Source of the DNA: Hyphomicrobiales bacterium
GTDB lineage: Bacteria; Pseudomonadota; Alphaproteobacteria; Rhizobiales; Xanthobacteraceae
Length of the DNA: 51,220 nt
Assembly: GCA_017305555.1 (NCBI GenBank)
Contig: JAFKKM010000041.1
Location: 1 to 51,220 of the forward strand
Reading direction: 5' to 3'
Shown here: positions 1-51,220 of the stretch, piece after piece
Layout of the letters: each line of letters begins with the position of its first letter
Numbering within the stretch: position 1 is the first letter of the stretch
Translations under genes and position numbers: made by a program
The notes under the pieces: generated by a model
What the model was told of the DNA's origin: nothing
Databases searched by the model: none
Seen by the model: the letters and a program-made list of their open reading frames with translations, nothing else

Positions 1-1755
1 CGACAACGGCACGTCGATCAGCATGGCGCGCGCGATGCGATTGGACGATCCGGTCGCGGTGGCCGCGAACGCCGCCAGCCGCTCGCGAAACGCCTGCCGC
101 ACCTTTGGGTCGTTGGCGGCAGCGGCGAGATCGTCGGCCGGCAACGCCGGATTGACGATACGGCAACCGTCGAGATCGAGGACCACCAGCGCCGAGAGTT
201 CGTCGCGGTTGATGCCGGCGATCACCACGTCGCGCACCAGCGGCGCGCAGGCCGCAACAAAGCGCGCGCGCAGCGGGCCGACGCTGACCCAGGTGCCGCT
301 GCCGAGCTTGAAATCCTCGGAGATGCGGCCGTCGAAATCGAAGCCGGCATCGACATCGGCGGGATCGGCGAAGCGGATCGCGTCGCCCATGACATAGAAG
401 CCTTCGTCGTCGAACGCCTTCGCCGTCAGGTCCGGCTGCCGCCAGTAACCGGGCGTGACGTTCGGTCCCTTGGCGCGGACTTCGATCTTGCCGTTGTTGG
501 GAATGAGCTTGGCGTCATTGCCGAGCACCGGCAGGCCGATGTGGCCGGAGCGGCTGGTTTCCGGCGTCACCGACATGAAGAACGGCGCGGTCTCGGTGGC
601 CCCTAACCCGGTCAGCATCGGCACGCGTTTTCCGGTCACCTGCACCGCGATCTCGTCGAGGCTGCCCCAGACGTAAGGCGACAGCGCCGCGCCGGAGAAG
701 AACATCGCGTGCAGCCTGCCGAAGAATTTCTCGCGCAAGGCCGCGTCGTCGCGCAGATACGGCAGCAGCGATTCATAGCCTTTCGGCACGTTGAAATAGA
801 CGGTCGGCGAAATCTCGCGCAGGTTGCGCACCGTCTCGGCGATACCGGCCGGCGTCGGCTTGCCTTCGTCGAGATACATCGAACCGCCGTTGAACAGCGT
901 CAGCCCGATATTGTGATTACCGCCGAAGGTGTGATTCCACGGCAACCAGTCGACGATCACCGGCGGCTCGTCCATCAGGAACGCCAAGGTCTCGCGCAGC
1001 ATCACCTGATTGGCGCAAATCATCCGCTGGGTGTTGATCACTGCTTTCGGATTGCCGGTCGAGCCCGACGTCAGCAGGAATTTGGCAATAGTGTCCGGGC
1101 CGATGGCGTCATGCACGGCGTCGAGTTGCGGATGTTCCGGCGTCGCCAGCAGGTCGGCAAGTGACGTCACCGCGCGGCCCGGCACCTCGCCGCGCACCGC
1201 GACGATCTCGACATCGGCCGGCACGTTGGCGGCAAGCGCATCGGCGAACTGCGTCGCATCGGCGGCGAACACCAGCCCCGGCGTCAGCAGTTTGATCACG
1301 AAGGACAGCTTGCCGAAATCCTTCGACACCAGCGAATAGGCCGGCGACACCGGACAGAACGGAATGCCCGCGTAGAGCGCGCCGAACGCCACCAGCGCGT
1401 GATCGATGGAATTGCCCGAAAGGATCATCACCGGCCGTTCGGCCGACAGCCCGCGCGACAGCAAGGCCGACGCAACATGGCGGCTGGCGTCGAGCAGTTG
1501 CGCGTAGGTGATGGTGCGCCAGCCGCCGTCGGCGGCGCGCTCGGCCATGAAGACGCGGTTCGGCTCAAGCTTCGCCCAATGATGCAGGCGATCGGTCAGG
1601 CGGCGCGGATAGTCAACGAGCGCGGCGGTCGGGCGAACGTAGACGGTGCCGTCGTCGCGGCGCTCGATGCGCACTTGGGGTCGGCCGAACGAAATCGGCC
1701 GCAGCGGCGCGCGCGGCGCATTTGGTGTCGTATTGGAAGCAGCCACGCTCGACAT
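1..1755 (-). CDS. couB: feruloyl/p-coumaroyl-CoA ligase (partial, C-terminus off the left edge)
   Basis: AMP-forming ligase expected to activate p-coumarate or related phenylpropanoids to CoA thioesters in the cytoplasm. The 585 visible codons carry the P-loop LLTSGSTGNPKA, the PWNHTFGG motif, GLGATETAP and the YVMGD motif of the ANL superfamily, with the long insertions typical of feruloyl-CoA synthases. It resembles the full-length 624-residue ligase at 21263-23137; by that alignment about 40 C-terminal residues, including the last catalytic lysine region, lie outside the window. The start at 1755 has GAGGAG upstream. The gene lies 21 bp downstream of couA on the same strand and downstream of the tar transporter genes, an order I recall for the coumarate region of Rhodopseudomonas palustris. 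The family is certain; exact substrate is inferred from context. Confidence 0.85.
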   Translation of the reverse strand, partial: MSSVAASNTTPNAPRAPLRPISFGRPQVRIERRDDGTVYVRPTAALVDYPRRLTDRLHHWAKLEPNRVFMAERAADGGWRTITYAQLLDASRHVASALLSRGLSAERPVMILSGNSIDHALVAFGALYAGIPFCPVSPAYSLVSKDFGKLSFVIKLLTPGLVFAADATQFADALAANVPADVEIVAVRGEVPGRAVTSLADLLATPEHPQLDAVHDAIGPDTIAKFLLTSGSTGNPKAVINTQRMICANQVMLRETLAFLMDEPPVIVDWLPWNHTFGGNHNIGLTLFNGGSMYLDEGKPTPAGIAETVRNLREISPTVYFNVPKGYESLLPYLRDDAALREKFFGRLHAMFFSGAALSPYVWGSLDEIAVQVTGKRVPMLTGLGATETAPFFMSVTPETSRSGHIGLPVLGNDAKLIPNNGKIEVRAKGPNVTPGYWRQPDLTAKAFDDEGFYVMGDAIRFADPADVDAGFDFDGRISEDFKLGSGTWVSVGPLRARFVAACAPLVRDVVIAGINRDELSALVVLDLDGCRIVNPALPADDLAAAANDPKVRQAFRERLAAFAATATGSSNRIARAMLIDVPLS

Positions 1756-1776
1756 CCGGCAGTGCTCCTCGGGTCC

Positions 1777-2583
1777 TCAGGCGGGACGAACCTTCGCGGT
1801 CTTGCGATCGAGAAATGCGCGAATCCGCTTCTTGGCTTCCTGATCGCTCTGCGCCACCGTCGCCATCAGCGATTCCATCAGCAGGCCGGTCTGCGGATTC
1901 GATTCCGCGATCATCGGCAACGCCTGCAACACCGCGAAGTTGGTCAGCGGCGCATTTTCGGCAACCCGCTGCGCCAACTCCAGTGCCTTGGCGTAAGCGC
2001 CGCCGGCTTCGGTGAGATATTGCGAGAACCCGCAGGCAACGCCTTCACTGGCGGAATAGACCCGGCCGGTCAGCATCATGTCGGCCATCCGCGCCACGCC
2101 GATCAGGCGCGGCAACCGCACCGAACCGCCGCCGCCGACGAAGATGCCGCGGCTGCCTTCGGGCAAGGCGTAATAGGTGCTGGCGTCGGCCACGCGAATA
2201 TGCGCGGCGCAGGCGAGCTCAAGGCCGCCGCCGATCACCGCACCACGCAGGGCTGCGATCACCGGCACGCGGCAATATTGAATCTTGTCGAACACCCGGT
2301 GCCACATCTGGGAATGCAACAGTCCTCCGGTGGCATCGCGTTCGGTCAGTTCGGAGAGGTCGAGACCGGCGGAGAAATGCTCGCCGACGCCGTGCAGCAC
2401 CACCGCGCCGACACCATCCGGCAGATGCGAGAAACAGTGCTGGATCGCTTCCATGATGTCGTCGTTCAGCGCATTGCGCTTGGCCGGACGATTGAGCCCG
2501 ACGCTCAGCACCGGGCCGATCTGTTCGACGGTCAGCAGCGTCGCGGGCGCAGCGATGGAAGCGGAGGCGGCGGCGTTTCCCAT
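1777..2583 (-). CDS. couA: enoyl-CoA hydratase/lyase (crotonase), coumarate pathway
   Basis: Crotonase-fold enzyme of 268 residues that probably hydrates, and may cleave, the p-coumaroyl-CoA made by the adjacent ligase. Both canonical glutamates are present (E122 in GGGLELAC and E142 in ALPEGSRG), with the oxyanion-hole segments HFSAGLDL and GAVIGGG. The frame is open further upstream, but the start MGNAAAS at 2583 is preferred: an AAGGA-type ribosome site lies just before it, and the upstream extension would run through the promoter palindrome at 2611-2625. It is first in a two-gene unit with couB. Hydratase versus aldehyde-forming lyase cannot be settled from sequence. Confidence 0.85.
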   Translation of the reverse strand: MGNAAASASIAAPATLLTVEQIGPVLSVGLNRPAKRNALNDDIMEAIQHCFSHLPDGVGAVVLHGVGEHFSAGLDLSELTERDATGGLLHSQMWHRVFDKIQYCRVPVIAALRGAVIGGGLELACAAHIRVADASTYYALPEGSRGIFVGGGGSVRLPRLIGVARMADMMLTGRVYSASEGVACGFSQYLTEAGGAYAKALELAQRVAENAPLTNFAVLQALPMIAESNPQTGLLMESLMATVAQSDQEAKKRIRAFLDRKTAKVRPA

Positions 2584-2610
2584 GGGCTTATTTATGTCCT
2601 TGATAGAATA

Positions 2611-2625
2611 GTTATGTTTTATAAC
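2611..2625. promoter_or_regulatory. AT-rich palindrome over the couA promoter (candidate repressor site)
   Basis: GTTAT-N5-ATAAC, a perfect 5-bp inverted repeat whose core TTAT-N5-ATAA spans 13 bp. On the minus strand it covers a TATAAA (2618-2623) that could be the -10 box, with TTGTTG (2641-2646) 17 bp upstream as a weak -35, so a bound protein would block couAB transcription. The same TTAT-N5-ATAA geometry recurs at 6671-6689. MarR-type CouR is the known regulator of this pathway in R. palustris; assigning it here is inference. Confidence 0.5.
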
Positions 2626-2813
2626 AGATCGGGCGAGAGTCAACAACGGGGCGGAGGTGCGGACGGGGAAATCCGATCACGTCAGCTGAGGCGCGCACCC
2701 GTTCTGTCAGGAAAGGGAGCGTCCCCTCGCCGTCATGTGTCACGACAGCATCCCAACGACGTTCTCGTCGTCCCCGCGCACGGCAGTGCGCGAGCCCCTC
2801 ACCGTCATGGCCG

Positions 2814-2932
2814 GATTTATTCCGGCCATCCACGTCTTTACCTTTTGCGAGACACGCAAGACGTGGATGCTCGGGCCTTCGCCGCACCGAAGCGGCTTCG
2901 GCCGCGCAGACGGGACAAGCCCGGGCAAGACG
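2814..2932. repeat. decayed family A palindromic repeat
   Basis: Starts GTCATGGCCGG, passes through CGGCCATCCACGTCTT and returns with AAGACGTGGATGC and CCCGGGCAAGACG. Same layout as the copy at 5337-5425, with an extra GC-rich segment in the second arm. Confidence 0.6.
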
Positions 2933-2958
2933 ATTGCAATTTGTGAGGCGCTTAGCGC

Positions 2959-3420
2959 CTACAACACCTGATGCACGTCGATGACGACGCGGTCGGCGTG
3001 GCGCGCGGCGGAGCCGATGAACAGGTGCTGCATCAGCCAGCGATACTTTTCGCTGCCGGTCTCGAACTTCGGCGTGGTGCGGAAATAGATCAGGCCGGGG
3101 TCGACCGGCTCATTGCGCTTGAGCTTCTCGAGCAAGTCCTTCGGCCCGAAGCGGATGCCGGTGTTGACGACATAGATCACCACGCCGTCGTCGGTCTCGA
3201 TCGCGTACTTGGCTTCGAGATCGATCAGCTCATCCGGCCGGATGATCTGAAAGTCGGCGCCGAACGGCAACACCTTGCCGTTGATGCCCTCGCCGTGGAC
3301 CTCGCCGCCAATGATGGGAATGATTCTGCGAGTGCCGTAGCCGATATCGCCGGCCGAGGTGACGGCGGCGATCCGCGCGGTGATGTAGAAGACGTACTTC
3401 GTCTTGAGAACGGGTGTCAT
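2959..3420 (-). CDS. DUF3237 (UPF0311-like) protein in the TRAP operon
   Basis: A 153-residue cytoplasmic protein matching the DUF3237 family as I know it: an N-terminal beta strand with FYITARI, a central GGEVHGEGINGKVLPFGAD segment, and TPKFETGSEKYRWL near the C-terminus. No signal peptide or membrane segment. No catalytic role is established for the family. It starts only 4 bp after the tarM stop, so it is very probably co-transcribed with tarPQM and may act on the imported aromatic acid or its product; that is inference from position only. Confidence 0.75.
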   Translation of the reverse strand: MTPVLKTKYVFYITARIAAVTSAGDIGYGTRRIIPIIGGEVHGEGINGKVLPFGADFQIIRPDELIDLEAKYAIETDDGVVIYVVNTGIRFGPKDLLEKLKRNEPVDPGLIYFRTTPKFETGSEKYRWLMQHLFIGSAARHADRVVIDVHQVL

Positions 3421-3424
3421 CGCG

Positions 3425-4735
3425 CTATCCCATCATATGCATCGGCAGCCAGGTCGCGAGCACCGGGAACGCGATCAGCAGCACCAGCCGCACCAGGTCC
3501 GTCGCCACGAACGGCAGCACGCCGGCGAAGATCGTCGACATGCTGACGTCCTTGATTACGCTCTTGATGACGAACACGTTCATGCCGACCGGCGGATGGA
3601 TCAACCCGAGTTCGACCGTCATCACGATGATGATGCCGAACCAGATCGGATCGAAGCCGAGCGCGGTGACCACCGGAAACACGATCGGCACGGTGAGGAT
3701 GATCATCGCCATCGCATCCATCAGGCAGCCGAGCACCAGATACATCAGGAGGATCAGCGCCAGCACGCCGTAGCGGCCGATGCCGAGGCCGGTGAGAAAT
3801 TCGGTGACGTGCTGCGGCGTCTGGGTGATGGTCAGGAAGTAGCCGAAACACAGCGCGCCGATCAGCACCGTGAAGACGGCCGCCGTGGTGCGCGTCGCCT
3901 GCAACAGCGCCTCGAGAATGCCGTCGCGCGACAGCTTGCGACGCAGGATGCCGATGATGAAAGCGCCGACGGCGCCGACCGCACCAGCCTCGGTCGGAAT
4001 GAAGAAGCCGCCGTAGAGCCCGCCGATGACGAAGAAGAACAGCGCCAGCGGCGACCACACATCGCGCAGCGCCAGTACGCGGTCATGCCAACTGCTGCGC
4101 GGGCCGGCGGGCAAAAAGCCCGGCCGCACCGCGCCGATGATGGCGATGGTGATCATGTGCATGGTGATCGCCAGCAATCCGGGGACGATGCCGGCGACGA
4201 ACAGCTTGCCGATATCCTGCTGGGTGATGATGCCGTAGACCACCAGCACGGTGGACGGCGGCAGCATCGCGCCAAGCGTACCGCCGACCGCGATGACGCC
4301 GGTGGAGAACGACTGCGGATAACCGAAGCGGCGCATTTCCGGATAGGCCACCGCAGAGAACGTCGCAGCGGTCGCAACCGACGATCCCGAGATCGCCGCG
4401 AAGCCGCCGCAAGCGCCGATGGTGGCAATGCCGAGGCCGCCCTTCCAATGCCCGACGAAAGTGTTGGCGGCGCGGAACAGTTCGCGGCTGATGCCGGAGA
4501 CCGAGACGAACGCGCCCATCAGCAGGAACATCGGGATCACGCCGAAGGAATAATCGGTGACGGTTCGCATCACCGTCTGCGCCACCAGTTTCAGCGCGGG
4601 CTCCATACCGGTGAGATAACCGAAGCCGGTGACGCCGACGAGGCCCATCGCCATGCCGACCGGCACCCGCAACAGCATCATCACGAACAGGCTGACGAAG
4701 CCGATCAGGGCAACTGCTTCGTTGCTCAACTCCAT
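3425..4735 (-). CDS. tarM: TRAP transporter large permease (DctM type)
   Basis: Integral membrane protein of 436 residues that forms the ion-coupled channel of a TRAP uptake system. It has the repeated hydrophobic segments expected of DctM, with family motifs such as GGTLGAMLPPSTVLVVYG, FIPTEAGAVGA and IHPPVGMNVFV. Length is normal for the family. It starts 6 bp after tarQ, with its ribosome site inside the tarQ end. Downstream of tarP and tarQ and upstream of DUF3237 and couAB, it most likely carries p-coumarate or other cinnamic acids; family is sure, substrate is from synteny. Confidence 0.9.
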   Translation of the reverse strand: MELSNEAVALIGFVSLFVMMLLRVPVGMAMGLVGVTGFGYLTGMEPALKLVAQTVMRTVTDYSFGVIPMFLLMGAFVSVSGISRELFRAANTFVGHWKGGLGIATIGACGGFAAISGSSVATAATFSAVAYPEMRRFGYPQSFSTGVIAVGGTLGAMLPPSTVLVVYGIITQQDIGKLFVAGIVPGLLAITMHMITIAIIGAVRPGFLPAGPRSSWHDRVLALRDVWSPLALFFFVIGGLYGGFFIPTEAGAVGAVGAFIIGILRRKLSRDGILEALLQATRTTAAVFTVLIGALCFGYFLTITQTPQHVTEFLTGLGIGRYGVLALILLMYLVLGCLMDAMAMIILTVPIVFPVVTALGFDPIWFGIIIVMTVELGLIHPPVGMNVFVIKSVIKDVSMSTIFAGVLPFVATDLVRLVLLIAFPVLATWLPMHMMG

Positions 4736-4741
4736 GATCGC

Positions 4742-5311
4742 CTACTCCGCCGTCTTGATTTTGGGTTCGTGCAACTGATCCGGATGGAAGATCAGACGCC
4801 AGGTGCGGATCGCGATCAGCAGCACGGCGGAGACGTCGCCGACCCACGCCACCGCATAGAACGGCCAGATCGGCAGTTGCAGATCCATCGTCAGGACGTG
4901 GTCTTCGCGGGTGGTAATGACCTTGTCGAGCAGCGTGTAGGTCTGCACCGTGACCACGAACAGCAGCACCAAGGTCGCGAACACGTCGATCCAACGCTGA
5001 TACTTCGGCGAGGCGTTGGCCCACACCAGATCGACGGTGATATGCGTGCCGCGATAGCTGGTGGCGGCGATGCCCCAGAAGATCAGGATGCCGAGCAGAA
5101 ACTGGCCGATGTTGTAGTAATCCGGGATCGTCACCGAAAAGAATTTCCGCATGAACACCGCGACGAAGGTGTTCAGCGCCACGATGCCGACGAAGAAGGC
5201 CGCGACCCATTCGATCGAGTCGATGAACTTGTCCATGTAGTTCTTGGACACAGGCTCAGGCGGACCCGTCAGGATACCGTCGGGACTGACTTCGGGTTGA
5301 CTGGTGGTCAT
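4742..5311 (-). CDS. tarQ: TRAP transporter small permease (DctQ type)
   Basis: A 189-residue membrane protein with four predicted hydrophobic helices, beginning after a roughly 28-residue polar N-terminus. The pattern WGIAATSYRGTHITVDLVW is the conserved DctQ signature. It links the periplasmic binding protein to the large permease. A 137-bp gap holding a palindromic repeat (5337-5425) separates it from tarP; repeats of this kind often lie between a highly expressed binding protein and its permeases and may lower read-through, which is inference. Confidence 0.88.
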   Translation of the reverse strand: MTTSQPEVSPDGILTGPPEPVSKNYMDKFIDSIEWVAAFFVGIVALNTFVAVFMRKFFSVTIPDYYNIGQFLLGILIFWGIAATSYRGTHITVDLVWANASPKYQRWIDVFATLVLLFVVTVQTYTLLDKVITTREDHVLTMDLQLPIWPFYAVAWVGDVSAVLLIAIRTWRLIFHPDQLHEPKIKTAE

Positions 5312-5336
5312 GGGAATTTCGCGCTGTTACGTTGCC

Positions 5337-5425
5337 GTCATGGCCGGGCCCGTCCCGGCCATCCACGTCTTGCTTTGCGCCTGTTGAACGGAGATGTGGA
5401 TGCCCGGGACGAGCCCGGGCATGAC
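5337..5425. repeat. family A palindromic repeat between tarP and tarQ
   Basis: Two inverted-repeat modules: GCCGGGCCCGTCCCGGC then GCCCGGGACGAGCCCGGGC, joined by a linker with CCACGTCTT. It begins GTCATGG and ends CATGACG. It forms strong hairpins in the tar transcript. Confidence 0.8.
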
Positions 5426-5448
5426 GTTCCGTTGGGGAGGCGTAACGA

Positions 5449-6471
5449 CTACAGCCCCGCGCCGAACTTCTTGATTGAGGCTTGAAGATCGGCCTCGATC
5501 GCGACCGGATCGCCGCCGGCCTTCTTGACGTCCGCGGCCCAACTGTCTTGCAGCGGCTTCGCGGCGGCCTTCCACTTCGCGAGTTGTTCGGGCGTCAGCT
5601 TGTAGACTTCGTGGTCGGCCAGGGCCTTCATCTTGGCGCGGCCGTTGAACTCGAACTCACTCCACGGATCGGTGACCTTCGAGGCCCATTCCGGCGTGCA
5701 GTGATCGTCGATGATCTTCTTCTGCGCCGGCGACATCGCGTTGTAGCTCTTGAGGTTCATGTTGTAGGTGAACACCGTGGTGTAGAGCGGCACGTCCATC
5801 GCGTACTTGATGGCCTTCTCGATGCCGAACAGGAACATCGAGCCCCACGGGAAGGTGATCTCGTCGGCCACGCCGCGCTCGATGGCGTCGCGCGCTTCGG
5901 GCGCCGAGGCCTGCACGTTGGTGCCGCCGAACATCTTCACCATCTCACCGATGGTCGATTGCGCCGGCCGCACCTTCAGACCCTTGAGATCCTCGGGCAC
6001 CAGAACCTTCTTCTTGCCGAACAGCGCGCCGGGATCGTGAATGAAGGCGAAGCACAGCTTGGTGTCCTTCATCTCGGTCGGCGCGTACTTGTGATACCAC
6101 TCGTTGAGCGCCAGCGTGCCCTTCTTGCCGTCGCTGAACACGAACGGAAGCTGACCCGCGGCTGCGATCGGGAAGCGGCCCGGCTGATATCCCGGATTGA
6201 CGTAAGTAATGTCGGCGATGCCGTCGCGCGCCATGTCGTAATGGTCGAACGCCTTGCCGAGCTGCTGCGATGGAAACACCGTCAGCTTGATGGAGCCGCC
6301 CGAGGCCTTCTCGATGTCCTTCGCCCAGGCGATCGTCGCCGGGACCAGCGGATGAGCCGGCGGCACCCAGAGCGAGACTTTCAGATTGACGGTCTTGTCC
6401 TGTGCCGTCGCGGGCGTCATCGCGAGCCCCGCGCAACCGGCCATCAGCAGCGCCAGAAGTGCTTTCCTCAT
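5449..6471 (-). CDS. tarP: TRAP periplasmic solute-binding protein (DctP family), aromatic acid binding
   Basis: A 340-residue exported protein. Residues 1-23 form a signal peptide (positive MRK, hydrophobic core, cleavage near ATAQ). The mature part has the DctP fold, with the conserved ligand arginine region DLKGLKVRPAQ and the pattern EITFPWGSMF. It captures the substrate in the periplasm for TarQM. It is first in the transporter operon, with GAGGGAG before the start. The leader contains a GGCCGG-AAAA-CCGGCC hairpin (6494-6509). Gene order matches the TarPQM p-coumarate transporter region of R. palustris as I remember it. Confidence 0.9.
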   Translation of the reverse strand: MRKALLALLMAGCAGLAMTPATAQDKTVNLKVSLWVPPAHPLVPATIAWAKDIEKASGGSIKLTVFPSQQLGKAFDHYDMARDGIADITYVNPGYQPGRFPIAAAGQLPFVFSDGKKGTLALNEWYHKYAPTEMKDTKLCFAFIHDPGALFGKKKVLVPEDLKGLKVRPAQSTIGEMVKMFGGTNVQASAPEARDAIERGVADEITFPWGSMFLFGIEKAIKYAMDVPLYTTVFTYNMNLKSYNAMSPAQKKIIDDHCTPEWASKVTDPWSEFEFNGRAKMKALADHEVYKLTPEQLAKWKAAAKPLQDSWAADVKKAGGDPVAIEADLQASIKKFGAGL

Positions 6472-6493
6472 CGTCGTCTCTCCCTCTTTTGGA

Positions 6494-6509
6494 GGCCGGT
6501 TTTCCGGCC
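6494..6509 (-). promoter_or_regulatory. hairpin in the tarP 5-prime leader
   Basis: GGCCGG-AAAA-CCGGCC on the minus strand, a perfect 6-bp GC stem ending 22 nt before the tarP start and just upstream of its GAGGGAG ribosome site. There is no following T-run, so it is not a standard terminator; it may stabilise the transcript or affect initiation. Confidence 0.4.
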
Positions 6510-6521
6510 ACCCGCTTTATT

Positions 6522-6536
6522 TAACATGTTATATAA
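6522..6536. promoter_or_regulatory. AT-rich palindromes upstream of tarP
   Basis: TAACATGTTA (6522-6531, perfect) overlaps TTATATAA (6529-6536, perfect). They lie about 50-65 bp before tarP. The sequence is MarR/TetR-operator-like and in strong contrast to the GC-rich surroundings, but its geometry differs from the 13-bp core of the other two sites. Confidence 0.4.
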
Positions 6537-6670
6537 TATCGCCTGCAATGCAAGCAGAGTGTGTATTTTCCACGCCTGCACGGCAAAGGCCATCGCAAGA
6601 TATCCGGTGGAGATGGACTTTTCCGGCACGACGTAAGCGTTCCGACGCCGCCCCCTACGGCCGGGTAATT

Positions 6671-6689
6671 TGATTATATGCTATAATCA
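6671..6689. promoter_or_regulatory. perfect palindrome between tarP and thioesterase gene (candidate operator)
   Basis: TGATTATA-TGC-TATAATCA, perfect 8-bp arms. It contains TATAAT on both strands, so it could overlap the -10 of promoters in either direction. The inner TTAT-N5-ATAA matches the couA promoter palindrome, suggesting one repressor controls both units. Confidence 0.55.
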
Positions 6690-6794
6690 TCTGCCGTAAA
6701 CGGCTTTGCCCGGCGAGACACGGAGATATCCCGGTTATAGTGAGTTCGACATCCGTTTGACGATCCGCTCATCTCGAACCGCCGGAGCAACTGA

Positions 6795-7214
6795 TTGAAC
6801 GCCCTCGCCATTCCGCCCGGATTCACGCGAAATCCACGCAAGAGCCCGCTGACCGATCCCTGGGAGCCGATCTACTGGAAGCAGACCGAAGATGCGATCG
6901 TCATCGGGCTACGGCTCGATACGCCGCACACCAACGCACGCGGATTGATTCATGGTGGATTGATCGCGGCGCTGGCCGACAAGGCGATGGGCCATAGCTG
7001 CGGCTACAAGCTCGGGCCGGCGTTCTCGCTGGTCACCGTCAATCTCTCGGTCGATTACATCGGCAGCGCCAAGATCGGGCAATGGCTCGCGGTGGAGAGC
7101 GAGGTGCTCAAGAGCGGACGCACCATCTGCTTCGTGCAAAGCATCATCACCGCCGACGACGAACCGATCGCCCGCGCCAACGCCACCTTCCGCGTGGTGC
7201 CGCGATCATCTTAA
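6795..7214 (+). CDS. PaaI-type hotdog-fold thioesterase
   Basis: A 139-residue cytoplasmic hotdog protein with the HGGLIAALADKAMG helix typical of PaaI/YbgC-like acyl-CoA thioesterases. The start is a TTG at 6795 with GGAG upstream. It is transcribed away from tarP and shares the palindrome at 6671-6689 with it, so it may hydrolyse aromatic acyl-CoA intermediates and release CoA during phenylpropanoid growth. Family is clear; substrate is inference. Confidence 0.82.
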   Translation: MNALAIPPGFTRNPRKSPLTDPWEPIYWKQTEDAIVIGLRLDTPHTNARGLIHGGLIAALADKAMGHSCGYKLGPAFSLVTVNLSVDYIGSAKIGQWLAVESEVLKSGRTICFVQSIITADDEPIARANATFRVVPRSS

Positions 7215-7244
7215 CGCTAGAGCGCTACCCGTTTAGGCGGAAAC

Positions 7245-7356
7245 GTCATTGCCGGGCATAGCCGTTTGAAGAACGGCGTCGCTTCGCTCGCCTTTGCCCC
7301 GGCAATCCATCATTTTTTGAAGAAGATGGATGCGCGGATCAAGTCCGCGCATGACG
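7245..7356. repeat. family A palindromic repeat
   Basis: Two modules: one running from GTCATTGCCGGGCATAG to CCCCGGCAATCCATC, the other ATGGATGCGCGGATCAAGTC closing with CGCGCATGACG. Nearly identical to 9039-9148. It lies between the convergent thioesterase and LysR genes. Confidence 0.85.
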
Positions 7357-7385
7357 GACGTGATTCCATCAAAAGCTGAAAGATA

Positions 7386-8285
7386 CTAGCGCTTCGCGAA
7401 GTGCCAATCGCAGTCGTGCAGCACCAGATCGACGAAGGCACGGACCTTCGCCGACAATAGCCGTGAGGTCGGATAGACCAGATGGATCGGCAGCGGCGCG
7501 ATCTCGTAATCGACCAGCACCGCCTTGAGGCGACCGCCGGCAAGTCCCTCCGCCGCCTGATAGGCCAGCACGCGCGTCAGCCCGCCGCCCTGCTCGGCAT
7601 GATAGATCGCGGCGTCGGCGCTGTTGGTGGTAAAGCGCGGCGCGCAGGCGACGCGTACCTCGCGGCCGTCCTCGACGAAGCGCCAGTCCGGCGCGGCACT
7701 CAACGCACCGAAATGCACGGTGCGATGCGCCGCGATCTCCGAAGGATGCTGCGGCTCGCCATGCGCAGCCAGATAATCCGGCGACGCCACCACCATCCGC
7801 CGCATGTCGCCGACCGCCCGCGCCACCAGACTTGAATCCGGCAGGTGACCGATGCGCACCGCGATATCGATGCCCTCCTCCACCAGATTGACCATGCGAT
7901 CCGACAAGCGAAGATCGCCCGCGACGTCGGGATAGCGTTTCAAGTAAGTCGACATCAGCGGCGTGACATGGCGCCGGCCGAAGCCGAGCGGCGCCGACAC
8001 CACGAGGCGGCCGGTCGGCTGCGTCCGCTCCGCCTGCACCGCCCCTTCCGCTTCCTCGACATCGGCGAGGATGCGCCGGGCGCGCTCGAGAAACCGTTCG
8101 CCGGCGTCGGTCAGCATCACCGAGCGGGTGGTCCGTTGCAGCAACCGCGCGCCGACTCGCTCCTCCAGCGCGGCAACCATCCGGGTCACCGCCGACGCCG
8201 ACAGTCCCAGCTTGCGCGCTGCCGGAGCGAACCCTTTATGGTCGGCCACGGTGACGAAGGCCTGCATGGTCTCGATGCGGTCCAT
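7386..8285 (-). CDS. LysR-family transcriptional regulator
   Basis: A 299-residue LysR regulator: winged helix at residues 1-60 (ETMQAFVTVADHKGFAPAAR, then SASAVTRMVAALEERVG) followed by a substrate-binding domain of normal length. The start at 8285 (MDRIETM) is the usual family N-terminus; the frame opens 12 codons further upstream but into the promoter. It diverges from the flavin-binding gene at 8399, with a LysR-like box between, so it probably controls that gene and itself. The inducer is unknown. Confidence 0.88.
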   Translation of the reverse strand: MDRIETMQAFVTVADHKGFAPAARKLGLSASAVTRMVAALEERVGARLLQRTTRSVMLTDAGERFLERARRILADVEEAEGAVQAERTQPTGRLVVSAPLGFGRRHVTPLMSTYLKRYPDVAGDLRLSDRMVNLVEEGIDIAVRIGHLPDSSLVARAVGDMRRMVVASPDYLAAHGEPQHPSEIAAHRTVHFGALSAAPDWRFVEDGREVRVACAPRFTTNSADAAIYHAEQGGGLTRVLAYQAAEGLAGGRLKAVLVDYEIAPLPIHLVYPTSRLLSAKVRAFVDLVLHDCDWHFAKR

Positions 8286-8297
8286 GGCATTATTTCT

Positions 8298-8314
8298 GAT
8301 ATTGCAACAATGTC
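8298..8314. promoter_or_regulatory. candidate LysR box
   Basis: GATATTGCAACAATGTC, an almost perfect palindrome (ATTG-CAA-CAAT core) containing a T-N11-A pattern. It lies just upstream of the LysR start and 85 bp before the divergent gene, the normal place for autoregulation. Confidence 0.45.
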
Positions 8315-8398
8315 GTGTCAACGGCGCGAATTGCTTAAAGCCGGATCACGAACCACATTCGCAACATCAGATACGCCGGACGCTACCCGGAGACGACG

Positions 8399-9028
8399 AT
8401 GTCCACGCCCCACACTTCTCCCAGCGATGTTGCCTTCAGCCCCGCCGTCAAGGCGATCCAGACTCTGCGGGGATCGCGCGAGGCTTATTCAGGACCCGAG
8501 GCGGACGCCGGCTGGCCGACCGAGATCGACGACAACCTCGCCGCATTTCTCGCCGCCCAGACCAGCGTCTTCTTCGCCACCGCCAGCGCTGACGGCCAGC
8601 CGACGATTCAGCATCGCGGCGGCCCGCCCGGCTTCCTCCATGTGCTCGACAAGACCACGATCGCCTTCGCCAACTTCGCCGGCAACCGGCAGTTCATTAC
8701 GCTGGGCAACCTGTCGGAAAATCCGAAGGTGCACATCTTCGTGCTGGACTACGTCAATCGCCAGCGCGTCAAGATCTGGGGCGAGGCCAGCGTCGTCGAC
8801 GACGATCCGGCGCTGCTGGAAGCCTTGATGCCGCGCGGCTATCGCGCACGACCGGAACAGGTGATCCTGATCAAGGTGAAGGTGTGGAACACCAACTGCC
8901 GCCAGCACATCCCGCAGAAATTCGACGCCGCCGACGTCAAGGCCGCACTCGAACTGCGCGAGACGCGGATCGCCGAACTCGAGGCCGAAGTCGCGGCGCT
9001 GAAGGGAACGTCGCTTCCCGCTGCGTAG
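8399..9028 (+). CDS. pyridoxamine 5-phosphate oxidase-like FMN-binding protein
   Basis: A 209-residue protein with the split-barrel fold of PPOX-like flavoproteins: FLAAQTSVFFATASADGQP (strand 1), HRGGPPGFLHVLD, FANFAGNRQF and VKIWGEASVV. The C-terminal 30 residues (LELRETRIAELEAEVAAL) form a short coiled coil. The family reduces or binds small cofactors or xenobiotics; no specific substrate can be named. It is paired divergently with a LysR regulator, the likely controller. Confidence 0.85.
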   Translation: MSTPHTSPSDVAFSPAVKAIQTLRGSREAYSGPEADAGWPTEIDDNLAAFLAAQTSVFFATASADGQPTIQHRGGPPGFLHVLDKTTIAFANFAGNRQFITLGNLSENPKVHIFVLDYVNRQRVKIWGEASVVDDDPALLEALMPRGYRARPEQVILIKVKVWNTNCRQHIPQKFDAADVKAALELRETRIAELEAEVAALKGTSLPAA

Positions 9029-9038
9029 GTTACTCAAC

Positions 9039-9148
9039 GTCATTGCCGGGCATAGCCGTTTGAAAAACGGCGTCGCTTCGCTCGCCTATGCCCCGGCAAT
9101 CCATCGTTTTTCGGAAGATGGATGCGCGGATCAAGTCCGCGCATGACG
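9039..9148. repeat. family A palindromic repeat
   Basis: Near-identical to 7245-7356: GTCATTGCCGGGCATAG with AACGGCGTCGCTTCGCTCGC, then GATGGATGCGCGGATCAAG and CGCGCATGACG. Lies between convergent genes. Confidence 0.85.
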
Positions 9149-9198
9149 ATCTTCGGAATTCAGAAGCAGAGAGACGCTAACCGGCGTTCGACGCTCCA

Positions 9199-9621
9199 CT
9201 ACATCCGCCGGATGACGGCGGTGGCCGTCGCTGTGGCGACGACCTTGCCGTTCTGCAACAGCTCGGCGGCCAACTGGCAGACTTCCTTGCCGCGCATCGT
9301 CACCCGGCCAAGACCTTTCAGCGGGCCGGGTTTCGCCGGGCGGTGAAACTGGACGTTGAGATTGACGGTCGGCGCGAACTCGCCGGCGTCGAGCGTCGCC
9401 ACCAATGCCGGCCCCATGGTGTCGTCCAGCATCGCGGCAAGAAAGCCGCCCTGAATGTTGCCGACAGGATTGGCGAATTCGGGCTTGCCCTCGAAATCGA
9501 CTTCGATGGTGCCGCGCTCCGGATCGATGGCGCCGAACGCAAGGCCCAGCGTTTGCGCGCAGGGCGGCGGCGGCAAACGTCCGTCGACCATCTTCCAGAA
9601 GAATGAATCCCTGTCAGCCAT
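9199..9621 (-). CDS. PaaI-family hotdog thioesterase
   Basis: A 140-residue hotdog protein with GNIQGGFLAAMLDDTMGPA in place of the usual HGG motif, followed by TVNLNVQFHRPAKPGPL, typical of PaaI/phenylacetic-acid-type thioesterases. It starts 30 bp downstream of the glutathione-transferase-like gene and is probably co-transcribed with it. The Q for H change in the GG loop occurs in this subfamily. Substrate unknown. Confidence 0.82.
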   Translation of the reverse strand: MADRDSFFWKMVDGRLPPPPCAQTLGLAFGAIDPERGTIEVDFEGKPEFANPVGNIQGGFLAAMLDDTMGPALVATLDAGEFAPTVNLNVQFHRPAKPGPLKGLGRVTMRGKEVCQLAAELLQNGKVVATATATAVIRRM

Positions 9622-9651
9622 CGTTTCACCCTTCGTTGCCGCCGGCGCGTT

Positions 9652-10383
9652 TCATGCCACCGCCGCTTCCGGCACGCGCCAAGCGTGATCCGGATAGTAA
9701 CGGCTCATCATCCGTTCGACATAGGCGACGAGATTGGCGAACTGCTCGGTGCGATGGCGCAGCGTCGAATTGAAGAACGGCGACAGCAAACCGGCCACCG
9801 CGCCGAACGCGGTCGCATCCATGCCGCACGGGCGATCGCCCATCAGATAGGACTTGTCCGCCAGCAACACCGAGAGTGCCGACAGCGACCGCATCGCGAG
9901 TTCGACCGTCTCCTGCGGCGTATGGCGGCCAAGGCCGGTGAGCCGATAGTTCTCGACCACCCGCGCGCGTGCGCCCTGCCGGATATCGTTGCGCAGGTGT
10001 TCCGGCGCGGCATCGAAGAAATGCGCCGGCCCCTTGGCGAAATTCACCGGATCGACCCAGCGCACGCCGACCAGCGCCCAATAGACGTGATGCTCGATCA
10101 TCCGCTCGATCGCCCACGCCTGTGCGCGCTGCGCAGTATCGAGCCCGGCATCGAAATCGAAACCGTATTTGCGTTCGATATGGGCGCGGATGAAGGTCGA
10201 ATCCGCGATCACGTCGCCATGGTCGTCGATATAGGGCATCTGCCCCTTGGGCGAGGAATCCGGCAGCGCGAAGACCTTGCGGTATGGCAGTCCGACCATC
10301 TTGAGTTGCACCTCGGTCTTGGTGACGAAGGGGCTGATTTCCGGCAGGCCAAAACCTTCGCCAAACCCGTAGAGAATGATCAT
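9652..10383 (-). CDS. glutathione S-transferase-like protein
   Basis: A 243-residue protein with an N-terminal thioredoxin-like GST domain (MIILYGFGEGFGLPEISPFV, then KGQMPYIDDHGDVIADSTFI with the cis-Pro and SNAIL-like motif) and an all-helical C-terminal domain. The start at 10383 has AGGAG immediately upstream; the longer frame would cross the divergent regulator promoter. It is first of a two-gene unit with a thioesterase and diverges from a WYL regulator that may control it. Redox or detoxification role by family only. Confidence 0.85.
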   Translation of the reverse strand: MIILYGFGEGFGLPEISPFVTKTEVQLKMVGLPYRKVFALPDSSPKGQMPYIDDHGDVIADSTFIRAHIERKYGFDFDAGLDTAQRAQAWAIERMIEHHVYWALVGVRWVDPVNFAKGPAHFFDAAPEHLRNDIRQGARARVVENYRLTGLGRHTPQETVELAMRSLSALSVLLADKSYLMGDRPCGMDATAFGAVAGLLSPFFNSTLRHRTEQFANLVAYVERMMSRYYPDHAWRVPEAAVA

Positions 10384-10429
10384 CGCAAGCTCCTGTGTCT
10401 TGAAAACCTGCGCGACCCTAGCTACCCCC

Positions 10430-10451
10430 TGCTGCCAACGTGCTGTCAGCA
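10430..10451. promoter_or_regulatory. inverted repeat between GST and WYL regulator genes
   Basis: TGCTGCCA-N6-TGTCAGCA, matching in 7 of 8 arm positions, in the 94-bp divergent gap. A plausible binding site for the adjacent WYL-type regulator. Confidence 0.45.
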
Positions 10452-10477
10452 TCAACCGAGGCTCGGAAGACACGATC

Positions 10478-11197
10478 ATGAGACGCGCCGACCGGCTGTT
10501 CCAGATCATCCAGGTGCTGCGCCGCGCCCGCAAGCCGCTGACCGCCGACGCCATCGCGGCCGAACTCGAAACTTCCAAGCGCACCATCTATCGCGACATC
10601 GCCACCTTGATCGGGCAGCGCGTGCCGATCCGCGGCGAAGCCGGCATGGGCTACGTGCTAGAGCGCGGCTTCGACATGCCGCCCTTGATGCTGACGCCGG
10701 ACGAGATCGAAGCCGCCGTGCTCGGCGCGCAATGGGTCGTGGGCCACGCCGACGCCGTGCTGGGCAAGGCCGCCGAAAATCTCATCGCGAAAATCGAGGC
10801 CACCGTGCCCGACACGTTGCGGCCATTCGTGCAGGAACCGGCCAGCCGTGCGCGGCGCGACGTTTATGCCGAACCCGACCGCATCGACATGACCAAGGTG
10901 CGCGCGCATATTCACGCCGGCAAGAAGATCGCGTTGTGCTATCGCGACGAGCACGGCCGCGACAGCACGCGGGTGATCTGGCCGATTACGGTGGGCTATC
11001 TCGAAACCGTGCGGCTGCTCGCAGCGTGGTGCGAGCTGCGCAAGGACTTTCGCAGCTTCCGCACCGACCGCGTCATCGACGCCACCTATCTCGACGAACG
11101 CTATGCCGAACGCCGCGACGTGCTCCGCGCAAGATGGCGCGCCAGCCTCGACCAGATGATTCACGACAAGACTCGGCAGATGCGGGGAGACGAATGA
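10478..11197 (+). CDS. HTH-WYL (YafY/DeoR-like) transcriptional regulator
   Basis: A 239-residue regulator: helix-turn-helix in residues 1-60 (MRRADRLFQIIQVLRRARKP, then SKRTIYRDIATL) and a WYL-type ligand domain from about residue 130 (KKIALCYRDEHGRDSTRVIWP). The start at 10478 is chosen because the HTH begins directly there. Its stop overlaps the next start (ATGA), so it is translationally coupled to the YkgJ-like gene. It probably regulates the divergent GST gene. Confidence 0.87.
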   Translation: MRRADRLFQIIQVLRRARKPLTADAIAAELETSKRTIYRDIATLIGQRVPIRGEAGMGYVLERGFDMPPLMLTPDEIEAAVLGAQWVVGHADAVLGKAAENLIAKIEATVPDTLRPFVQEPASRARRDVYAEPDRIDMTKVRAHIHAGKKIALCYRDEHGRDSTRVIWPITVGYLETVRLLAAWCELRKDFRSFRTDRVIDATYLDERYAERRDVLRARWRASLDQMIHDKTRQMRGDE

Positions 11198-11508
11198 CCG
11201 ACACTGCCACGATCAGCCCTTGCCAGAGTTGCGGCGCGTGCTGCGCCTATTCGCGTAACTGGCCGCGCTTCACCATCGAGGACGATGCCGCGCTCGATCT
11301 CATTCCGGCGCAATTCGTCAACGAGCGGTCGTCAGGGATGCGCTGCGAGGGCGAGCGCTGCACGGCGCTGGTCGGCCGCGTCGGCGAAGCGACGTCGTGC
11401 GCGGTCTATGCGGTGCGTCCGGAGGTGTGCCGGGTCTGTATGCCGGGCGACGCGGAATGCGCGATGGCGCGGCGGCGCTACGGTTTGCCGCCGTTGCAGG
11501 CTGACTAA
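11194..11508 (+). CDS. YkgJ-like cysteine-cluster protein
   Basis: A 104-residue protein with the N-terminal cluster CQSCGACC and later cysteines in CEGERCTAL, SCAVY and CRVC, as in the YkgJ family annotated as zinc- or iron-chelating. The start overlaps the upstream regulator stop by ATGA. The physiological role is unknown; coupling to a WYL regulator suggests a sensing or repair link with the GST divergon. Confidence 0.8.
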   Translation: MTDTATISPCQSCGACCAYSRNWPRFTIEDDAALDLIPAQFVNERSSGMRCEGERCTALVGRVGEATSCAVYAVRPEVCRVCMPGDAECAMARRRYGLPPLQAD

Positions 11509-11539
11509 AGCCATTCGGCTTCTGAATGGAATTTCCGTC

Positions 11540-11614
11540 GTCATGCGCGGACTTGATCCGCGCATCCATCCTTTTCGAAAATGATGGATTGCCGGGTCAA
11601 GCCCGGCAATGACG
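11540..11614. repeat. family A palindromic repeat
   Basis: Reverse arrangement of the 7245 copy: GTCATGCGCGGACTTGATCC first, then GATTGCCGGGTCAAGCCCGG and CAATGACG. Lies between convergent genes. Confidence 0.8.
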
Positions 11615-11656
11615 TTTCCGTCAAATATCAGCCGCTATAGCCAACAGCCTAGCCGA

Positions 11657-12109
11657 TCAGGCCATCACCACTTGCGGCTGCTGCTCGTCGTCTTCGATAT
11701 CCTCAAGCGGCGCCAGCGTCGTCAGCGGTTTGGTCGAAAGCGTCACCGGCTTGCGGCCGCCATGGGACGACTGAGCCCCACGCGAGGCCGGCGCGCTGCG
11801 CGACAGATCGTACAGCGCGGCGCCGACACGGCCGCCGAACTGAATCAAGTCGCGCTCATTGCAGCTTCCGGCAATCGCGATCGCCAGCGCGTGCAGATGG
11901 CTGCGGCGGTAGCAAAACAACGCCAGCATCGCCCGCACGTCAGGCGACACGCTGTCCACCAGTTGCGGCAGACCGTTCTGGTTGGCGCGATACATTTGGC
12001 CAAGCAGATCGTCCCGAACCGGGCAAAAATCATTCTCGAACGCTTCGCGGCTGGACCACATGGCATATTCCTGGTCGGAGAAATCCCCGATCCTGAAAAT
12101 GCTCCGCAA
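11657..12109 (-). CDS. hypothetical protein (150 aa)
   Basis: I do not recognise the family. The protein starts MRSIFRIGDFSDQEYAMWSS, has a largely helical middle (PVRDDLLGQMYRANQNGLPQ, then LALFCYRRSHLHALAIAIA) and an acidic C-terminus (LEDIEDDEQQPQ). The TTG start at 12109 is used; an ATG at 12061 with AGGA upstream is an alternative giving 134 residues. A CtrA-like site lies just upstream. Coding reality is supported by frame use and length. Confidence 0.65.
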   Translation of the reverse strand: MRSIFRIGDFSDQEYAMWSSREAFENDFCPVRDDLLGQMYRANQNGLPQLVDSVSPDVRAMLALFCYRRSHLHALAIAIAGSCNERDLIQFGGRVGAALYDLSRSAPASRGAQSSHGGRKPVTLSTKPLTTLAPLEDIEDDEQQPQVVMA

Positions 12110-12113
12110 ATTC

Positions 12114-12128
12114 CTAACGAGGAGTTAA
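12114..12128. promoter_or_regulatory. CtrA-like motif upstream of the 12109 gene
   Basis: CTAA-N7-TTAA followed by C, one base off the alphaproteobacterial CtrA consensus TTAA-N7-TTAA. It lies only 5 bp before the proposed TTG start, so if real it either represses or supports the shorter ATG start. Confidence 0.3.
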
Positions 12129-12200
12129 CCACACGCCACGACGGCCTATCTGTCCACTTGCGCTTTGTTCCCGAATCAGAATCGCGGTTCCATCGCCGAA

Positions 12201-13082
12201 TCAAACGCCTTTCGCCGCGATCCATTGCGCGATCGCCTGCCCGATCGCCGCGCCGGAATCCTCCTGAATGAAGTGCGAGCCGGGAACCGTTACCTCGGTC
12301 TGGTTGCGCCACGTCCGACAGAACTCCCGCAGCACGCCGACCAGGATCGCGCCGGGATCGGCATTGACGAACAGCTTCGGAATGTCGTTCGTCGCCAGCC
12401 ATTGCGAATAGGCGGCAGCGATGGCCACCACATCCATAGGCTCCCCGGCGATGGGGATTTCGCGCGGCCACGTCAGCGTCGGCCAGCGATCCTCGCGTTG
12501 CACGAACGGCTTGCGATACTCGGCCATTTCCGCGTCCGACAATTTGCGCAGCACCGAACCCGGCAGCACCCGCTCAACGAACAGGTTACGGTCGAGGATC
12601 ATCTGCTCGCCCTTGTCGGAACGAAAGCCCTGGAACACCGGCGTCGCCGACGGGCTCCACTCTTCCCAGCCGACAATCGGCCGGACGATGGCTTCCATGT
12701 AGGCGATGCCGCGCACGCGGTCGCGATGGCGGTTGGCCCAGTCGAAGCCGAGCGCCGAGCCCCAGTCGTGCACCACCAGCACCACCGGTTCGCTGTCGCC
12801 GATCACCGCACTGATGAATCCGTCGAGGAAGTCGCGATGCGTGGTGAAGCGATAGGTGTCGGGTTGCGGGTTCGGCAGCTTGTCGGAGTAGCCCATGCCG
12901 ATCAGGTCCGGCGCAATCAGCCGGCCATGGCCTTCCAGTTCGGGAATGACGTCGCGCCACAGATAAGATGATGTCGGATTGCCGTGCAGGAACAGGATCG
13001 GCCGTCCTTCGCCGCGCGCGTGATAGGCCATGCGCCGGCCGCGCACGTCGACAGTCTGTTTGGCAAGCGGGGCTTCGGACAT
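12201..13082 (-). CDS. dhaA: haloalkane dehalogenase (alpha/beta hydrolase, LinB/DhaA type)
   Basis: A 293-residue enzyme expected to hydrolyse carbon-halogen bonds of haloalkanes to alcohol plus halide. The complete pentad of the HLD-II group is visible: N35 in [11 protein letters not shown], nucleophile D106 and halide-binding W107 in [14 protein letters not shown], acid E130 in YMEAI, and base H270 in [10 protein letters not shown]. Close overall resemblance to LinB, for example DLIGMG and WPREIPIAG. No signal peptide. It follows the DUF3307 gene by 15 bp. Natural substrate unknown. Confidence 0.93.
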
Positions 13083-13097
13083 CGCGTTTCCTTGTTG

Positions 13098-13487
13098 TTA
13101 TTGATTGGCGGCAAGCCAGATGGCGAGACCGAAACCGGTCAGGTGATGCAGCGCCTGATCGATGCCGATCAGCCACCAGAACCAGCGATGCGTCGGCGTG
13201 ACATCGAACCGCGCGACGCAAAAGCCTTTGGCGCGATCGATCGCCAGATGAATGACGAAATCCACCGGGCCGATGAACCAGAAGCGCGGCGCCACCGCCG
13301 TCACCAGCGCCGTGGTGAGAACGCCATGGATCAGACAGTGCGACAGCAACGGGAGCGCCCATCCGGTCTTGGCGTCCTTGCCGGCCGCCATCCAATGGTT
13401 TTGCAGCAGAAAATCGGCGATGACGTGTTTGACCGTCAGCGCCAGCATCCAGCCAACCAGCGGGCCGACCATTATCGCGGAAGACAT
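13098..13487 (-). CDS. DUF3307 membrane protein
   Basis: About 129 residues with three to four hydrophobic segments and the DUF3307 signature KHVIADFLLQNHWMAAGK followed by LLSHCLIHGVLT and FVIHLAIDRAKG. The start is uncertain: the frame opens at a TTG at 13535, and ATG (MSSAIMVG) at 13487 is used here. It is 15 bp upstream of the dehalogenase gene, so the two may be co-transcribed. Function of the family is unknown. Confidence 0.75.
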   Translation of the reverse strand: MSSAIMVGPLVGWMLALTVKHVIADFLLQNHWMAAGKDAKTGWALPLLSHCLIHGVLTTALVTAVAPRFWFIGPVDFVIHLAIDRAKGFCVARFDVTPTHRWFWWLIGIDQALHHLTGFGLAIWLAANQ

Positions 13488-13588
13488 ATTCGGGAACACC
13501 AAGATGACGCCCTTCGCGATAACGCTTTCAAGCAACGCACATACTCAGATTAGTGGCATTTGATGGATTGCCAAGCCCGAATGAGAGG

Positions 13589-14431
13589 TTACGCGCCACG
13601 GGTCGCCTCCTCCCTGATCCGCACGATCGCGACAGCCACCTGCCGCGACGCACCGTCGCGCGACAGCGCCACGATCTCGCCGATGGCAACGGCAAGATCG
13701 GCGACCGGCAACACGCCATCCAATCCCGGTTTGACGATGCCATCGATCAACGCGTGCCAATCGGCCAGGCCGCGCCGGTAACCGTCGCCGCTTCCTTGGA
13801 TCATCGCAGCCGTGCCGGCAATCGCCGGTGCTGCGGCGGGTTGTTTGGTCAGGCCGCGATCGATCATATGCAGCCAGCGCTCGACCCACGCGCGTTCCGA
13901 CGCGTAGCGCGCGGAGAACAACCGCCAGCGCCGCAACCCGGCCTCCAGCCGCAGCCGCAACCGGCCGGCGCCGCTGCACGCGTTGAACCGCATCGACACC
14001 GGCAGGTGAGTCCAGCCGGCACGCTCGCAGCCCATCAGCAACGGCCGACCGACCTTGCCGGGAAGCGCACCGAACAATTCGTCGAGCCGGAAACGATGGC
14101 GCGCCGCCACCGCATCGCCGTGGTGGGCCGTCGCGAGATGATGTTGTGCGATGCGGATCGGATCGTCGTAACACATGCGCCGCGCCAACTCGCGTGCGAT
14201 CAGGCCGAGCAGCGTGGCATCGACGTCACGCCGGCGCGCGAACCGTCGCAGGCGATGGACGTAAAGCTCCGCATAGCTCGGCCCCTGATAGGCGATCAGC
14301 GCGGCAATCGCTTCCGCGACCTCGACACGCAACGCCTCCGGCACGCCGACCGGCACCGTAGGCGTCGCGCAGTCGTCGACGCCGGTGAGATCGGAGAGCA
14401 GGAAGCGAAATGAGTCCGCGATACTGTTCAC
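13589..14431 (-). CDS. hypothetical protein resembling the DUF6537 domain
   Basis: A 280-residue, Arg- and Ala-rich soluble protein. The stretch EAIAALIAYQGPSYAELYV followed by LLGLIARELARRMCYDD resembles the C-terminal helical DUF6537 domain found in fused indolepyruvate ferredoxin oxidoreductases, but no catalytic domain accompanies it here. The start at 14431 lies 16 bp after the stop of the cNMP-binding membrane protein, so the pair looks like an operon. Function unknown; the domain link is a resemblance by eye. Confidence 0.6.
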   Translation of the reverse strand: MNSIADSFRFLLSDLTGVDDCATPTVPVGVPEALRVEVAEAIAALIAYQGPSYAELYVHRLRRFARRRDVDATLLGLIARELARRMCYDDPIRIAQHHLATAHHGDAVAARHRFRLDELFGALPGKVGRPLLMGCERAGWTHLPVSMRFNACSGAGRLRLRLEAGLRRWRLFSARYASERAWVERWLHMIDRGLTKQPAAAPAIAGTAAMIQGSGDGYRRGLADWHALIDGIVKPGLDGVLPVADLAVAIGEIVALSRDGASRQVAVAIVRIREEATRGA

Positions 14432-14447
14432 ATTGCGCTCCGTCGCG

Positions 14448-15104
14448 TCACGCCGGCGCAGCCGCCGCGCGATCGTAAGTATAGTCGGCCAGCCGGTCTT
14501 CCAGCTTGCCGATGTTCTCGAACAGCCGCGCGCTGGCGAGCTTCAGGAAGTAGAAACCGAACTCCGGATTCTGCACGAACAGTTCCTCGACCTGGGTATA
14601 GGTCACGCTCAGCACCGCGCCCGCCTCGATGCATTCCAGCGTCTGCGTCCGTTCATGGGTCGGCGATAACATGCCGAGTTCGCCGACCAGCGCGCCGACC
14701 GGCAATTCGATCTCGGATTCCACCAGACGAAAACGACCCGAGACGATGTAGAACATCTCCTCCGCCTTCTCGTCCTTGTAGAACAGCACCTCGCCGATCT
14801 TGCAACTGCGTTTGGTCATGAACGGCTTCAGCCAGTCCATCGACAGGTCGCTGTTGACCGACTTCTTCACATCGCGCACCAGTTGCAGCATCTCGTGCAG
14901 CCGGTAGACATTGAGCGGCAGCAGGATGCCGTGCAGCACCAGCGTCGGATAGTGATGGGTCGGGATGGCGATGGCGATCAGGATGACGTTGGTGAGAATC
15001 CCGAACACCCGCAACGGGATCATCGTCTTCATGGTATAGGTCGCGACCACGAAGATCGACACGAACAGACTGCCGAACGTCTGCGCGAGATGGGACACGT
15101 CCAT
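14448..15104 (-). CDS. membrane protein with cyclic-nucleotide-binding domain
   Basis: A 218-residue protein: three hydrophobic segments (about 11-27, 33-49, 52-68) followed by a cNMP-binding fold from about residue 95. The phosphate-binding cassette is recognisable as GELGMLSPTHERTQT, keeping E142 and R152. No effector domain follows, so this is a membrane-tethered cAMP/cGMP-binding module, with the architecture of Popeye-type proteins. The start MDVSHLAQ at 15104 is preferred over an upstream in-frame start. It is probably co-transcribed with the DUF6537-like gene. Confidence 0.82.
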   Translation of the reverse strand: MDVSHLAQTFGSLFVSIFVVATYTMKTMIPLRVFGILTNVILIAIAIPTHHYPTLVLHGILLPLNVYRLHEMLQLVRDVKKSVNSDLSMDWLKPFMTKRSCKIGEVLFYKDEKAEEMFYIVSGRFRLVESEIELPVGALVGELGMLSPTHERTQTLECIEAGAVLSVTYTQVEELFVQNPEFGFYFLKLASARLFENIGKLEDRLADYTYDRAAAAPA

Positions 15105-15250
15105 GGGAGCTAACCTGTTGCCAAAGTAAATACTCTTGTGATGGATGATGCAGCTTGCACGACGGCGCACGCCGGGCGATCACAACTCCGTCAACGACAC
15201 GACCAATCTCACATTGCTTTTGCCTCCACGGCAAGCACGGGACAAAGAAT

Positions 15251-16039
15251 ATGCCGGACGCAACCGACGACACCGCCAGCGAACCGATCCTGACCCAAGA
15301 CGGGCCGCGCGCCACCATCCGCCTCAACCGGCCGCGCCTGTTGAACCGGCTGCAACCCTCGGACCTCGCGGCGCTGATGGCCCTGTTCGACCGCGTCGAA
15401 GCCGATGATGGCATCCGCGTGCTGGTGCTGACCGGAACGGGCCGCGCGTTCTGCGCCGGCTTCGACCTCGGCACCATCGCCGAGCGCACCGCGAGCGCCG
15501 CCGACGAGCAAAGCGCGGGGTCGGCATTCGAGGTGGTGGCGGACCGCCTGGAGAATCTCGCGCTCCCTACCATCTGCCGGCTCAACGGCGGCGTTTATGG
15601 CGGCGCGACCGACCTGGCGCTGGCTTGCGACTTCCGCATCGGCGTCGACACCTGCGAGATGTTCATGCCGGCGGCGCGCCTCGGGCTGCACTATTACAAG
15701 AGCGGCGTGTCGCGTTACGTCTCGCGCCTCGGCGTCAACGCGGCGAAGAAGCTGTTCCTCACCGCGCAAAAGATCGAAGCCGCCGAGATGCTGCGGATCG
15801 GCTATCTCACAGAGATGGTGCCCGCCGCCGAGCTTGATCGCGAGGTCGATACCCTGGCCGCCATACTCGCCGGCAACGCGCCGATGGCGATGCGCGGCAT
15901 GAAGCGCACCATTAACGAGATCGCCCACGGCAAGCTCGACGAGGACGCCGCCGACCAGCGCCAGCGCGACAGTATGCGCGGCAACGAAATCAAGGAAGGC
16001 GTCGCGGCGTATAAGGAAAAACGGAAGCCGCGGTTTTGA
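15251..16039 (+). CDS. crotonase-family protein lacking canonical catalytic glutamates
   Basis: A 262-residue enoyl-CoA hydratase/isomerase-family protein with the oxyanion-hole segments GRAFCAGFDLG and LNGGVYGGATDLALACD. At the two usual catalytic glutamates it has D121 (GATDLALAC) and A141 (FMPAARLGL), followed by two tyrosines (LHYYKSG). Simple hydratase activity is therefore doubtful; an isomerase, thioesterase or decarboxylase role is possible. The start at 15251 excludes a 32-codon upstream extension. It stands alone, convergent with the next gene. Confidence 0.82.
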   Translation: MPDATDDTASEPILTQDGPRATIRLNRPRLLNRLQPSDLAALMALFDRVEADDGIRVLVLTGTGRAFCAGFDLGTIAERTASAADEQSAGSAFEVVADRLENLALPTICRLNGGVYGGATDLALACDFRIGVDTCEMFMPAARLGLHYYKSGVSRYVSRLGVNAAKKLFLTAQKIEAAEMLRIGYLTEMVPAAELDREVDTLAAILAGNAPMAMRGMKRTINEIAHGKLDEDAADQRQRDSMRGNEIKEGVAAYKEKRKPRF

Positions 16040-16052
16040 GCCTCATCGGTCA

Positions 16053-16343
16053 TCAGTCCTTCCATGGACTGAAACGCTTGGTCTGACCCGGCCGTAGCCC
16101 GCCGAGCTGGCGGCGGATGCTGTCATAAGCGTTATCGCCAACCTTATAGGCAAGCGTACCTTCCGCCGGCTTGCCGTCCGCAGCGGTCTTGAGATTGAGT
16201 TGGATGGTTCCATCATCCAGCATTGTCGCTGTGCCGTGATAGGGCATCGACGGACGCGCATCACCGGCAAACGCCCTGCTTCCGACCCACAGGAGCGATA
16301 CAACCATGACGACGCAGGAAACGTGTTTGCGAGCATTGCTCAT
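16053..16343 (-). CDS. small exported hypothetical protein
   Basis: A 96-residue protein with a clear signal peptide (MSNARKHVSCVVMVVSLLWV, cleavage after SRAFA). The mature part (MPYHGTATMLDDGTIQLNLK, then GTLAYKVGDNAYDSIRRQLG) resembles no family I can name. GGGAGG lies 6 bp before the 16343 start. It is probably a small periplasmic protein. Confidence 0.72.
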   Translation of the reverse strand: MSNARKHVSCVVMVVSLLWVGSRAFAGDARPSMPYHGTATMLDDGTIQLNLKTAADGKPAEGTLAYKVGDNAYDSIRRQLGGLRPGQTKRFSPWKD

Positions 16344-16430
16344 GCGGGCCTCCCTGCGGCGCAAGCGTGAACCGCGCCGAAAGGTAGCCTGTACTCGCGG
16401 AGCTTGGCGAAAGGACGACCGCGCGGCCGT

Positions 16431-17159
16431 TCATTCCCCCACGAACGTTACCGTATCCGGAATGGTCGCGCGCGAGGTGCGGTAGCTGTTGACCTTGTGC
16501 GCGTTGTCGCCGTAGCCGAACGAGATGCCGCACACCACGCGGCGGTCGTCACTCAAGCCGAAGTGCTTGCGCACCACGTCGGAATGGAACGCCAGCGCCG
16601 CCTGCGGAATGGTGGAGAGGCCGAGCGCCTGCGCCGCCAGCATGAAGTTGCTGACATAGCCGCCGCAGTCGATCGCGCCGTAAACGCCGAGCGCTTCGTC
16701 GGTGTGGATGATAGCGACATGCGGCGCGCCGAAGAAATTGAAATTCTGCAACGCCTGCTGCGCGTAGGCAGCCTTGTCGCCGCGTGCGATGCCGAGCGTG
16801 TTGTAGAGCTGGAAGCCGCTCTCGCGCCGGCGCTCCAGATAGACGCCGCGATATTCGCGCGGAAACGGGAAGTCGCCGTGATGCTCGCTGCCAGCGCTGG
16901 ACGCGGTGTCATACATCAGCTTGCGAAACGCTTCCTTCTCCCCGCCGCTGGCGATGACAACCTGCCATGGCTGGCTGTTACACCACGACGCGGTGCGCTG
17001 CGCGGTGTTCAAGACGCGTTCGATGACATCGCGCGGCACAGGCTTCGCCAGAAAGGCCCGGCACGAGAAGCGCTCGTGCAGCAGTTCCTCGAGCACACCG
17101 ATGCGTTGCTCGGTCGAATATGTCGCGGGCTTGCCCGCTCCGCCGTCTGACATCGTCAT
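16431..17159 (-). CDS. nitroreductase-family flavoprotein
   Basis: A 242-residue FMN-dependent oxidoreductase: ERFSCRAFLAKPVPRDVIER, then NTAQRTASWCNSQPWQVVIA near the N-terminus, and VVCGISFGYGDNAHKVNSYR near the C-terminus are the nitroreductase signatures. Its start overlaps the stop of the upstream acyl-CoA dehydrogenase gene (ATGA), so it is translationally coupled to the acyl-CoA cluster and may reduce an intermediate or a quinone-like acceptor. Such coupling is seen in sequence; the role is inference. Confidence 0.88.
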   Translation of the reverse strand: MTMSDGGAGKPATYSTEQRIGVLEELLHERFSCRAFLAKPVPRDVIERVLNTAQRTASWCNSQPWQVVIASGGEKEAFRKLMYDTASSAGSEHHGDFPFPREYRGVYLERRRESGFQLYNTLGIARGDKAAYAQQALQNFNFFGAPHVAIIHTDEALGVYGAIDCGGYVSNFMLAAQALGLSTIPQAALAFHSDVVRKHFGLSDDRRVVCGISFGYGDNAHKVNSYRTSRATIPDTVTFVGE

Positions 17160-18400
17160 CGCCCCTTGGTCGGAATCTTGTTGAACGGCACGTTCTTATC
17201 GACGCGGATATCGCCCGGCAAGCCGAGCACGCGCTCGGCGATGATGTTGCGCAAAATCTCGTCAGTACCGCCGGCGATGCGCGTACCCGGCGCTCCGATC
17301 CACATCGTCTGGAAACGGCCGCCGACCTCCGCATCCGCCGCGCCGGTGAGCGCGCCGGCGGCGCCCTGCAAATCCATGGCGAAGGTGGCGATATCCTGCA
17401 CCATCGTTCCCGCGACCAATTTGCCGATGGAATTCTCCGGGCCCGGACGCTCGCCGCGCGACAGCGCCGAGAGCGAACGATAAGCGGTGTACTTCAGTCC
17501 ACTCGATTTCACCGCCCAGTCCGCGAGTTTGGCACGCACCGCGCGATCGTCCAGCGCCGCGCCATGCTCGGTGACGAAATCGCTACAGAACGCGAAGATT
17601 TCCGGAAAGCCGGTAGCGAGCCGCGAGCCGATCGACATGCGCTCGTTCATCAGCGTGGTGAGCGACACATTCCAGCCGTCGCCGACATTGCCGAGCCGCT
17701 GACTGTCGGGAATCCGCACATCGGTGAAATACACCTCGTTGAATTCCTGCATGCCGCTGGCCTGCTTGATCGGCCGCACTTCGACGCCGGGGCTCTTCAT
17801 GTCGAGGAAGAACATCGTCAGGCCCTTATGCTTCGGCGCATCGGGATCAGTACGCGCGAATAGCAGGCCGTAGTTGGAATAGTGTGCGCCGGAGGTCCAG
17901 ATCTTCTGACCGTTGATAATCCAGCCGTCGCCGTCGCGCTCGGCGCGGGTGCGCAGACCCGCGACGTCGGAGCCCGCCGACGGTTCAGAAAACAACTGGC
18001 ACCAGATTTCTTCGCCGGACGCGAGCTTCGGGAGACGACGTCGCTTGTCTTCTTCGCTGCCGAACGCCATCACCGTGGGGCCGCACATGCCCTCGCCGAT
18101 CTGGAACGGTTGCGTCAGCTTGCCGTAGACGCCCTCTTCCTGCTGCCAGATCACCTTTTCGATCGGCGTCGCGCCGCGACCGCCATATTCCTTCGGCCAG
18201 GACAGGCAGGCCCAGCCGGCATCGAACTTCTTCTTCTGCCAAGCCTTGCCGACTTCGACCATATCGCCCTTCTTCAGGGTGATGCGGCCGAGCGAGGCCT
18301 GCGACAGCTCGGCCTCATACTCCTTCGGAGCGTTGGCCTGAACCCATTCGCGTGCCTTGGCGCGGAACGCAGCCTCTTCCGGGGTGTCATCGAAGTTCAT
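17156..18400 (-). CDS. acyl-CoA dehydrogenase (paralogue 1)
   Basis: FAD-dependent acyl-CoA dehydrogenase of 414 residues catalysing alpha,beta-desaturation of an acyl-CoA. Visible: WCQLFSEPSAGSDVAGLRTR (flavin-contact segment), IINGQKIWTSGAHYSNYG and a C-terminal IAGGTDEILRNIIAERVLG. It is closely related along its whole length to the neighbouring gene at 18557-19804, indicating a tandem duplication. At the loop holding the classical YEGT glutamate it has AGGT. The start at 18400 has GGAGGA upstream. It couples by ATGA to the nitroreductase. Confidence 0.92.
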   Translation of the reverse strand: MNFDDTPEEAAFRAKAREWVQANAPKEYEAELSQASLGRITLKKGDMVEVGKAWQKKKFDAGWACLSWPKEYGGRGATPIEKVIWQQEEGVYGKLTQPFQIGEGMCGPTVMAFGSEEDKRRRLPKLASGEEIWCQLFSEPSAGSDVAGLRTRAERDGDGWIINGQKIWTSGAHYSNYGLLFARTDPDAPKHKGLTMFFLDMKSPGVEVRPIKQASGMQEFNEVYFTDVRIPDSQRLGNVGDGWNVSLTTLMNERMSIGSRLATGFPEIFAFCSDFVTEHGAALDDRAVRAKLADWAVKSSGLKYTAYRSLSALSRGERPGPENSIGKLVAGTMVQDIATFAMDLQGAAGALTGAADAEVGGRFQTMWIGAPGTRIAGGTDEILRNIIAERVLGLPGDIRVDKNVPFNKIPTKGR

Positions 18401-18424
18401 TGTAAGTCCTCCAGTCTTGGTTTG

Positions 18425-18550
18425 GTCGTCCCCGCGAAGGCGGGGACCCATTACCCCTGGCCTCGATTACCGTCACAGGAGCGAGCAACAGGTGCCTTCC
18501 TTTAATCACCGCTGCTGCGGAGTCTGGGTCCCCGCCTTCGCGGGGACGAC
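18425..18550. repeat. family B palindromic repeat
   Basis: GTCGTCCCCGCGAAGGCGGG followed by GACCCAT at one end; TGGGTCCCCGCCTTCGCGGG then GACGAC at the other, with CCCCTGG inside. Long inverted repeat in the junction between the two paralogous dehydrogenase genes. Confidence 0.9.
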
Positions 18551-18556
18551 TAAAAT

Positions 18557-19804
18557 CTACCCCCGGCCCTTGGTCGGAATCTTGTTGAACGGCACGTCCT
18601 TATCGACGCGGATATCGCCCGGCAGGCCGAGCACGCGCTCCGCGATGATGTTGCGCAAAATCTCGTCGGTGCCGCCTTCCACGCGCGTCGCCGGCGAACG
18701 CAGCAGCATCGCCTGGAATTTGCCCGCGACCTCCGCTTGCGCCGGATCGCTGACGACGCCGGCCGCGCCTTGCAGATCGAGCGCGTAGGTCGCGACCTCC
18801 TGAATCATCGAGCCCGCCACCAGCTTGCCGATGGAATTTTCGGGCCCCGGCCGCTCACCGCGCGACAGCGCCGAGATCGAACGGAACGCGGTGTATTTCA
18901 GGCCTGACGCTTTCACCGCCCAGTTGGCGAGCTTCGCCCGCACTGCGCGATCGTCGATCGCCGGCGCACCATCGATAACGAGGTCGTTGCAGTAATCGAA
19001 CAATTCCGGGAAGCCGGTCGCGACGCTGGCACCGATCGACATGCGTTCGTTCATCAGCGTGGTGAGCGAGACGTTCCAGCCGTCGCCCACGGCACCGAGC
19101 CGCTGGCTGTCGGGAATCCGCACGTTGGTGAAATACACCTCGTTGAATTCGGACTGACCATTGGCCTGCTTGATCGGCTTGATCTCGACGCCGGGGCTTT
19201 TCATGTCGAGGAAGAACATGGTGAGCCCCTTGTGCTTCGGCACGGTGGGGTCGGTGCGCGTGATCAGGATGCCGTAGTCGGAGTAATGCGCGCCGGAGGT
19301 CCAGATTTTCTGGCCATTGATCACCCAGTCGTCGCCGTCGCGCTCGGCGCGGGTGCGAAGCCCCGCGACGTCGGAGCCGCCCGCAGGCTCGGAGAACAAC
19401 TGGCACCACACCTTCTCGCCGGACGCCAGCGGCGGCAGGTAGTTGCGCTTATGCTCCTCGCTCGCATAGGCCATCATGGTCGGGCCGCACATGCCGTGCC
19501 CGATGATGAACATGCGGCTGAGCTTGCCGAACGCGCCTTCTTCCTGCTGCCAGATCACGCGTTCGATCGGCGACGAGCCGCGCCCGCCATATTCCTTCGG
19601 CCAGTGCAGACAGGCCCAGCCGGCATCGGCCTTCTTCTTCTGCCAGGCCTTCGCGACATCGAGCACGCTGGCGCCCGTGAGCACCAATCGGCCGAGCGAG
19701 GCCTTCGCCAGTTCGTCTTCATACTGCTTCGGCGCGTTGGCGGCGATCCAGGCCCGCGCCTCGGCGCGAAACGCGGCTTCCTGCGGGGTATCGTCGAAGT
19801 TCAT
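18557..19804 (-). CDS. acyl-CoA dehydrogenase (paralogue 2)
   Basis: A 415-codon sister of the gene at 17156-18400: same N-terminus (MNFDDTPQEAAF), same WCQLFSEPAGGSDVAG flavin segment and same VLGLPGDIRVDKDVPFNKIP tail. It differs in the catalytic loop (VEGGTDEI rather than IAGGTDEI), which puts a glutamate one position from the classical base. The two may form a heteromer or act on different chain lengths. The start at 19804 excludes an extension lying in the family C repeat. Confidence 0.92.
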   Translation of the reverse strand: MNFDDTPQEAAFRAEARAWIAANAPKQYEDELAKASLGRLVLTGASVLDVAKAWQKKKADAGWACLHWPKEYGGRGSSPIERVIWQQEEGAFGKLSRMFIIGHGMCGPTMMAYASEEHKRNYLPPLASGEKVWCQLFSEPAGGSDVAGLRTRAERDGDDWVINGQKIWTSGAHYSDYGILITRTDPTVPKHKGLTMFFLDMKSPGVEIKPIKQANGQSEFNEVYFTNVRIPDSQRLGAVGDGWNVSLTTLMNERMSIGASVATGFPELFDYCNDLVIDGAPAIDDRAVRAKLANWAVKASGLKYTAFRSISALSRGERPGPENSIGKLVAGSMIQEVATYALDLQGAAGVVSDPAQAEVAGKFQAMLLRSPATRVEGGTDEILRNIIAERVLGLPGDIRVDKDVPFNKIPTKGRG

Positions 19805-19821
19805 CGTCGTCTCTTTGCTTC

Positions 19822-19958
19822 CCCCTCTCCCCTTGCGGGAGAGGGTGGACCGCACGAAGTGCGGGCCGGGTGAGGGGTCGCGGCGGAACGAGGAGCTAAC
19901 CCCTCACCCGCCTTCGATGCTTCGCATCTCAGGCACCCTCTCCCGCAAGGGGAGAGGG
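19822..19958. repeat. family C palindromic repeat
   Basis: CCCTCTCCCCTTGCGGGAGA then GGG at one end, CCCTCTCCCGCAAGGGGAGA then GGG at the other, with GGTGAGGGG and CCCCTCACCC inside. Lies in the junction between acyl-CoA dehydrogenase genes. Confidence 0.9.
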
Positions 19959-19966
19959 AAAAGAAA

Positions 19967-21094
19967 TCACGCCGCGTTCTTCTTGCGCATCCGCTCGATC
20001 AACTGGTCTTCCCAATAGGAGAGAGAGCCGAGCGACAGCGCCAGCGCATTGGAGCGGCGATAATAGAGATGGCAATCGAATTCCCAGGTGAAGCCCATGC
20101 CGCCGTGGACCTGGATATTCTGCTTCGAACAATGCTGGAACGCCTGCGTCGCGCTGATGCGCGCGGTGGCTGCCGCTTCCGGCAATTCGCCGGCGTTGGT
20201 CGAAAGCGCCCATGCGCCATAGTAGCAATTCGAGCGCGCCAGGGTCGCGGCGACATACATGTCGGCGAGGATATGCTTGATCGCCTGGAACGAACCGATC
20301 TGGCGGCCGAACGCAATGCGATCCAGCGCGTAGTCGCGGCCCATCTCCAGCGCGCGATCCGCACCACCAACCTGTTCGAACGCCATCAGCACCGCGGCGC
20401 GGTCGAGCACGCGGGACAGGATGCTCCAGCCTTCGTTCGTCGCGCCGAGCGGTTCGGCCTTGCAGTCCTTGAACGTCAGTTCGGCCTGATTGCGCGACGG
20501 ATCGAGGTTGGTGAGCGTCTTGGCTTCGACGCCACCGGCCTTGAGATCGACCAGATACAGCGCGATGTCGGTTTCGCGTCCGCCCGAGCCGTTGCGTGCG
20601 GCGACGATGGCGAAGTCGGCGATGGCGCCGTCCGCCACCGGCTTTTTGACGCCGTTGAGCACGCCATTGGCGGCGGCGACCTTGATCGCCTGCGGCGACG
20701 GATTGCCCGGCCCTTCGAACAGCGCCAGCGTGCCGATGGCGTCACCCGACGCGATCTTCGGCAGCCACTTCTGCTTCTGCGCGTCGCTGCCGGCAAGCAT
20801 CAGCGCTTCGGCGGCGAGATAGACCGTGGAGGAGAACGGCACCGGCGCCAGCGCGCGGCCCATCTCCTCGGCGATCACGCACAATTCCAGATGACCAGCG
20901 CCAGTGCCACCGAACTCTTCCGGGATGGCGACGCCGAGAAAGCCCATCTCCGCGAGGCCGCTCCACAGCGCCTTGTCGTAACCCGCGGAGCCTTCCAGCA
21001 CCGCGCGCACCGCTTTCGGCGGACACTTCTCGGCCAGGAAACGCCGGGCCTGATCGCGAAGCTGCTTCTGGTCGTCGGAGAATTCGAAGTTCAT
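19967..21094 (-). CDS. acyl-CoA dehydrogenase (third, shorter type)
   Basis: A 375-residue acyl-CoA dehydrogenase distinct from its two neighbours: MNFEFSDDQKQLRDQARRFL start, GFLGVAIPEEFGGTGAGHLE, FGRQIGSFQAIKHILADMYV, and IQVHGGMGFTWEFDCHLYY near the end. The last segment lacks the YEGT glutamate, as in subunits that pair with a second dehydrogenase. Adjacent to the 414-residue paralogues, it could be the partner of one of them in an alpha2-beta2 enzyme, as known for some steroid and ring-acid dehydrogenases; that is inference. Confidence 0.9.
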   Translation of the reverse strand: MNFEFSDDQKQLRDQARRFLAEKCPPKAVRAVLEGSAGYDKALWSGLAEMGFLGVAIPEEFGGTGAGHLELCVIAEEMGRALAPVPFSSTVYLAAEALMLAGSDAQKQKWLPKIASGDAIGTLALFEGPGNPSPQAIKVAAANGVLNGVKKPVADGAIADFAIVAARNGSGGRETDIALYLVDLKAGGVEAKTLTNLDPSRNQAELTFKDCKAEPLGATNEGWSILSRVLDRAAVLMAFEQVGGADRALEMGRDYALDRIAFGRQIGSFQAIKHILADMYVAATLARSNCYYGAWALSTNAGELPEAAATARISATQAFQHCSKQNIQVHGGMGFTWEFDCHLYYRRSNALALSLGSLSYWEDQLIERMRKKNAA

Positions 21095-21132
21095 GGCTGT
21101 GTGCTCTCGCTTGGAATTGAATCTCGTAATGC

Positions 21133-21252
21133 GTCGTCCCCGCGCAGGCGGGGACCTATAACCCCTGACGTCAACGGTTTATTCGCTTGGGTTGCCCCTC
21201 ATTCTCTTCTGCACCACTGCGGAGTCTGGGTCCCCGCCTTCGCGGGGACGAC
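21133..21252. repeat. family B palindromic repeat
   Basis: GTCGTCCCCGCGCAGGCGGG at one end and TGGGTCCCCGCCTTCGCGGG then GACGAC at the other, filling most of the junction between the ligase and acyl-CoA dehydrogenase genes. Confidence 0.9.
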
Positions 21253-21262
21253 AGGCTTCCTG

Positions 21263-23137
21263 TCATTTCAGCACGATCACATCGTCGGCCGGCGGATCGG
21301 CGTAGAGCCGGTCCACCAGCGCGGCGCGGCGGTCGAGGCCGGCACGCTGATTGATGTAACCCTTGTCGGTCAATTCGTTGCCGTCGATCGACGGCGGCTC
21401 GGTCATCAGCATCACGCGGCCGACGCGCAGGCTGGACGCGCCGTTCGACGCGGCGTTGTGCGCCTCGAGCCCCTTGCGGACGCAATCGATCACCGCCGGA
21501 TGTTTCACCACGTCCTCGAACGTTGCATCGGCATTGCCGATCAACTGCCGGCAGGCGTGCAGATTAGGCCACGCCAGCAGGCCGACGAAAGCGCGATCCT
21601 GTCCCGCCACCAGCGCGTCGTGAACGACCGGCGATGCCGCTGCGATAGCATCGGTGCGCAGCGGGCCGACCTGCACGAAGGTGCCGGTGAACAGCTTGAA
21701 ATCCTCGACGACGCGGCCGGCGAAAATCAGCCCCTGCGACGGATCGTCGGGATCGACGAACACACCCGCATCGCCGATGCAGTAGAAGCCTTCCTCGTCG
21801 AACACCTTCGCGGTCAGTTCGGGCTGATTGTGATAACCCGGCGTCACGTTGATGCCGCGCAGCCGCAATTCGTATTTCGATCCGGCCGGCACCAGCTTCA
21901 GTTCGACGCCGGGGAACGGCAGGCCGATCAGGCCGACGCGCTCGGTGTCCCAATAGGTGCCGGTCGATGTCGGCGCGGTCTCGGTCGAGCCCCAGCCGGT
22001 ATAGAACACGATGCGCTCGCCGGTGGCGCGTACGGCAAGCGCCTGCATCCGGTCGTAAAGATCGTCCGGCAGCCGCGCGCCGCCATAACCCATGATGCCG
22101 AGGTTTTTGAAGAACGAGCGGCACAGCGCGTCGTCCTTCTCCATCGCCGCCGCCAGCACCGCGTAGCCGACCGGCGCGTTGGCGTAATAGGTCGGCGAAA
22201 TCTCGCGCAGGTTGCGCAAGGTTTCCTCGAACTGTCCCGGCACCGGGCGACCATCATCGATGTAGAGTGTACCGCCCTCGATCAGCGCCGGGTTGAACAG
22301 CGCATTGCCGCCCATGGTGTGGTTCCACGGCATCCAGTCGAGAAACACCGGCAGCGGACCGTTGGGGGCACGCGGCCGCACCTGCATCATCATCATCGCA
22401 TTGGCGCACATCATGCGCTGCGTATTGATCACCGCTTTCGGCATCCCGGTGGAGCCCGAGGTGAACAACAGCTTGCCGATGGTGTCCGGCGTGATCTTCG
22501 CGATCGACTGCGCCACCGCGTCAGTGACCTTCGTCGCCGCGAGATCGGCGTAGGCGACGCTGGCAATGCCTTCCACTGGGCGGTCGACGTGAATGACTGT
22601 AATGCCGCTGAGGTCGAGTGCGTTGAGCGCCTTCGCAAAGGTCGGCGCGTCCTGCACCATCACCAGCTTCGGCTTGATCAGGCCGAACAGGTATTTCAGC
22701 TTGGCGTGATCCTGGCTCATCAGCGAATAGGCAGGCGACACCGGCGCCGCCGGGTGCCGCGCTTGCATCGCCGCCTGCGTCATCAACGCATGTTCGATGG
22801 AGTTGCCCGAGAGGATCGCGACCGGCGCGCCCTCAGGCAGTTTCATGTCGAGGATCGCCTGCGTCAGCGCGTCGACGGTGCGCTTGGCTTCACTGTAGCT
22901 GACGCGATGCCAGTCGCGGTTTGGCCCGCGCCGTTGCGCCAGCCAGGTGTGATCGGGGCGCTCCACCGCCCAGCGCGCGAGGGCCGCGGGGATGTACGGC
23001 AGGTAATCGTTGAGCGGAAAGCGCGACTTCATCACGATGACGCCGTCCGGCCGGCGCTCTACCGCGATGTCGCGCGGCAGCCAGTTCACCTTGCGGAATG
23101 GCGGCTTCTGACGAACCGGGGCCGCGTTGCCTTCCAT
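21263..23137 (-). CDS. feruloyl-CoA-synthase-like acyl/aryl-CoA ligase
   Basis: A 624-residue AMP-forming ligase of the same type as the partial gene at the left edge: LLFTSGSTGMPKAVINTQRM (P-loop), WMPWNHTMGG, GWGSTETAPTSTG, YCIGDAGVFVDPD and a C-terminal IDGNELTDKGYINQR. It would convert a free acid to its CoA thioester, giving the substrate for the neighbouring dehydrogenases. The start at 23137 (MEGNAAPV) has GGGAGAG upstream. It lies 41 bp after the crotonase gene. The family is named for ferulate, but the context suggests a substrate needing full beta-oxidation. Confidence 0.9.
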   Translation of the reverse strand: MEGNAAPVRQKPPFRKVNWLPRDIAVERRPDGVIVMKSRFPLNDYLPYIPAALARWAVERPDHTWLAQRRGPNRDWHRVSYSEAKRTVDALTQAILDMKLPEGAPVAILSGNSIEHALMTQAAMQARHPAAPVSPAYSLMSQDHAKLKYLFGLIKPKLVMVQDAPTFAKALNALDLSGITVIHVDRPVEGIASVAYADLAATKVTDAVAQSIAKITPDTIGKLLFTSGSTGMPKAVINTQRMMCANAMMMMQVRPRAPNGPLPVFLDWMPWNHTMGGNALFNPALIEGGTLYIDDGRPVPGQFEETLRNLREISPTYYANAPVGYAVLAAAMEKDDALCRSFFKNLGIMGYGGARLPDDLYDRMQALAVRATGERIVFYTGWGSTETAPTSTGTYWDTERVGLIGLPFPGVELKLVPAGSKYELRLRGINVTPGYHNQPELTAKVFDEEGFYCIGDAGVFVDPDDPSQGLIFAGRVVEDFKLFTGTFVQVGPLRTDAIAAASPVVHDALVAGQDRAFVGLLAWPNLHACRQLIGNADATFEDVVKHPAVIDCVRKGLEAHNAASNGASSLRVGRVMLMTEPPSIDGNELTDKGYINQRAGLDRRAALVDRLYADPPADDVIVLK

Positions 23138-23178
23138 GGTCACTCTCTCCCGTTGCCGTCCGTGGACCGGACCTGATT

Positions 23179-23985
23179 TTAGCGTCGAATGTAGACCGGC
23201 TTGCGCTTCTCGAGAAAGGCGCGAATGCCTTCGTTGAATTCTTCCGAACGACTGCACAACACCTGGTTGCGATCCTCCATGGCGATGGCCGCCTCAATCG
23301 AACCGGCATCGACGCTCATGTTGAGGCACTCTTTCGACAGCCGCAATCCCACCGGCGAAGCGGTCAGCATTGCGTCGATGTAGGGCTCCGCTGCCGCCTC
23401 CAGTTGCGCTTCCTCAACGACCTCGGACACCAGCCCGACCGCGAGCGCGCGCTCCGCATGGATGAAGCGGCCGGTGAGGATCAGTTCCGACGCCACTGAG
23501 ACGCCGACGAGGCGCGGCAGGAAATAGCTGGTGCCGATGTCGCAGCCGCCGAGGCCGAGCTTGATGAAAGCGCAGTTCATCCGCGCGCCTTTCGCGGCGA
23601 TGCGGATGTCGGAGGCCAGCGCCAGCGCGAAACCGCCGCCTGCCGCCGAACCTTGAATGAGCGAGATGATCGGCTGCGGACAACGCCGCATCAGCATCAC
23701 GATGTCGGCGATGCGCCGCTGCGAATCCAGCGACTCGGTGACGCCCGGCGGCTCTTGCTGCCCTGCGCGGCGCGCCATCGCTTCCTTCAGGTCGAGCCCG
23801 GCGCAGAACGCCTTGCCCGCCCCCTTGAGCAGCACCACGCGGGTATCGCGGTCGCGTTGCAGCTTGCCGAAATAATCGTTGAGCGCATCGATCAAGGTCG
23901 GATCGAGCGCGTTGAGGCTGTCGGGACGATTCAGCGTGACGCGGTCGAGACCGTCGTCATGCTCGATCAAGAGCGGCTGCGCCAT
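23179..23985 (-). CDS. enoyl-CoA hydratase (crotonase)
   Basis: A 268-residue crotonase with GAGKAFCAGLDLKEAM and GSAAGGGFALALASDIRIA. The second glutamate is replaced by the subfamily motif IKLGLGGCDIGTSYFLPRLV, in which an aspartate is conserved, a pattern I know from a common actinobacterial and proteobacterial enoyl-CoA hydratase group. It is 41 bp upstream of the ligase and probably hydrates the product of the acyl-CoA dehydrogenases. Confidence 0.9.
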   Translation of the reverse strand: MAQPLLIEHDDGLDRVTLNRPDSLNALDPTLIDALNDYFGKLQRDRDTRVVLLKGAGKAFCAGLDLKEAMARRAGQQEPPGVTESLDSQRRIADIVMLMRRCPQPIISLIQGSAAGGGFALALASDIRIAAKGARMNCAFIKLGLGGCDIGTSYFLPRLVGVSVASELILTGRFIHAERALAVGLVSEVVEEAQLEAAAEPYIDAMLTASPVGLRLSKECLNMSVDAGSIEAAIAMEDRNQVLCSRSEEFNEGIRAFLEKRKPVYIRR

Positions 23986-24047
23986 GCGAACACTCCCACA
24001 ACTACTTTGTTCTCACCTTCACCGCAGATGCGGAGTCCGTGGCTGCG

Positions 24048-24180
24048 CCCTCTCCCCTTGCGGGAGAGGGCAACGCTTGCATCAGCGTCGTATTCGATGG
24101 GGTGAGGGGTCGTTGCTCCCGCACCCCTCACCCGGTTTCTCGCTTCGCTCGAAACCACCCTCTCCCGCAAGGGGAGAGGG
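24048..24180. repeat. family C palindromic repeat
   Basis: CCCTCTCCCCTTGCGGGAGA then GGG, with GGTGAGGGGT and CCCCTCACCC inside, closing with CTCTCCCGCAAGGGGAGAGG. It occupies the junction between the SDR and crotonase genes. Confidence 0.9.
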
Positions 24181-24191
24181 TGAAAAACGAA

Positions 24192-24953
24192 CTACCGCGG
24201 CGCCATGCGGATGGCGCCGTCGAGGCGGATGGTTTCGCCGTTGAGCATCGCGTTCTCGACGATGTGCACCGCCAGCGCGCCGTATTCGTCGGCCGCGCCG
24301 AGCCGCGCCGGATGCGGCACCTGCGCGCCGAGGCTCTTGCGGGCCTCCTCCGACAGACCCATCAGCAGCGGCGTCAGGAACAGGCCCGGCGCGATGGTGT
24401 TGACGCGGATCTTGTGCTGCGCGAGATCGCGCGCCGCCGGCAGGGTCAGGCCGACAACGCCGCCCTTCGAGGCCGAATAGGCGATCTGGCCGATCTGGCC
24501 TTCATAGGCCGCGACGGACGCGGTGTTGATGATGACGCCGCGTTCCTCGCCGTCCGGCGGCGTCGGCACCAGCCGGCCGGCGAACAGCCGCAGCACGTTG
24601 AAGGTGCCGATCAGGTTGACGTTGATGATGCGCGCGAAACGCTCGAGCGGATAGATTGAGCCGTCCTTGCTGACGATGCGCATCGAGCCGCCGATGCCGG
24701 CGCAGTTCACCAGCACGCGGGCGACGCCGTGCGCGGCTTCCGCCTTCTCGATGCCGGCCTGGATCTGCTCCTCGCTGGTGACGTCGGCATTGATCGCAAC
24801 GCCCTTCACTTCAGCCGCGACCTTCTCGGCGTTGTCCTTGTTCTGGTCGATCACCGAGACCTTGGCACCCTTGGCCGCCATGGCGCGCGCGGTGGCGGCG
24901 CCGAGGCCCGAGCCACCACCGGTGATGAGAACAGCAACGTCTTTCAACTGCAT
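24192..24953 (-). CDS. short-chain dehydrogenase, 3-hydroxyacyl-CoA dehydrogenase type II-like
   Basis: A 253-residue SDR with the NAD-binding TGGGSGLGAATARAMA at residues 11-26, NCAGIGG, and the catalytic YSASK motif preceded by INTASVAAYEG. Overall it resembles HSD17B10-type 3-hydroxyacyl-CoA dehydrogenases, which oxidise the 3-hydroxyacyl-CoA made by the hydratase. No FadB-type dehydrogenase is present in the cluster, so this gene likely supplies that step. It follows the TetR gene by 66 bp. Confidence 0.9.
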   Translation of the reverse strand: MQLKDVAVLITGGGSGLGAATARAMAAKGAKVSVIDQNKDNAEKVAAEVKGVAINADVTSEEQIQAGIEKAEAAHGVARVLVNCAGIGGSMRIVSKDGSIYPLERFARIINVNLIGTFNVLRLFAGRLVPTPPDGEERGVIINTASVAAYEGQIGQIAYSASKGGVVGLTLPAARDLAQHKIRVNTIAPGLFLTPLLMGLSEEARKSLGAQVPHPARLGAADEYGALAVHIVENAMLNGETIRLDGAIRMAPR

Positions 24954-25019
24954 CTGAGATCCTCTCTGTTGGGAAACCTGATCAACGTTCGATGAAGTCC
25001 GCGGCAGGCGGCGTTCGCC

Positions 25020-25679
25020 TCATGCCGTTTGTTGCGCTGGATTGAGGATGCCGCCGAGCAGCATCGTCTCGATATGCGCGACGTAATCGCGGCAAACCTC
25101 GTCGGTCACCGGCCCGACGCCAACCGCACGCGACAACGCCTGACGGCCGAAGAACAGATGATCGCAAGCGCCGATCAGGCTGGTGTAGAACAGCACCGGA
25201 TCGACGTCGCGGAACTCGCCCGCCTCGACGCCCTCCGCCAGCAGGCGGCGATGGAAATCCAAAAGCGGCGCGACAAAGAACTTGGCGACCTCGTCGGCGG
25301 CCTCCGTGCTGCTTTCATGCAGCAGCAGGTGGATCAGCCGGTTCATGTACGGGAAGCGGTAATACGCCTTCATGATGCCGGCGATGTGCAGCTTGAGTTT
25401 CAACGTCGGCGCAATCGGCTGCGCCAGCAGATATTCAAGATTGGCCGTCTCGGTGGCGGCATCGCGTTCGAGCAGCGCCAGCAGCAGGCCGTCCTTGTTG
25501 CCGAAATGATATTTCACCAGCGCCGCGTTGACCCCCGACTGCTGCGCGATGTCACTGAGCGACACGTCGGTGGATTGGCGCGTGATCATCAACTCGCTGG
25601 CCGCAACCAGAAGTTTGTCCGCGGTGGCGTTTCTGGCCGACGCGCGAGGACTTGAAGCGGTATTTGGGTGCTGCGTCAT
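25020..25679 (-). CDS. TetR-family transcriptional regulator
   Basis: A 219-residue TetR regulator: DNA-binding domain in residues 20-65 (TADKLLVAASELM, then SLSDIAQQSGVNAALVKYHF) and a helical ligand domain, with HLLLHESSTEAADEVAKFF resembling regulators that bind acyl-CoAs. It heads the leftward unit and diverges from the thiolase gene, so it is the best candidate repressor for the whole acyl-CoA cluster, probably relieved by a pathway CoA thioester. Confidence 0.9.
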   Translation of the reverse strand: MTQHPNTASSPRASARNATADKLLVAASELMITRQSTDVSLSDIAQQSGVNAALVKYHFGNKDGLLLALLERDAATETANLEYLLAQPIAPTLKLKLHIAGIMKAYYRFPYMNRLIHLLLHESSTEAADEVAKFFVAPLLDFHRRLLAEGVEAGEFRDVDPVLFYTSLIGACDHLFFGRQALSRAVGVGPVTDEVCRDYVAHIETMLLGGILNPAQQTA

Positions 25680-25716
25680 TCTTCCAGATAAGCCTATGCG
25701 ACGGCTGGGCTCAAGA

Positions 25717-25740
25717 GTTAATTGATTGATTGACTAAATC
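25717..25740. promoter_or_regulatory. AT-rich repeat in the TetR-thiolase divergent promoter (candidate operator)
   Basis: The segment contains TTAATTGATTGATTGACTAA followed by ATC: tandem ATTG units with a loose dyad (GATT...AATC). It is the most AT-rich part of the 116-bp gap and lies 38-61 bp before the TetR gene, as expected for an autoregulatory TetR site. Confidence 0.4.
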
Positions 25741-25795
25741 CTGCACCGCCCGTTAAATCCGGCCACATCCTTTAACCGCTGCTCAGGAGATTGCC

Positions 25796-26968
25796 ATGGC
25801 CGAAGCCTATATCGTTGCCGCCGCACGGACCGCCGGAGGCCGCAAGGGAGGCCGCCTCGCCGGCTGGCATCCCGCCGATCTCGCCGCGCAGGTGCTGAAT
25901 TCGCTGGTGGAGCGCACCGGCGTCGATCCGGTGCAGATCGAGGACGTCATCATGGGCTGCGTCGGCCAGGGTGGCGAGCAGGCCGTCAACATCGGCCGCA
26001 ACGCAGTGCTGGCCTCGAAGCTGCCGGAGAGCGTGCCGGCGACCTCGATCGACCGCCAGTGCGGCTCGTCGCAGCAGGCGCTGCATTTCGCCGCGCAGGC
26101 GGTGATGGCCGGCAGCATGGACATCGTGATCGCCGCCGGTGTCGAGAGCATGACGCGGGTGCCGATGGGCACGCCGAGCATTCTCGCCGCCAAGGCCGGG
26201 CTCGGCACCTACAAGAGCCCGAACATGGAAGCGCGCTATCCGAACATCCAGTTCAGCCAGTTCACCGGCGCCGAGATGATGGCGAAGAAGTACGGCCTGT
26301 CGAAGGATGAACTCGACGCGTTCTCCTACAACAGCCACCAGAAGGCGATCGCGGCAACGCAGGCCGGCAAGTTCAAGGACGAGATCGTCCCGCTTCAGAT
26401 CACCCGCGCCGACGGCTCGACCGACATCCATCACATCGACGAAGGCATCCGCTTCGACGCCACGCTCGAGGGCATCAAGGGCGTCAAGTTGATTCAGGAA
26501 GGCGGCCAACTCACCGCCGCCAGCGCCAGCCAGATCTGCGACGGCGCATCCGGCGTCATGATCGTCAACGAGAAGGGCCTGAAGACGCTCGGCGTCAAGC
26601 CGATGGCGCGCATCCATCACATGACCATGGTCGGCGGCGATCCGGTCATCATGCTGGAAGCGCCGCTGCCGGCGACGGAGCGCGCACTTCAGAAGTCCGG
26701 CATGAAGATCGACGATATCGACCTGTTCGAAGTCAACGAAGCCTTCGCCTCGGTGCCGGCGGCATGGCTGAAGACCACCGGCGCCGACCCGGCGCGGCTC
26801 AACGTCAACGGCGGTGCCATCGCGCTCGGCCATCCGCTCGGCGGCTCCGGCACCAAGCTGATGACCACGCTGCTCTACGCGCTGAAGCAGAACAACAAGC
26901 GCTACGGCTTGCAGACGATGTGCGAAGGCGGCGGCATGGCCAACGTCACCATCGTCGAGCGGCTGTAA
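25796..26968 (+). CDS. acetyl-CoA acyltransferase (thiolase)
   Basis: A 390-residue thiolase that cleaves a 3-ketoacyl-CoA with CoA. The catalytic residues are C89 in DRQCGSSQQA, H346 in GHPLGGSGTK and C376 in MCEGGGMANV. The DRQCGSSQQA variant resembles degradative thiolases of the FadA5/FadA6 kind. It is transcribed away from the TetR gene and followed after 169 bp (with a repeat) by a second ligase. It completes the beta-oxidation set of the cluster. Confidence 0.93.
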   Translation: MAEAYIVAAARTAGGRKGGRLAGWHPADLAAQVLNSLVERTGVDPVQIEDVIMGCVGQGGEQAVNIGRNAVLASKLPESVPATSIDRQCGSSQQALHFAAQAVMAGSMDIVIAAGVESMTRVPMGTPSILAAKAGLGTYKSPNMEARYPNIQFSQFTGAEMMAKKYGLSKDELDAFSYNSHQKAIAATQAGKFKDEIVPLQITRADGSTDIHHIDEGIRFDATLEGIKGVKLIQEGGQLTAASASQICDGASGVMIVNEKGLKTLGVKPMARIHHMTMVGGDPVIMLEAPLPATERALQKSGMKIDDIDLFEVNEAFASVPAAWLKTTGADPARLNVNGGAIALGHPLGGSGTKLMTTLLYALKQNNKRYGLQTMCEGGGMANVTIVERL

Positions 26969-26979
26969 CTTCCTTACTA

Positions 26980-27080
26980 CCCTCTCCCCTTGCGGGAGAG
27001 GGGTCGCCTTCACCAATCCACGACCCCTCACCCGGTTTCTCACAACGTTCGAAACCACCCTCTCCCGCAAGGGAAGAGGG
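26980..27080. repeat. family C palindromic repeat
   Basis: CCCTCTCCCCTTGCGGGAGA then GGG, with CCCCTCACCC inside, and CTCTCCCGCAAGGGAAGAGG at the far end. In the thiolase-ligase junction. Confidence 0.9.
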
Positions 27081-27137
27081 TGCAGACGGCTACCTCAATC
27101 CGCCGACAACACAATCAGGAAACGCCCAGGGAGTTCG

Positions 27138-28676
27138 ATGACCCACCCGTCGCACTACGCCAAGACCCAGCCCGACAAAATCGCCTATCAGATGGCCAGC
27201 ACCGGCAAGGCCATCACCTATCGCGAACTCGATGAACTCTCCAATCAAGGCGCGCACCTGTTCCGCTCGCTGGGCCTCAAGGCCGGCGATCACATCGCCT
27301 TCCTGCTGGAAAACCGGCTCGCGTTCATGGAGATCTGCTGGGCCGCGCAGCGCGCCGGGCTCTATTACACCGCGATCAGCCGCTACCTGAAGCAGGACGA
27401 GATCGACTACATCGTCAAGGATTGCGGCGCGAAAGTCGTGATCACCTCGCCGCAATGCGCCAGCCAGATAGCTGGCCTCGTTAGCGACGCACCCGACGCA
27501 CCTATATTCTTCATGCTCGACGAGCCGTTGCCGGGCTTCCGGTCGTGGGTCAAGGAGGCCGAAGAATCTCAGCCGAAAACGCCGATCGCCGATGAAGTCG
27601 CGGGCTACGACATGCTCTATTCGTCGGGCACCACCGGACGGCCGAAAGGGATCAAGCGCGCCCACGAATACGGCCCGATCGACGTGCCGAACCCATTCCT
27701 GAAATTCCTGTGCGCCAACATGTGCGGCATGGGACAGGACAGCGTCTATCTGTCGCCGGCGCCGCTCTATCACGCGGCGCCGCTGCGCTTCAACATGATG
27801 GCGATTACGCTCGGCGGCACCTCGATCATCATGGAGCATTTCGACGCCGAGGAATTCCTCAGGCTGGTCGAGAAGTACAAGATCACGCAGTCGCAACTGG
27901 TTCCGACGATGTTCGTGCGGATGCTGAAGCTGCCCGATGAGGTCCGCGCGAAGTACGACGTCTCGACGCTGAAGGGCGCGATCCACGCCGCGGCGCCCTG
28001 CCCGGTCGAAGTCAAGGCCAGGATGATCGAGTGGTGGGGACCGATCCTGATCGAATACTACGCGGGCTCCGAGGGCAACGGCGTCACCGTGTCGGATTCG
28101 AAACAATGGCTGAGCCATCGCGGCACCGTCGGCAAGGCGGTGGTCGGCTCGCTGAAAATCCTCGACGAAGACGGCAATGAGGTGCCGACCGGACAGATCG
28201 GCCAAGTGTACTTCGCCGACGCGCCGGTGTTCACCTATCACAACGATCCGGAAAAAACGCAACGCGCCTTCAACGACAAGGGCTGGTCGACGCTGGGCGA
28301 CGTCGGTTACGTCGACGACGAAGGCTTCCTCTATCTCACCGACCGCAAGTCCTACATGATCATTTCCGGCGGCGTGAACATTTATCCGCAGGAAACCGAG
28401 GACGTGCTGATCACCCATCCCGCCGTGGCGGACGTCGCGGTGTTCGGCGTGCCGAACGAGGAAATGGGCGAGGAAGTGAAAGCCGTGGTGCAGCCGCACG
28501 ACATGGCGCAGGCCGGCAAGGCGCTCGAGGGCGAGCTGATCGCTTACTGCCGCGAACGGCTGTCCGCGATCAAGTGCCCGAAGAGCATCGACTTCGCCGC
28601 AGAGTTGCCGCGCACCCCCACCGGCAAACTGGTGAAGCGCCACCTGCGCGAGAAGTATTGGCCGAAGAAGGGGTGA
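27138..28676 (+). CDS. acyl-CoA synthetase (AMP-forming, FadD-like)
   Basis: A 512-residue ANL ligase: MLYSSGTTGRPKGIKR (P-loop), EYYAGSEGNGVT, LGDVGYVDDEGFLYLTDRK (hinge) and catalytic lysine in RTPTGKLVKRHLR. It is of a different subfamily from the feruloyl-type ligase in the same cluster, so the pathway has two activating enzymes, perhaps for different chain lengths or for a late free-acid intermediate. GGGAG precedes the 27138 start. It probably belongs to the rightward unit with the thiolase. Confidence 0.92.
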   Translation: MTHPSHYAKTQPDKIAYQMASTGKAITYRELDELSNQGAHLFRSLGLKAGDHIAFLLENRLAFMEICWAAQRAGLYYTAISRYLKQDEIDYIVKDCGAKVVITSPQCASQIAGLVSDAPDAPIFFMLDEPLPGFRSWVKEAEESQPKTPIADEVAGYDMLYSSGTTGRPKGIKRAHEYGPIDVPNPFLKFLCANMCGMGQDSVYLSPAPLYHAAPLRFNMMAITLGGTSIIMEHFDAEEFLRLVEKYKITQSQLVPTMFVRMLKLPDEVRAKYDVSTLKGAIHAAAPCPVEVKARMIEWWGPILIEYYAGSEGNGVTVSDSKQWLSHRGTVGKAVVGSLKILDEDGNEVPTGQIGQVYFADAPVFTYHNDPEKTQRAFNDKGWSTLGDVGYVDDEGFLYLTDRKSYMIISGGVNIYPQETEDVLITHPAVADVAVFGVPNEEMGEEVKAVVQPHDMAQAGKALEGELIAYCRERLSAIKCPKSIDFAAELPRTPTGKLVKRHLREKYWPKKG

Positions 28677-28744
28677 GCCTTCTGAGTGCGTCCCGCTGCT
28701 CGTCTGACCGAGAATTCGTTATGCGGACTCACAGCACGAAAATT

Positions 28745-28864
28745 GTCGTCCCCGCGAAGGCGGGGACCCATACGCCGCAGCGGCTCGGCTCCATCCACGA
28801 AGGCGAGACGATCTTCTCACAACCAATGCCAGGGGTTATGGGTCCCCGCCTTCGCGGGGACGAC
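28745..28864. repeat. family B palindromic repeat
   Basis: GTCGTCCCCGCGAAGGCGGG to GGTCCCCGCCTTCGCGGGGA then CGAC, with CCAGGGGTTATGGG inside. Lies downstream of the acyl-CoA synthetase gene. Confidence 0.9.
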
Positions 28865-28912
28865 AGCTGACGCTGTTTGATTCCATGTTGCTCATACAGC
28901 ACCCCTCAGAAA

Positions 28913-28936
28913 AAAGCCCGCCACACGGCGGGCTTT
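28913..28936. terminator. bidirectional intrinsic terminator
   Basis: AAAGCCCGCC-ACAC-GGCGGGCTTT: perfect 10-bp stem with a 4-nt loop, with TTCCTTTT on one side and an A-run on the other. It separates the convergent acyl-CoA synthetase and PRC-barrel genes and can stop transcription both ways. Confidence 0.85.
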
Positions 28937-28969
28937 CCTTTTACGCAACGCCACTCAACGCAACACGCC

Positions 28970-29332
28970 TCACGCCAGCGGCACGCCGTAATAATCGTTC
29001 ACCGCACGCGCCCGGCCGGGGTCGCCCCAGTTCCAGTCGTTGTCGCTGGCGTATTTCGGCGCACTTTGAATCTGATCTTCGGTGATCATGGTCTGATAGC
29101 CGCCAAGCTCCTTGTTGTATTTCAGCGACTGCCACGGCAGCGGATAGTGATCGTTGCCGAGCCCCATGAAACCGCCGAATCCCAACACCGCGTAGGACAC
29201 CTTGCCGCTGGGCTTGTCGATCATCACGCGTTCGATGGGACCGATCTTCTCACCATCGGCACCGTAGACGTTGGTTCCCTCGGCCTTGTCGCTGCCGATC
29301 AGATTGGCTTGTTCCTTCGCTTCGATACCCAT
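28970..29332 (-). CDS. PRC-barrel domain protein
   Basis: A 120-residue protein with a PRC-barrel: ANLIGSDKAEGTNVYGADGE, then KIGPIERVMIDKPSGKVSYA and a Gly-rich FGGFMGLGNDHYPLPW. PRC-barrels serve RNA processing or photosynthetic reaction-centre assembly; stand-alone versions like this are common in rhizobia and often stress-induced. GGAGGAG lies upstream of the 29332 start. It ends at the terminator 28913-28936. Function unknown. Confidence 0.85.
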   Translation of the reverse strand: MGIEAKEQANLIGSDKAEGTNVYGADGEKIGPIERVMIDKPSGKVSYAVLGFGGFMGLGNDHYPLPWQSLKYNKELGGYQTMITEDQIQSAPKYASDNDWNWGDPGRARAVNDYYGVPLA

Positions 29333-29421
29333 TAGACTCCTCCATGCTTGTGGGGGAATCAACGGAGGACGGCGCTGAGCGTTCCTGCGTAGAGATGCCG
29401 CGCCATTCGATGGGATCTGAC

Positions 29422-30582
29422 ATGCCGTCAAACACATTGCTGCCCGACCTTCCGCTACCCGCGGGCATTCGCTCGCGCATCATCGAGAATATCAACGGCC
29501 TCACGATGCATGTGCTCGAAGCCGGATACGAGACCGCCGGGCGGCCCTGCGTGCTGCTGCTGCATGGCTTTCCGGAACTGGCCTATAGCTGGCGCAAGGT
29601 AATGCCGGCGCTGGCGGCCGCCGGCTATCACGTCATCGCGCCGGACCAGCGCGGTTATGGCCGCACCACCGGCTGGAGCGCGGATTACGACGGCGACCTG
29701 CATCCGTTCCGGCTGATGAACCTGGTGCGCGACGCGATGGGTGTGGTGTTCGCCTTCGGCCATCACAGCGTCGAGGCCGTCGTCGGCCACGACTTCGGCG
29801 CCATCGTCGCGCCGTGGTGTGCATTGTCACGACCGGACGTGTTTCGCTCCGTTGTCATCATGAGCGCGCCGTTCGCCGGCCCGCCGGGCATTCCGTTCGA
29901 TACGGTGAACCATCCCGCGCGTGTGACGGACGACCCGGTGCATCGCGATCTCGCCGCGCTGCCGCGCCCGCGCAAGCATTATCAGTGGTACTACGCGACA
30001 CGCGCGGCCAACGCCGACATGCACGGCGCACCGCAAGGACTGCATGATTTCCTGCGCGCCTATTACCACCACAAGAGCGCCGACTGGACAGCCAACGCGC
30101 CGCACCCGCTGCAAGGTTGGACCGCAACCGAACTGGCGAAGCTGCCGACCTACTACGTGATGGATCGCGACAAAACCATGGCGCAAACCGTCGCCGAGGA
30201 AATGCCGAGCACGATCGAGATCGCCGCCAACCGCTGGCTGCCGGACGACGCGTTGCGCGTCTACAGCGACGAATATGCCCGCACCGGATTCCAGGGCGGC
30301 CTGCAATGGTATCGCTGCGGCACCGAGGGCGTGAACACGCCGGACCTCGAAGTGTTCTCCGGTCGCCGCATCGAGGTCCCGTCCTGCTTCATCGCCGGCC
30401 GACAGGACTGGGGCATCTATCAGCGCGCCGGCGCCATCGAGGCCATGCAGGAAAGCGCCTGCGCCGACATGCGCGGCTGCCACCTGATCGAGGGCGCGGG
30501 GCATTGGGTGCAGCAGGAACAACCCGACGAGGCCAATCGCCTGCTGCTGCAATTCCTGCAAGACGCGCGGACACCGCGTTGA
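29422..30582 (+). CDS. epoxide-hydrolase-like alpha/beta hydrolase
   Basis: A 386-residue alpha/beta hydrolase with HGFP (48-51, oxyanion hole), nucleophile D124 in VGHDFGAIVAPW and histidine H361 in GAGHWVQQEQP, the layout of soluble epoxide hydrolases and fluoroacetate dehalogenase-like enzymes. The long cap region includes HYQWYYATRAANADM and VYSDEYARTGFQGGL, where the acid-activating tyrosine is expected. The start at 29422 has GGGA upstream. It diverges from the PRC-barrel gene. Substrate unknown. Confidence 0.87.
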   Translation: MPSNTLLPDLPLPAGIRSRIIENINGLTMHVLEAGYETAGRPCVLLLHGFPELAYSWRKVMPALAAAGYHVIAPDQRGYGRTTGWSADYDGDLHPFRLMNLVRDAMGVVFAFGHHSVEAVVGHDFGAIVAPWCALSRPDVFRSVVIMSAPFAGPPGIPFDTVNHPARVTDDPVHRDLAALPRPRKHYQWYYATRAANADMHGAPQGLHDFLRAYYHHKSADWTANAPHPLQGWTATELAKLPTYYVMDRDKTMAQTVAEEMPSTIEIAANRWLPDDALRVYSDEYARTGFQGGLQWYRCGTEGVNTPDLEVFSGRRIEVPSCFIAGRQDWGIYQRAGAIEAMQESACADMRGCHLIEGAGHWVQQEQPDEANRLLLQFLQDARTPR

Positions 30583-30734
30583 AGCGCACAAGCCGCCATG
30601 TCATCGCATCGTGATGGCGAAGCCGCGCCCTTGGCTTGACGCGGACGCGGCGCGCGCCTCATGCTCGCGCCGAGCTTTCGCCATCAGTCGGATAACCCGC
30701 GCAGCCTTGTTGATCGTCATGCCTCTTGATCGCC

Positions 30735-31517
30735 ATGTCTGAATCCGGGCTGCTTCCCCGACTCGCGGCCGTCGCGTCGGTGGCTGGCCATCTCGCCTTG
30801 GTGGTTGCGATCCTGCTTTATGCCGGCGTGCGCCCATTCGAAACCGAAAGCGCCAAGGCGATCACCGTCGACCTGGTCACGCCGGACGAGATCAAACCGC
30901 CGGAGCAACCTCCTACGCCGCCGGCGCCGGACGTGAAATTGCCCGACCTGAAACCGTCGGTGGAAGCGCCGCAGCAACCCGAACCCCAAGTCGCACCGCC
31001 ACCGCAACAACAGGCCGCACCGCCCCCACCCGCACAACACGCCAACGCGCCGCAAGCCGCGCAGCAACCGCAACAACAACCGCCGCGTCCCGCCGCACCG
31101 GCGTTCAAACCGCCGGAGCCCGACCTCACGCTAAAGTATGGCGTGACGCTCGGCTTGCCCGACGCGGCCAGCAAGAGCGACTTCGACGCGGTCGCGGCTG
31201 ACAACGCCAAGCTGACTGCCGACGATATCGCCGCCTTCCGCCGCCACTTGAAAACCTGTTCGACGATGCCGGACACGGTCAACGCATCCGACGACGCCTG
31301 GATCAAAGTGCGAACCGTCCTCTCGCCGGACGGCCATCTCGTCGTGCCGCCTGTCCTGATCGAAGGCAAGGCATCGCCGAAAGCCATCGCGCTGGCGCAT
31401 GGGGCCATCGCCGCGCTGCAAGCCTGCCAGCCTTACACCATGCTGCCCGCCGAGAAATACGCCGAGTGGAAGGTGCTGGATCTCGAATTTTCGCCGAAGG
31501 ATTTCACGGCAAGGTAA
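30735..31517 (+). CDS. TonB/TolA-like periplasmic protein with proline-rich linker
   Basis: A 260-residue envelope protein: one N-terminal transmembrane segment (about 15-33, VAGHLALVVAILLYAG), a Pro/Gln/Ala-rich periplasmic linker (about 55-130) with many PP and QQ runs, and a C-terminal globular domain (DDIAAFRRHLKTCSTMPD through QPYTMLPAEKYAEWK) resembling the TolA/TonB C-terminal fold. No exbBD or tol genes are nearby, so it is an orphan. It probably spans the periplasm to contact outer-membrane or peptidoglycan partners. Confidence 0.75.
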   Translation: MSESGLLPRLAAVASVAGHLALVVAILLYAGVRPFETESAKAITVDLVTPDEIKPPEQPPTPPAPDVKLPDLKPSVEAPQQPEPQVAPPPQQQAAPPPPAQHANAPQAAQQPQQQPPRPAAPAFKPPEPDLTLKYGVTLGLPDAASKSDFDAVAADNAKLTADDIAAFRRHLKTCSTMPDTVNASDDAWIKVRTVLSPDGHLVVPPVLIEGKASPKAIALAHGAIAALQACQPYTMLPAEKYAEWKVLDLEFSPKDFTAR

Positions 31518-31615
31518 CAGCAGCGCGCGGCGCAACCGCGACATGCCGTCGCCGCCTTGCATGTCGCGTGGGAACTGGCATCATCGCACCACACCATGAA
31601 GCAAGGGAGAAAATC

Positions 31616-33088
31616 TTGGCCGCATCGCAATGGAGCTTCAAGTCCGCCGCCGACATGTCCGCCGCCCTCGCCGCGAAGAAAGTCTCCGCCGTCGAACTGG
31701 CGCAAGACACCATTGCGCGCATCGAGAAGCACGACGGCAAGATCAACGCCGTCTGCGTCCGTGATTTCGAACGCGGTCTTGAAACAGCGAAGGCCGCCGA
31801 CGCGGCGCTGGCGCGCGGCGAGAAGAAACCGCTGCTCGGCATTCCGATGACGGTGAAAGAGTCCTTCAACGTGGCCGGATTGGCGACGACATGGGGCTAT
31901 CCGCAGCACAAGAATTTCAAGGCCGCCGAGGACGCGCTGCCGATCACGCGCGTGAAGAACGCCGGCGGTGTCATTCTCGCCAAGACCAACGTGCCGATCT
32001 CGCTTGGCGACTGGCAGAGCTACAACGAGGTCTATGGCGTCACCAACAATCCTTACGATCTCGGCCGCACGCCGGGCGGCTCGTCGGGTGGTTCGTCGGC
32101 GGCGCTGGCCGCTGGCTACGGCGCGCTGTCGCTCGGTTCGGATATCGGCGGCTCGCTGCGCGTGCCGGCGTTTCACTGCGGCGTCTACGCACACAAGCCG
32201 ACTTACGATCTCTGCGCGCTGCGCGGCCACGTCGGGCCACCCAATCCGCCGCTGCCGTTCACCCGCGATCTTTCGGTGATCGGGCCGATGGCGCGCAGCG
32301 CCGCCGACCTCGGCACGCTGCTCGACGTTATGGCCGGGCCCGATCCGATCGATGCCGGCGTCGCCTATCGGCTGTCGCTGCCGGCCTCGCGCCATCCGGA
32401 GTTCAAGGGATTCCGCGTGCTGGTGCTCGACACCCATCCACTGCTGCCGACCAGCGCCGCGATCAAGGAGGCCATCGCCAGGCTCGCGGGCAATCTGGAA
32501 ACGCGCGGCGTCAGCATCGCCCGCGAAACGCCGCTGCTGCCGGACCTCGCTGCTTCGTCGCGCCTCTACATGCGGCTGCTGATGTCGTTCCTCGCAGGCG
32601 CATTCCCGCCGGAAACCTACGCCGCCGCGCAGGCTGCCGCCGCCAAACTCGCGCCGAGCGACACGAGCCTCGCCGCTGAACGGCTGCGCGGCATCACGCT
32701 CAGCCATCGCGACTGGGTGATGGCGGACGGTGGCCGCACCCGGCTGCGCGCGCAATGGCGCGACGTGTTCAAGAAGTTCGACGCGGTGATCTGCCCGATC
32801 ATGCCGACGCCTGCGTTTCCGCACGACCATCTGCCCGACCAGGAGCAGCGCCGCATTACGATCGACGGCAAGCTCCATCCTTATGTTGATCAACTGGTAT
32901 GGCCCGGCATCGCCACGCTGCCCGGCCTGCCGGCGACCGCGGTCCCGCTCGGCCTCGACAAGGATGGCCTGCCGCTCGGCGCGCAGATCGTCGGGCCGTG
33001 GCTGGAGGATCACACGCCGATCCGCCTCGCCTCGCTGATCGAGCGCGAGTTCGGCGGCTTCACGCCGCCGCCGATGTTCAAGGACTGA
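31616..33088 (+). CDS. amidase (amidase-signature family)
   Basis: A 490-residue hydrolase with the Ser-cisSer-Lys triad: K81 in PMTVKESF, cis-serine in PGGSSGGSSAALAAG (154-167) and S180 in GSDIGGSLRVPA. Such enzymes hydrolyse amides to acids and ammonia. The start is a TTG at 31616 with AAGGGAG a few bases upstream; the frame stays open further up through the previous gene. A strong hairpin follows at 33098-33129. Substrate unknown. Confidence 0.9.
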   Translation: MAASQWSFKSAADMSAALAAKKVSAVELAQDTIARIEKHDGKINAVCVRDFERGLETAKAADAALARGEKKPLLGIPMTVKESFNVAGLATTWGYPQHKNFKAAEDALPITRVKNAGGVILAKTNVPISLGDWQSYNEVYGVTNNPYDLGRTPGGSSGGSSAALAAGYGALSLGSDIGGSLRVPAFHCGVYAHKPTYDLCALRGHVGPPNPPLPFTRDLSVIGPMARSAADLGTLLDVMAGPDPIDAGVAYRLSLPASRHPEFKGFRVLVLDTHPLLPTSAAIKEAIARLAGNLETRGVSIARETPLLPDLAASSRLYMRLLMSFLAGAFPPETYAAAQAAAAKLAPSDTSLAAERLRGITLSHRDWVMADGGRTRLRAQWRDVFKKFDAVICPIMPTPAFPHDHLPDQEQRRITIDGKLHPYVDQLVWPGIATLPGLPATAVPLGLDKDGLPLGAQIVGPWLEDHTPIRLASLIEREFGGFTPPPMFKD

Positions 33089-33097
33089 ATGGACAAC

Positions 33098-33129
33098 AGG
33101 CATGGTTCGGCTGTCGCCGAACCATGCCT
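33098..33129 (+). terminator. strong hairpin downstream of the amidase gene
   Basis: Arms AGGCATGGTTCGGC and GCCGAACCATGCCT with a TGTC loop: a perfect 14-bp stem 9 bp after the amidase stop. There is no T-run after it, so it may act as a rho-dependent or weak terminator or as a stabilising 3-prime end. Confidence 0.55.
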
Positions 33130-33204
33130 CTGCCTCGCGCGGCTATCGTCGTCCCATCACGGCATCTTACCGCGCGGCGCATTGCATATCCGGGAGCGAC
33201 AGAC

Positions 33205-33558
33205 ATGAGCACCGATATCGAACAACTGACGCAACTCAATCGCGACTACATCAGTTCGGTGCAGAACGGCAACGTGAAGCGCTTCGACGAAATCCTTGCG
33301 CGGGAGTTCTATTGCTCCAATCCCGACAAGACGCTGATCGACCGCGCCGGCTTTCTCGTACAAACCGCGCGGCCGGTGACGATCCGGAACCTTGAAGCGC
33401 ATGACGTGATGATCCGCGTGATGGGCGACTTCGCCATCATCCACGCTCGTACCAGCTACACCACGGCCGACGGCACACCCACCTCCGGCCGCTACACCGA
33501 TTGTTGGGCACGGCAGAACGGCCAGTGGCTCGCGGTGTCGGCGCACGTCTCGCGGTAG
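33205..33558 (+). CDS. SnoaL/NTF2-like (DUF4440-type) protein
   Basis: A 117-residue alpha+beta cone protein: LTQLNRDYISSVQNGNVKRF, then DEILAREFYCSNPDKT, and FAIIHARTSYTTADGTPTSG, DCWARQNGQWLAVSAHVSR. This is the pattern of DUF4440/SnoaL-like proteins, a fold used by small hydrolases, isomerases and ligand-binding proteins. GGGAG lies 8 bp before the 33205 start. No specific role can be assigned. Confidence 0.8.
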   Translation: MSTDIEQLTQLNRDYISSVQNGNVKRFDEILAREFYCSNPDKTLIDRAGFLVQTARPVTIRNLEAHDVMIRVMGDFAIIHARTSYTTADGTPTSGRYTDCWARQNGQWLAVSAHVSR

Positions 33559-33608
33559 CCGTCACACCAACGTCAATTCACTGTGCCCGCGCGGCCACCC
33601 CAAGCCGG

Positions 33609-34529
33609 TCAATATTCGCCATCCGCCGCGGAACGTTGCGATTTGTTTGCGGGAGCTTTGGCGACCTGCGCCAGATAGGCGATGATGTCGCGGCGCGACG
33701 GGGCATCGAGCACGCGCACCGGCATCCGTACGCCAGGCACGAAATCCTTGGGGCTGGCCAGCCATCGATCCAGATTGCCCTCGGACCATTTGAGGTGAGC
33801 GTTCTGAAGCGCCGGCGAATAATGATATCCGGCGACTGAGCCCGCCTCGCGCCCGACCACACCGGACAGCTTCGGTCCGGTCCTGTTGCTGTCCATGGCG
33901 TGACAGGCGTTGCAGCGCTCGGCGAAAAGCTGTTTGCCATGGGCGGGATCGGGCGCCGCATCGTCGCGGAAGCGCGAAAGATTCTTGCTCTGCGACGGAT
34001 CGACCGAACGCAGCAACGTATAGCTGAGCGTGATCGTGTCGACGTGCTGGTTATCGGGGTCCTTCACGAACTCTGGATCGACGTAGAACACCACCGGCAT
34101 CTCGACCTTCTGATGCGGATCAAGCCGCTCCTCATTGAAGCAGAAGCACTGGATCTTATTGAAGTAGAGACCGCTCGTTGCCGGCGTGACGTTGAACGTC
34201 GCGTGCGCGACGATCGATTTGTTCGAAAGATTTTCCGCAGTGAAGTACACGAGCTTCTGTTCGCCGAGATGCACCGAGACGGAGCGCTGCTCCGGCTCGA
34301 ACCGCCACGGCAGATCCGGTGCCACATTAGTGTCGAACGCGACCGTCACCGTCTTGTCGGAGATCGTCGCGGAATCCGTCAGCACCCGCTGCGTCGTCCC
34401 GCCATAGCCGGTGGCGCCGCAGAAAATGCGGTAGAGTTGCGGCGCATAGGCAACCAGACCGAACATGAAGCCGATCACCGCGAAGATGGGCAACAGGACG
34501 TTGAGGTTTTTCCGGTGGCGTGGAGGCAT
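33609..34529 (-). CDS. fusion of Cox11/CtaG copper chaperone with a c-type cytochrome
   Basis: A 306-residue, two-domain membrane-anchored periplasmic protein. Residues 1-185: Cox11/CtaG, with one transmembrane helix (about 10-30), C37 in YRIFCGATGYGG and the copper motif CFCF (128-131). Cox11 delivers copper to the CuB site of cytochrome c oxidase. Residues 195-290: class I cytochrome c with heme motif CNACH (206-210), GPKLSGVVGREAG, and axial M269 in VPGVRMPV, much like mitochondrial cytochrome c. Plain Cox11 ends near residue 190, so the heme domain is an addition; both would be periplasmic, as heme attachment requires. The start at 34529 has GGGA suitably placed; 34535 is an alternative. 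No cox genes are adjacent. Confidence 0.9.
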   Translation of the reverse strand: MPPRHRKNLNVLLPIFAVIGFMFGLVAYAPQLYRIFCGATGYGGTTQRVLTDSATISDKTVTVAFDTNVAPDLPWRFEPEQRSVSVHLGEQKLVYFTAENLSNKSIVAHATFNVTPATSGLYFNKIQCFCFNEERLDPHQKVEMPVVFYVDPEFVKDPDNQHVDTITLSYTLLRSVDPSQSKNLSRFRDDAAPDPAHGKQLFAERCNACHAMDSNRTGPKLSGVVGREAGSVAGYHYSPALQNAHLKWSEGNLDRWLASPKDFVPGVRMPVRVLDAPSRRDIIAYLAQVAKAPANKSQRSAADGEY

Positions 34530-34683
34530 CGCCATTCCCTGCGCTGATTGCTCAGCAATTGCGCCGGGTCTAGATCGATTGAGCGCGGTCGTCCACCGGC
34601 AATGCCGGGCAAAATGCACCAGACGCGCGTTATTCGCCGGCATTCCACCGCGCTTGACGAAGTTGTGATCGTGTTTTCATCGG

Positions 34684-34716
34684 CGTTCCTTCCCCGCTTG
34701 CGGCGAGGACGGAACG
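34684..34716. other. imperfect inverted repeat downstream of the alcohol dehydrogenase gene
   Basis: Ends CGTTCC and GGAACG with a partly complementary CCCCGC/GGCGAGG interior. It lies just past the dehydrogenase stop and may end its transcript; no T-run. Confidence 0.35.
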
Positions 34717-34717
34717 G

Positions 34718-35806
34718 TCAGGCATCGAACATGATGACGCTGCGTACGGTCTTGCCGGCCTTCATGTTGGCAAAACCTTCGTTAATCTCCGACAGCTTCA
34801 GCTTGGCGGAAATCCAGTCGTCGAGATGCAGCTTGCCGCGCATGTAGAATTCGATGAGGCGCGGCATGTCGACGCGAAAATGGTTGGAGCCCATCGACGA
34901 ACCCTGAATCCGGCGCTCGCGCAGGAAGTCGAAACCGTGCAGTTCGATCTTCTGGCCGAACGGCACCATGCCGACGATGGTGGCGGTGCCGCCCTGCGCC
35001 AGCATGGCGAAGGCCTGCTCAGCGGTGTCCTTGCGGCCGAGCATCTCGAAGGCGTGATTGACGCCGCCGCCGGTCAATTCCTTGACCTGCTGCACCACGT
35101 CGCCGTTGCGCGGATCGACGATGTCGGTGGCGCCGAGCTTGGTCGCGAGTTGCAGCTTCGCCGGGTTGGTGTCGATGGCGATGATGCGGCCCGCGCCCGC
35201 AATGGCCGCGCCGTTGATGCCGGCCATGCCGACGCCGCCGCAGCCGATCACCGCGACGGTCTCGCCCGCCGTCACCTTCGCGGTATTCACCACCGCGCCA
35301 TAGCCGGTGATGACGCCGCAGCCGATCAGCGCCGCCAGTTCCAGCGGCATGTCCTTGCGGATTTTGACGATGGCGTTCTCATGCACGAGCATCTGCTCGG
35401 CGAACGACGACAGGTTGAGGAACTGATTCAGCTTCTCAGAGCGCGCCCACGACAGCCGGTTGGATTGCCCCGGCAACATTTTCACCGTGGTGTCGGTGCA
35501 CAACACCGGCCGCCCGGTCGAACAATAATCGCAGGTGCCGCAGAACACCGAGAGACAGGTGACAACGTGATCACCCGGCTTCACGTAAGTCACGTCGGAG
35601 CCGACCTGCTCGACGACGCCGGCGGATTCATGGCCCAGCACCACCGGCAACGGATGCGGATACAGCCCCTCCATGAAGTGCAGATCGGAATGGCAAAGCC
35701 CCGCGACCGTGGTGCGGATCAGCACCTCGCGCGGCCCCGGCTTCTGGATGCTGATCTCCTCGATCTGCAACGGCTTGTTCACTTCGTAGAGAACGGCGGC
35801 CTTCAT
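34718..35806 (-). CDS. zinc-dependent alcohol dehydrogenase (MDR family)
   Basis: A 362-residue medium-chain dehydrogenase oxidising an alcohol with NAD or a similar cofactor. Catalytic zinc ligands C38 (GLCHSD), H59 (GHES) and C163 (IGCGV); structural zinc cysteines C89, C92, C95 and C103 (CGTCDYCSTGRPVLC); nucleotide motif GCGGVGMAG. The FLRERRIQGSSMGSNHFRVD segment is shared with class III-like aryl/alkyl alcohol dehydrogenases. It lies 42 bp downstream of the AidB-like dehydrogenase on the same strand and may be co-transcribed with it. Confidence 0.92.
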   Translation of the reverse strand: MKAAVLYEVNKPLQIEEISIQKPGPREVLIRTTVAGLCHSDLHFMEGLYPHPLPVVLGHESAGVVEQVGSDVTYVKPGDHVVTCLSVFCGTCDYCSTGRPVLCTDTTVKMLPGQSNRLSWARSEKLNQFLNLSSFAEQMLVHENAIVKIRKDMPLELAALIGCGVITGYGAVVNTAKVTAGETVAVIGCGGVGMAGINGAAIAGAGRIIAIDTNPAKLQLATKLGATDIVDPRNGDVVQQVKELTGGGVNHAFEMLGRKDTAEQAFAMLAQGGTATIVGMVPFGQKIELHGFDFLRERRIQGSSMGSNHFRVDMPRLIEFYMRGKLHLDDWISAKLKLSEINEGFANMKAGKTVRSVIMFDA

Positions 35807-35848
35807 CGAGCACTCCCCGATTGTTGATTGTTGTATCGACGCGACGGC

Positions 35849-37621
35849 TCAGGCGGCGGTCAGCAATTCGCCAGCTTCCGCCATGCCGAGCGCATCATCG
35901 CCGAGCAGATGCTCGACAATCTTGCGTTCAGCACCTGTGGTCATCAGCTTGAACGGATCGTTCGGCGTCAACCGGTGGTCGATCACTGCGCGCGCCAGCA
36001 GCACGCGCCGCGCATCGCCGCGCGCGGCATGGATACGTGCGCCTTCCCATGTCATCGCCACCGCGCTCGCCACCTGATAGAGCGTCGAGGTGGCGCGGCG
36101 GGCGTCGGCTTCGTTCTCGGAATGCCGTGCCACTTCGCGGGCGAAAGCGATCGCTTTGTCGGTGAGGCCATGCAGCTTGTCGCGCCATGCCTGCGGCACC
36201 GAGGCCGAGTCGTCGAGCCGCGCGTGCAGGTCGGCGCCGAGTGCGGATTCCGCGCCGTGGCGGCCGACCGCGCGGGTCAGCGCGTCGAGCGCGACGATGT
36301 TGCCGGTGCCTTCCCAGATCGAGCCGAGATGGGCGTCGCGCAACAGCCGCGGCGTGACGAATTCCTCGATGTAGCCGACGCCGCCGCGCATCTCCATGGC
36401 GTCGCCGCACACCTTGCGCGCATCGCGGGTAGCGCGGAATTTCAACGTCGGCGTCAGGATGCGCAACAGCGCCGCCGCGTCCTGGCTGCCGCCCTCGGCG
36501 CGATCCAGCGCATCCGCCGTGATGAAGCTCATCGACAGCCCCTGCTCCACCGCGAGCATGATCTTCATCAATTGCCGCCGCGCCAGCGGCAGGTCGGAGA
36601 TCCGCTGCCCGAACACGATGCGGCCGCGCGCCACCGCCATCGCATCATGCCAGGCGCGGCGCATCAGCGCGGTGGACTTCACGCCGTTGGAGAGCCGCGA
36701 CGAGTTCACCATCTCGGCCATCTGCACGAAGCCGCGATCGAGCCGCCCGACCGAGTACGCAATGGCGCCTTCCAGCTTGATCTCGCCGGAGGCCATCGAG
36801 CGGGTGCCGAGTTTGTCCTTCAGCCGCACGATCCGGTAGTGATTCTGCGAACCGTCATCGAGGAAACGCGGCATCAAAAACAGGCCGACGCCGCGCGTGC
36901 CCGGCCCCGCGCCGTCCGGCCGCGCCAGCAGCATCACCACTTTGGCGTCGGCATTGGAGCAGAACCACTTGTCGCCGTAGAGCCGCCAGTGGTCGCCCTC
37001 CTGCACCGCGCGCGACGTGAGGCTGCCGACGTCGGAGCCGCCCTCCTTCTCGGTCATGAACTGGCCGCCTTGCGTCAGCTTGCTCATGTCGGTCTGGGTC
37101 AAGCCGTCGAGATACTTCGCCTTCAGCGCGTCGTCGCCGAAGCGCGACAACAGTTTCGCCGCGCCGTCGGTGACGTTGATCGGGCAACCCATGCCGAATT
37201 CGCACTTGTTGAAGAGAAACGTGAAGGCGTGCTTCGCGGTGACGGGATAGGTTTCGGACCAACCGAGAATGCCCTTGCGATGCGACATCGCGTGAATGCC
37301 GAACTCGCCGAACGCGGCGTTCTCCAACTCGCGATAGGCCGGATGATATTCGATCGACTGCACGTCGCGGCCGAACTTGTCGCGCGGATGCAGCACCGGG
37401 CCGTGACGGTCCGCAATCCGACCACATTCGTCGAGCCGGCCGCCGACCAGCCCGCCAAGCCGGTCGAGATGTGGCGCGATGTGCTTGAACAATTTCTCCG
37501 ACAGATGGATCTGCAACAGGTCCGCGAGCGAGGGATCGGTGCGATAGAAATTGGTGCCGGTGGTGTCGGGCGCGATCAGGTCGGATGCGATGGGCGTTTG
37601 AATATGGGGTTGAACATTCAT
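35849..37621 (-). CDS. AidB-like acyl-CoA dehydrogenase
   Basis: A 590-residue flavoprotein of the AidB/ACAD11-related branch, longer than ordinary acyl-CoA dehydrogenases because of its C-terminal extension. Visible: MTEKEGGSDVGSLTSRA (flavin region), LGTRSMASGEIKLEGA, and the catalytic glutamate in GSIWEGTGNIVALDALTR. AidB is linked to the alkylation response, but many members are catabolic; the neighbouring alcohol dehydrogenase and crotonase favour catabolism. The start at 37621 (MNVQPHIQ) is preceded by GGAGG with good spacing; an upstream in-frame start is 5 codons earlier. Confidence 0.92.
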   Translation of the reverse strand: MNVQPHIQTPIASDLIAPDTTGTNFYRTDPSLADLLQIHLSEKLFKHIAPHLDRLGGLVGGRLDECGRIADRHGPVLHPRDKFGRDVQSIEYHPAYRELENAAFGEFGIHAMSHRKGILGWSETYPVTAKHAFTFLFNKCEFGMGCPINVTDGAAKLLSRFGDDALKAKYLDGLTQTDMSKLTQGGQFMTEKEGGSDVGSLTSRAVQEGDHWRLYGDKWFCSNADAKVVMLLARPDGAGPGTRGVGLFLMPRFLDDGSQNHYRIVRLKDKLGTRSMASGEIKLEGAIAYSVGRLDRGFVQMAEMVNSSRLSNGVKSTALMRRAWHDAMAVARGRIVFGQRISDLPLARRQLMKIMLAVEQGLSMSFITADALDRAEGGSQDAAALLRILTPTLKFRATRDARKVCGDAMEMRGGVGYIEEFVTPRLLRDAHLGSIWEGTGNIVALDALTRAVGRHGAESALGADLHARLDDSASVPQAWRDKLHGLTDKAIAFAREVARHSENEADARRATSTLYQVASAVAMTWEGARIHAARGDARRVLLARAVIDHRLTPNDPFKLMTTGAERKIVEHLLGDDALGMAEAGELLTAA

Positions 37622-37777
37622 GGCAGCCTCCGGCAATGAGCACTTTTGCCAGCGATCATGCGCCTGTTAGACTGGCGAATAAAGCCCCGCCGATGCAGGC
37701 GGCCATGCACGCGCCAAACGAAAGCCCGCATGATTTTCCGCATCGCGAAACATCATTCGCAACCAGAACGGTAAGCC

Positions 37778-38611
37778 ATGACAACGACCACGCGATCCAT
37801 CGACACCGGCACCAACGAACTGCTCTGCGAGGTACGTGACCGTGTTGCGATCATCACGCTGAACCGGCCCGAGGCGCGCAACGCGCTGTCCGATCACCTC
37901 ACGCCCGCGCTGCGGACCATGATCCGCGTCTGCGGCGAGGATTCATCCATCGGCGCGCTGCTGATCACCGGTGCGGGCACCGCGTTCTGCTCCGGCGGCG
38001 ACGTCAAGGGCATGGGCGCCAACACCAACCCGGCGAAAGCGGCGATGTCGCCCGACGAACGGATCGCTGATTTGCAGGAACGGCAACGGCTGCTCACCGG
38101 TGCGCTGGTCGCAGTGCGTAAGCCGACCATCGCGGCGCTGCCGGGCGCGGCCGCCGGCGCGGGCCTCGCCATCGCGATGGCCTGCGATATCCGCATCGCT
38201 GCCGAATCCGCGTTTCTCACCACCGGTTACATTCGCGTCGCGTTGAGCGGCGACTACGGCATCGCCTGGCTGCTGACGCGGCTGGTGGGCACGTCACGCG
38301 CGCGCGAACTGATGTTCACGGGCGAGAAGGTCGACGCGAAGCGCGCCGAAGCGATCGGCCTCGTCAACCGCGTGGTGCCGGATGCGCGTTTGCACGACGA
38401 AGCCTTTGCGCTGGCGACATCGGTAGCGGAAGGTCCGGCCGTCGCGCTGCGCTACATGAAAGACAATCTCGACGAGGCGCTGGCGTTCGACTTCGCCACC
38501 GCGCGCGATCATGAAGCGGTGCGACTGGTCAAGGCGGCAGGGACGGTCGATCACCGCGAGGCCGTCGCGGCCTTCATCGAAAAGCGCAAACCGGTGTTCG
38601 GGAAGGGCTGA
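37778..38611 (+). CDS. enoyl-CoA hydratase/isomerase (crotonase)
   Basis: A 277-residue crotonase with ALLITGAGTAFCSGGDVKGM and GAAAGAGLAIAMACDIRIAA. The acidic residue of the second catalytic position lies in VALSGDYGIAWLLTRLVG, a subfamily variant with aspartate. It diverges from the AidB-like gene, so both may answer the same signal. Start at 37778 (MTTTTRS). Substrate unknown. Confidence 0.9.
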   Translation: MTTTTRSIDTGTNELLCEVRDRVAIITLNRPEARNALSDHLTPALRTMIRVCGEDSSIGALLITGAGTAFCSGGDVKGMGANTNPAKAAMSPDERIADLQERQRLLTGALVAVRKPTIAALPGAAAGAGLAIAMACDIRIAAESAFLTTGYIRVALSGDYGIAWLLTRLVGTSRARELMFTGEKVDAKRAEAIGLVNRVVPDARLHDEAFALATSVAEGPAVALRYMKDNLDEALAFDFATARDHEAVRLVKAAGTVDHREAVAAFIEKRKPVFGKG

Positions 38612-38640
38612 AGCTGGAGGACACCCGCAGCGATGCCACC

Positions 38641-38721
38641 GTCATTGCGAGCGAAGCGAAGCAATCCAGAGGCCACAAGCAAGGACTGGATTGCTTCGTC
38701 GCTGCGCTCCTCGCAATGACG
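38641..38721. repeat. family D palindromic repeat
   Basis: GTCATTGCGAGCGAAGCGAA then GCAATCCAGA at one end, GGATTGCTTCGTCGCTGCGC then TCCTCGCAATGACGG at the other. Lies between convergent genes. Confidence 0.9.
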
Positions 38722-38744
38722 GCGATAACTTCAAGCGGCGCTAT

Positions 38745-39386
38745 TCAATTCAACGCGACCGCTATCTCACGCCTAAGCGCGCGCCCGTCGGCGCACGGCA
38801 TTTCCAATGCGGGATCGAGTGCTTTCTCAAACCGCACCAGCCGCCAGTCGCTCGGCAGCGTCGCGAAGGTGAAGCCGGCCTTGCGGGCCAGCGCCTGCAT
38901 CGCATCGTTGGAGCGCAGCGTATCGCCGAAAATCGTCGTCGCGCCGAGCGTCATCGCGCGGCATTGCAGGTTCGACAGCAACACCGTGCCGACGCCCTGC
39001 CCCTGCAAGCGGTCATCGATCGACAGGCCGAACTCGACACGCGCAGCCGCGACGTCGAGCGCGTAGCGCGCTTCGCCGACGATGGTCTCGACACCGCCGG
39101 TTTTCAGCGTCGCCAGGATCGCAAAGGCATTGCCGCCGCTATGCAGCGTCTTTTCCAGTTCGCTCGGCGGCAATTCGCCCACCGCCGCGAGGAAGCGGTT
39201 GTAGCGCGAGGTCACCGACAGTCCGTGGAAATAGTCCTGCAAGGCCGTTGCGTCCTCCGGCTCGACGAACCGCAACGTCATCGTCCGGCCGTCGCGCAGC
39301 CGCACGATGTCGGGCTGTTGCGAAAGATCGCCGGGTCCAAGCAGGGCGCCAACGCGATGCAAGGTTCGACGCAAAGTGTTCACCAT
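38745..39386 (-). CDS. GNAT-family N-acetyltransferase
   Basis: A 213-residue acetyltransferase. The acetyl-CoA loop is visible in VEFGLSIDDRLQGQGVGTVL followed by LSNLQCRAMTLGATTIFGDT and NDAMQALARKAGF. The N-terminal 30 residues precede the fold (RLRDGRTMTLRFVEPEDATA). GGGAGGG lies before the 39386 start. The frame stays open far upstream through a repeat, which is not coding. Substrate unknown; related to the acyltransferase domain of Pat-type lysine acetyltransferases. Confidence 0.85.
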   Translation of the reverse strand: MVNTLRRTLHRVGALLGPGDLSQQPDIVRLRDGRTMTLRFVEPEDATALQDYFHGLSVTSRYNRFLAAVGELPPSELEKTLHSGGNAFAILATLKTGGVETIVGEARYALDVAAARVEFGLSIDDRLQGQGVGTVLLSNLQCRAMTLGATTIFGDTLRSNDAMQALARKAGFTFATLPSDWRLVRFEKALDPALEMPCADGRALRREIAVALN

Positions 39387-39475
39387 GACGCCCTCCCGGA
39401 CATCGGCCAAAACAATCGGAGGCCGGCGCCCCGAAACTGGCAGCGCCGGCGCGTTCTCGCTGCTTATCCTTGATG

Positions 39476-39545
39476 GAGCATGATCCGATCCGACCCGAAG
39501 GGCCGCGAAGCGCAAACCGGCACCCACTTTTCGGGATCGTGCTCT
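39476..39545. repeat. family E palindromic repeat (GAGCATGATC element)
   Basis: Begins GAGCATGATCCGATCC and ends CCACTTTTCGGGATCGTGCTC, with AAACCGGCA inside. A diverged relative is at 49433-49506. Confidence 0.65.
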
Positions 39546-39747
39546 AAGCCCGCCAGAACGGCTTTTCGGCCTCCGCCAGCATCTCGCTCCACGAGATTCC
39601 GACATCGTGGAGATCGCGCTCGGTCCAGTGCGACAGTTCGCGCCGCTGGATCTGCCGGGTCCGCCAGGTGTGAATCGTCTCGTTGAGGTGAGCGAGGAAG
39701 CCTTCCTCATGATGATTTGTCATTGCTTCGCGATGATGAGTGGACAT
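39544..39747 (-). CDS. DUF1127 small protein
   Basis: A 67-residue protein whose C-terminal half (WRTRQIQRRELSHWTERDLH, then DVGISWSEM) is the DUF1127/YjiS domain, an Arg-rich module. Some alphaproteobacterial DUF1127 proteins affect RNA turnover and phosphate or stress responses. The N-terminal 20 residues are His-rich. It diverges from a LysR gene with a 96-bp gap. Confidence 0.87.
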   Translation of the reverse strand: MSTHHREAMTNHHEEGFLAHLNETIHTWRTRQIQRRELSHWTERDLHDVGISWSEMLAEAEKPFWRA

Positions 39748-39810
39748 TTTCCATCTCCAAATCTAGCTTCTTGTCGGAAAATATCTGCCTGAACCGGTGT
39801 CCTGACAAAC

Positions 39811-39821
39811 GACATGTTGTC
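39811..39821. promoter_or_regulatory. short dyad in the DUF1127-LysR intergenic region
   Basis: GACA-TGT-TGTC 23 bp before the LysR start, in an AT-richer stretch. Possible LysR autoregulatory half-site; weak evidence. Confidence 0.3.
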
Positions 39822-39843
39822 CCGATATACATGACATAAATTC

Positions 39844-40776
39844 ATGAATAAGAGCCCCGCGACACTCCCCCGGCTACCGTCCCTGAACGGCTTGCGGGCC
39901 TTTGAGGCCGCCGCGCGTCATCTCAGCTTCACCTTGGCCGCAACCGAGCTGAACGTGACCCAGACCGCCGTGAGCCATCAGATCCGGCGGCTGGAGCAGG
40001 AACTGGGCATCAAGCTGTTCGTCCGGCGCAATCGCACCATCGCGCTAACCACCGAGGCGCAGGAATACCTTCCGCGCATCCGCGCCGCCTTCAACGACCT
40101 GCGGCTGGCCACCGCGCGGCTGCGGCAGAAGGATAACGACCGGGTGCTGACGGTGAGCACGCTGGCCTCGCTCGCCGCCAAATGGCTGCTGCCGCGCCTC
40201 GTTGCGTTTCAAGAGACCCACCCCGCCATCGAGGTGCGCATCACGACCTCCGTCGATCTGGTGGATTTCACCAGCGGCGACGTCGATGCCGCGATCCGTT
40301 ACGGCCGGGGCAACTGGCCGGGCCTGCGCGCCGACTGGCTGATGGCGGACCGGATGTTCCCGGTATGCAGCCCGGCGCTGCTGCGCGGCGAGCGGCCGCT
40401 GCGGCGGCCCGAAGACCTGCGCGATCACGTCTTGCTGCACACCAGCGGCGCCTCGCGCGACGACTGGCGGCTGTGGCTCACCGCCGCCGGGTTGCCCACC
40501 GACCTGTCCAGCCACGGCGGGCTGACCTTCGACCTGAATTTCGTCACGGTGCAGGCCGCGATCGACGGTCACGGCGTCGCCATCGGCCGCACCGCTTACG
40601 TGCGCGACGATATCGCCAAGGGCCGCCTCGTGGTGCCGTTCGACATTACGCTGCCGGTCGATGCCGGATTCTATCTGGTGTCGCCGGAAGATCGCGCCGA
40701 CACGCCGAAACTCGCGACGTTCCGGCAATGGCTGCTGGACGCGATCCGCACCGCCGATCAGCCGCTCCATCTCTGA
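39844..40776 (+). CDS. LysR-family regulator, GcvA-like
   Basis: A 310-residue LysR regulator of the GcvA/AmpR branch: LPSLNGLRAFEAAARHLSFT, then AATELNVTQTAVSHQIRRLE (helix-turn-helix) and a substrate domain with PVCSPALLRGERPLRRPEDL. The ATG at 39844 has no clear ribosome site, so the transcript may be nearly leaderless. It diverges from DUF1127 and is followed 70 bp later by a CinA-like gene. Target genes unknown. Confidence 0.9.
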   Translation: MNKSPATLPRLPSLNGLRAFEAAARHLSFTLAATELNVTQTAVSHQIRRLEQELGIKLFVRRNRTIALTTEAQEYLPRIRAAFNDLRLATARLRQKDNDRVLTVSTLASLAAKWLLPRLVAFQETHPAIEVRITTSVDLVDFTSGDVDAAIRYGRGNWPGLRADWLMADRMFPVCSPALLRGERPLRRPEDLRDHVLLHTSGASRDDWRLWLTAAGLPTDLSSHGGLTFDLNFVTVQAAIDGHGVAIGRTAYVRDDIAKGRLVVPFDITLPVDAGFYLVSPEDRADTPKLATFRQWLLDAIRTADQPLHL

Positions 40777-40846
40777 GTCCGCGCTATCGCGGGATGCCAA
40801 GCGTGCCTATCATCCCGCTCTGTCGCACATCATGGAGAGTCCCCCG

Positions 40847-41329
40847 ATGCAGGACCTGTTGCCCATCGCCACGCAAATCGCCAGCCAGCTCACCGCGCGC
40901 CGGCAAACCATCGCTGTGGCGGAATCCTCCACCGGCGGGTTGATTTCGGCGGCGCTACTGGCGGTGCCGGGCGCATCGGCTTATTTCCTCGGCTCGGCGG
41001 TGGTCTACACCCGCGAGGCGCGGCGCATCCTGATGGACATTCCGGACGCCGACATGAAAGGCATCCGCTCGGCGTCGGAGACCTACGCGAAACTGCTGGC
41101 CGCGCAGATCCGCCAGCGCTTCAATTCGGATTGGGGGCTGTCGGAAACCGGCGCGAGCGGCCCGACCGGCAACCGCTACGGCGACGCCGCAGGCCATAGC
41201 TGCATCGGCATCGCCGGCGCCGACGCACGCGCGATCACACTGGAAACCGGCAATGCCGATCGCATCGACAACATGCGCGCCTTCGCCAGGGCGGCATTGG
41301 GCGAATTGCTCGCGACTCTTTCGGGCTAA
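40847..41329 (+). CDS. divergent CinA C-terminal/PncC-like amidohydrolase
   Basis: A 160-residue protein with the CinA C-terminal fold (nicotinamide-nucleotide amidohydrolase, NMN recycling). The N-terminal AVAESSTGGLISAALLAVPG matches AESCTGG of the family with Ser for Cys. The later motif, usually GIAGPGG...PVGTV, is here GASGPTGNRYGDAAGHSCIG, and the usual YSN-lysine segment is YTREARR, so it is a distant branch and may have changed activity. GGAGAG precedes the 40847 start. Its end overlaps the convergent VanZ-like gene by 4 bp. Confidence 0.8.
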   Translation: MQDLLPIATQIASQLTARRQTIAVAESSTGGLISAALLAVPGASAYFLGSAVVYTREARRILMDIPDADMKGIRSASETYAKLLAAQIRQRFNSDWGLSETGASGPTGNRYGDAAGHSCIGIAGADARAITLETGNADRIDNMRAFARAALGELLATLSG

Positions 41330-41688
41330 GTTGAGCGCCGCGTCAGCCGCGCGAAAACCCATCCGGTCCCGAGACCGATGAGGCCGCCGACAATCTTGAC
41401 GCTGGCGTCGAACAGCCGTCCGTGGCGTGACGCTTCCAGCAACTGAAACGCTTCGAGCAGGATCGCCGCGCCGATCACCACTATCCCCGCCAGCACGATG
41501 TGGCGCGGATAAGCGGCGGCGAACAGCGTGCCCACCACAGCGAATGCCACCAGCCGTTCGAGTTGTGGCGAAGCGCCGGTCTCCGGTCTCACCCAGATCG
41601 GCCCCACGGTGACGAACGCGATATAGCCAAGGCACGTCCACGCCATGATGCGCGTGAGGCGGCGAACGGCGCGGCTTTGCAAATCCAT
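41326..41688 (-). CDS. VanZ-like small membrane protein
   Basis: A 120-residue protein with four hydrophobic segments (around 15-32, 45-60, 63-82, 95-113) and the VanZ-like pattern LLEAFQLLEASRHGRLFDAS followed by VKIVGGLIGLGTGW. Its stop overlaps the convergent CinA-like stop. VanZ was named for glycopeptide resistance, but such proteins are mostly uncharacterised. Role unknown. Confidence 0.75.
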   Translation of the reverse strand: MDLQSRAVRRLTRIMAWTCLGYIAFVTVGPIWVRPETGASPQLERLVAFAVVGTLFAAAYPRHIVLAGIVVIGAAILLEAFQLLEASRHGRLFDASVKIVGGLIGLGTGWVFARLTRRST

Positions 41689-41815
41689 GACCTGATCAAT
41701 CCGGGAGACAAACGACGTGGAGGCAACAATGCCTCGCTTGTTATGACCGCGCTCGCCGGCTTTGCAACCGCACGCCCCTCACTTCCACGTCATCCGCGCC
41801 ATGCGCCGTCGTGCC

Positions 41816-41840
41816 GTTAACCATGGTGAGCGTGGTTAAC
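41816..41840. promoter_or_regulatory. inverted repeat upstream of the M20 peptidase gene
   Basis: GTTAACCA-N9-TGGTTAAC: perfect 8-bp arms, 110 bp before the M20 start, in a 262-bp divergent intergenic region otherwise lacking signals. Candidate operator; the regulator is unknown. Confidence 0.45.
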
Positions 41841-41950
41841 GACACGGCGATACGAACCGCAATCGCATTGCGTCGAATTTCGGTCGCACATCACCCGCAA
41901 CGGCGTTACGATCAATGTAATCCCATACCTTCGGAGCCAGTTGTCCGCCC

Positions 41951-43075
41951 ATGCCGATCGATCCCATTGCCTTGTCGCGCGAGTTGATCGCGTTCAACAC
42001 CGTCAACCCACCCGGCCAGGAATTGGCCTGCATTCAGCACCTCGAACGCCTTCTCGCCAGTGCAGGACTGGAGACCGCGATCCAGATATTCAAGCCGGAC
42101 CGCGCCAATCTGATCGCGCGCATCAAAGGCAACGACGGCAAGCCGCCGCTGTGCTTCACCGGCCATGTCGACACCGTGCCGCTCGGCAACGCACCGTGGA
42201 GCGTCGATCCGTTCGCCGGCGAGATCATCGACGGCAAGCTCTACGGCCGCGGCAGCACCGACATGAAGTGCGGCGTCGCGGCGTTCGTCGCCGCGGTCTG
42301 CAATACCGCCGATCAACTTAAGGGCAGCGGCGGCGTGATGCTGGCGATCACTGCCGGCGAGGAGATCGGTTGCGAAGGTGCATTCGAAATGGCCAAGGCC
42401 GGTACTCTCGGCAAGGCCGGCGCGCTGGTGGTGGCGGAGCCCACCTCGAATGTCGCGGTGGTCGGCCACAAGGGCGCACTGTGGCTCAAGCTGATCACCA
42501 AGGGCGTCACCGCGCACGGTTCGATGCCGCATCTCGGCGTCAACGCCGCCTACAAGGCGGCACGCGTCATCGCGTTGCTGGAGAAATTCGAATTCAACGT
42601 CGCGCCGCATCCGCATCTCGGCCCGCCGACGCTTAACGTCGGCACCGTCCATGCCGGGCTCAACACCAATTCGGTGCCGGATCGCGCCGAGATCGGCCTC
42701 GATATCCGGAGCATTCCGGCGCTGCCGCACGAGCGCATCAAGGAACAACTCGCCGCCGAACTCGGCGACGAGGTCGAGATCGAAACCATCGTCGATGTCG
42801 GCGCGGTGTGGAGCGAACCGACGACGCCGTGGATCAAGCACGTGGTGAAAAGCGCCGAAGACGCGCTCGGTGAAAGTTTCGGCGCGGCGCCGCGCACCGC
42901 GCCTTACTTCACCGACGCATCGGTGCTGACGCCGGCACTCGGCAATCCGCCGACCATCATTCTCGGGCCGGGTGAAGCCGGCAAGGCGCACCAGACCGAC
43001 GAATACTGCGCAGTCGATCTGATTCACAAAGCTACCGACATCTATGCGAAGCTGGCGGCGGACTGGGTGCGTTAG
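41951..43075 (+). CDS. M20 metallopeptidase (ArgE/DapE-like deacylase)
   Basis: A 374-residue enzyme with the co-catalytic zinc site of M20 hydrolases: H72 in GHVDTVPLG, D104 in GRGSTDMKCG, E137 and E138 in TAGEEIG, and the C-terminal KAHQTDEYCA histidine. The dimerisation domain is present (HGSMPHLGVNAAYKA). It is of the acetylornithine deacetylase / succinyl-diaminopimelate desuccinylase kind and cleaves an N-acyl amino acid. It stands alone, so it is more likely a salvage deacylase than the lysine-pathway DapE. Confidence 0.88.
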   Translation: MPIDPIALSRELIAFNTVNPPGQELACIQHLERLLASAGLETAIQIFKPDRANLIARIKGNDGKPPLCFTGHVDTVPLGNAPWSVDPFAGEIIDGKLYGRGSTDMKCGVAAFVAAVCNTADQLKGSGGVMLAITAGEEIGCEGAFEMAKAGTLGKAGALVVAEPTSNVAVVGHKGALWLKLITKGVTAHGSMPHLGVNAAYKAARVIALLEKFEFNVAPHPHLGPPTLNVGTVHAGLNTNSVPDRAEIGLDIRSIPALPHERIKEQLAAELGDEVEIETIVDVGAVWSEPTTPWIKHVVKSAEDALGESFGAAPRTAPYFTDASVLTPALGNPPTIILGPGEAGKAHQTDEYCAVDLIHKATDIYAKLAADWVR

Positions 43076-43112
43076 AGATCTGATTTCGCTTCATCAGAAA
43101 GCCTACCCTATC

Positions 43113-43196
43113 GTCATTGCGAGCGAAGCGAAGCAATCCAGAAAGCCACACAGCAAGGACTGGATTGCTTCGTCGCTCACGCTCCTCGCAATGACG
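43113..43196. repeat. family D palindromic repeat
   Basis: GTCATTGCGAGCGAAGCGAA then GCAATCCAGA, closing with GGATTGCTTCGTCGCTC and CTCCTCGCAATGACG. Between convergent genes. Confidence 0.9.
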
Positions 43197-43208
43197 ATTT
43201 ATCCCGCT

Positions 43209-44174
43209 CTAATATCCGCGCGTCACGTCCACCACGTTCTGCAACGGCTCGCCCGCCTCGAAACGCGCGATCTGTTCGGCGACATAGGCCGAGATCGCAT
43301 CGGGATCGGTGTCGGCGGCGTTGTGCGGCGTGATCACCACACGGGGATGCGACCATAGCGGGCTATCCGCCGGCAACGGTTCGATCTCGAACACGTCGAG
43401 CGTCGCCGCGCGGAGAGTGCCGTCGTCGAGACATGACAAGATGTCGGCCTCGACCTGCAGGCCGCCGCGCCCCGCGTTGATCAGCACCGGCCCGCCGAGC
43501 GGCGAATTGCGCGCGAGCCGTTCGAACAGCCCTCGATTCAGGATGTGGCGCGTGTCCGCCGTCAGCGGCAGCAGGCACACCAGAATGTGGGTCTTCGCCA
43601 GAAACGACGCGAGGCCGTCGCGGCCGCTGAAGCATTCGACACCCTCGATGGTCTTGGCGCTGTTGCTCCAGCCCACCACGCGAAAGCCGATCCGGCGCAG
43701 CACCTCGGCCGCGTCGCGACCCAAGGTGCCGAGGCCCATGATTCCGACGGTCACCGCGCCGGCGGACCATTGCGCGCCGGGCTGCCACAGCTTGCGCGAC
43801 TGATTGTCGCGCAGTTCGAGCTGCTGGCGGTGATGCATCAGCACATGCAGCACGACATATTCGGTCATGCGGCCGGTAAGATCATCCACCGCGACGCGCA
43901 CCACCGGCACCTTCGGCAGGCTCGGGTCCGCCATCAGAGCATCGACACCGGCGCCGAGATTGAAAATGACCCGCAGATTGCGGAATGCCGCCAGCACACC
44001 CGGTTGCGGTTTCCATACCGCGGCATAATGCACGTCGTCCGGATCGGCGATCTGATCCGGCAACAGCACCACCTTGCGGCCGCCGCCGACGGCATTGAAG
44101 CGCGCGACCCAGCGCTGCGGCGACCAGTTGTCGGCGCCACCCTGAATCGACAGTACGAGAGTGCCTTTGCTCAT
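43209..44174 (-). CDS. D-2-hydroxyacid dehydrogenase, GhrA-like glyoxylate/hydroxypyruvate reductase
   Basis: A 321-residue NAD(P)-dependent reductase. The nucleotide motif is GIMGLGTLGRDAAEVLRRIG; active-site residues are the arginine in LINAGRGGLQ, glutamate in DVFEIEPLP and histidine in VITPHNAA. The N-terminal part (LVLSIQGGADNWSPQRWVAR) resembles GhrA. It would reduce glyoxylate or hydroxypyruvate in the cytoplasm. The start MSKGTLVLS at 44174 is used; the frame continues upstream without support. Confidence 0.88.
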   Translation of the reverse strand: MSKGTLVLSIQGGADNWSPQRWVARFNAVGGGRKVVLLPDQIADPDDVHYAAVWKPQPGVLAAFRNLRVIFNLGAGVDALMADPSLPKVPVVRVAVDDLTGRMTEYVVLHVLMHHRQQLELRDNQSRKLWQPGAQWSAGAVTVGIMGLGTLGRDAAEVLRRIGFRVVGWSNSAKTIEGVECFSGRDGLASFLAKTHILVCLLPLTADTRHILNRGLFERLARNSPLGGPVLINAGRGGLQVEADILSCLDDGTLRAATLDVFEIEPLPADSPLWSHPRVVITPHNAADTDPDAISAYVAEQIARFEAGEPLQNVVDVTRGY

Positions 44175-44400
44175 GCGCGCGCCATTGTCTGTTCGATGAT
44201 TTGGTAAACGGTGGGAACCTGCGTGTGCTGCAACGCGCCAACGCCGCAAGAAATGCAAACTAGCTCTTGCAAATAGGCTACCGCAAGCCGACGCTGTTGT
44301 GGCACGATGGGCTCCCGCGCCGCGCACCGTGGCGCGAGGCACATCGACAATCGCGCTGCCGTCGCGCACCACGCGGCGGCGGAGCAAGGACCCGCAAATC

Positions 44401-44877
44401 GTGATCAAGGCTTCCGATATTCTCATTGCCCGACGCGCCGATACCAAGGCTCGCGCCGATTTTCCGACTTGGCGGATGATGGCCAAGCTCAACGCCATCA
44501 GCTCGCTGTCGAGCGAGGCGCAGGCGTTTCTGGCGGACTACGAGAAGCGGCTCAAGCAAATGAGCGAGGCCGAGGCGACCGAAGCCACCATTCAGGCGAT
44601 CTATCGCAGCTACTATGCCGAAATGGGCGGCGCCGGCACCGCCCCGGACGCCAGCATCGCCCATCCCAAGGGCGTGCCGCCGGCCGCCCCGGTCAACGAC
44701 GGCCCACGCGCCGCCCCCAACACGCCCCCGGACAACGTCATTGCGTTGCAGCAAGCGCGCCGTGCGCAGCAGGCCAAGCCGGCGACCGCCGCACCGGCGC
44801 AGAAGCCCCGCCTGCCGGTGGCACTGATCTTCATCTGCCTCATCGTCATCACCGTCGGACTTCGCTACCTGCTCTAG
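44401..44877 (+). CDS. tail-anchored hypothetical protein
   Basis: A 158-residue protein of unknown family. The N-terminal helical part (ADFPTWRMMAKLNAISSLSS, then EAQAFLADYEKRLKQMSEAE) is followed by a Pro/Ala-rich linker (about 80-130) and one C-terminal transmembrane helix (LPVALIFICLIVITVGLRYL), giving a cytoplasmic protein anchored at its tail. The start is a GTG at 44401; an upstream in-frame start at 44299 lacks support. It is upstream of an acyl-CoA synthetase but separated by 140 bp. Confidence 0.65.
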   Translation: MIKASDILIARRADTKARADFPTWRMMAKLNAISSLSSEAQAFLADYEKRLKQMSEAEATEATIQAIYRSYYAEMGGAGTAPDASIAHPKGVPPAAPVNDGPRAAPNTPPDNVIALQQARRAQQAKPATAAPAQKPRLPVALIFICLIVITVGLRYLL

Positions 44878-45017
44878 GCTGGCCCGGCGACTGCCGCGGC
44901 TCCACCGGACGACGCGGGATGCTGTCCGCATTTTGACTTCACATTCCCGATGCGTGGGCGGACCATGGTTCGCTGCGTTTCAATAATCGACTCAAGACAC
45001 GACAAGGACGAACGACG

Positions 45018-46622
45018 ATGGGCTGGTCGAACATTCCCCTTCCCGCCATGCAGATCGAGGCCCACTTCGGCGACCGCCTGATACCGGTGTTTCAAGAGCG
45101 CCCGCGCAGCGTCTGGGAGATGATCGCGGCGGCAGGACAACGCAATCCGGACGGCGAAGCCATCGTGTTCGGCGACGAGCGGCTGACCTGGCGCGAAACG
45201 GTGCGGCGATCTTCCGCCATCGCCGCCGGCCTCAAGGATCTCGGCCTGCAACCGGGCGACCGCCTTGCGGTGCTGGTCGGCAATCGTACCGAATTCGTAT
45301 TGGCGCTCTATGCCGCAGCCCAACTCGGCCTGATCGCGGTGCTGCTCTCGACCCGGCTGCAAAAGCCGGAAGTCGCCTACATGCTGACCGACTGCGGCGC
45401 GGCGGCCATCATCTACGACACTACGCTTGCCGACCGCCTGCCGGATGCCGGCGACGTGCCCGACCTGCGCCATCGCATCGCGGTGGGCGACGCGGCCGGG
45501 ATGACCACGCTTGCGCAACTGGCGAAAGGGTCGCCGCTCGCCGCCGCCGCTCCGGTGGTCGAGGACGACACCGCGATGATCATGTACACGTCCGGCACCA
45601 CCGGCCGCCCAAAGGGCGCGATGCTGTCGCACAGCAACGTCATTCATTCGTCGATGATCTACGAGGCGTGCATGGAGCTGACACCGGCCGACCGTTCGAT
45701 CGCGGCGGTGCCGCTCGGCCACGTCACCGGCGTCATCGCCAACGTCATGGCGATGGCGCGCTGCGCCGGTGCGCTGATCATCGTCGCCGAGTTCAAGGCC
45801 GCCGAGTATCTGCGAATCGCCGCGCGGGAGCGCGCGACGCAGACCATCATGGTGCCGGCGATGTATAACCTCTGTCTGCTGCAAGCCGATTTCGACAGCT
45901 ACGACCTGTCGTCGTGGCGGATCGGCGGCTTCGGTGGCGCGCCGATGCCGATCTCCACCATCGAGAAGCTGGCGCAGAAGATTCCCGGCCTGAAACTGAT
46001 CAACGCCTATGGCGCTACCGAGACAACGTCGCCCTCGACCATCATGCCGCCCGCCTTCACCGCGACGCATATCGACAGCGTCGGCCTGCCCTGCCCCGGC
46101 GCGACCATCGTGGTGATGGACGACGCGGGGCGCGAGGTTCCGCGCGGCGATGTCGGCGAATTGTGGATTCACGGCGGCTCGGTGATCAAAGGCTACTGGA
46201 ACAAGCCGGACGCAACGGCTGAGAGTTTCACCGGCGGCTTCTGGCATTCCGGCGATCTCGGCTCCATCGATGCCGAGGGCTTCGTGCGCGTGTTCGATCG
46301 CAAGAAGGACATGATCAATCGCGGCGGCCACAAGATCTATTCGGCAGAAGTGGAATCGGTTCTCGCCGGTCACGACGACGTGGTGGAAAGCGCCATCATC
46401 GCCAAGCCCTGTCCGGTGCTGGGCGAGCGCGTTCACGCCGTCGTCGTCACGCGCAATCCGGCGCTCGATATCGCCGCATTACGTGCCTGGTGTGCGGCGC
46501 GGCTGTCCGACTACAAGGTGCCCGAAACCGTCACCGTCAGCACCGATCCCCTCCCGCGCAACGCCAACGGCAAGGTGCTGAAAAAACAATTGCGCGAAGT
46601 GCTGTTGCGCGAGTTGGCTTAA
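45018..46622 (+). CDS. acyl-CoA synthetase (AMP-forming)
   Basis: A 534-residue ANL ligase: MIMYTSGTTGRPKGAMLSHS (P-loop), LINAYGATETTSPSTIM, WHSGDLGSIDAEGFVRVFDR (hinge) and the catalytic lysine in LPRNANGKVLKKQLR. It is closest in style to medium- or long-chain and aryl FadD-like enzymes; substrate is unknown. It is transcribed alone, with a family B repeat just downstream. Confidence 0.92.
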   Translation: MGWSNIPLPAMQIEAHFGDRLIPVFQERPRSVWEMIAAAGQRNPDGEAIVFGDERLTWRETVRRSSAIAAGLKDLGLQPGDRLAVLVGNRTEFVLALYAAAQLGLIAVLLSTRLQKPEVAYMLTDCGAAAIIYDTTLADRLPDAGDVPDLRHRIAVGDAAGMTTLAQLAKGSPLAAAAPVVEDDTAMIMYTSGTTGRPKGAMLSHSNVIHSSMIYEACMELTPADRSIAAVPLGHVTGVIANVMAMARCAGALIIVAEFKAAEYLRIAARERATQTIMVPAMYNLCLLQADFDSYDLSSWRIGGFGGAPMPISTIEKLAQKIPGLKLINAYGATETTSPSTIMPPAFTATHIDSVGLPCPGATIVVMDDAGREVPRGDVGELWIHGGSVIKGYWNKPDATAESFTGGFWHSGDLGSIDAEGFVRVFDRKKDMINRGGHKIYSAEVESVLAGHDDVVESAIIAKPCPVLGERVHAVVVTRNPALDIAALRAWCAARLSDYKVPETVTVSTDPLPRNANGKVLKKQLREVLLRELA

Positions 46623-46636
46623 ACAGCTTCACAAGC

Positions 46637-46767
46637 GTCGTCCCCGCGCAGGCGGGGACCCATAACCCCTGACAATCGACGTTCGCACGGCTGTCCACCA
46701 AAGATCACGAGCGCTGCCCGTATCACCAGCGACACGGCGTATGGGTCCCCGCCTGCGCGGGGACGAC
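46637..46767. repeat. family B palindromic repeat
   Basis: GTCGTCCCCGCGCAGGCGGG then GACCCATAACCCCTGAC at one end and ATGGGTCCCCGCCTGCGCGG then GGACGAC at the other. Follows the acyl-CoA synthetase. Confidence 0.9.
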
Positions 46768-46809
46768 GCTGGAGATGGAGCCGTGTCCAGCGAAGCGACG
46801 GCTTATCCC

Positions 46810-46890
46810 GTCATTGCGAGGAGCGAAGCGACGAAGCAATCCAGACTCTTAAAAGAAAGACTGGATTGCTTCGCTTGGCTCGCAATGACG
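46810..46890. repeat. family D palindromic repeat
   Basis: GTCATTGCGAGGAGCGAAGC at one end and ACTGGATTGCTTCGCTTGGC then TCGCAATGACG at the other. Separated from the family B copy at 46637 by 42 bp. Confidence 0.9.
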
Positions 46891-46917
46891 ATTCATATCG
46901 ATCGGCGAGCGTTCACT

Positions 46918-48738
46918 TCACCGCACCCGCTTCACCGGCGCCGACAGCCGGTCGGTACGGTCGCGTTCGGTAAGGTCGACCACGGTGGCCATCGGCGCGA
47001 TCAGTTCATAGACGTAGCTGACATCGGTGAAGTAACGTTTGGCGCTGCCGCCGAGCGCTTCCGGCGCGACGCGATCGAGCAGGATCGTGCCGAACTCGCT
47101 ATCGTCGCGGCGGGTGGCGGCGCTGGTGTTGAACTCCTCCCAGCGAAAATGGAAGATCGCGTCGCGCGGATCGCCTTCCACCGTCCACTGCGCAACGACG
47201 TGCGGATGCTTGCCAACCAGCGACAGCCCCTCATCGGTGTGCGATGCCAGTTCGAAGAACAGCAGCGACAGGCTCTGCGCGGCGCGGGCGCTGACGGAAA
47301 TATCCGGCCCATTCACGGTGATGCGGTCGGCGTTGGGAATGGCGCGCGCCTCGAACAGGCCCTTGAGCGGCACGCCCTGCCAGCGACTATCGCTGAGCAG
47401 CGACACCACGTTGGACATCGCGTGGATACGCCCGATCAGAAGATCGCGCGCGACGTCGATATCGGCGCCGTGCCGCATGGTGCGGGTGACGATCGATTGG
47501 ATCACCGCGAGAATATTTTTGACGCGATGATTGAGTTCGTCGATCACCGCCGTCAGCCGGTGCTCGAAGCCGATCCGCATCCGGATTTCGCGGCTCATGC
47601 GCACGTTGTTGTAGGCGATGTAGCCGAACAGCCCGCAGATGATCGCGGTGAGCGCGAAGCCGATCGCCGCCACCACCGCCGCCAGTTCGAGCGCGCGCTG
47701 TTCGACATTGGTTTTGGCGTAATAGGCCAGTTGCCAGTCGCGCCCGCCGAAGGTGACGGTGCGCACGACGGGCGGCGGCGCCGGGCTGCCGTCCTCGGTG
47801 GTGCGCACCTGCGGCCGCGCGACGACGCGGTCGTTCGCATCGACGATCAGTTCGCTGGCGCTGCCGGCGGAGCTGCGCAACGCGACGGAGAACAGCGACA
47901 TTTCGTCGTTGGTCAGCATCAACGGCGCGAGTTCATAGGAAAAGGTGATGAAGCCGATCGGCTGCCCGGTATTTTCCTGCAACACCGGCGTCGCCAGCAC
48001 CACGCCGACCGGGCCGTTCGGCCGCAACAGCGGCAGCGGCGCGGAGGCCGCCGGCTGCTTCTTCTCCAGCGCCTGCCGCAACATCGCCTTCAGCACCGGC
48101 TGATCGTCGAGCGCGCGCCCCGGGAATCCCTCGGTTTCGCCGTTGCGCGGCTCGACATCCATCAGCACGTCGAGCGGCCCGTTGAGCACGGCGGGATCGA
48201 GCGGCTTGTCATTGAAACTACGTATCTGCGGTTTCGGGAAGCCGGCGCTTTGCAACTCGGCTTGCGCCTGCGGCAGTTCGCCCGGCTGCAACCGCGCGAT
48301 CCAGCCCGCCACCATGAAATCGGTCTTGAAGGCGTAGATCGAGGTGCGCAGCGGCTTCAGCATATTGGCCTTGGTCACCGTGGGCGAATGAAACAGCCCG
48401 GAGGAGACCCGCGCCAGCAATTCGCGCTCGGTGAGGCGATCCTGGACCAGGCTGGCACTGACATCGATGGCACGCGACAGCGCGATGCGGTTGACGGTGA
48501 GTTCCTGTTCATGGGCGCGATATGCGGCGAGGCCAGACAGCGCCATCCCCAGCAGCGCGATCAATCCAATGATGACCCCCAGCCTGACCACGCGCTCACT
48601 CGAAAATGAAATCGATCGAAAACCGTCCGCCGCGATATCGACCGGCCGGAGGACGGCACCCCTCCGGCGGAGCCTGCCGGCATGATGCCGGGCGCAGCCG
48701 AGCCAAGTTGGAATGATGACAACCATGCGACGCGTCAA
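46918..48738 (-). CDS. CHASE-type sensor histidine kinase of the HWE/HisKA_2 group with altered N-box
   Basis: A 606-residue membrane sensor: short N-terminus, transmembrane helix (about 52-73), periplasmic CHASE-like domain (about 80-345), second transmembrane helix (about 354-376) and a HisKA_2/HWE region with phospho-acceptor H404 in DELNHRVKNILAVIQSI. The ATP-binding N-box, usually HELATNAAKYGAL in HWE kinases, reads FELASHTDEGLSL (about 495-507): the magnesium-binding asparagine is replaced by H500. The G-box region (FGTILLDRVAPEALGG) is still recognisable. The kinase may therefore be inactive or use a different chemistry. No response regulator is adjacent. The start at 48738 is a TTG; an ATG 12 bp downstream is possible. 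Confidence 0.83.
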   Translation of the reverse strand: MTRRMVVIIPTWLGCARHHAGRLRRRGAVLRPVDIAADGFRSISFSSERVVRLGVIIGLIALLGMALSGLAAYRAHEQELTVNRIALSRAIDVSASLVQDRLTERELLARVSSGLFHSPTVTKANMLKPLRTSIYAFKTDFMVAGWIARLQPGELPQAQAELQSAGFPKPQIRSFNDKPLDPAVLNGPLDVLMDVEPRNGETEGFPGRALDDQPVLKAMLRQALEKKQPAASAPLPLLRPNGPVGVVLATPVLQENTGQPIGFITFSYELAPLMLTNDEMSLFSVALRSSAGSASELIVDANDRVVARPQVRTTEDGSPAPPPVVRTVTFGGRDWQLAYYAKTNVEQRALELAAVVAAIGFALTAIICGLFGYIAYNNVRMSREIRMRIGFEHRLTAVIDELNHRVKNILAVIQSIVTRTMRHGADIDVARDLLIGRIHAMSNVVSLLSDSRWQGVPLKGLFEARAIPNADRITVNGPDISVSARAAQSLSLLFFELASHTDEGLSLVGKHPHVVAQWTVEGDPRDAIFHFRWEEFNTSAATRRDDSEFGTILLDRVAPEALGGSAKRYFTDVSYVYELIAPMATVVDLTERDRTDRLSAPVKRVR

Positions 48739-48783
48739 TGGTTCCCGCCCCGCCGTAACGGCGGAGCGGCCCGACGCGCGCGG

Positions 48784-49083
48784 TCAGAATTTTTCGACAG
48801 TCGCCCCGGAGATGATCTCGATCTCGGTCGGCGACGCCTTCAATGGCGCCGACAGCGCCCGCCATGTCTTCATGTGCGGCGCGCGTCCGTGGGCATTGAG
48901 GTCCTCGCGCGAGGCCCAGCGCTCAACCACCACAAACAGGTTGGGATCATGGATGCTGGCGTGGTTCTCGTAGGAGATGCAGCCCTGCTCCTGCCGGGTG
49001 GCGGCGACGCAGTCCTTGGCGCCGGCGAGATAGGCGTCGCGGCCTTCCGGCTTCACCTGGGTGGTGGCGATGACGTAGATCAT
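48784..49083 (-). CDS. ABM-domain monooxygenase-like protein
   Basis: A 99-residue ferredoxin-like antibiotic-biosynthesis-monooxygenase (ABM) protein: MIYVIATTQVKPEGRDAYLA, then GCISYENHASIHDPNLFVVV and ERWASREDLNAHGRAPHMK. Such proteins are usually small dimeric quinol- or heme-related monooxygenases. It is a diverged copy of the next gene, with only an 11-bp gap, and is read second. Activity unknown. Confidence 0.85.
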   Translation of the reverse strand: MIYVIATTQVKPEGRDAYLAGAKDCVAATRQEQGCISYENHASIHDPNLFVVVERWASREDLNAHGRAPHMKTWRALSAPLKASPTEIEIISGATVEKF

Positions 49084-49094
49084 GGGCACACTCC

Positions 49095-49394
49095 TTAACG
49101 AACGTCGACCTTGGCCGGGGTGATGATCTCGATCTTGGCCGGCGCGCTCAGGCACTTGACGGCGATGCGGCCGAACGCCCGCATGTGGTCGCTCTTGCCA
49201 TGCGGCCCCATCGCCTCGACGCTCTCCCACTGCTCCACGAACACCATCCGGGTGGGGTCGGTGACGCTCTCGTGCATGTCGTAGGCGACGTTGCCGGGCT
49301 CCTGGCGGGTGGCGGCGATGCAGGCCTTGGCGCCCTCGATGAGTTCGGCGCGCATTTCAGGCTTCACGGTCAACGTGGCAACGACATAGATCAC
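49095..49394 (-). CDS. ABM-domain monooxygenase-like protein (tandem copy)
   Basis: A 99-residue ABM protein with the same layout as its neighbour: MIYVVATLTVKPEMRAELIE, GNVAYDMHESVTDPTRMVFV, EQWESVEAMGPHGKSDHMR. Read first, with the second copy 11 bp downstream. Two different ABM subunits could form a heterodimer or a tandem active-site pair; ABM proteins are normally dimers. Confidence 0.85.
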   Translation of the reverse strand: MIYVVATLTVKPEMRAELIEGAKACIAATRQEPGNVAYDMHESVTDPTRMVFVEQWESVEAMGPHGKSDHMRAFGRIAVKCLSAPAKIEIITPAKVDVR

Positions 49395-49432
49395 GGCATT
49401 CTCCCAAGCGTTTGGTTCGTCGAGGCGACATT

Positions 49433-49506
49433 AGAGCGTTTTCGAGCGAAGTGGATACCGGTTCGCGCAAAGAAAACGCGTCGAAAGAAAAATCTAGAAC
49501 ATGATC
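49433..49506. repeat. family E repeat, diverged
   Basis: Begins AGAGCGTTTTCGAGCGAAGT then GGATACCGG, and ends TCTAGAACATGATC. Resembles the GAGCATGATC element at 39476-39545 in its ends and in the CCGGT/ACCGG core. Confidence 0.55.
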
Positions 49507-49728
49507 GCAACGCGTGGGAGCACCTTTTCAGCAGGTCAACGTGCCGATCGCGCGGGTCGGAAAACGCCGTAAGGGATCATGCCATTAAGCGGAATTTCCG
49601 GAGCGCGGAACAGCGGCACGGAGGCGGCCCGGCCACTTTGACCTTGAATCCGCCGCGATGCTGCGCCATATGAGCGCCACGACCCGTTAGAATCATATCA
49701 CTGGGTCCCAGCGAGCCGCGTGTTCTGG

Positions 49729-49750
49729 GCCGATAACCATATCGGCTTTT
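49729..49750 (+). terminator. hairpin with T-run in the helicase leader
   Basis: GCCGATA-ACCA-TATCGGC followed by TTTT: 7-bp stem with a short T-run, about 115 bp before the helicase start. It could be an attenuator in the leader or an isolated terminator. Confidence 0.4.
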
Positions 49751-49792
49751 GGCTTGCCCCTTCAGCCAACAAAACCGACGCCCCAAACACGC

Positions 49793-49809
49793 GGGTGTCT
49801 CAGACACCC
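49793..49809 (+). promoter_or_regulatory. hairpin near the helicase start
   Basis: GGGTGTCT-C-AGACACCC, a near-perfect dyad about 57 bp before the TTG start. It would form a stable stem of at least six base pairs in the leader transcript, a possible target for the helicase itself. Confidence 0.35.
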
Positions 49810-49865
49810 CGCCGCTCCGGACGTGCATCGTCGGGCGCTTGCTTTTATGTAGAAAGAACTATCTT

Positions 49866-51220
49866 TTGACCTCCTTTAAGGACTTCGGCCTCGCCGATCC
49901 GATTTCGCGCGCTCTGGTGGAAGAGAATTACCAGACGCCCACGCCGATCCAGGCACAAACCATTCCTCTCGCACTCTCCGGCCGCGATGTCGTCGGCATC
50001 GCCCAGACTGGCACCGGCAAGACCGCCGCCTTCGCGCTGCCGATCCTGCATCGCGTGCTCGAGAACCGCGTCCGTCCACAACCGAAAACCTGTCGCGTGC
50101 TGGTGCTGAGCCCGACGCGCGAACTGTCCGGACAGATCCTCGACAGCTTCAACGCCTATGGCCGCCATATCCGCCTGAGTTCGGCGCTGGCGATCGGCGG
50201 CGTGCCGATGGGTCGGCAGGTCCGCGCCCTGATGCAGGGCGTCGAAGTGCTGGTCGCAACCCCCGGCCGCCTGCTCGATCTGGTGCAGAGCAACGCCCTC
50301 AAGCTCGGACAGGTCGAATTCCTCGTGCTCGACGAAGCCGACCGGATGCTCGACATGGGCTTCATCAACGACATCCGGAAGATCGTCGCCAAGCTGCCGA
50401 TCAAGCGGCAAACGCTGTTCTTCTCGGCCACCATGCCGAAGGACATCGCCGAACTCGCCGAGCACATGCTGCGCGATCCGGCGCGGGTCGCCGTGACGCC
50501 GGTGTCCTCGACCGTCGAGCGCATCACCCAGCGCGTGATCCAGCTCGATCACTCCGCGAAGCCCGCCGCACTGGCGCAAATCCTCAAGGACGAGCCGGTC
50601 AACCGCGCACTGGTGTTCACCCGCACCAAGCACGGCGCCGACAAGGTGGTGAAGACGCTTGCCAAGGCCGGCATCACCGCCGACGCCATTCACGGCAACA
50701 AGTCGCAGAACTATCGCGAGCGGGTGCTGGCGGCGTTCCGGACCGGTGAAATCCGCACTTTGGTCGCCACCGACATCGCGGCGCGCGGCATCGACGTCGA
50801 CGGCGTCAGCCATGTCGTGAATTTCGACCTGCCGAATATCCCGGAAACCTATGTCCACCGCATCGGCCGCACCGCGCGCGCCGGCGCCGACGGCGTTGCG
50901 ATCTCGCTTTGCGCCGGCGAGGAAATGGCGTATCTCCGCGACATCGAAAAACTGATCCGTGTCGCCTTGCCCAAAGAAGATCGACGCACGCCCGGCCATC
51001 GCGAGTCCGGTCCGTCCACGCCGCAATCGCGCGGAGGCCGGCCGGGACCGCACGCGGCATCGCATCGCGGTGCCGCCGATGGCGCACCGAACGGCAAACG
51101 TCCGCGCCGCCGCCGGCGGCCGGGTGGCGGCGCGCCGCAGCAGCCCGCCGGACGGCACGAACCGACACGGGCAGCTTCCAGCGGCAAGTCATCGGGCGGC
51201 AAGTCCGATGGCATTCAGGG
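49866..51220 (+). CDS. DEAD-box ATP-dependent RNA helicase, RhlE-like (partial at right edge)
   Basis: An RNA helicase with all core motifs: Q-motif YQTPTPIQAQTIPLA, AQTGTGKTAAFALP (motif I), VLSPTRELSGQ (Ia), TPGRLLD, DEADRML (II), FFSATMP (III), VFTRTKHGADKV, VATDIAARGIDVDGV (V) and HRIGRTARAG (VI). After about residue 375 comes a basic, Gly/Arg/Pro-rich tail, typical of RhlE and used for RNA binding. It remodels structured RNA in ribosome assembly or mRNA decay. The start is a TTG at 49866 (MTSFKDFG) with no clear ribosome site; the C-terminal tail runs off the window. Confidence 0.9.
   Translation, partial: MTSFKDFGLADPISRALVEENYQTPTPIQAQTIPLALSGRDVVGIAQTGTGKTAAFALPILHRVLENRVRPQPKTCRVLVLSPTRELSGQILDSFNAYGRHIRLSSALAIGGVPMGRQVRALMQGVEVLVATPGRLLDLVQSNALKLGQVEFLVLDEADRMLDMGFINDIRKIVAKLPIKRQTLFFSATMPKDIAELAEHMLRDPARVAVTPVSSTVERITQRVIQLDHSAKPAALAQILKDEPVNRALVFTRTKHGADKVVKTLAKAGITADAIHGNKSQNYRERVLAAFRTGEIRTLVATDIAARGIDVDGVSHVVNFDLPNIPETYVHRIGRTARAGADGVAISLCAGEEMAYLRDIEKLIRVALPKEDRRTPGHRESGPSTPQSRGGRPGPHAASHRGAADGAPNGKRPRRRRRPGGGAPQQPAGRHEPTRAASSGKSSGGKSDGIQ

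Follow-up and report, generated by a model that had tools for sequence, protein, structure and literature searches.

A Cox11/CtaG-type copper chaperone joined to a class I cytochrome c in one open reading frame of a Hyphomicrobiales bacterium

Ordinary Cox11/CtaG (PF04442; 1SO9/1SP0) shares the Cox11 head, the CFCF motif and the third cysteine with the fusion protein described here, but it ends after the head. Class I cytochromes c, including cyt cy and cytochrome cH (1QN2), share the CXXCH motif, the distal Met and the fold with the other half of the fusion; cytochromes of the class I and cyt cy kind are free or carried on their own anchor, unlike that half. Sco, a thioredoxin-fold CuA chaperone, is unlike the Cox11 half, and the chaperone fold of Archaeoglobus fulgidus CopZ is unrelated to Cox11. 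Sco-cytochrome c fusions, which combine an oxidase copper chaperone with a cytochrome c, were reportedly described by Banci et al. in 2011 (J Biol Inorg Chem 16:391). In A. fulgidus CopZ, a Cu chaperone is fused to an iron-sulfur redox domain that reduces Cu(II) (PMC7558416); this protein differs from the Cox11 fusion in that it is cytosolic and contains iron-sulfur. The caa3-type COX2-cytochrome c fusion joins a cytochrome c to an oxidase-related copper protein (PMC9145763, PMC6696091), but COX2 is the CuA subunit and no assembly factor, and the Cox11 fusion is without a COX2 domain.

Cox11, which binds Cu(I) as a dimer, is required for CuB (PMC7558416, PMC6696091, PMC9232578). ctaG is essential for the aa3 activity of Caulobacter and coxG for that of Bradyrhizobium japonicum; in Caulobacter vibrioides without ctaG, this activity is lost both on NADI plates and in an oxidase assay (PMC12617631). 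The copper route to CuB, a buried site, is poorly understood according to PMC6696091 and PMC9232578. No mention of a Cox11-cytochrome c fusion was found in the excerpts of the open-access literature searched (including PMC4013037, PMC6431628, PMC6769254, PMC3817396 and PMC3994876). A natural CuB chaperone with its own redox cofactor would make the role of electrons in the CuB step directly testable, with the visible heme as a reporter.

The window, a stretch of 51,220 nucleotides from contig JAFKKM010000041.1 of a Hyphomicrobiales bacterium (GCA_017305555.1), contained the fusion gene and the features listed in Table 1.

Table 1. Coordinates of the fusion gene and its parts in the window.
Feature	Position	Strand	Remarks
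Cox11-cytochrome c fusion gene	33609..34529	-	306 aa + stop; ATG at 34529
Hydrophobic N-terminal segment, residues 10-31	34437..34502	-	Basic N-terminus (RHRKN) ahead; read from sequence
C37, third conserved Cox11 cysteine, just above membrane	34419..34421	-	Alignment
CtaG_Cox11 domain (PF04442), residues 32-172	34014..34436	-	Pfam; 1so9/1sp0 by sequence, 1so9 by fold
CFCF copper-binding motif, residues 128-131	34137..34148	-	Sequence; C128 and C130 kept in relatives
Junction, residues 175-195, usually with (N/D)L(S/A)RF	33945..34007	-	Alignment of fusions
Class I (mitochondrial-type) cytochrome c domain (PF00034), residues 196-289	33663..33944	-	Pfam; sequence and fold matches
CNACH heme attachment motif, residues 206-210	33900..33914	-	Sequence; C206, C209 and H210 kept in relatives
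M269, predicted axial heme ligand	33723..33725	-	By alignment

The preliminary description of this locus had read a single open frame joining Cox11 and cytochrome c, and this was confirmed: the 306 residues contained no stop between the domains, and both domains scored above their Pfam cut-offs, with 186.5 bits against 25 for CtaG_Cox11 and 30.7 bits against 21.3 for Cytochrom_C. C37, CFCF (128-131) and CNACH (206-210) also lay where it had placed them. In addition to its profile score, the Cox11 half contained the CFCF motif and the membrane-proximal third cysteine, and the protein exceeded the cut-off of the Cox11 equivalog PRK05089 (201.6 against 162, NCBIfam). The cytochrome half had the CXXCH motif, an axial Met (by alignment), and the profile and fold of class I cytochrome c, and all NCBIfam cytochrome models scored below their own cut-offs on the fusion protein. 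With Pfam, we found neither the SCO1-SenC domain of a Sco-cytochrome c fusion nor the COX2 domain with CuA motif of a caa3 COX2-cytochrome c fusion (E up to 0.01), and Caa3_CtaG (PF09678) gave no match in the fusion protein. Residues 10-31 likely form a single membrane anchor, with the remainder of the protein predicted to be periplasmic, and a helix spanned residues 6-40 in the structural model. In-frame alternative starts were present upstream of the start in Table 1, the nearest being an ATG at 34535.

In profile comparisons with solved chains, residues 31-174 matched 1so9/1sp0 and residues from about 192 to 296 matched cytochromes c, and the best cytochrome match by sequence was a solved construct containing cyt cy. 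Each of the 60 solved chains listed matched only one half of the fusion. An earlier AlphaFold model built from 28 rows was poor (mean pLDDT of 69.9), and the model built from 47 rows had a mean pLDDT of 80.5 and a pTM of 0.73, with an ordered junction (mean pLDDT of 85 for residues 181-190 and 89 for residues 191-200). Foldseek returned 1so9 as the best match to this model and cytochromes c next; the TM-score between 1qn2 and the fusion model was 0.83 by target length.

A scan of genome contigs revealed 53 loci with a fused or plain relative. The fusion alignment, compiled from contig-scan and genome loci, comprised 28 distinct fusions including that of the window; 27 of these were complete, and one (L085) started at a contig end with its N-terminus missing. 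C37, C128, C130, C206, C209, H210 and M269, the last also named in the preliminary description, were invariant in all 28 fusions, and C37 was invariant across the 47-row alignment with plain Cox11 as well. The stretch from R174 to R205 inclusive measured 32 residues in 27 of the 28 fusions and 31 in L023. Mean pairwise identity among the fusions was 75% in the Cox11 half and 66% in the cytochrome half. In ten hand-picked pairs of fusions, dN/dS was 0.046-0.126 for the Cox11 domain, 0.040-0.216 for the cytochrome domain, 0-0.42 for the N-terminal segment and 0-0.65 for the 12-residue linker; in the tail, it was 0.16-0.91 in the nine computable pairs and exceeded that of the cytochrome in all nine. 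Both fusion domains are under purifying selection. A frameshift or an event in a single strain, which the preliminary description had allowed for, was not what we observed: with 28 distinct fusions, invariant ligands and purifying selection on both domains, the fusion is no recent single-strain accident, and an assembly error is countered by the independent occurrence of the fusion in relatives, some of them isolates and one a named plasmid record. That relatives keep the joined form suggests that copper delivery and electron transfer may be coupled within one molecule. Decaying copies were also seen, with a stop in the junction in L018 (B. cenepequi) and split frames in L027 (N. winogradskyi) and G523 (L030/L107); L088 was a truncated extra copy in G083. 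The record titles Angelobacter (L006), Frankia (L017) and Rhodospirillales (L030) look misassigned, as these sequences were near the Bradyrhizobium type.

Of the 54 rows in the Cox11 tree, 27 fused ones grouped with the Cox11 piece of L018 in a clade (98/92) that was sister to a group of L023, itself fused, and two plain Acetobacteraceae/Rhodospirillales rows. Same-family plain operon Cox11, including that of the host, lay in a distant clade, apart from the fused rows. In the cytochrome tree (40 rows), from which the L025 and L027 pieces belonging to fusion frames were left out, the 28 fused halves and the L018 and L107 pieces grouped together (97/96) against ten other free cytochromes, a small sample beside which a nearer free cytochrome may exist. 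Since the cytochrome halves formed one clade, a single fusion event is likely. L023 grouped with plain Acetobacteraceae-type Cox11 in the Cox11 tree and lay inside the fused clade, on a long branch, in the cytochrome tree; given these conflicting positions, we prefer one origin with losses as the probable history over two fusions. Additionally, stand-alone Acetobacteraceae-type Cox11 in L028, L029 and L023 was followed by the same kind of small gene, and the cytochrome was present in L023 only.

In the sampled genomes, the fusion occurs patchily and largely within this family. An open fusion was present in at least 17 of 198 family genomes, which were sampled out of a larger group and in which fusions were counted among the matches listed, best first; the copy of G192 was cut by a contig end, and that of G102 was broken. 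At least five of the 47 genera in this sample carried the fusion, which was open in at least four of the eight genomes of the host's own genus, six of nine in g20 in addition to the broken one, five of 11 in g3, one of 10 in g25 and one of two in g6. In a scan of 385 genomes of the class (E up to 1e-50), at least 249 had a match; among the matches listed, a whole fusion was found only in the host genome and a broken piece in G523. Judged by record title, two fusions of the contig scan, L022 and L023, were from outside the family.

The preliminary description had noted that no oxidase genes adjoin the fusion, and we agree: no COX1 was found on its contig, and the neighbors identified with Pfam were an alcohol dehydrogenase, an acyl-CoA dehydrogenase, a SnoaL-like protein and an amidase. 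Among the nearest genes listed for 25 fusion loci (L089 repeats L013), neither a copper-transport gene nor an oxidase gene was recognized by eye, and no conserved operon was seen around the fusion, as the contexts varied; gene names without Pfam or annotation support were assigned by eye from sequence. An NnrS-like gene was near the fusion in L011, L012 and L087. In L021 (7986-8876; the same locus as L081), the fusion lay within a urease cluster, flanked by a ureF-like and a ureG-like gene, and L020 had a ureE-like gene upstream of it, all named by sequence.

On the predicted conjugative plasmid pBAL398.3 of Rhodopseudomonas sp. BAL398 (NZ_CP133114.1; record listed as linear), the gene order was multicopper oxidase, c-type cytochrome, hypothetical, DUF411, DsbE, TlpA, hypothetical, YCF48, c-type cytochrome, SCO, PCuAC, fusion, DsbA and CcdA, followed by other genes and Cus-type efflux, and the annotated start of the fusion overlapped PCuAC by 4 bases. 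Because this record, the one annotated entry of a fusion consulted, names the protein only 'cytochrome c oxidase assembly protein', the heme half is easily overlooked. The metagenome contig L022 had the gene order of the pBAL398.3 copper cluster, and Pfam matches there covered multicopper oxidase, cytochrome c, DUF411, redoxin, SCO, PCuAC, ScsC-like DsbA and DsbD_TM. In N. winogradskyi (L027), the cluster was decayed: cytochromes, DUF411, DsbE, YCF48 and PCuAC were matched over most of their length, but Sco was matched in only 67 of its 212 residues and the oxidase in only the final 24, TlpA and the fusion were fragmented, and neither DsbA nor CcdA gave a match. An intact copper cluster in L027 was therefore rejected. 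A copper role of the fusion is supported by the two intact clusters (pBAL398.3 and L022) and the decayed one, in all of which the fusion comes after Sco and PCuAC. In L121 (7323-7761), the second c-type cytochrome of the plasmid cluster matched its L022 relative in two frames and may be broken or misread. Three further plasmids, of Nitratireductor, Aquibium and Jiella (L120, L122 and L123), encoded a plain Cox11 of 216-218 aa without CXXCH adjoining PCuAC, with no oxidase genes listed within the stretches shown; a mobile accessory Cox11 may be more widespread.

We searched the host assembly (5.17 Mb, 182 contigs) for the second, plain Cox11 that the preliminary description had proposed to look for, and found it on contig C60: a 220-aa protein encoded in an aa3 operon, with ctaB and ctaE on either side. 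With this ordinary Cox11 present, the fusion is not needed in the host as the sole CuB factor and is an accessory second copy of Cox11. The host had four COX1 genes above the cut-off and one sub-threshold match; by sequence and neighbors, read by eye, these were one aa3, two cbb3-like and one other oxidase. No member of Caa3_CtaG was found in the host genome, which encodes CcmE, a part of cytochrome c maturation. Two other host loci were observed: a 722-aa frame on contig C81 (L102, 1030-3195) with an internal cytochrome c followed by an apparent copper nitrite reductase part (by eye), and a copper cluster at the end of contig C53 (L118), meeting the contig end, with CopC-, CopD- and Cus-like genes (by eye) and a cluster-type cytochrome c.

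No other Cox11 was found in four of the 18 fusion genomes searched, namely G176, G150, G115 and G146 (completeness of 89%, 99%, 88% and 95%, respectively), and Caa3_CtaG was not found in the first three, while G146 had one. The CuA-motif oxidases of G150, G176 and G115 carried YSHPAVY in COX1 (G176 C90 and G115 C49 left out), which we take to be A2-like. The A1 aa3 type is the oxidase kind normally tied to Cox11; with A2-like oxidases in these three genomes, the target of the fusion may differ there, and the idea that the fusion is a general replacement of plain Cox11 is weak. In G146, COX1 carried GHPEVY, and the A1 aa3 operon (L076, G146:C179) was without ctaG, with 60 bases between the CoxF-like gene and ctaE, the place occupied by ctaG in L093 and L100. 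Replacement of a decayed operon ctaG by the fusion in G144 was rejected, as the gap there was a run of N in the assembly. A tie to a second A1 aa3 oxidase was unsupported, as the host shows only one and the fusion-free G112 and G072 have two. In G119, COX1 and plain Cox11 were each matched four times with identical scores (C4, C40, C42 and C44), which reflects a repeated aa3 operon or an assembly effect.

Ten of the 198 family genomes had weak matches alone, as if without Cox11, with profile confirmation for G161 alone. Three g44 genomes (100% complete) had one COX1 each, which at about 390 bits scored in the range of the host cbb3-like one (409.7). G036, G109 and G117 (completeness of 89, 84 and 93%; 480-830 contigs) had an aa3-like COX1, two of these less than 1.8 kb from a contig end. 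G081 and G161 had one COX1 of 395 and 399 bits, respectively, and pieces, and G042 and G126 had none.

The best explanation, which we offer tentatively and at somewhat below even confidence, is that the fusion is a Cox11-type Cu(I) chaperone, anchored in the membrane and facing the periplasm, with a one-electron relay of its own. This reading draws chiefly on the conserved anatomy of the protein, and also on the selection on both domains, the two intact copper clusters, the CopZ precedent, the four genomes in which no other Cox11 was found and the CcmE of the host. The Cox11 part would take copper, from PCuAC/Sco-type carriers where these are encoded alongside, and would deliver this copper to CuB in a heme-copper oxidase. 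Through the tethered heme, the respiratory chain would supply the copper with electrons one at a time; copper delivered as Cu(II) would thus be loaded as Cu(I) and maintained in that state for insertion. In the host, such an accessory Cox11 is probably useful when periplasmic copper is oxidized, scarce or in excess. We infer the electron-transfer step, which, like docking on the oxidase, had been put forward in the preliminary description, as we do everything beyond the finding that both domains are intact and conserved together. By analogy with the precedent of A. fulgidus CopZ, it appears more plausible that the heme reduces or redox-gates the copper itself than that it reduces thiols. In human cells without COX19 or PET191, COX11 is reduced and copper-free (PMC9232578), so Cox11 is not always short of reducing power. 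The plain Cox11 in the host, the A2-like oxidases, the Caa3_CtaG of G146, the completeness of only 88-95% in three of the four genomes with the fusion alone, the 25 loci without recognized copper neighbors and the decaying copies count against a relay. Possible but doubtful is a bolder form, a self-reducing metallochaperone in which heme electrons would go straight to the Cox11 copper, the respiratory chain, through its redox state, would gate CuB insertion, and the module would spread with mobile copper clusters and be able to replace ordinary Cox11.

The main rival, docking, we consider unlikely by itself, although relay and docking can both be true: the cytochrome c domain would bind the cytochrome c site of the oxidase (or bc1) and place the Cox11 head over the CuB entry, with electron transfer incidental. 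In line with this, the domain is of the mitochondrial/cyt cy kind, the junction length is nearly fixed, the presumed places of horse K13, K27 and K79 are basic in 24, 21 and 26 of the 28 fusions, and charges in the eight rows checked were positive for the cytochrome half (+1 to +7) and negative for the Cox11 head (-4 to -7); the presumed K72 and K73 places, however, are less kept, with K or R in 18 and 20 of the 28. Decidedly unlikely, in our view, is a copper-stress accessory that would metallate or protect oxidases or another periplasmic cuproenzyme at high copper and travel as copper-resistance cargo, the chromosomal stand-alone copies being its descendants. The copper cluster placed before Cus-type efflux genes on a predicted conjugative plasmid, its shared order in L022 and decayed version in N. 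winogradskyi, the patchy spread (at least 17 of 198 genomes, 5 of 47 genera) and the plain Cox11 with PCuAC on three other plasmids, with no oxidase genes listed in the stretches shown, agree with such cargo, but no copper-transport gene was recognized at the 25 fusion loci (one repeated) or at the host locus.

A membrane-tethered electron carrier like cyt cy, with the Cox11 part as anchor and spacer only, would fit the solved construct containing cyt cy as the best cytochrome match by sequence; it is highly improbable, as all 28 fusions retain each of the three copper-binding cysteines and mean pairwise identity is higher in the Cox11 half than in the cytochrome half (75% against 66%). Chance read-through or an assembly artefact joining two genes might be read from the junction stop in B. 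cenepequi (L018) and the broken frames of N. winogradskyi (L027) and L030/L107, but its probability is negligible, and a frameshift or assembly artefact was rejected on the 28 open, distinct fusions, which include several isolates and a plasmid record.
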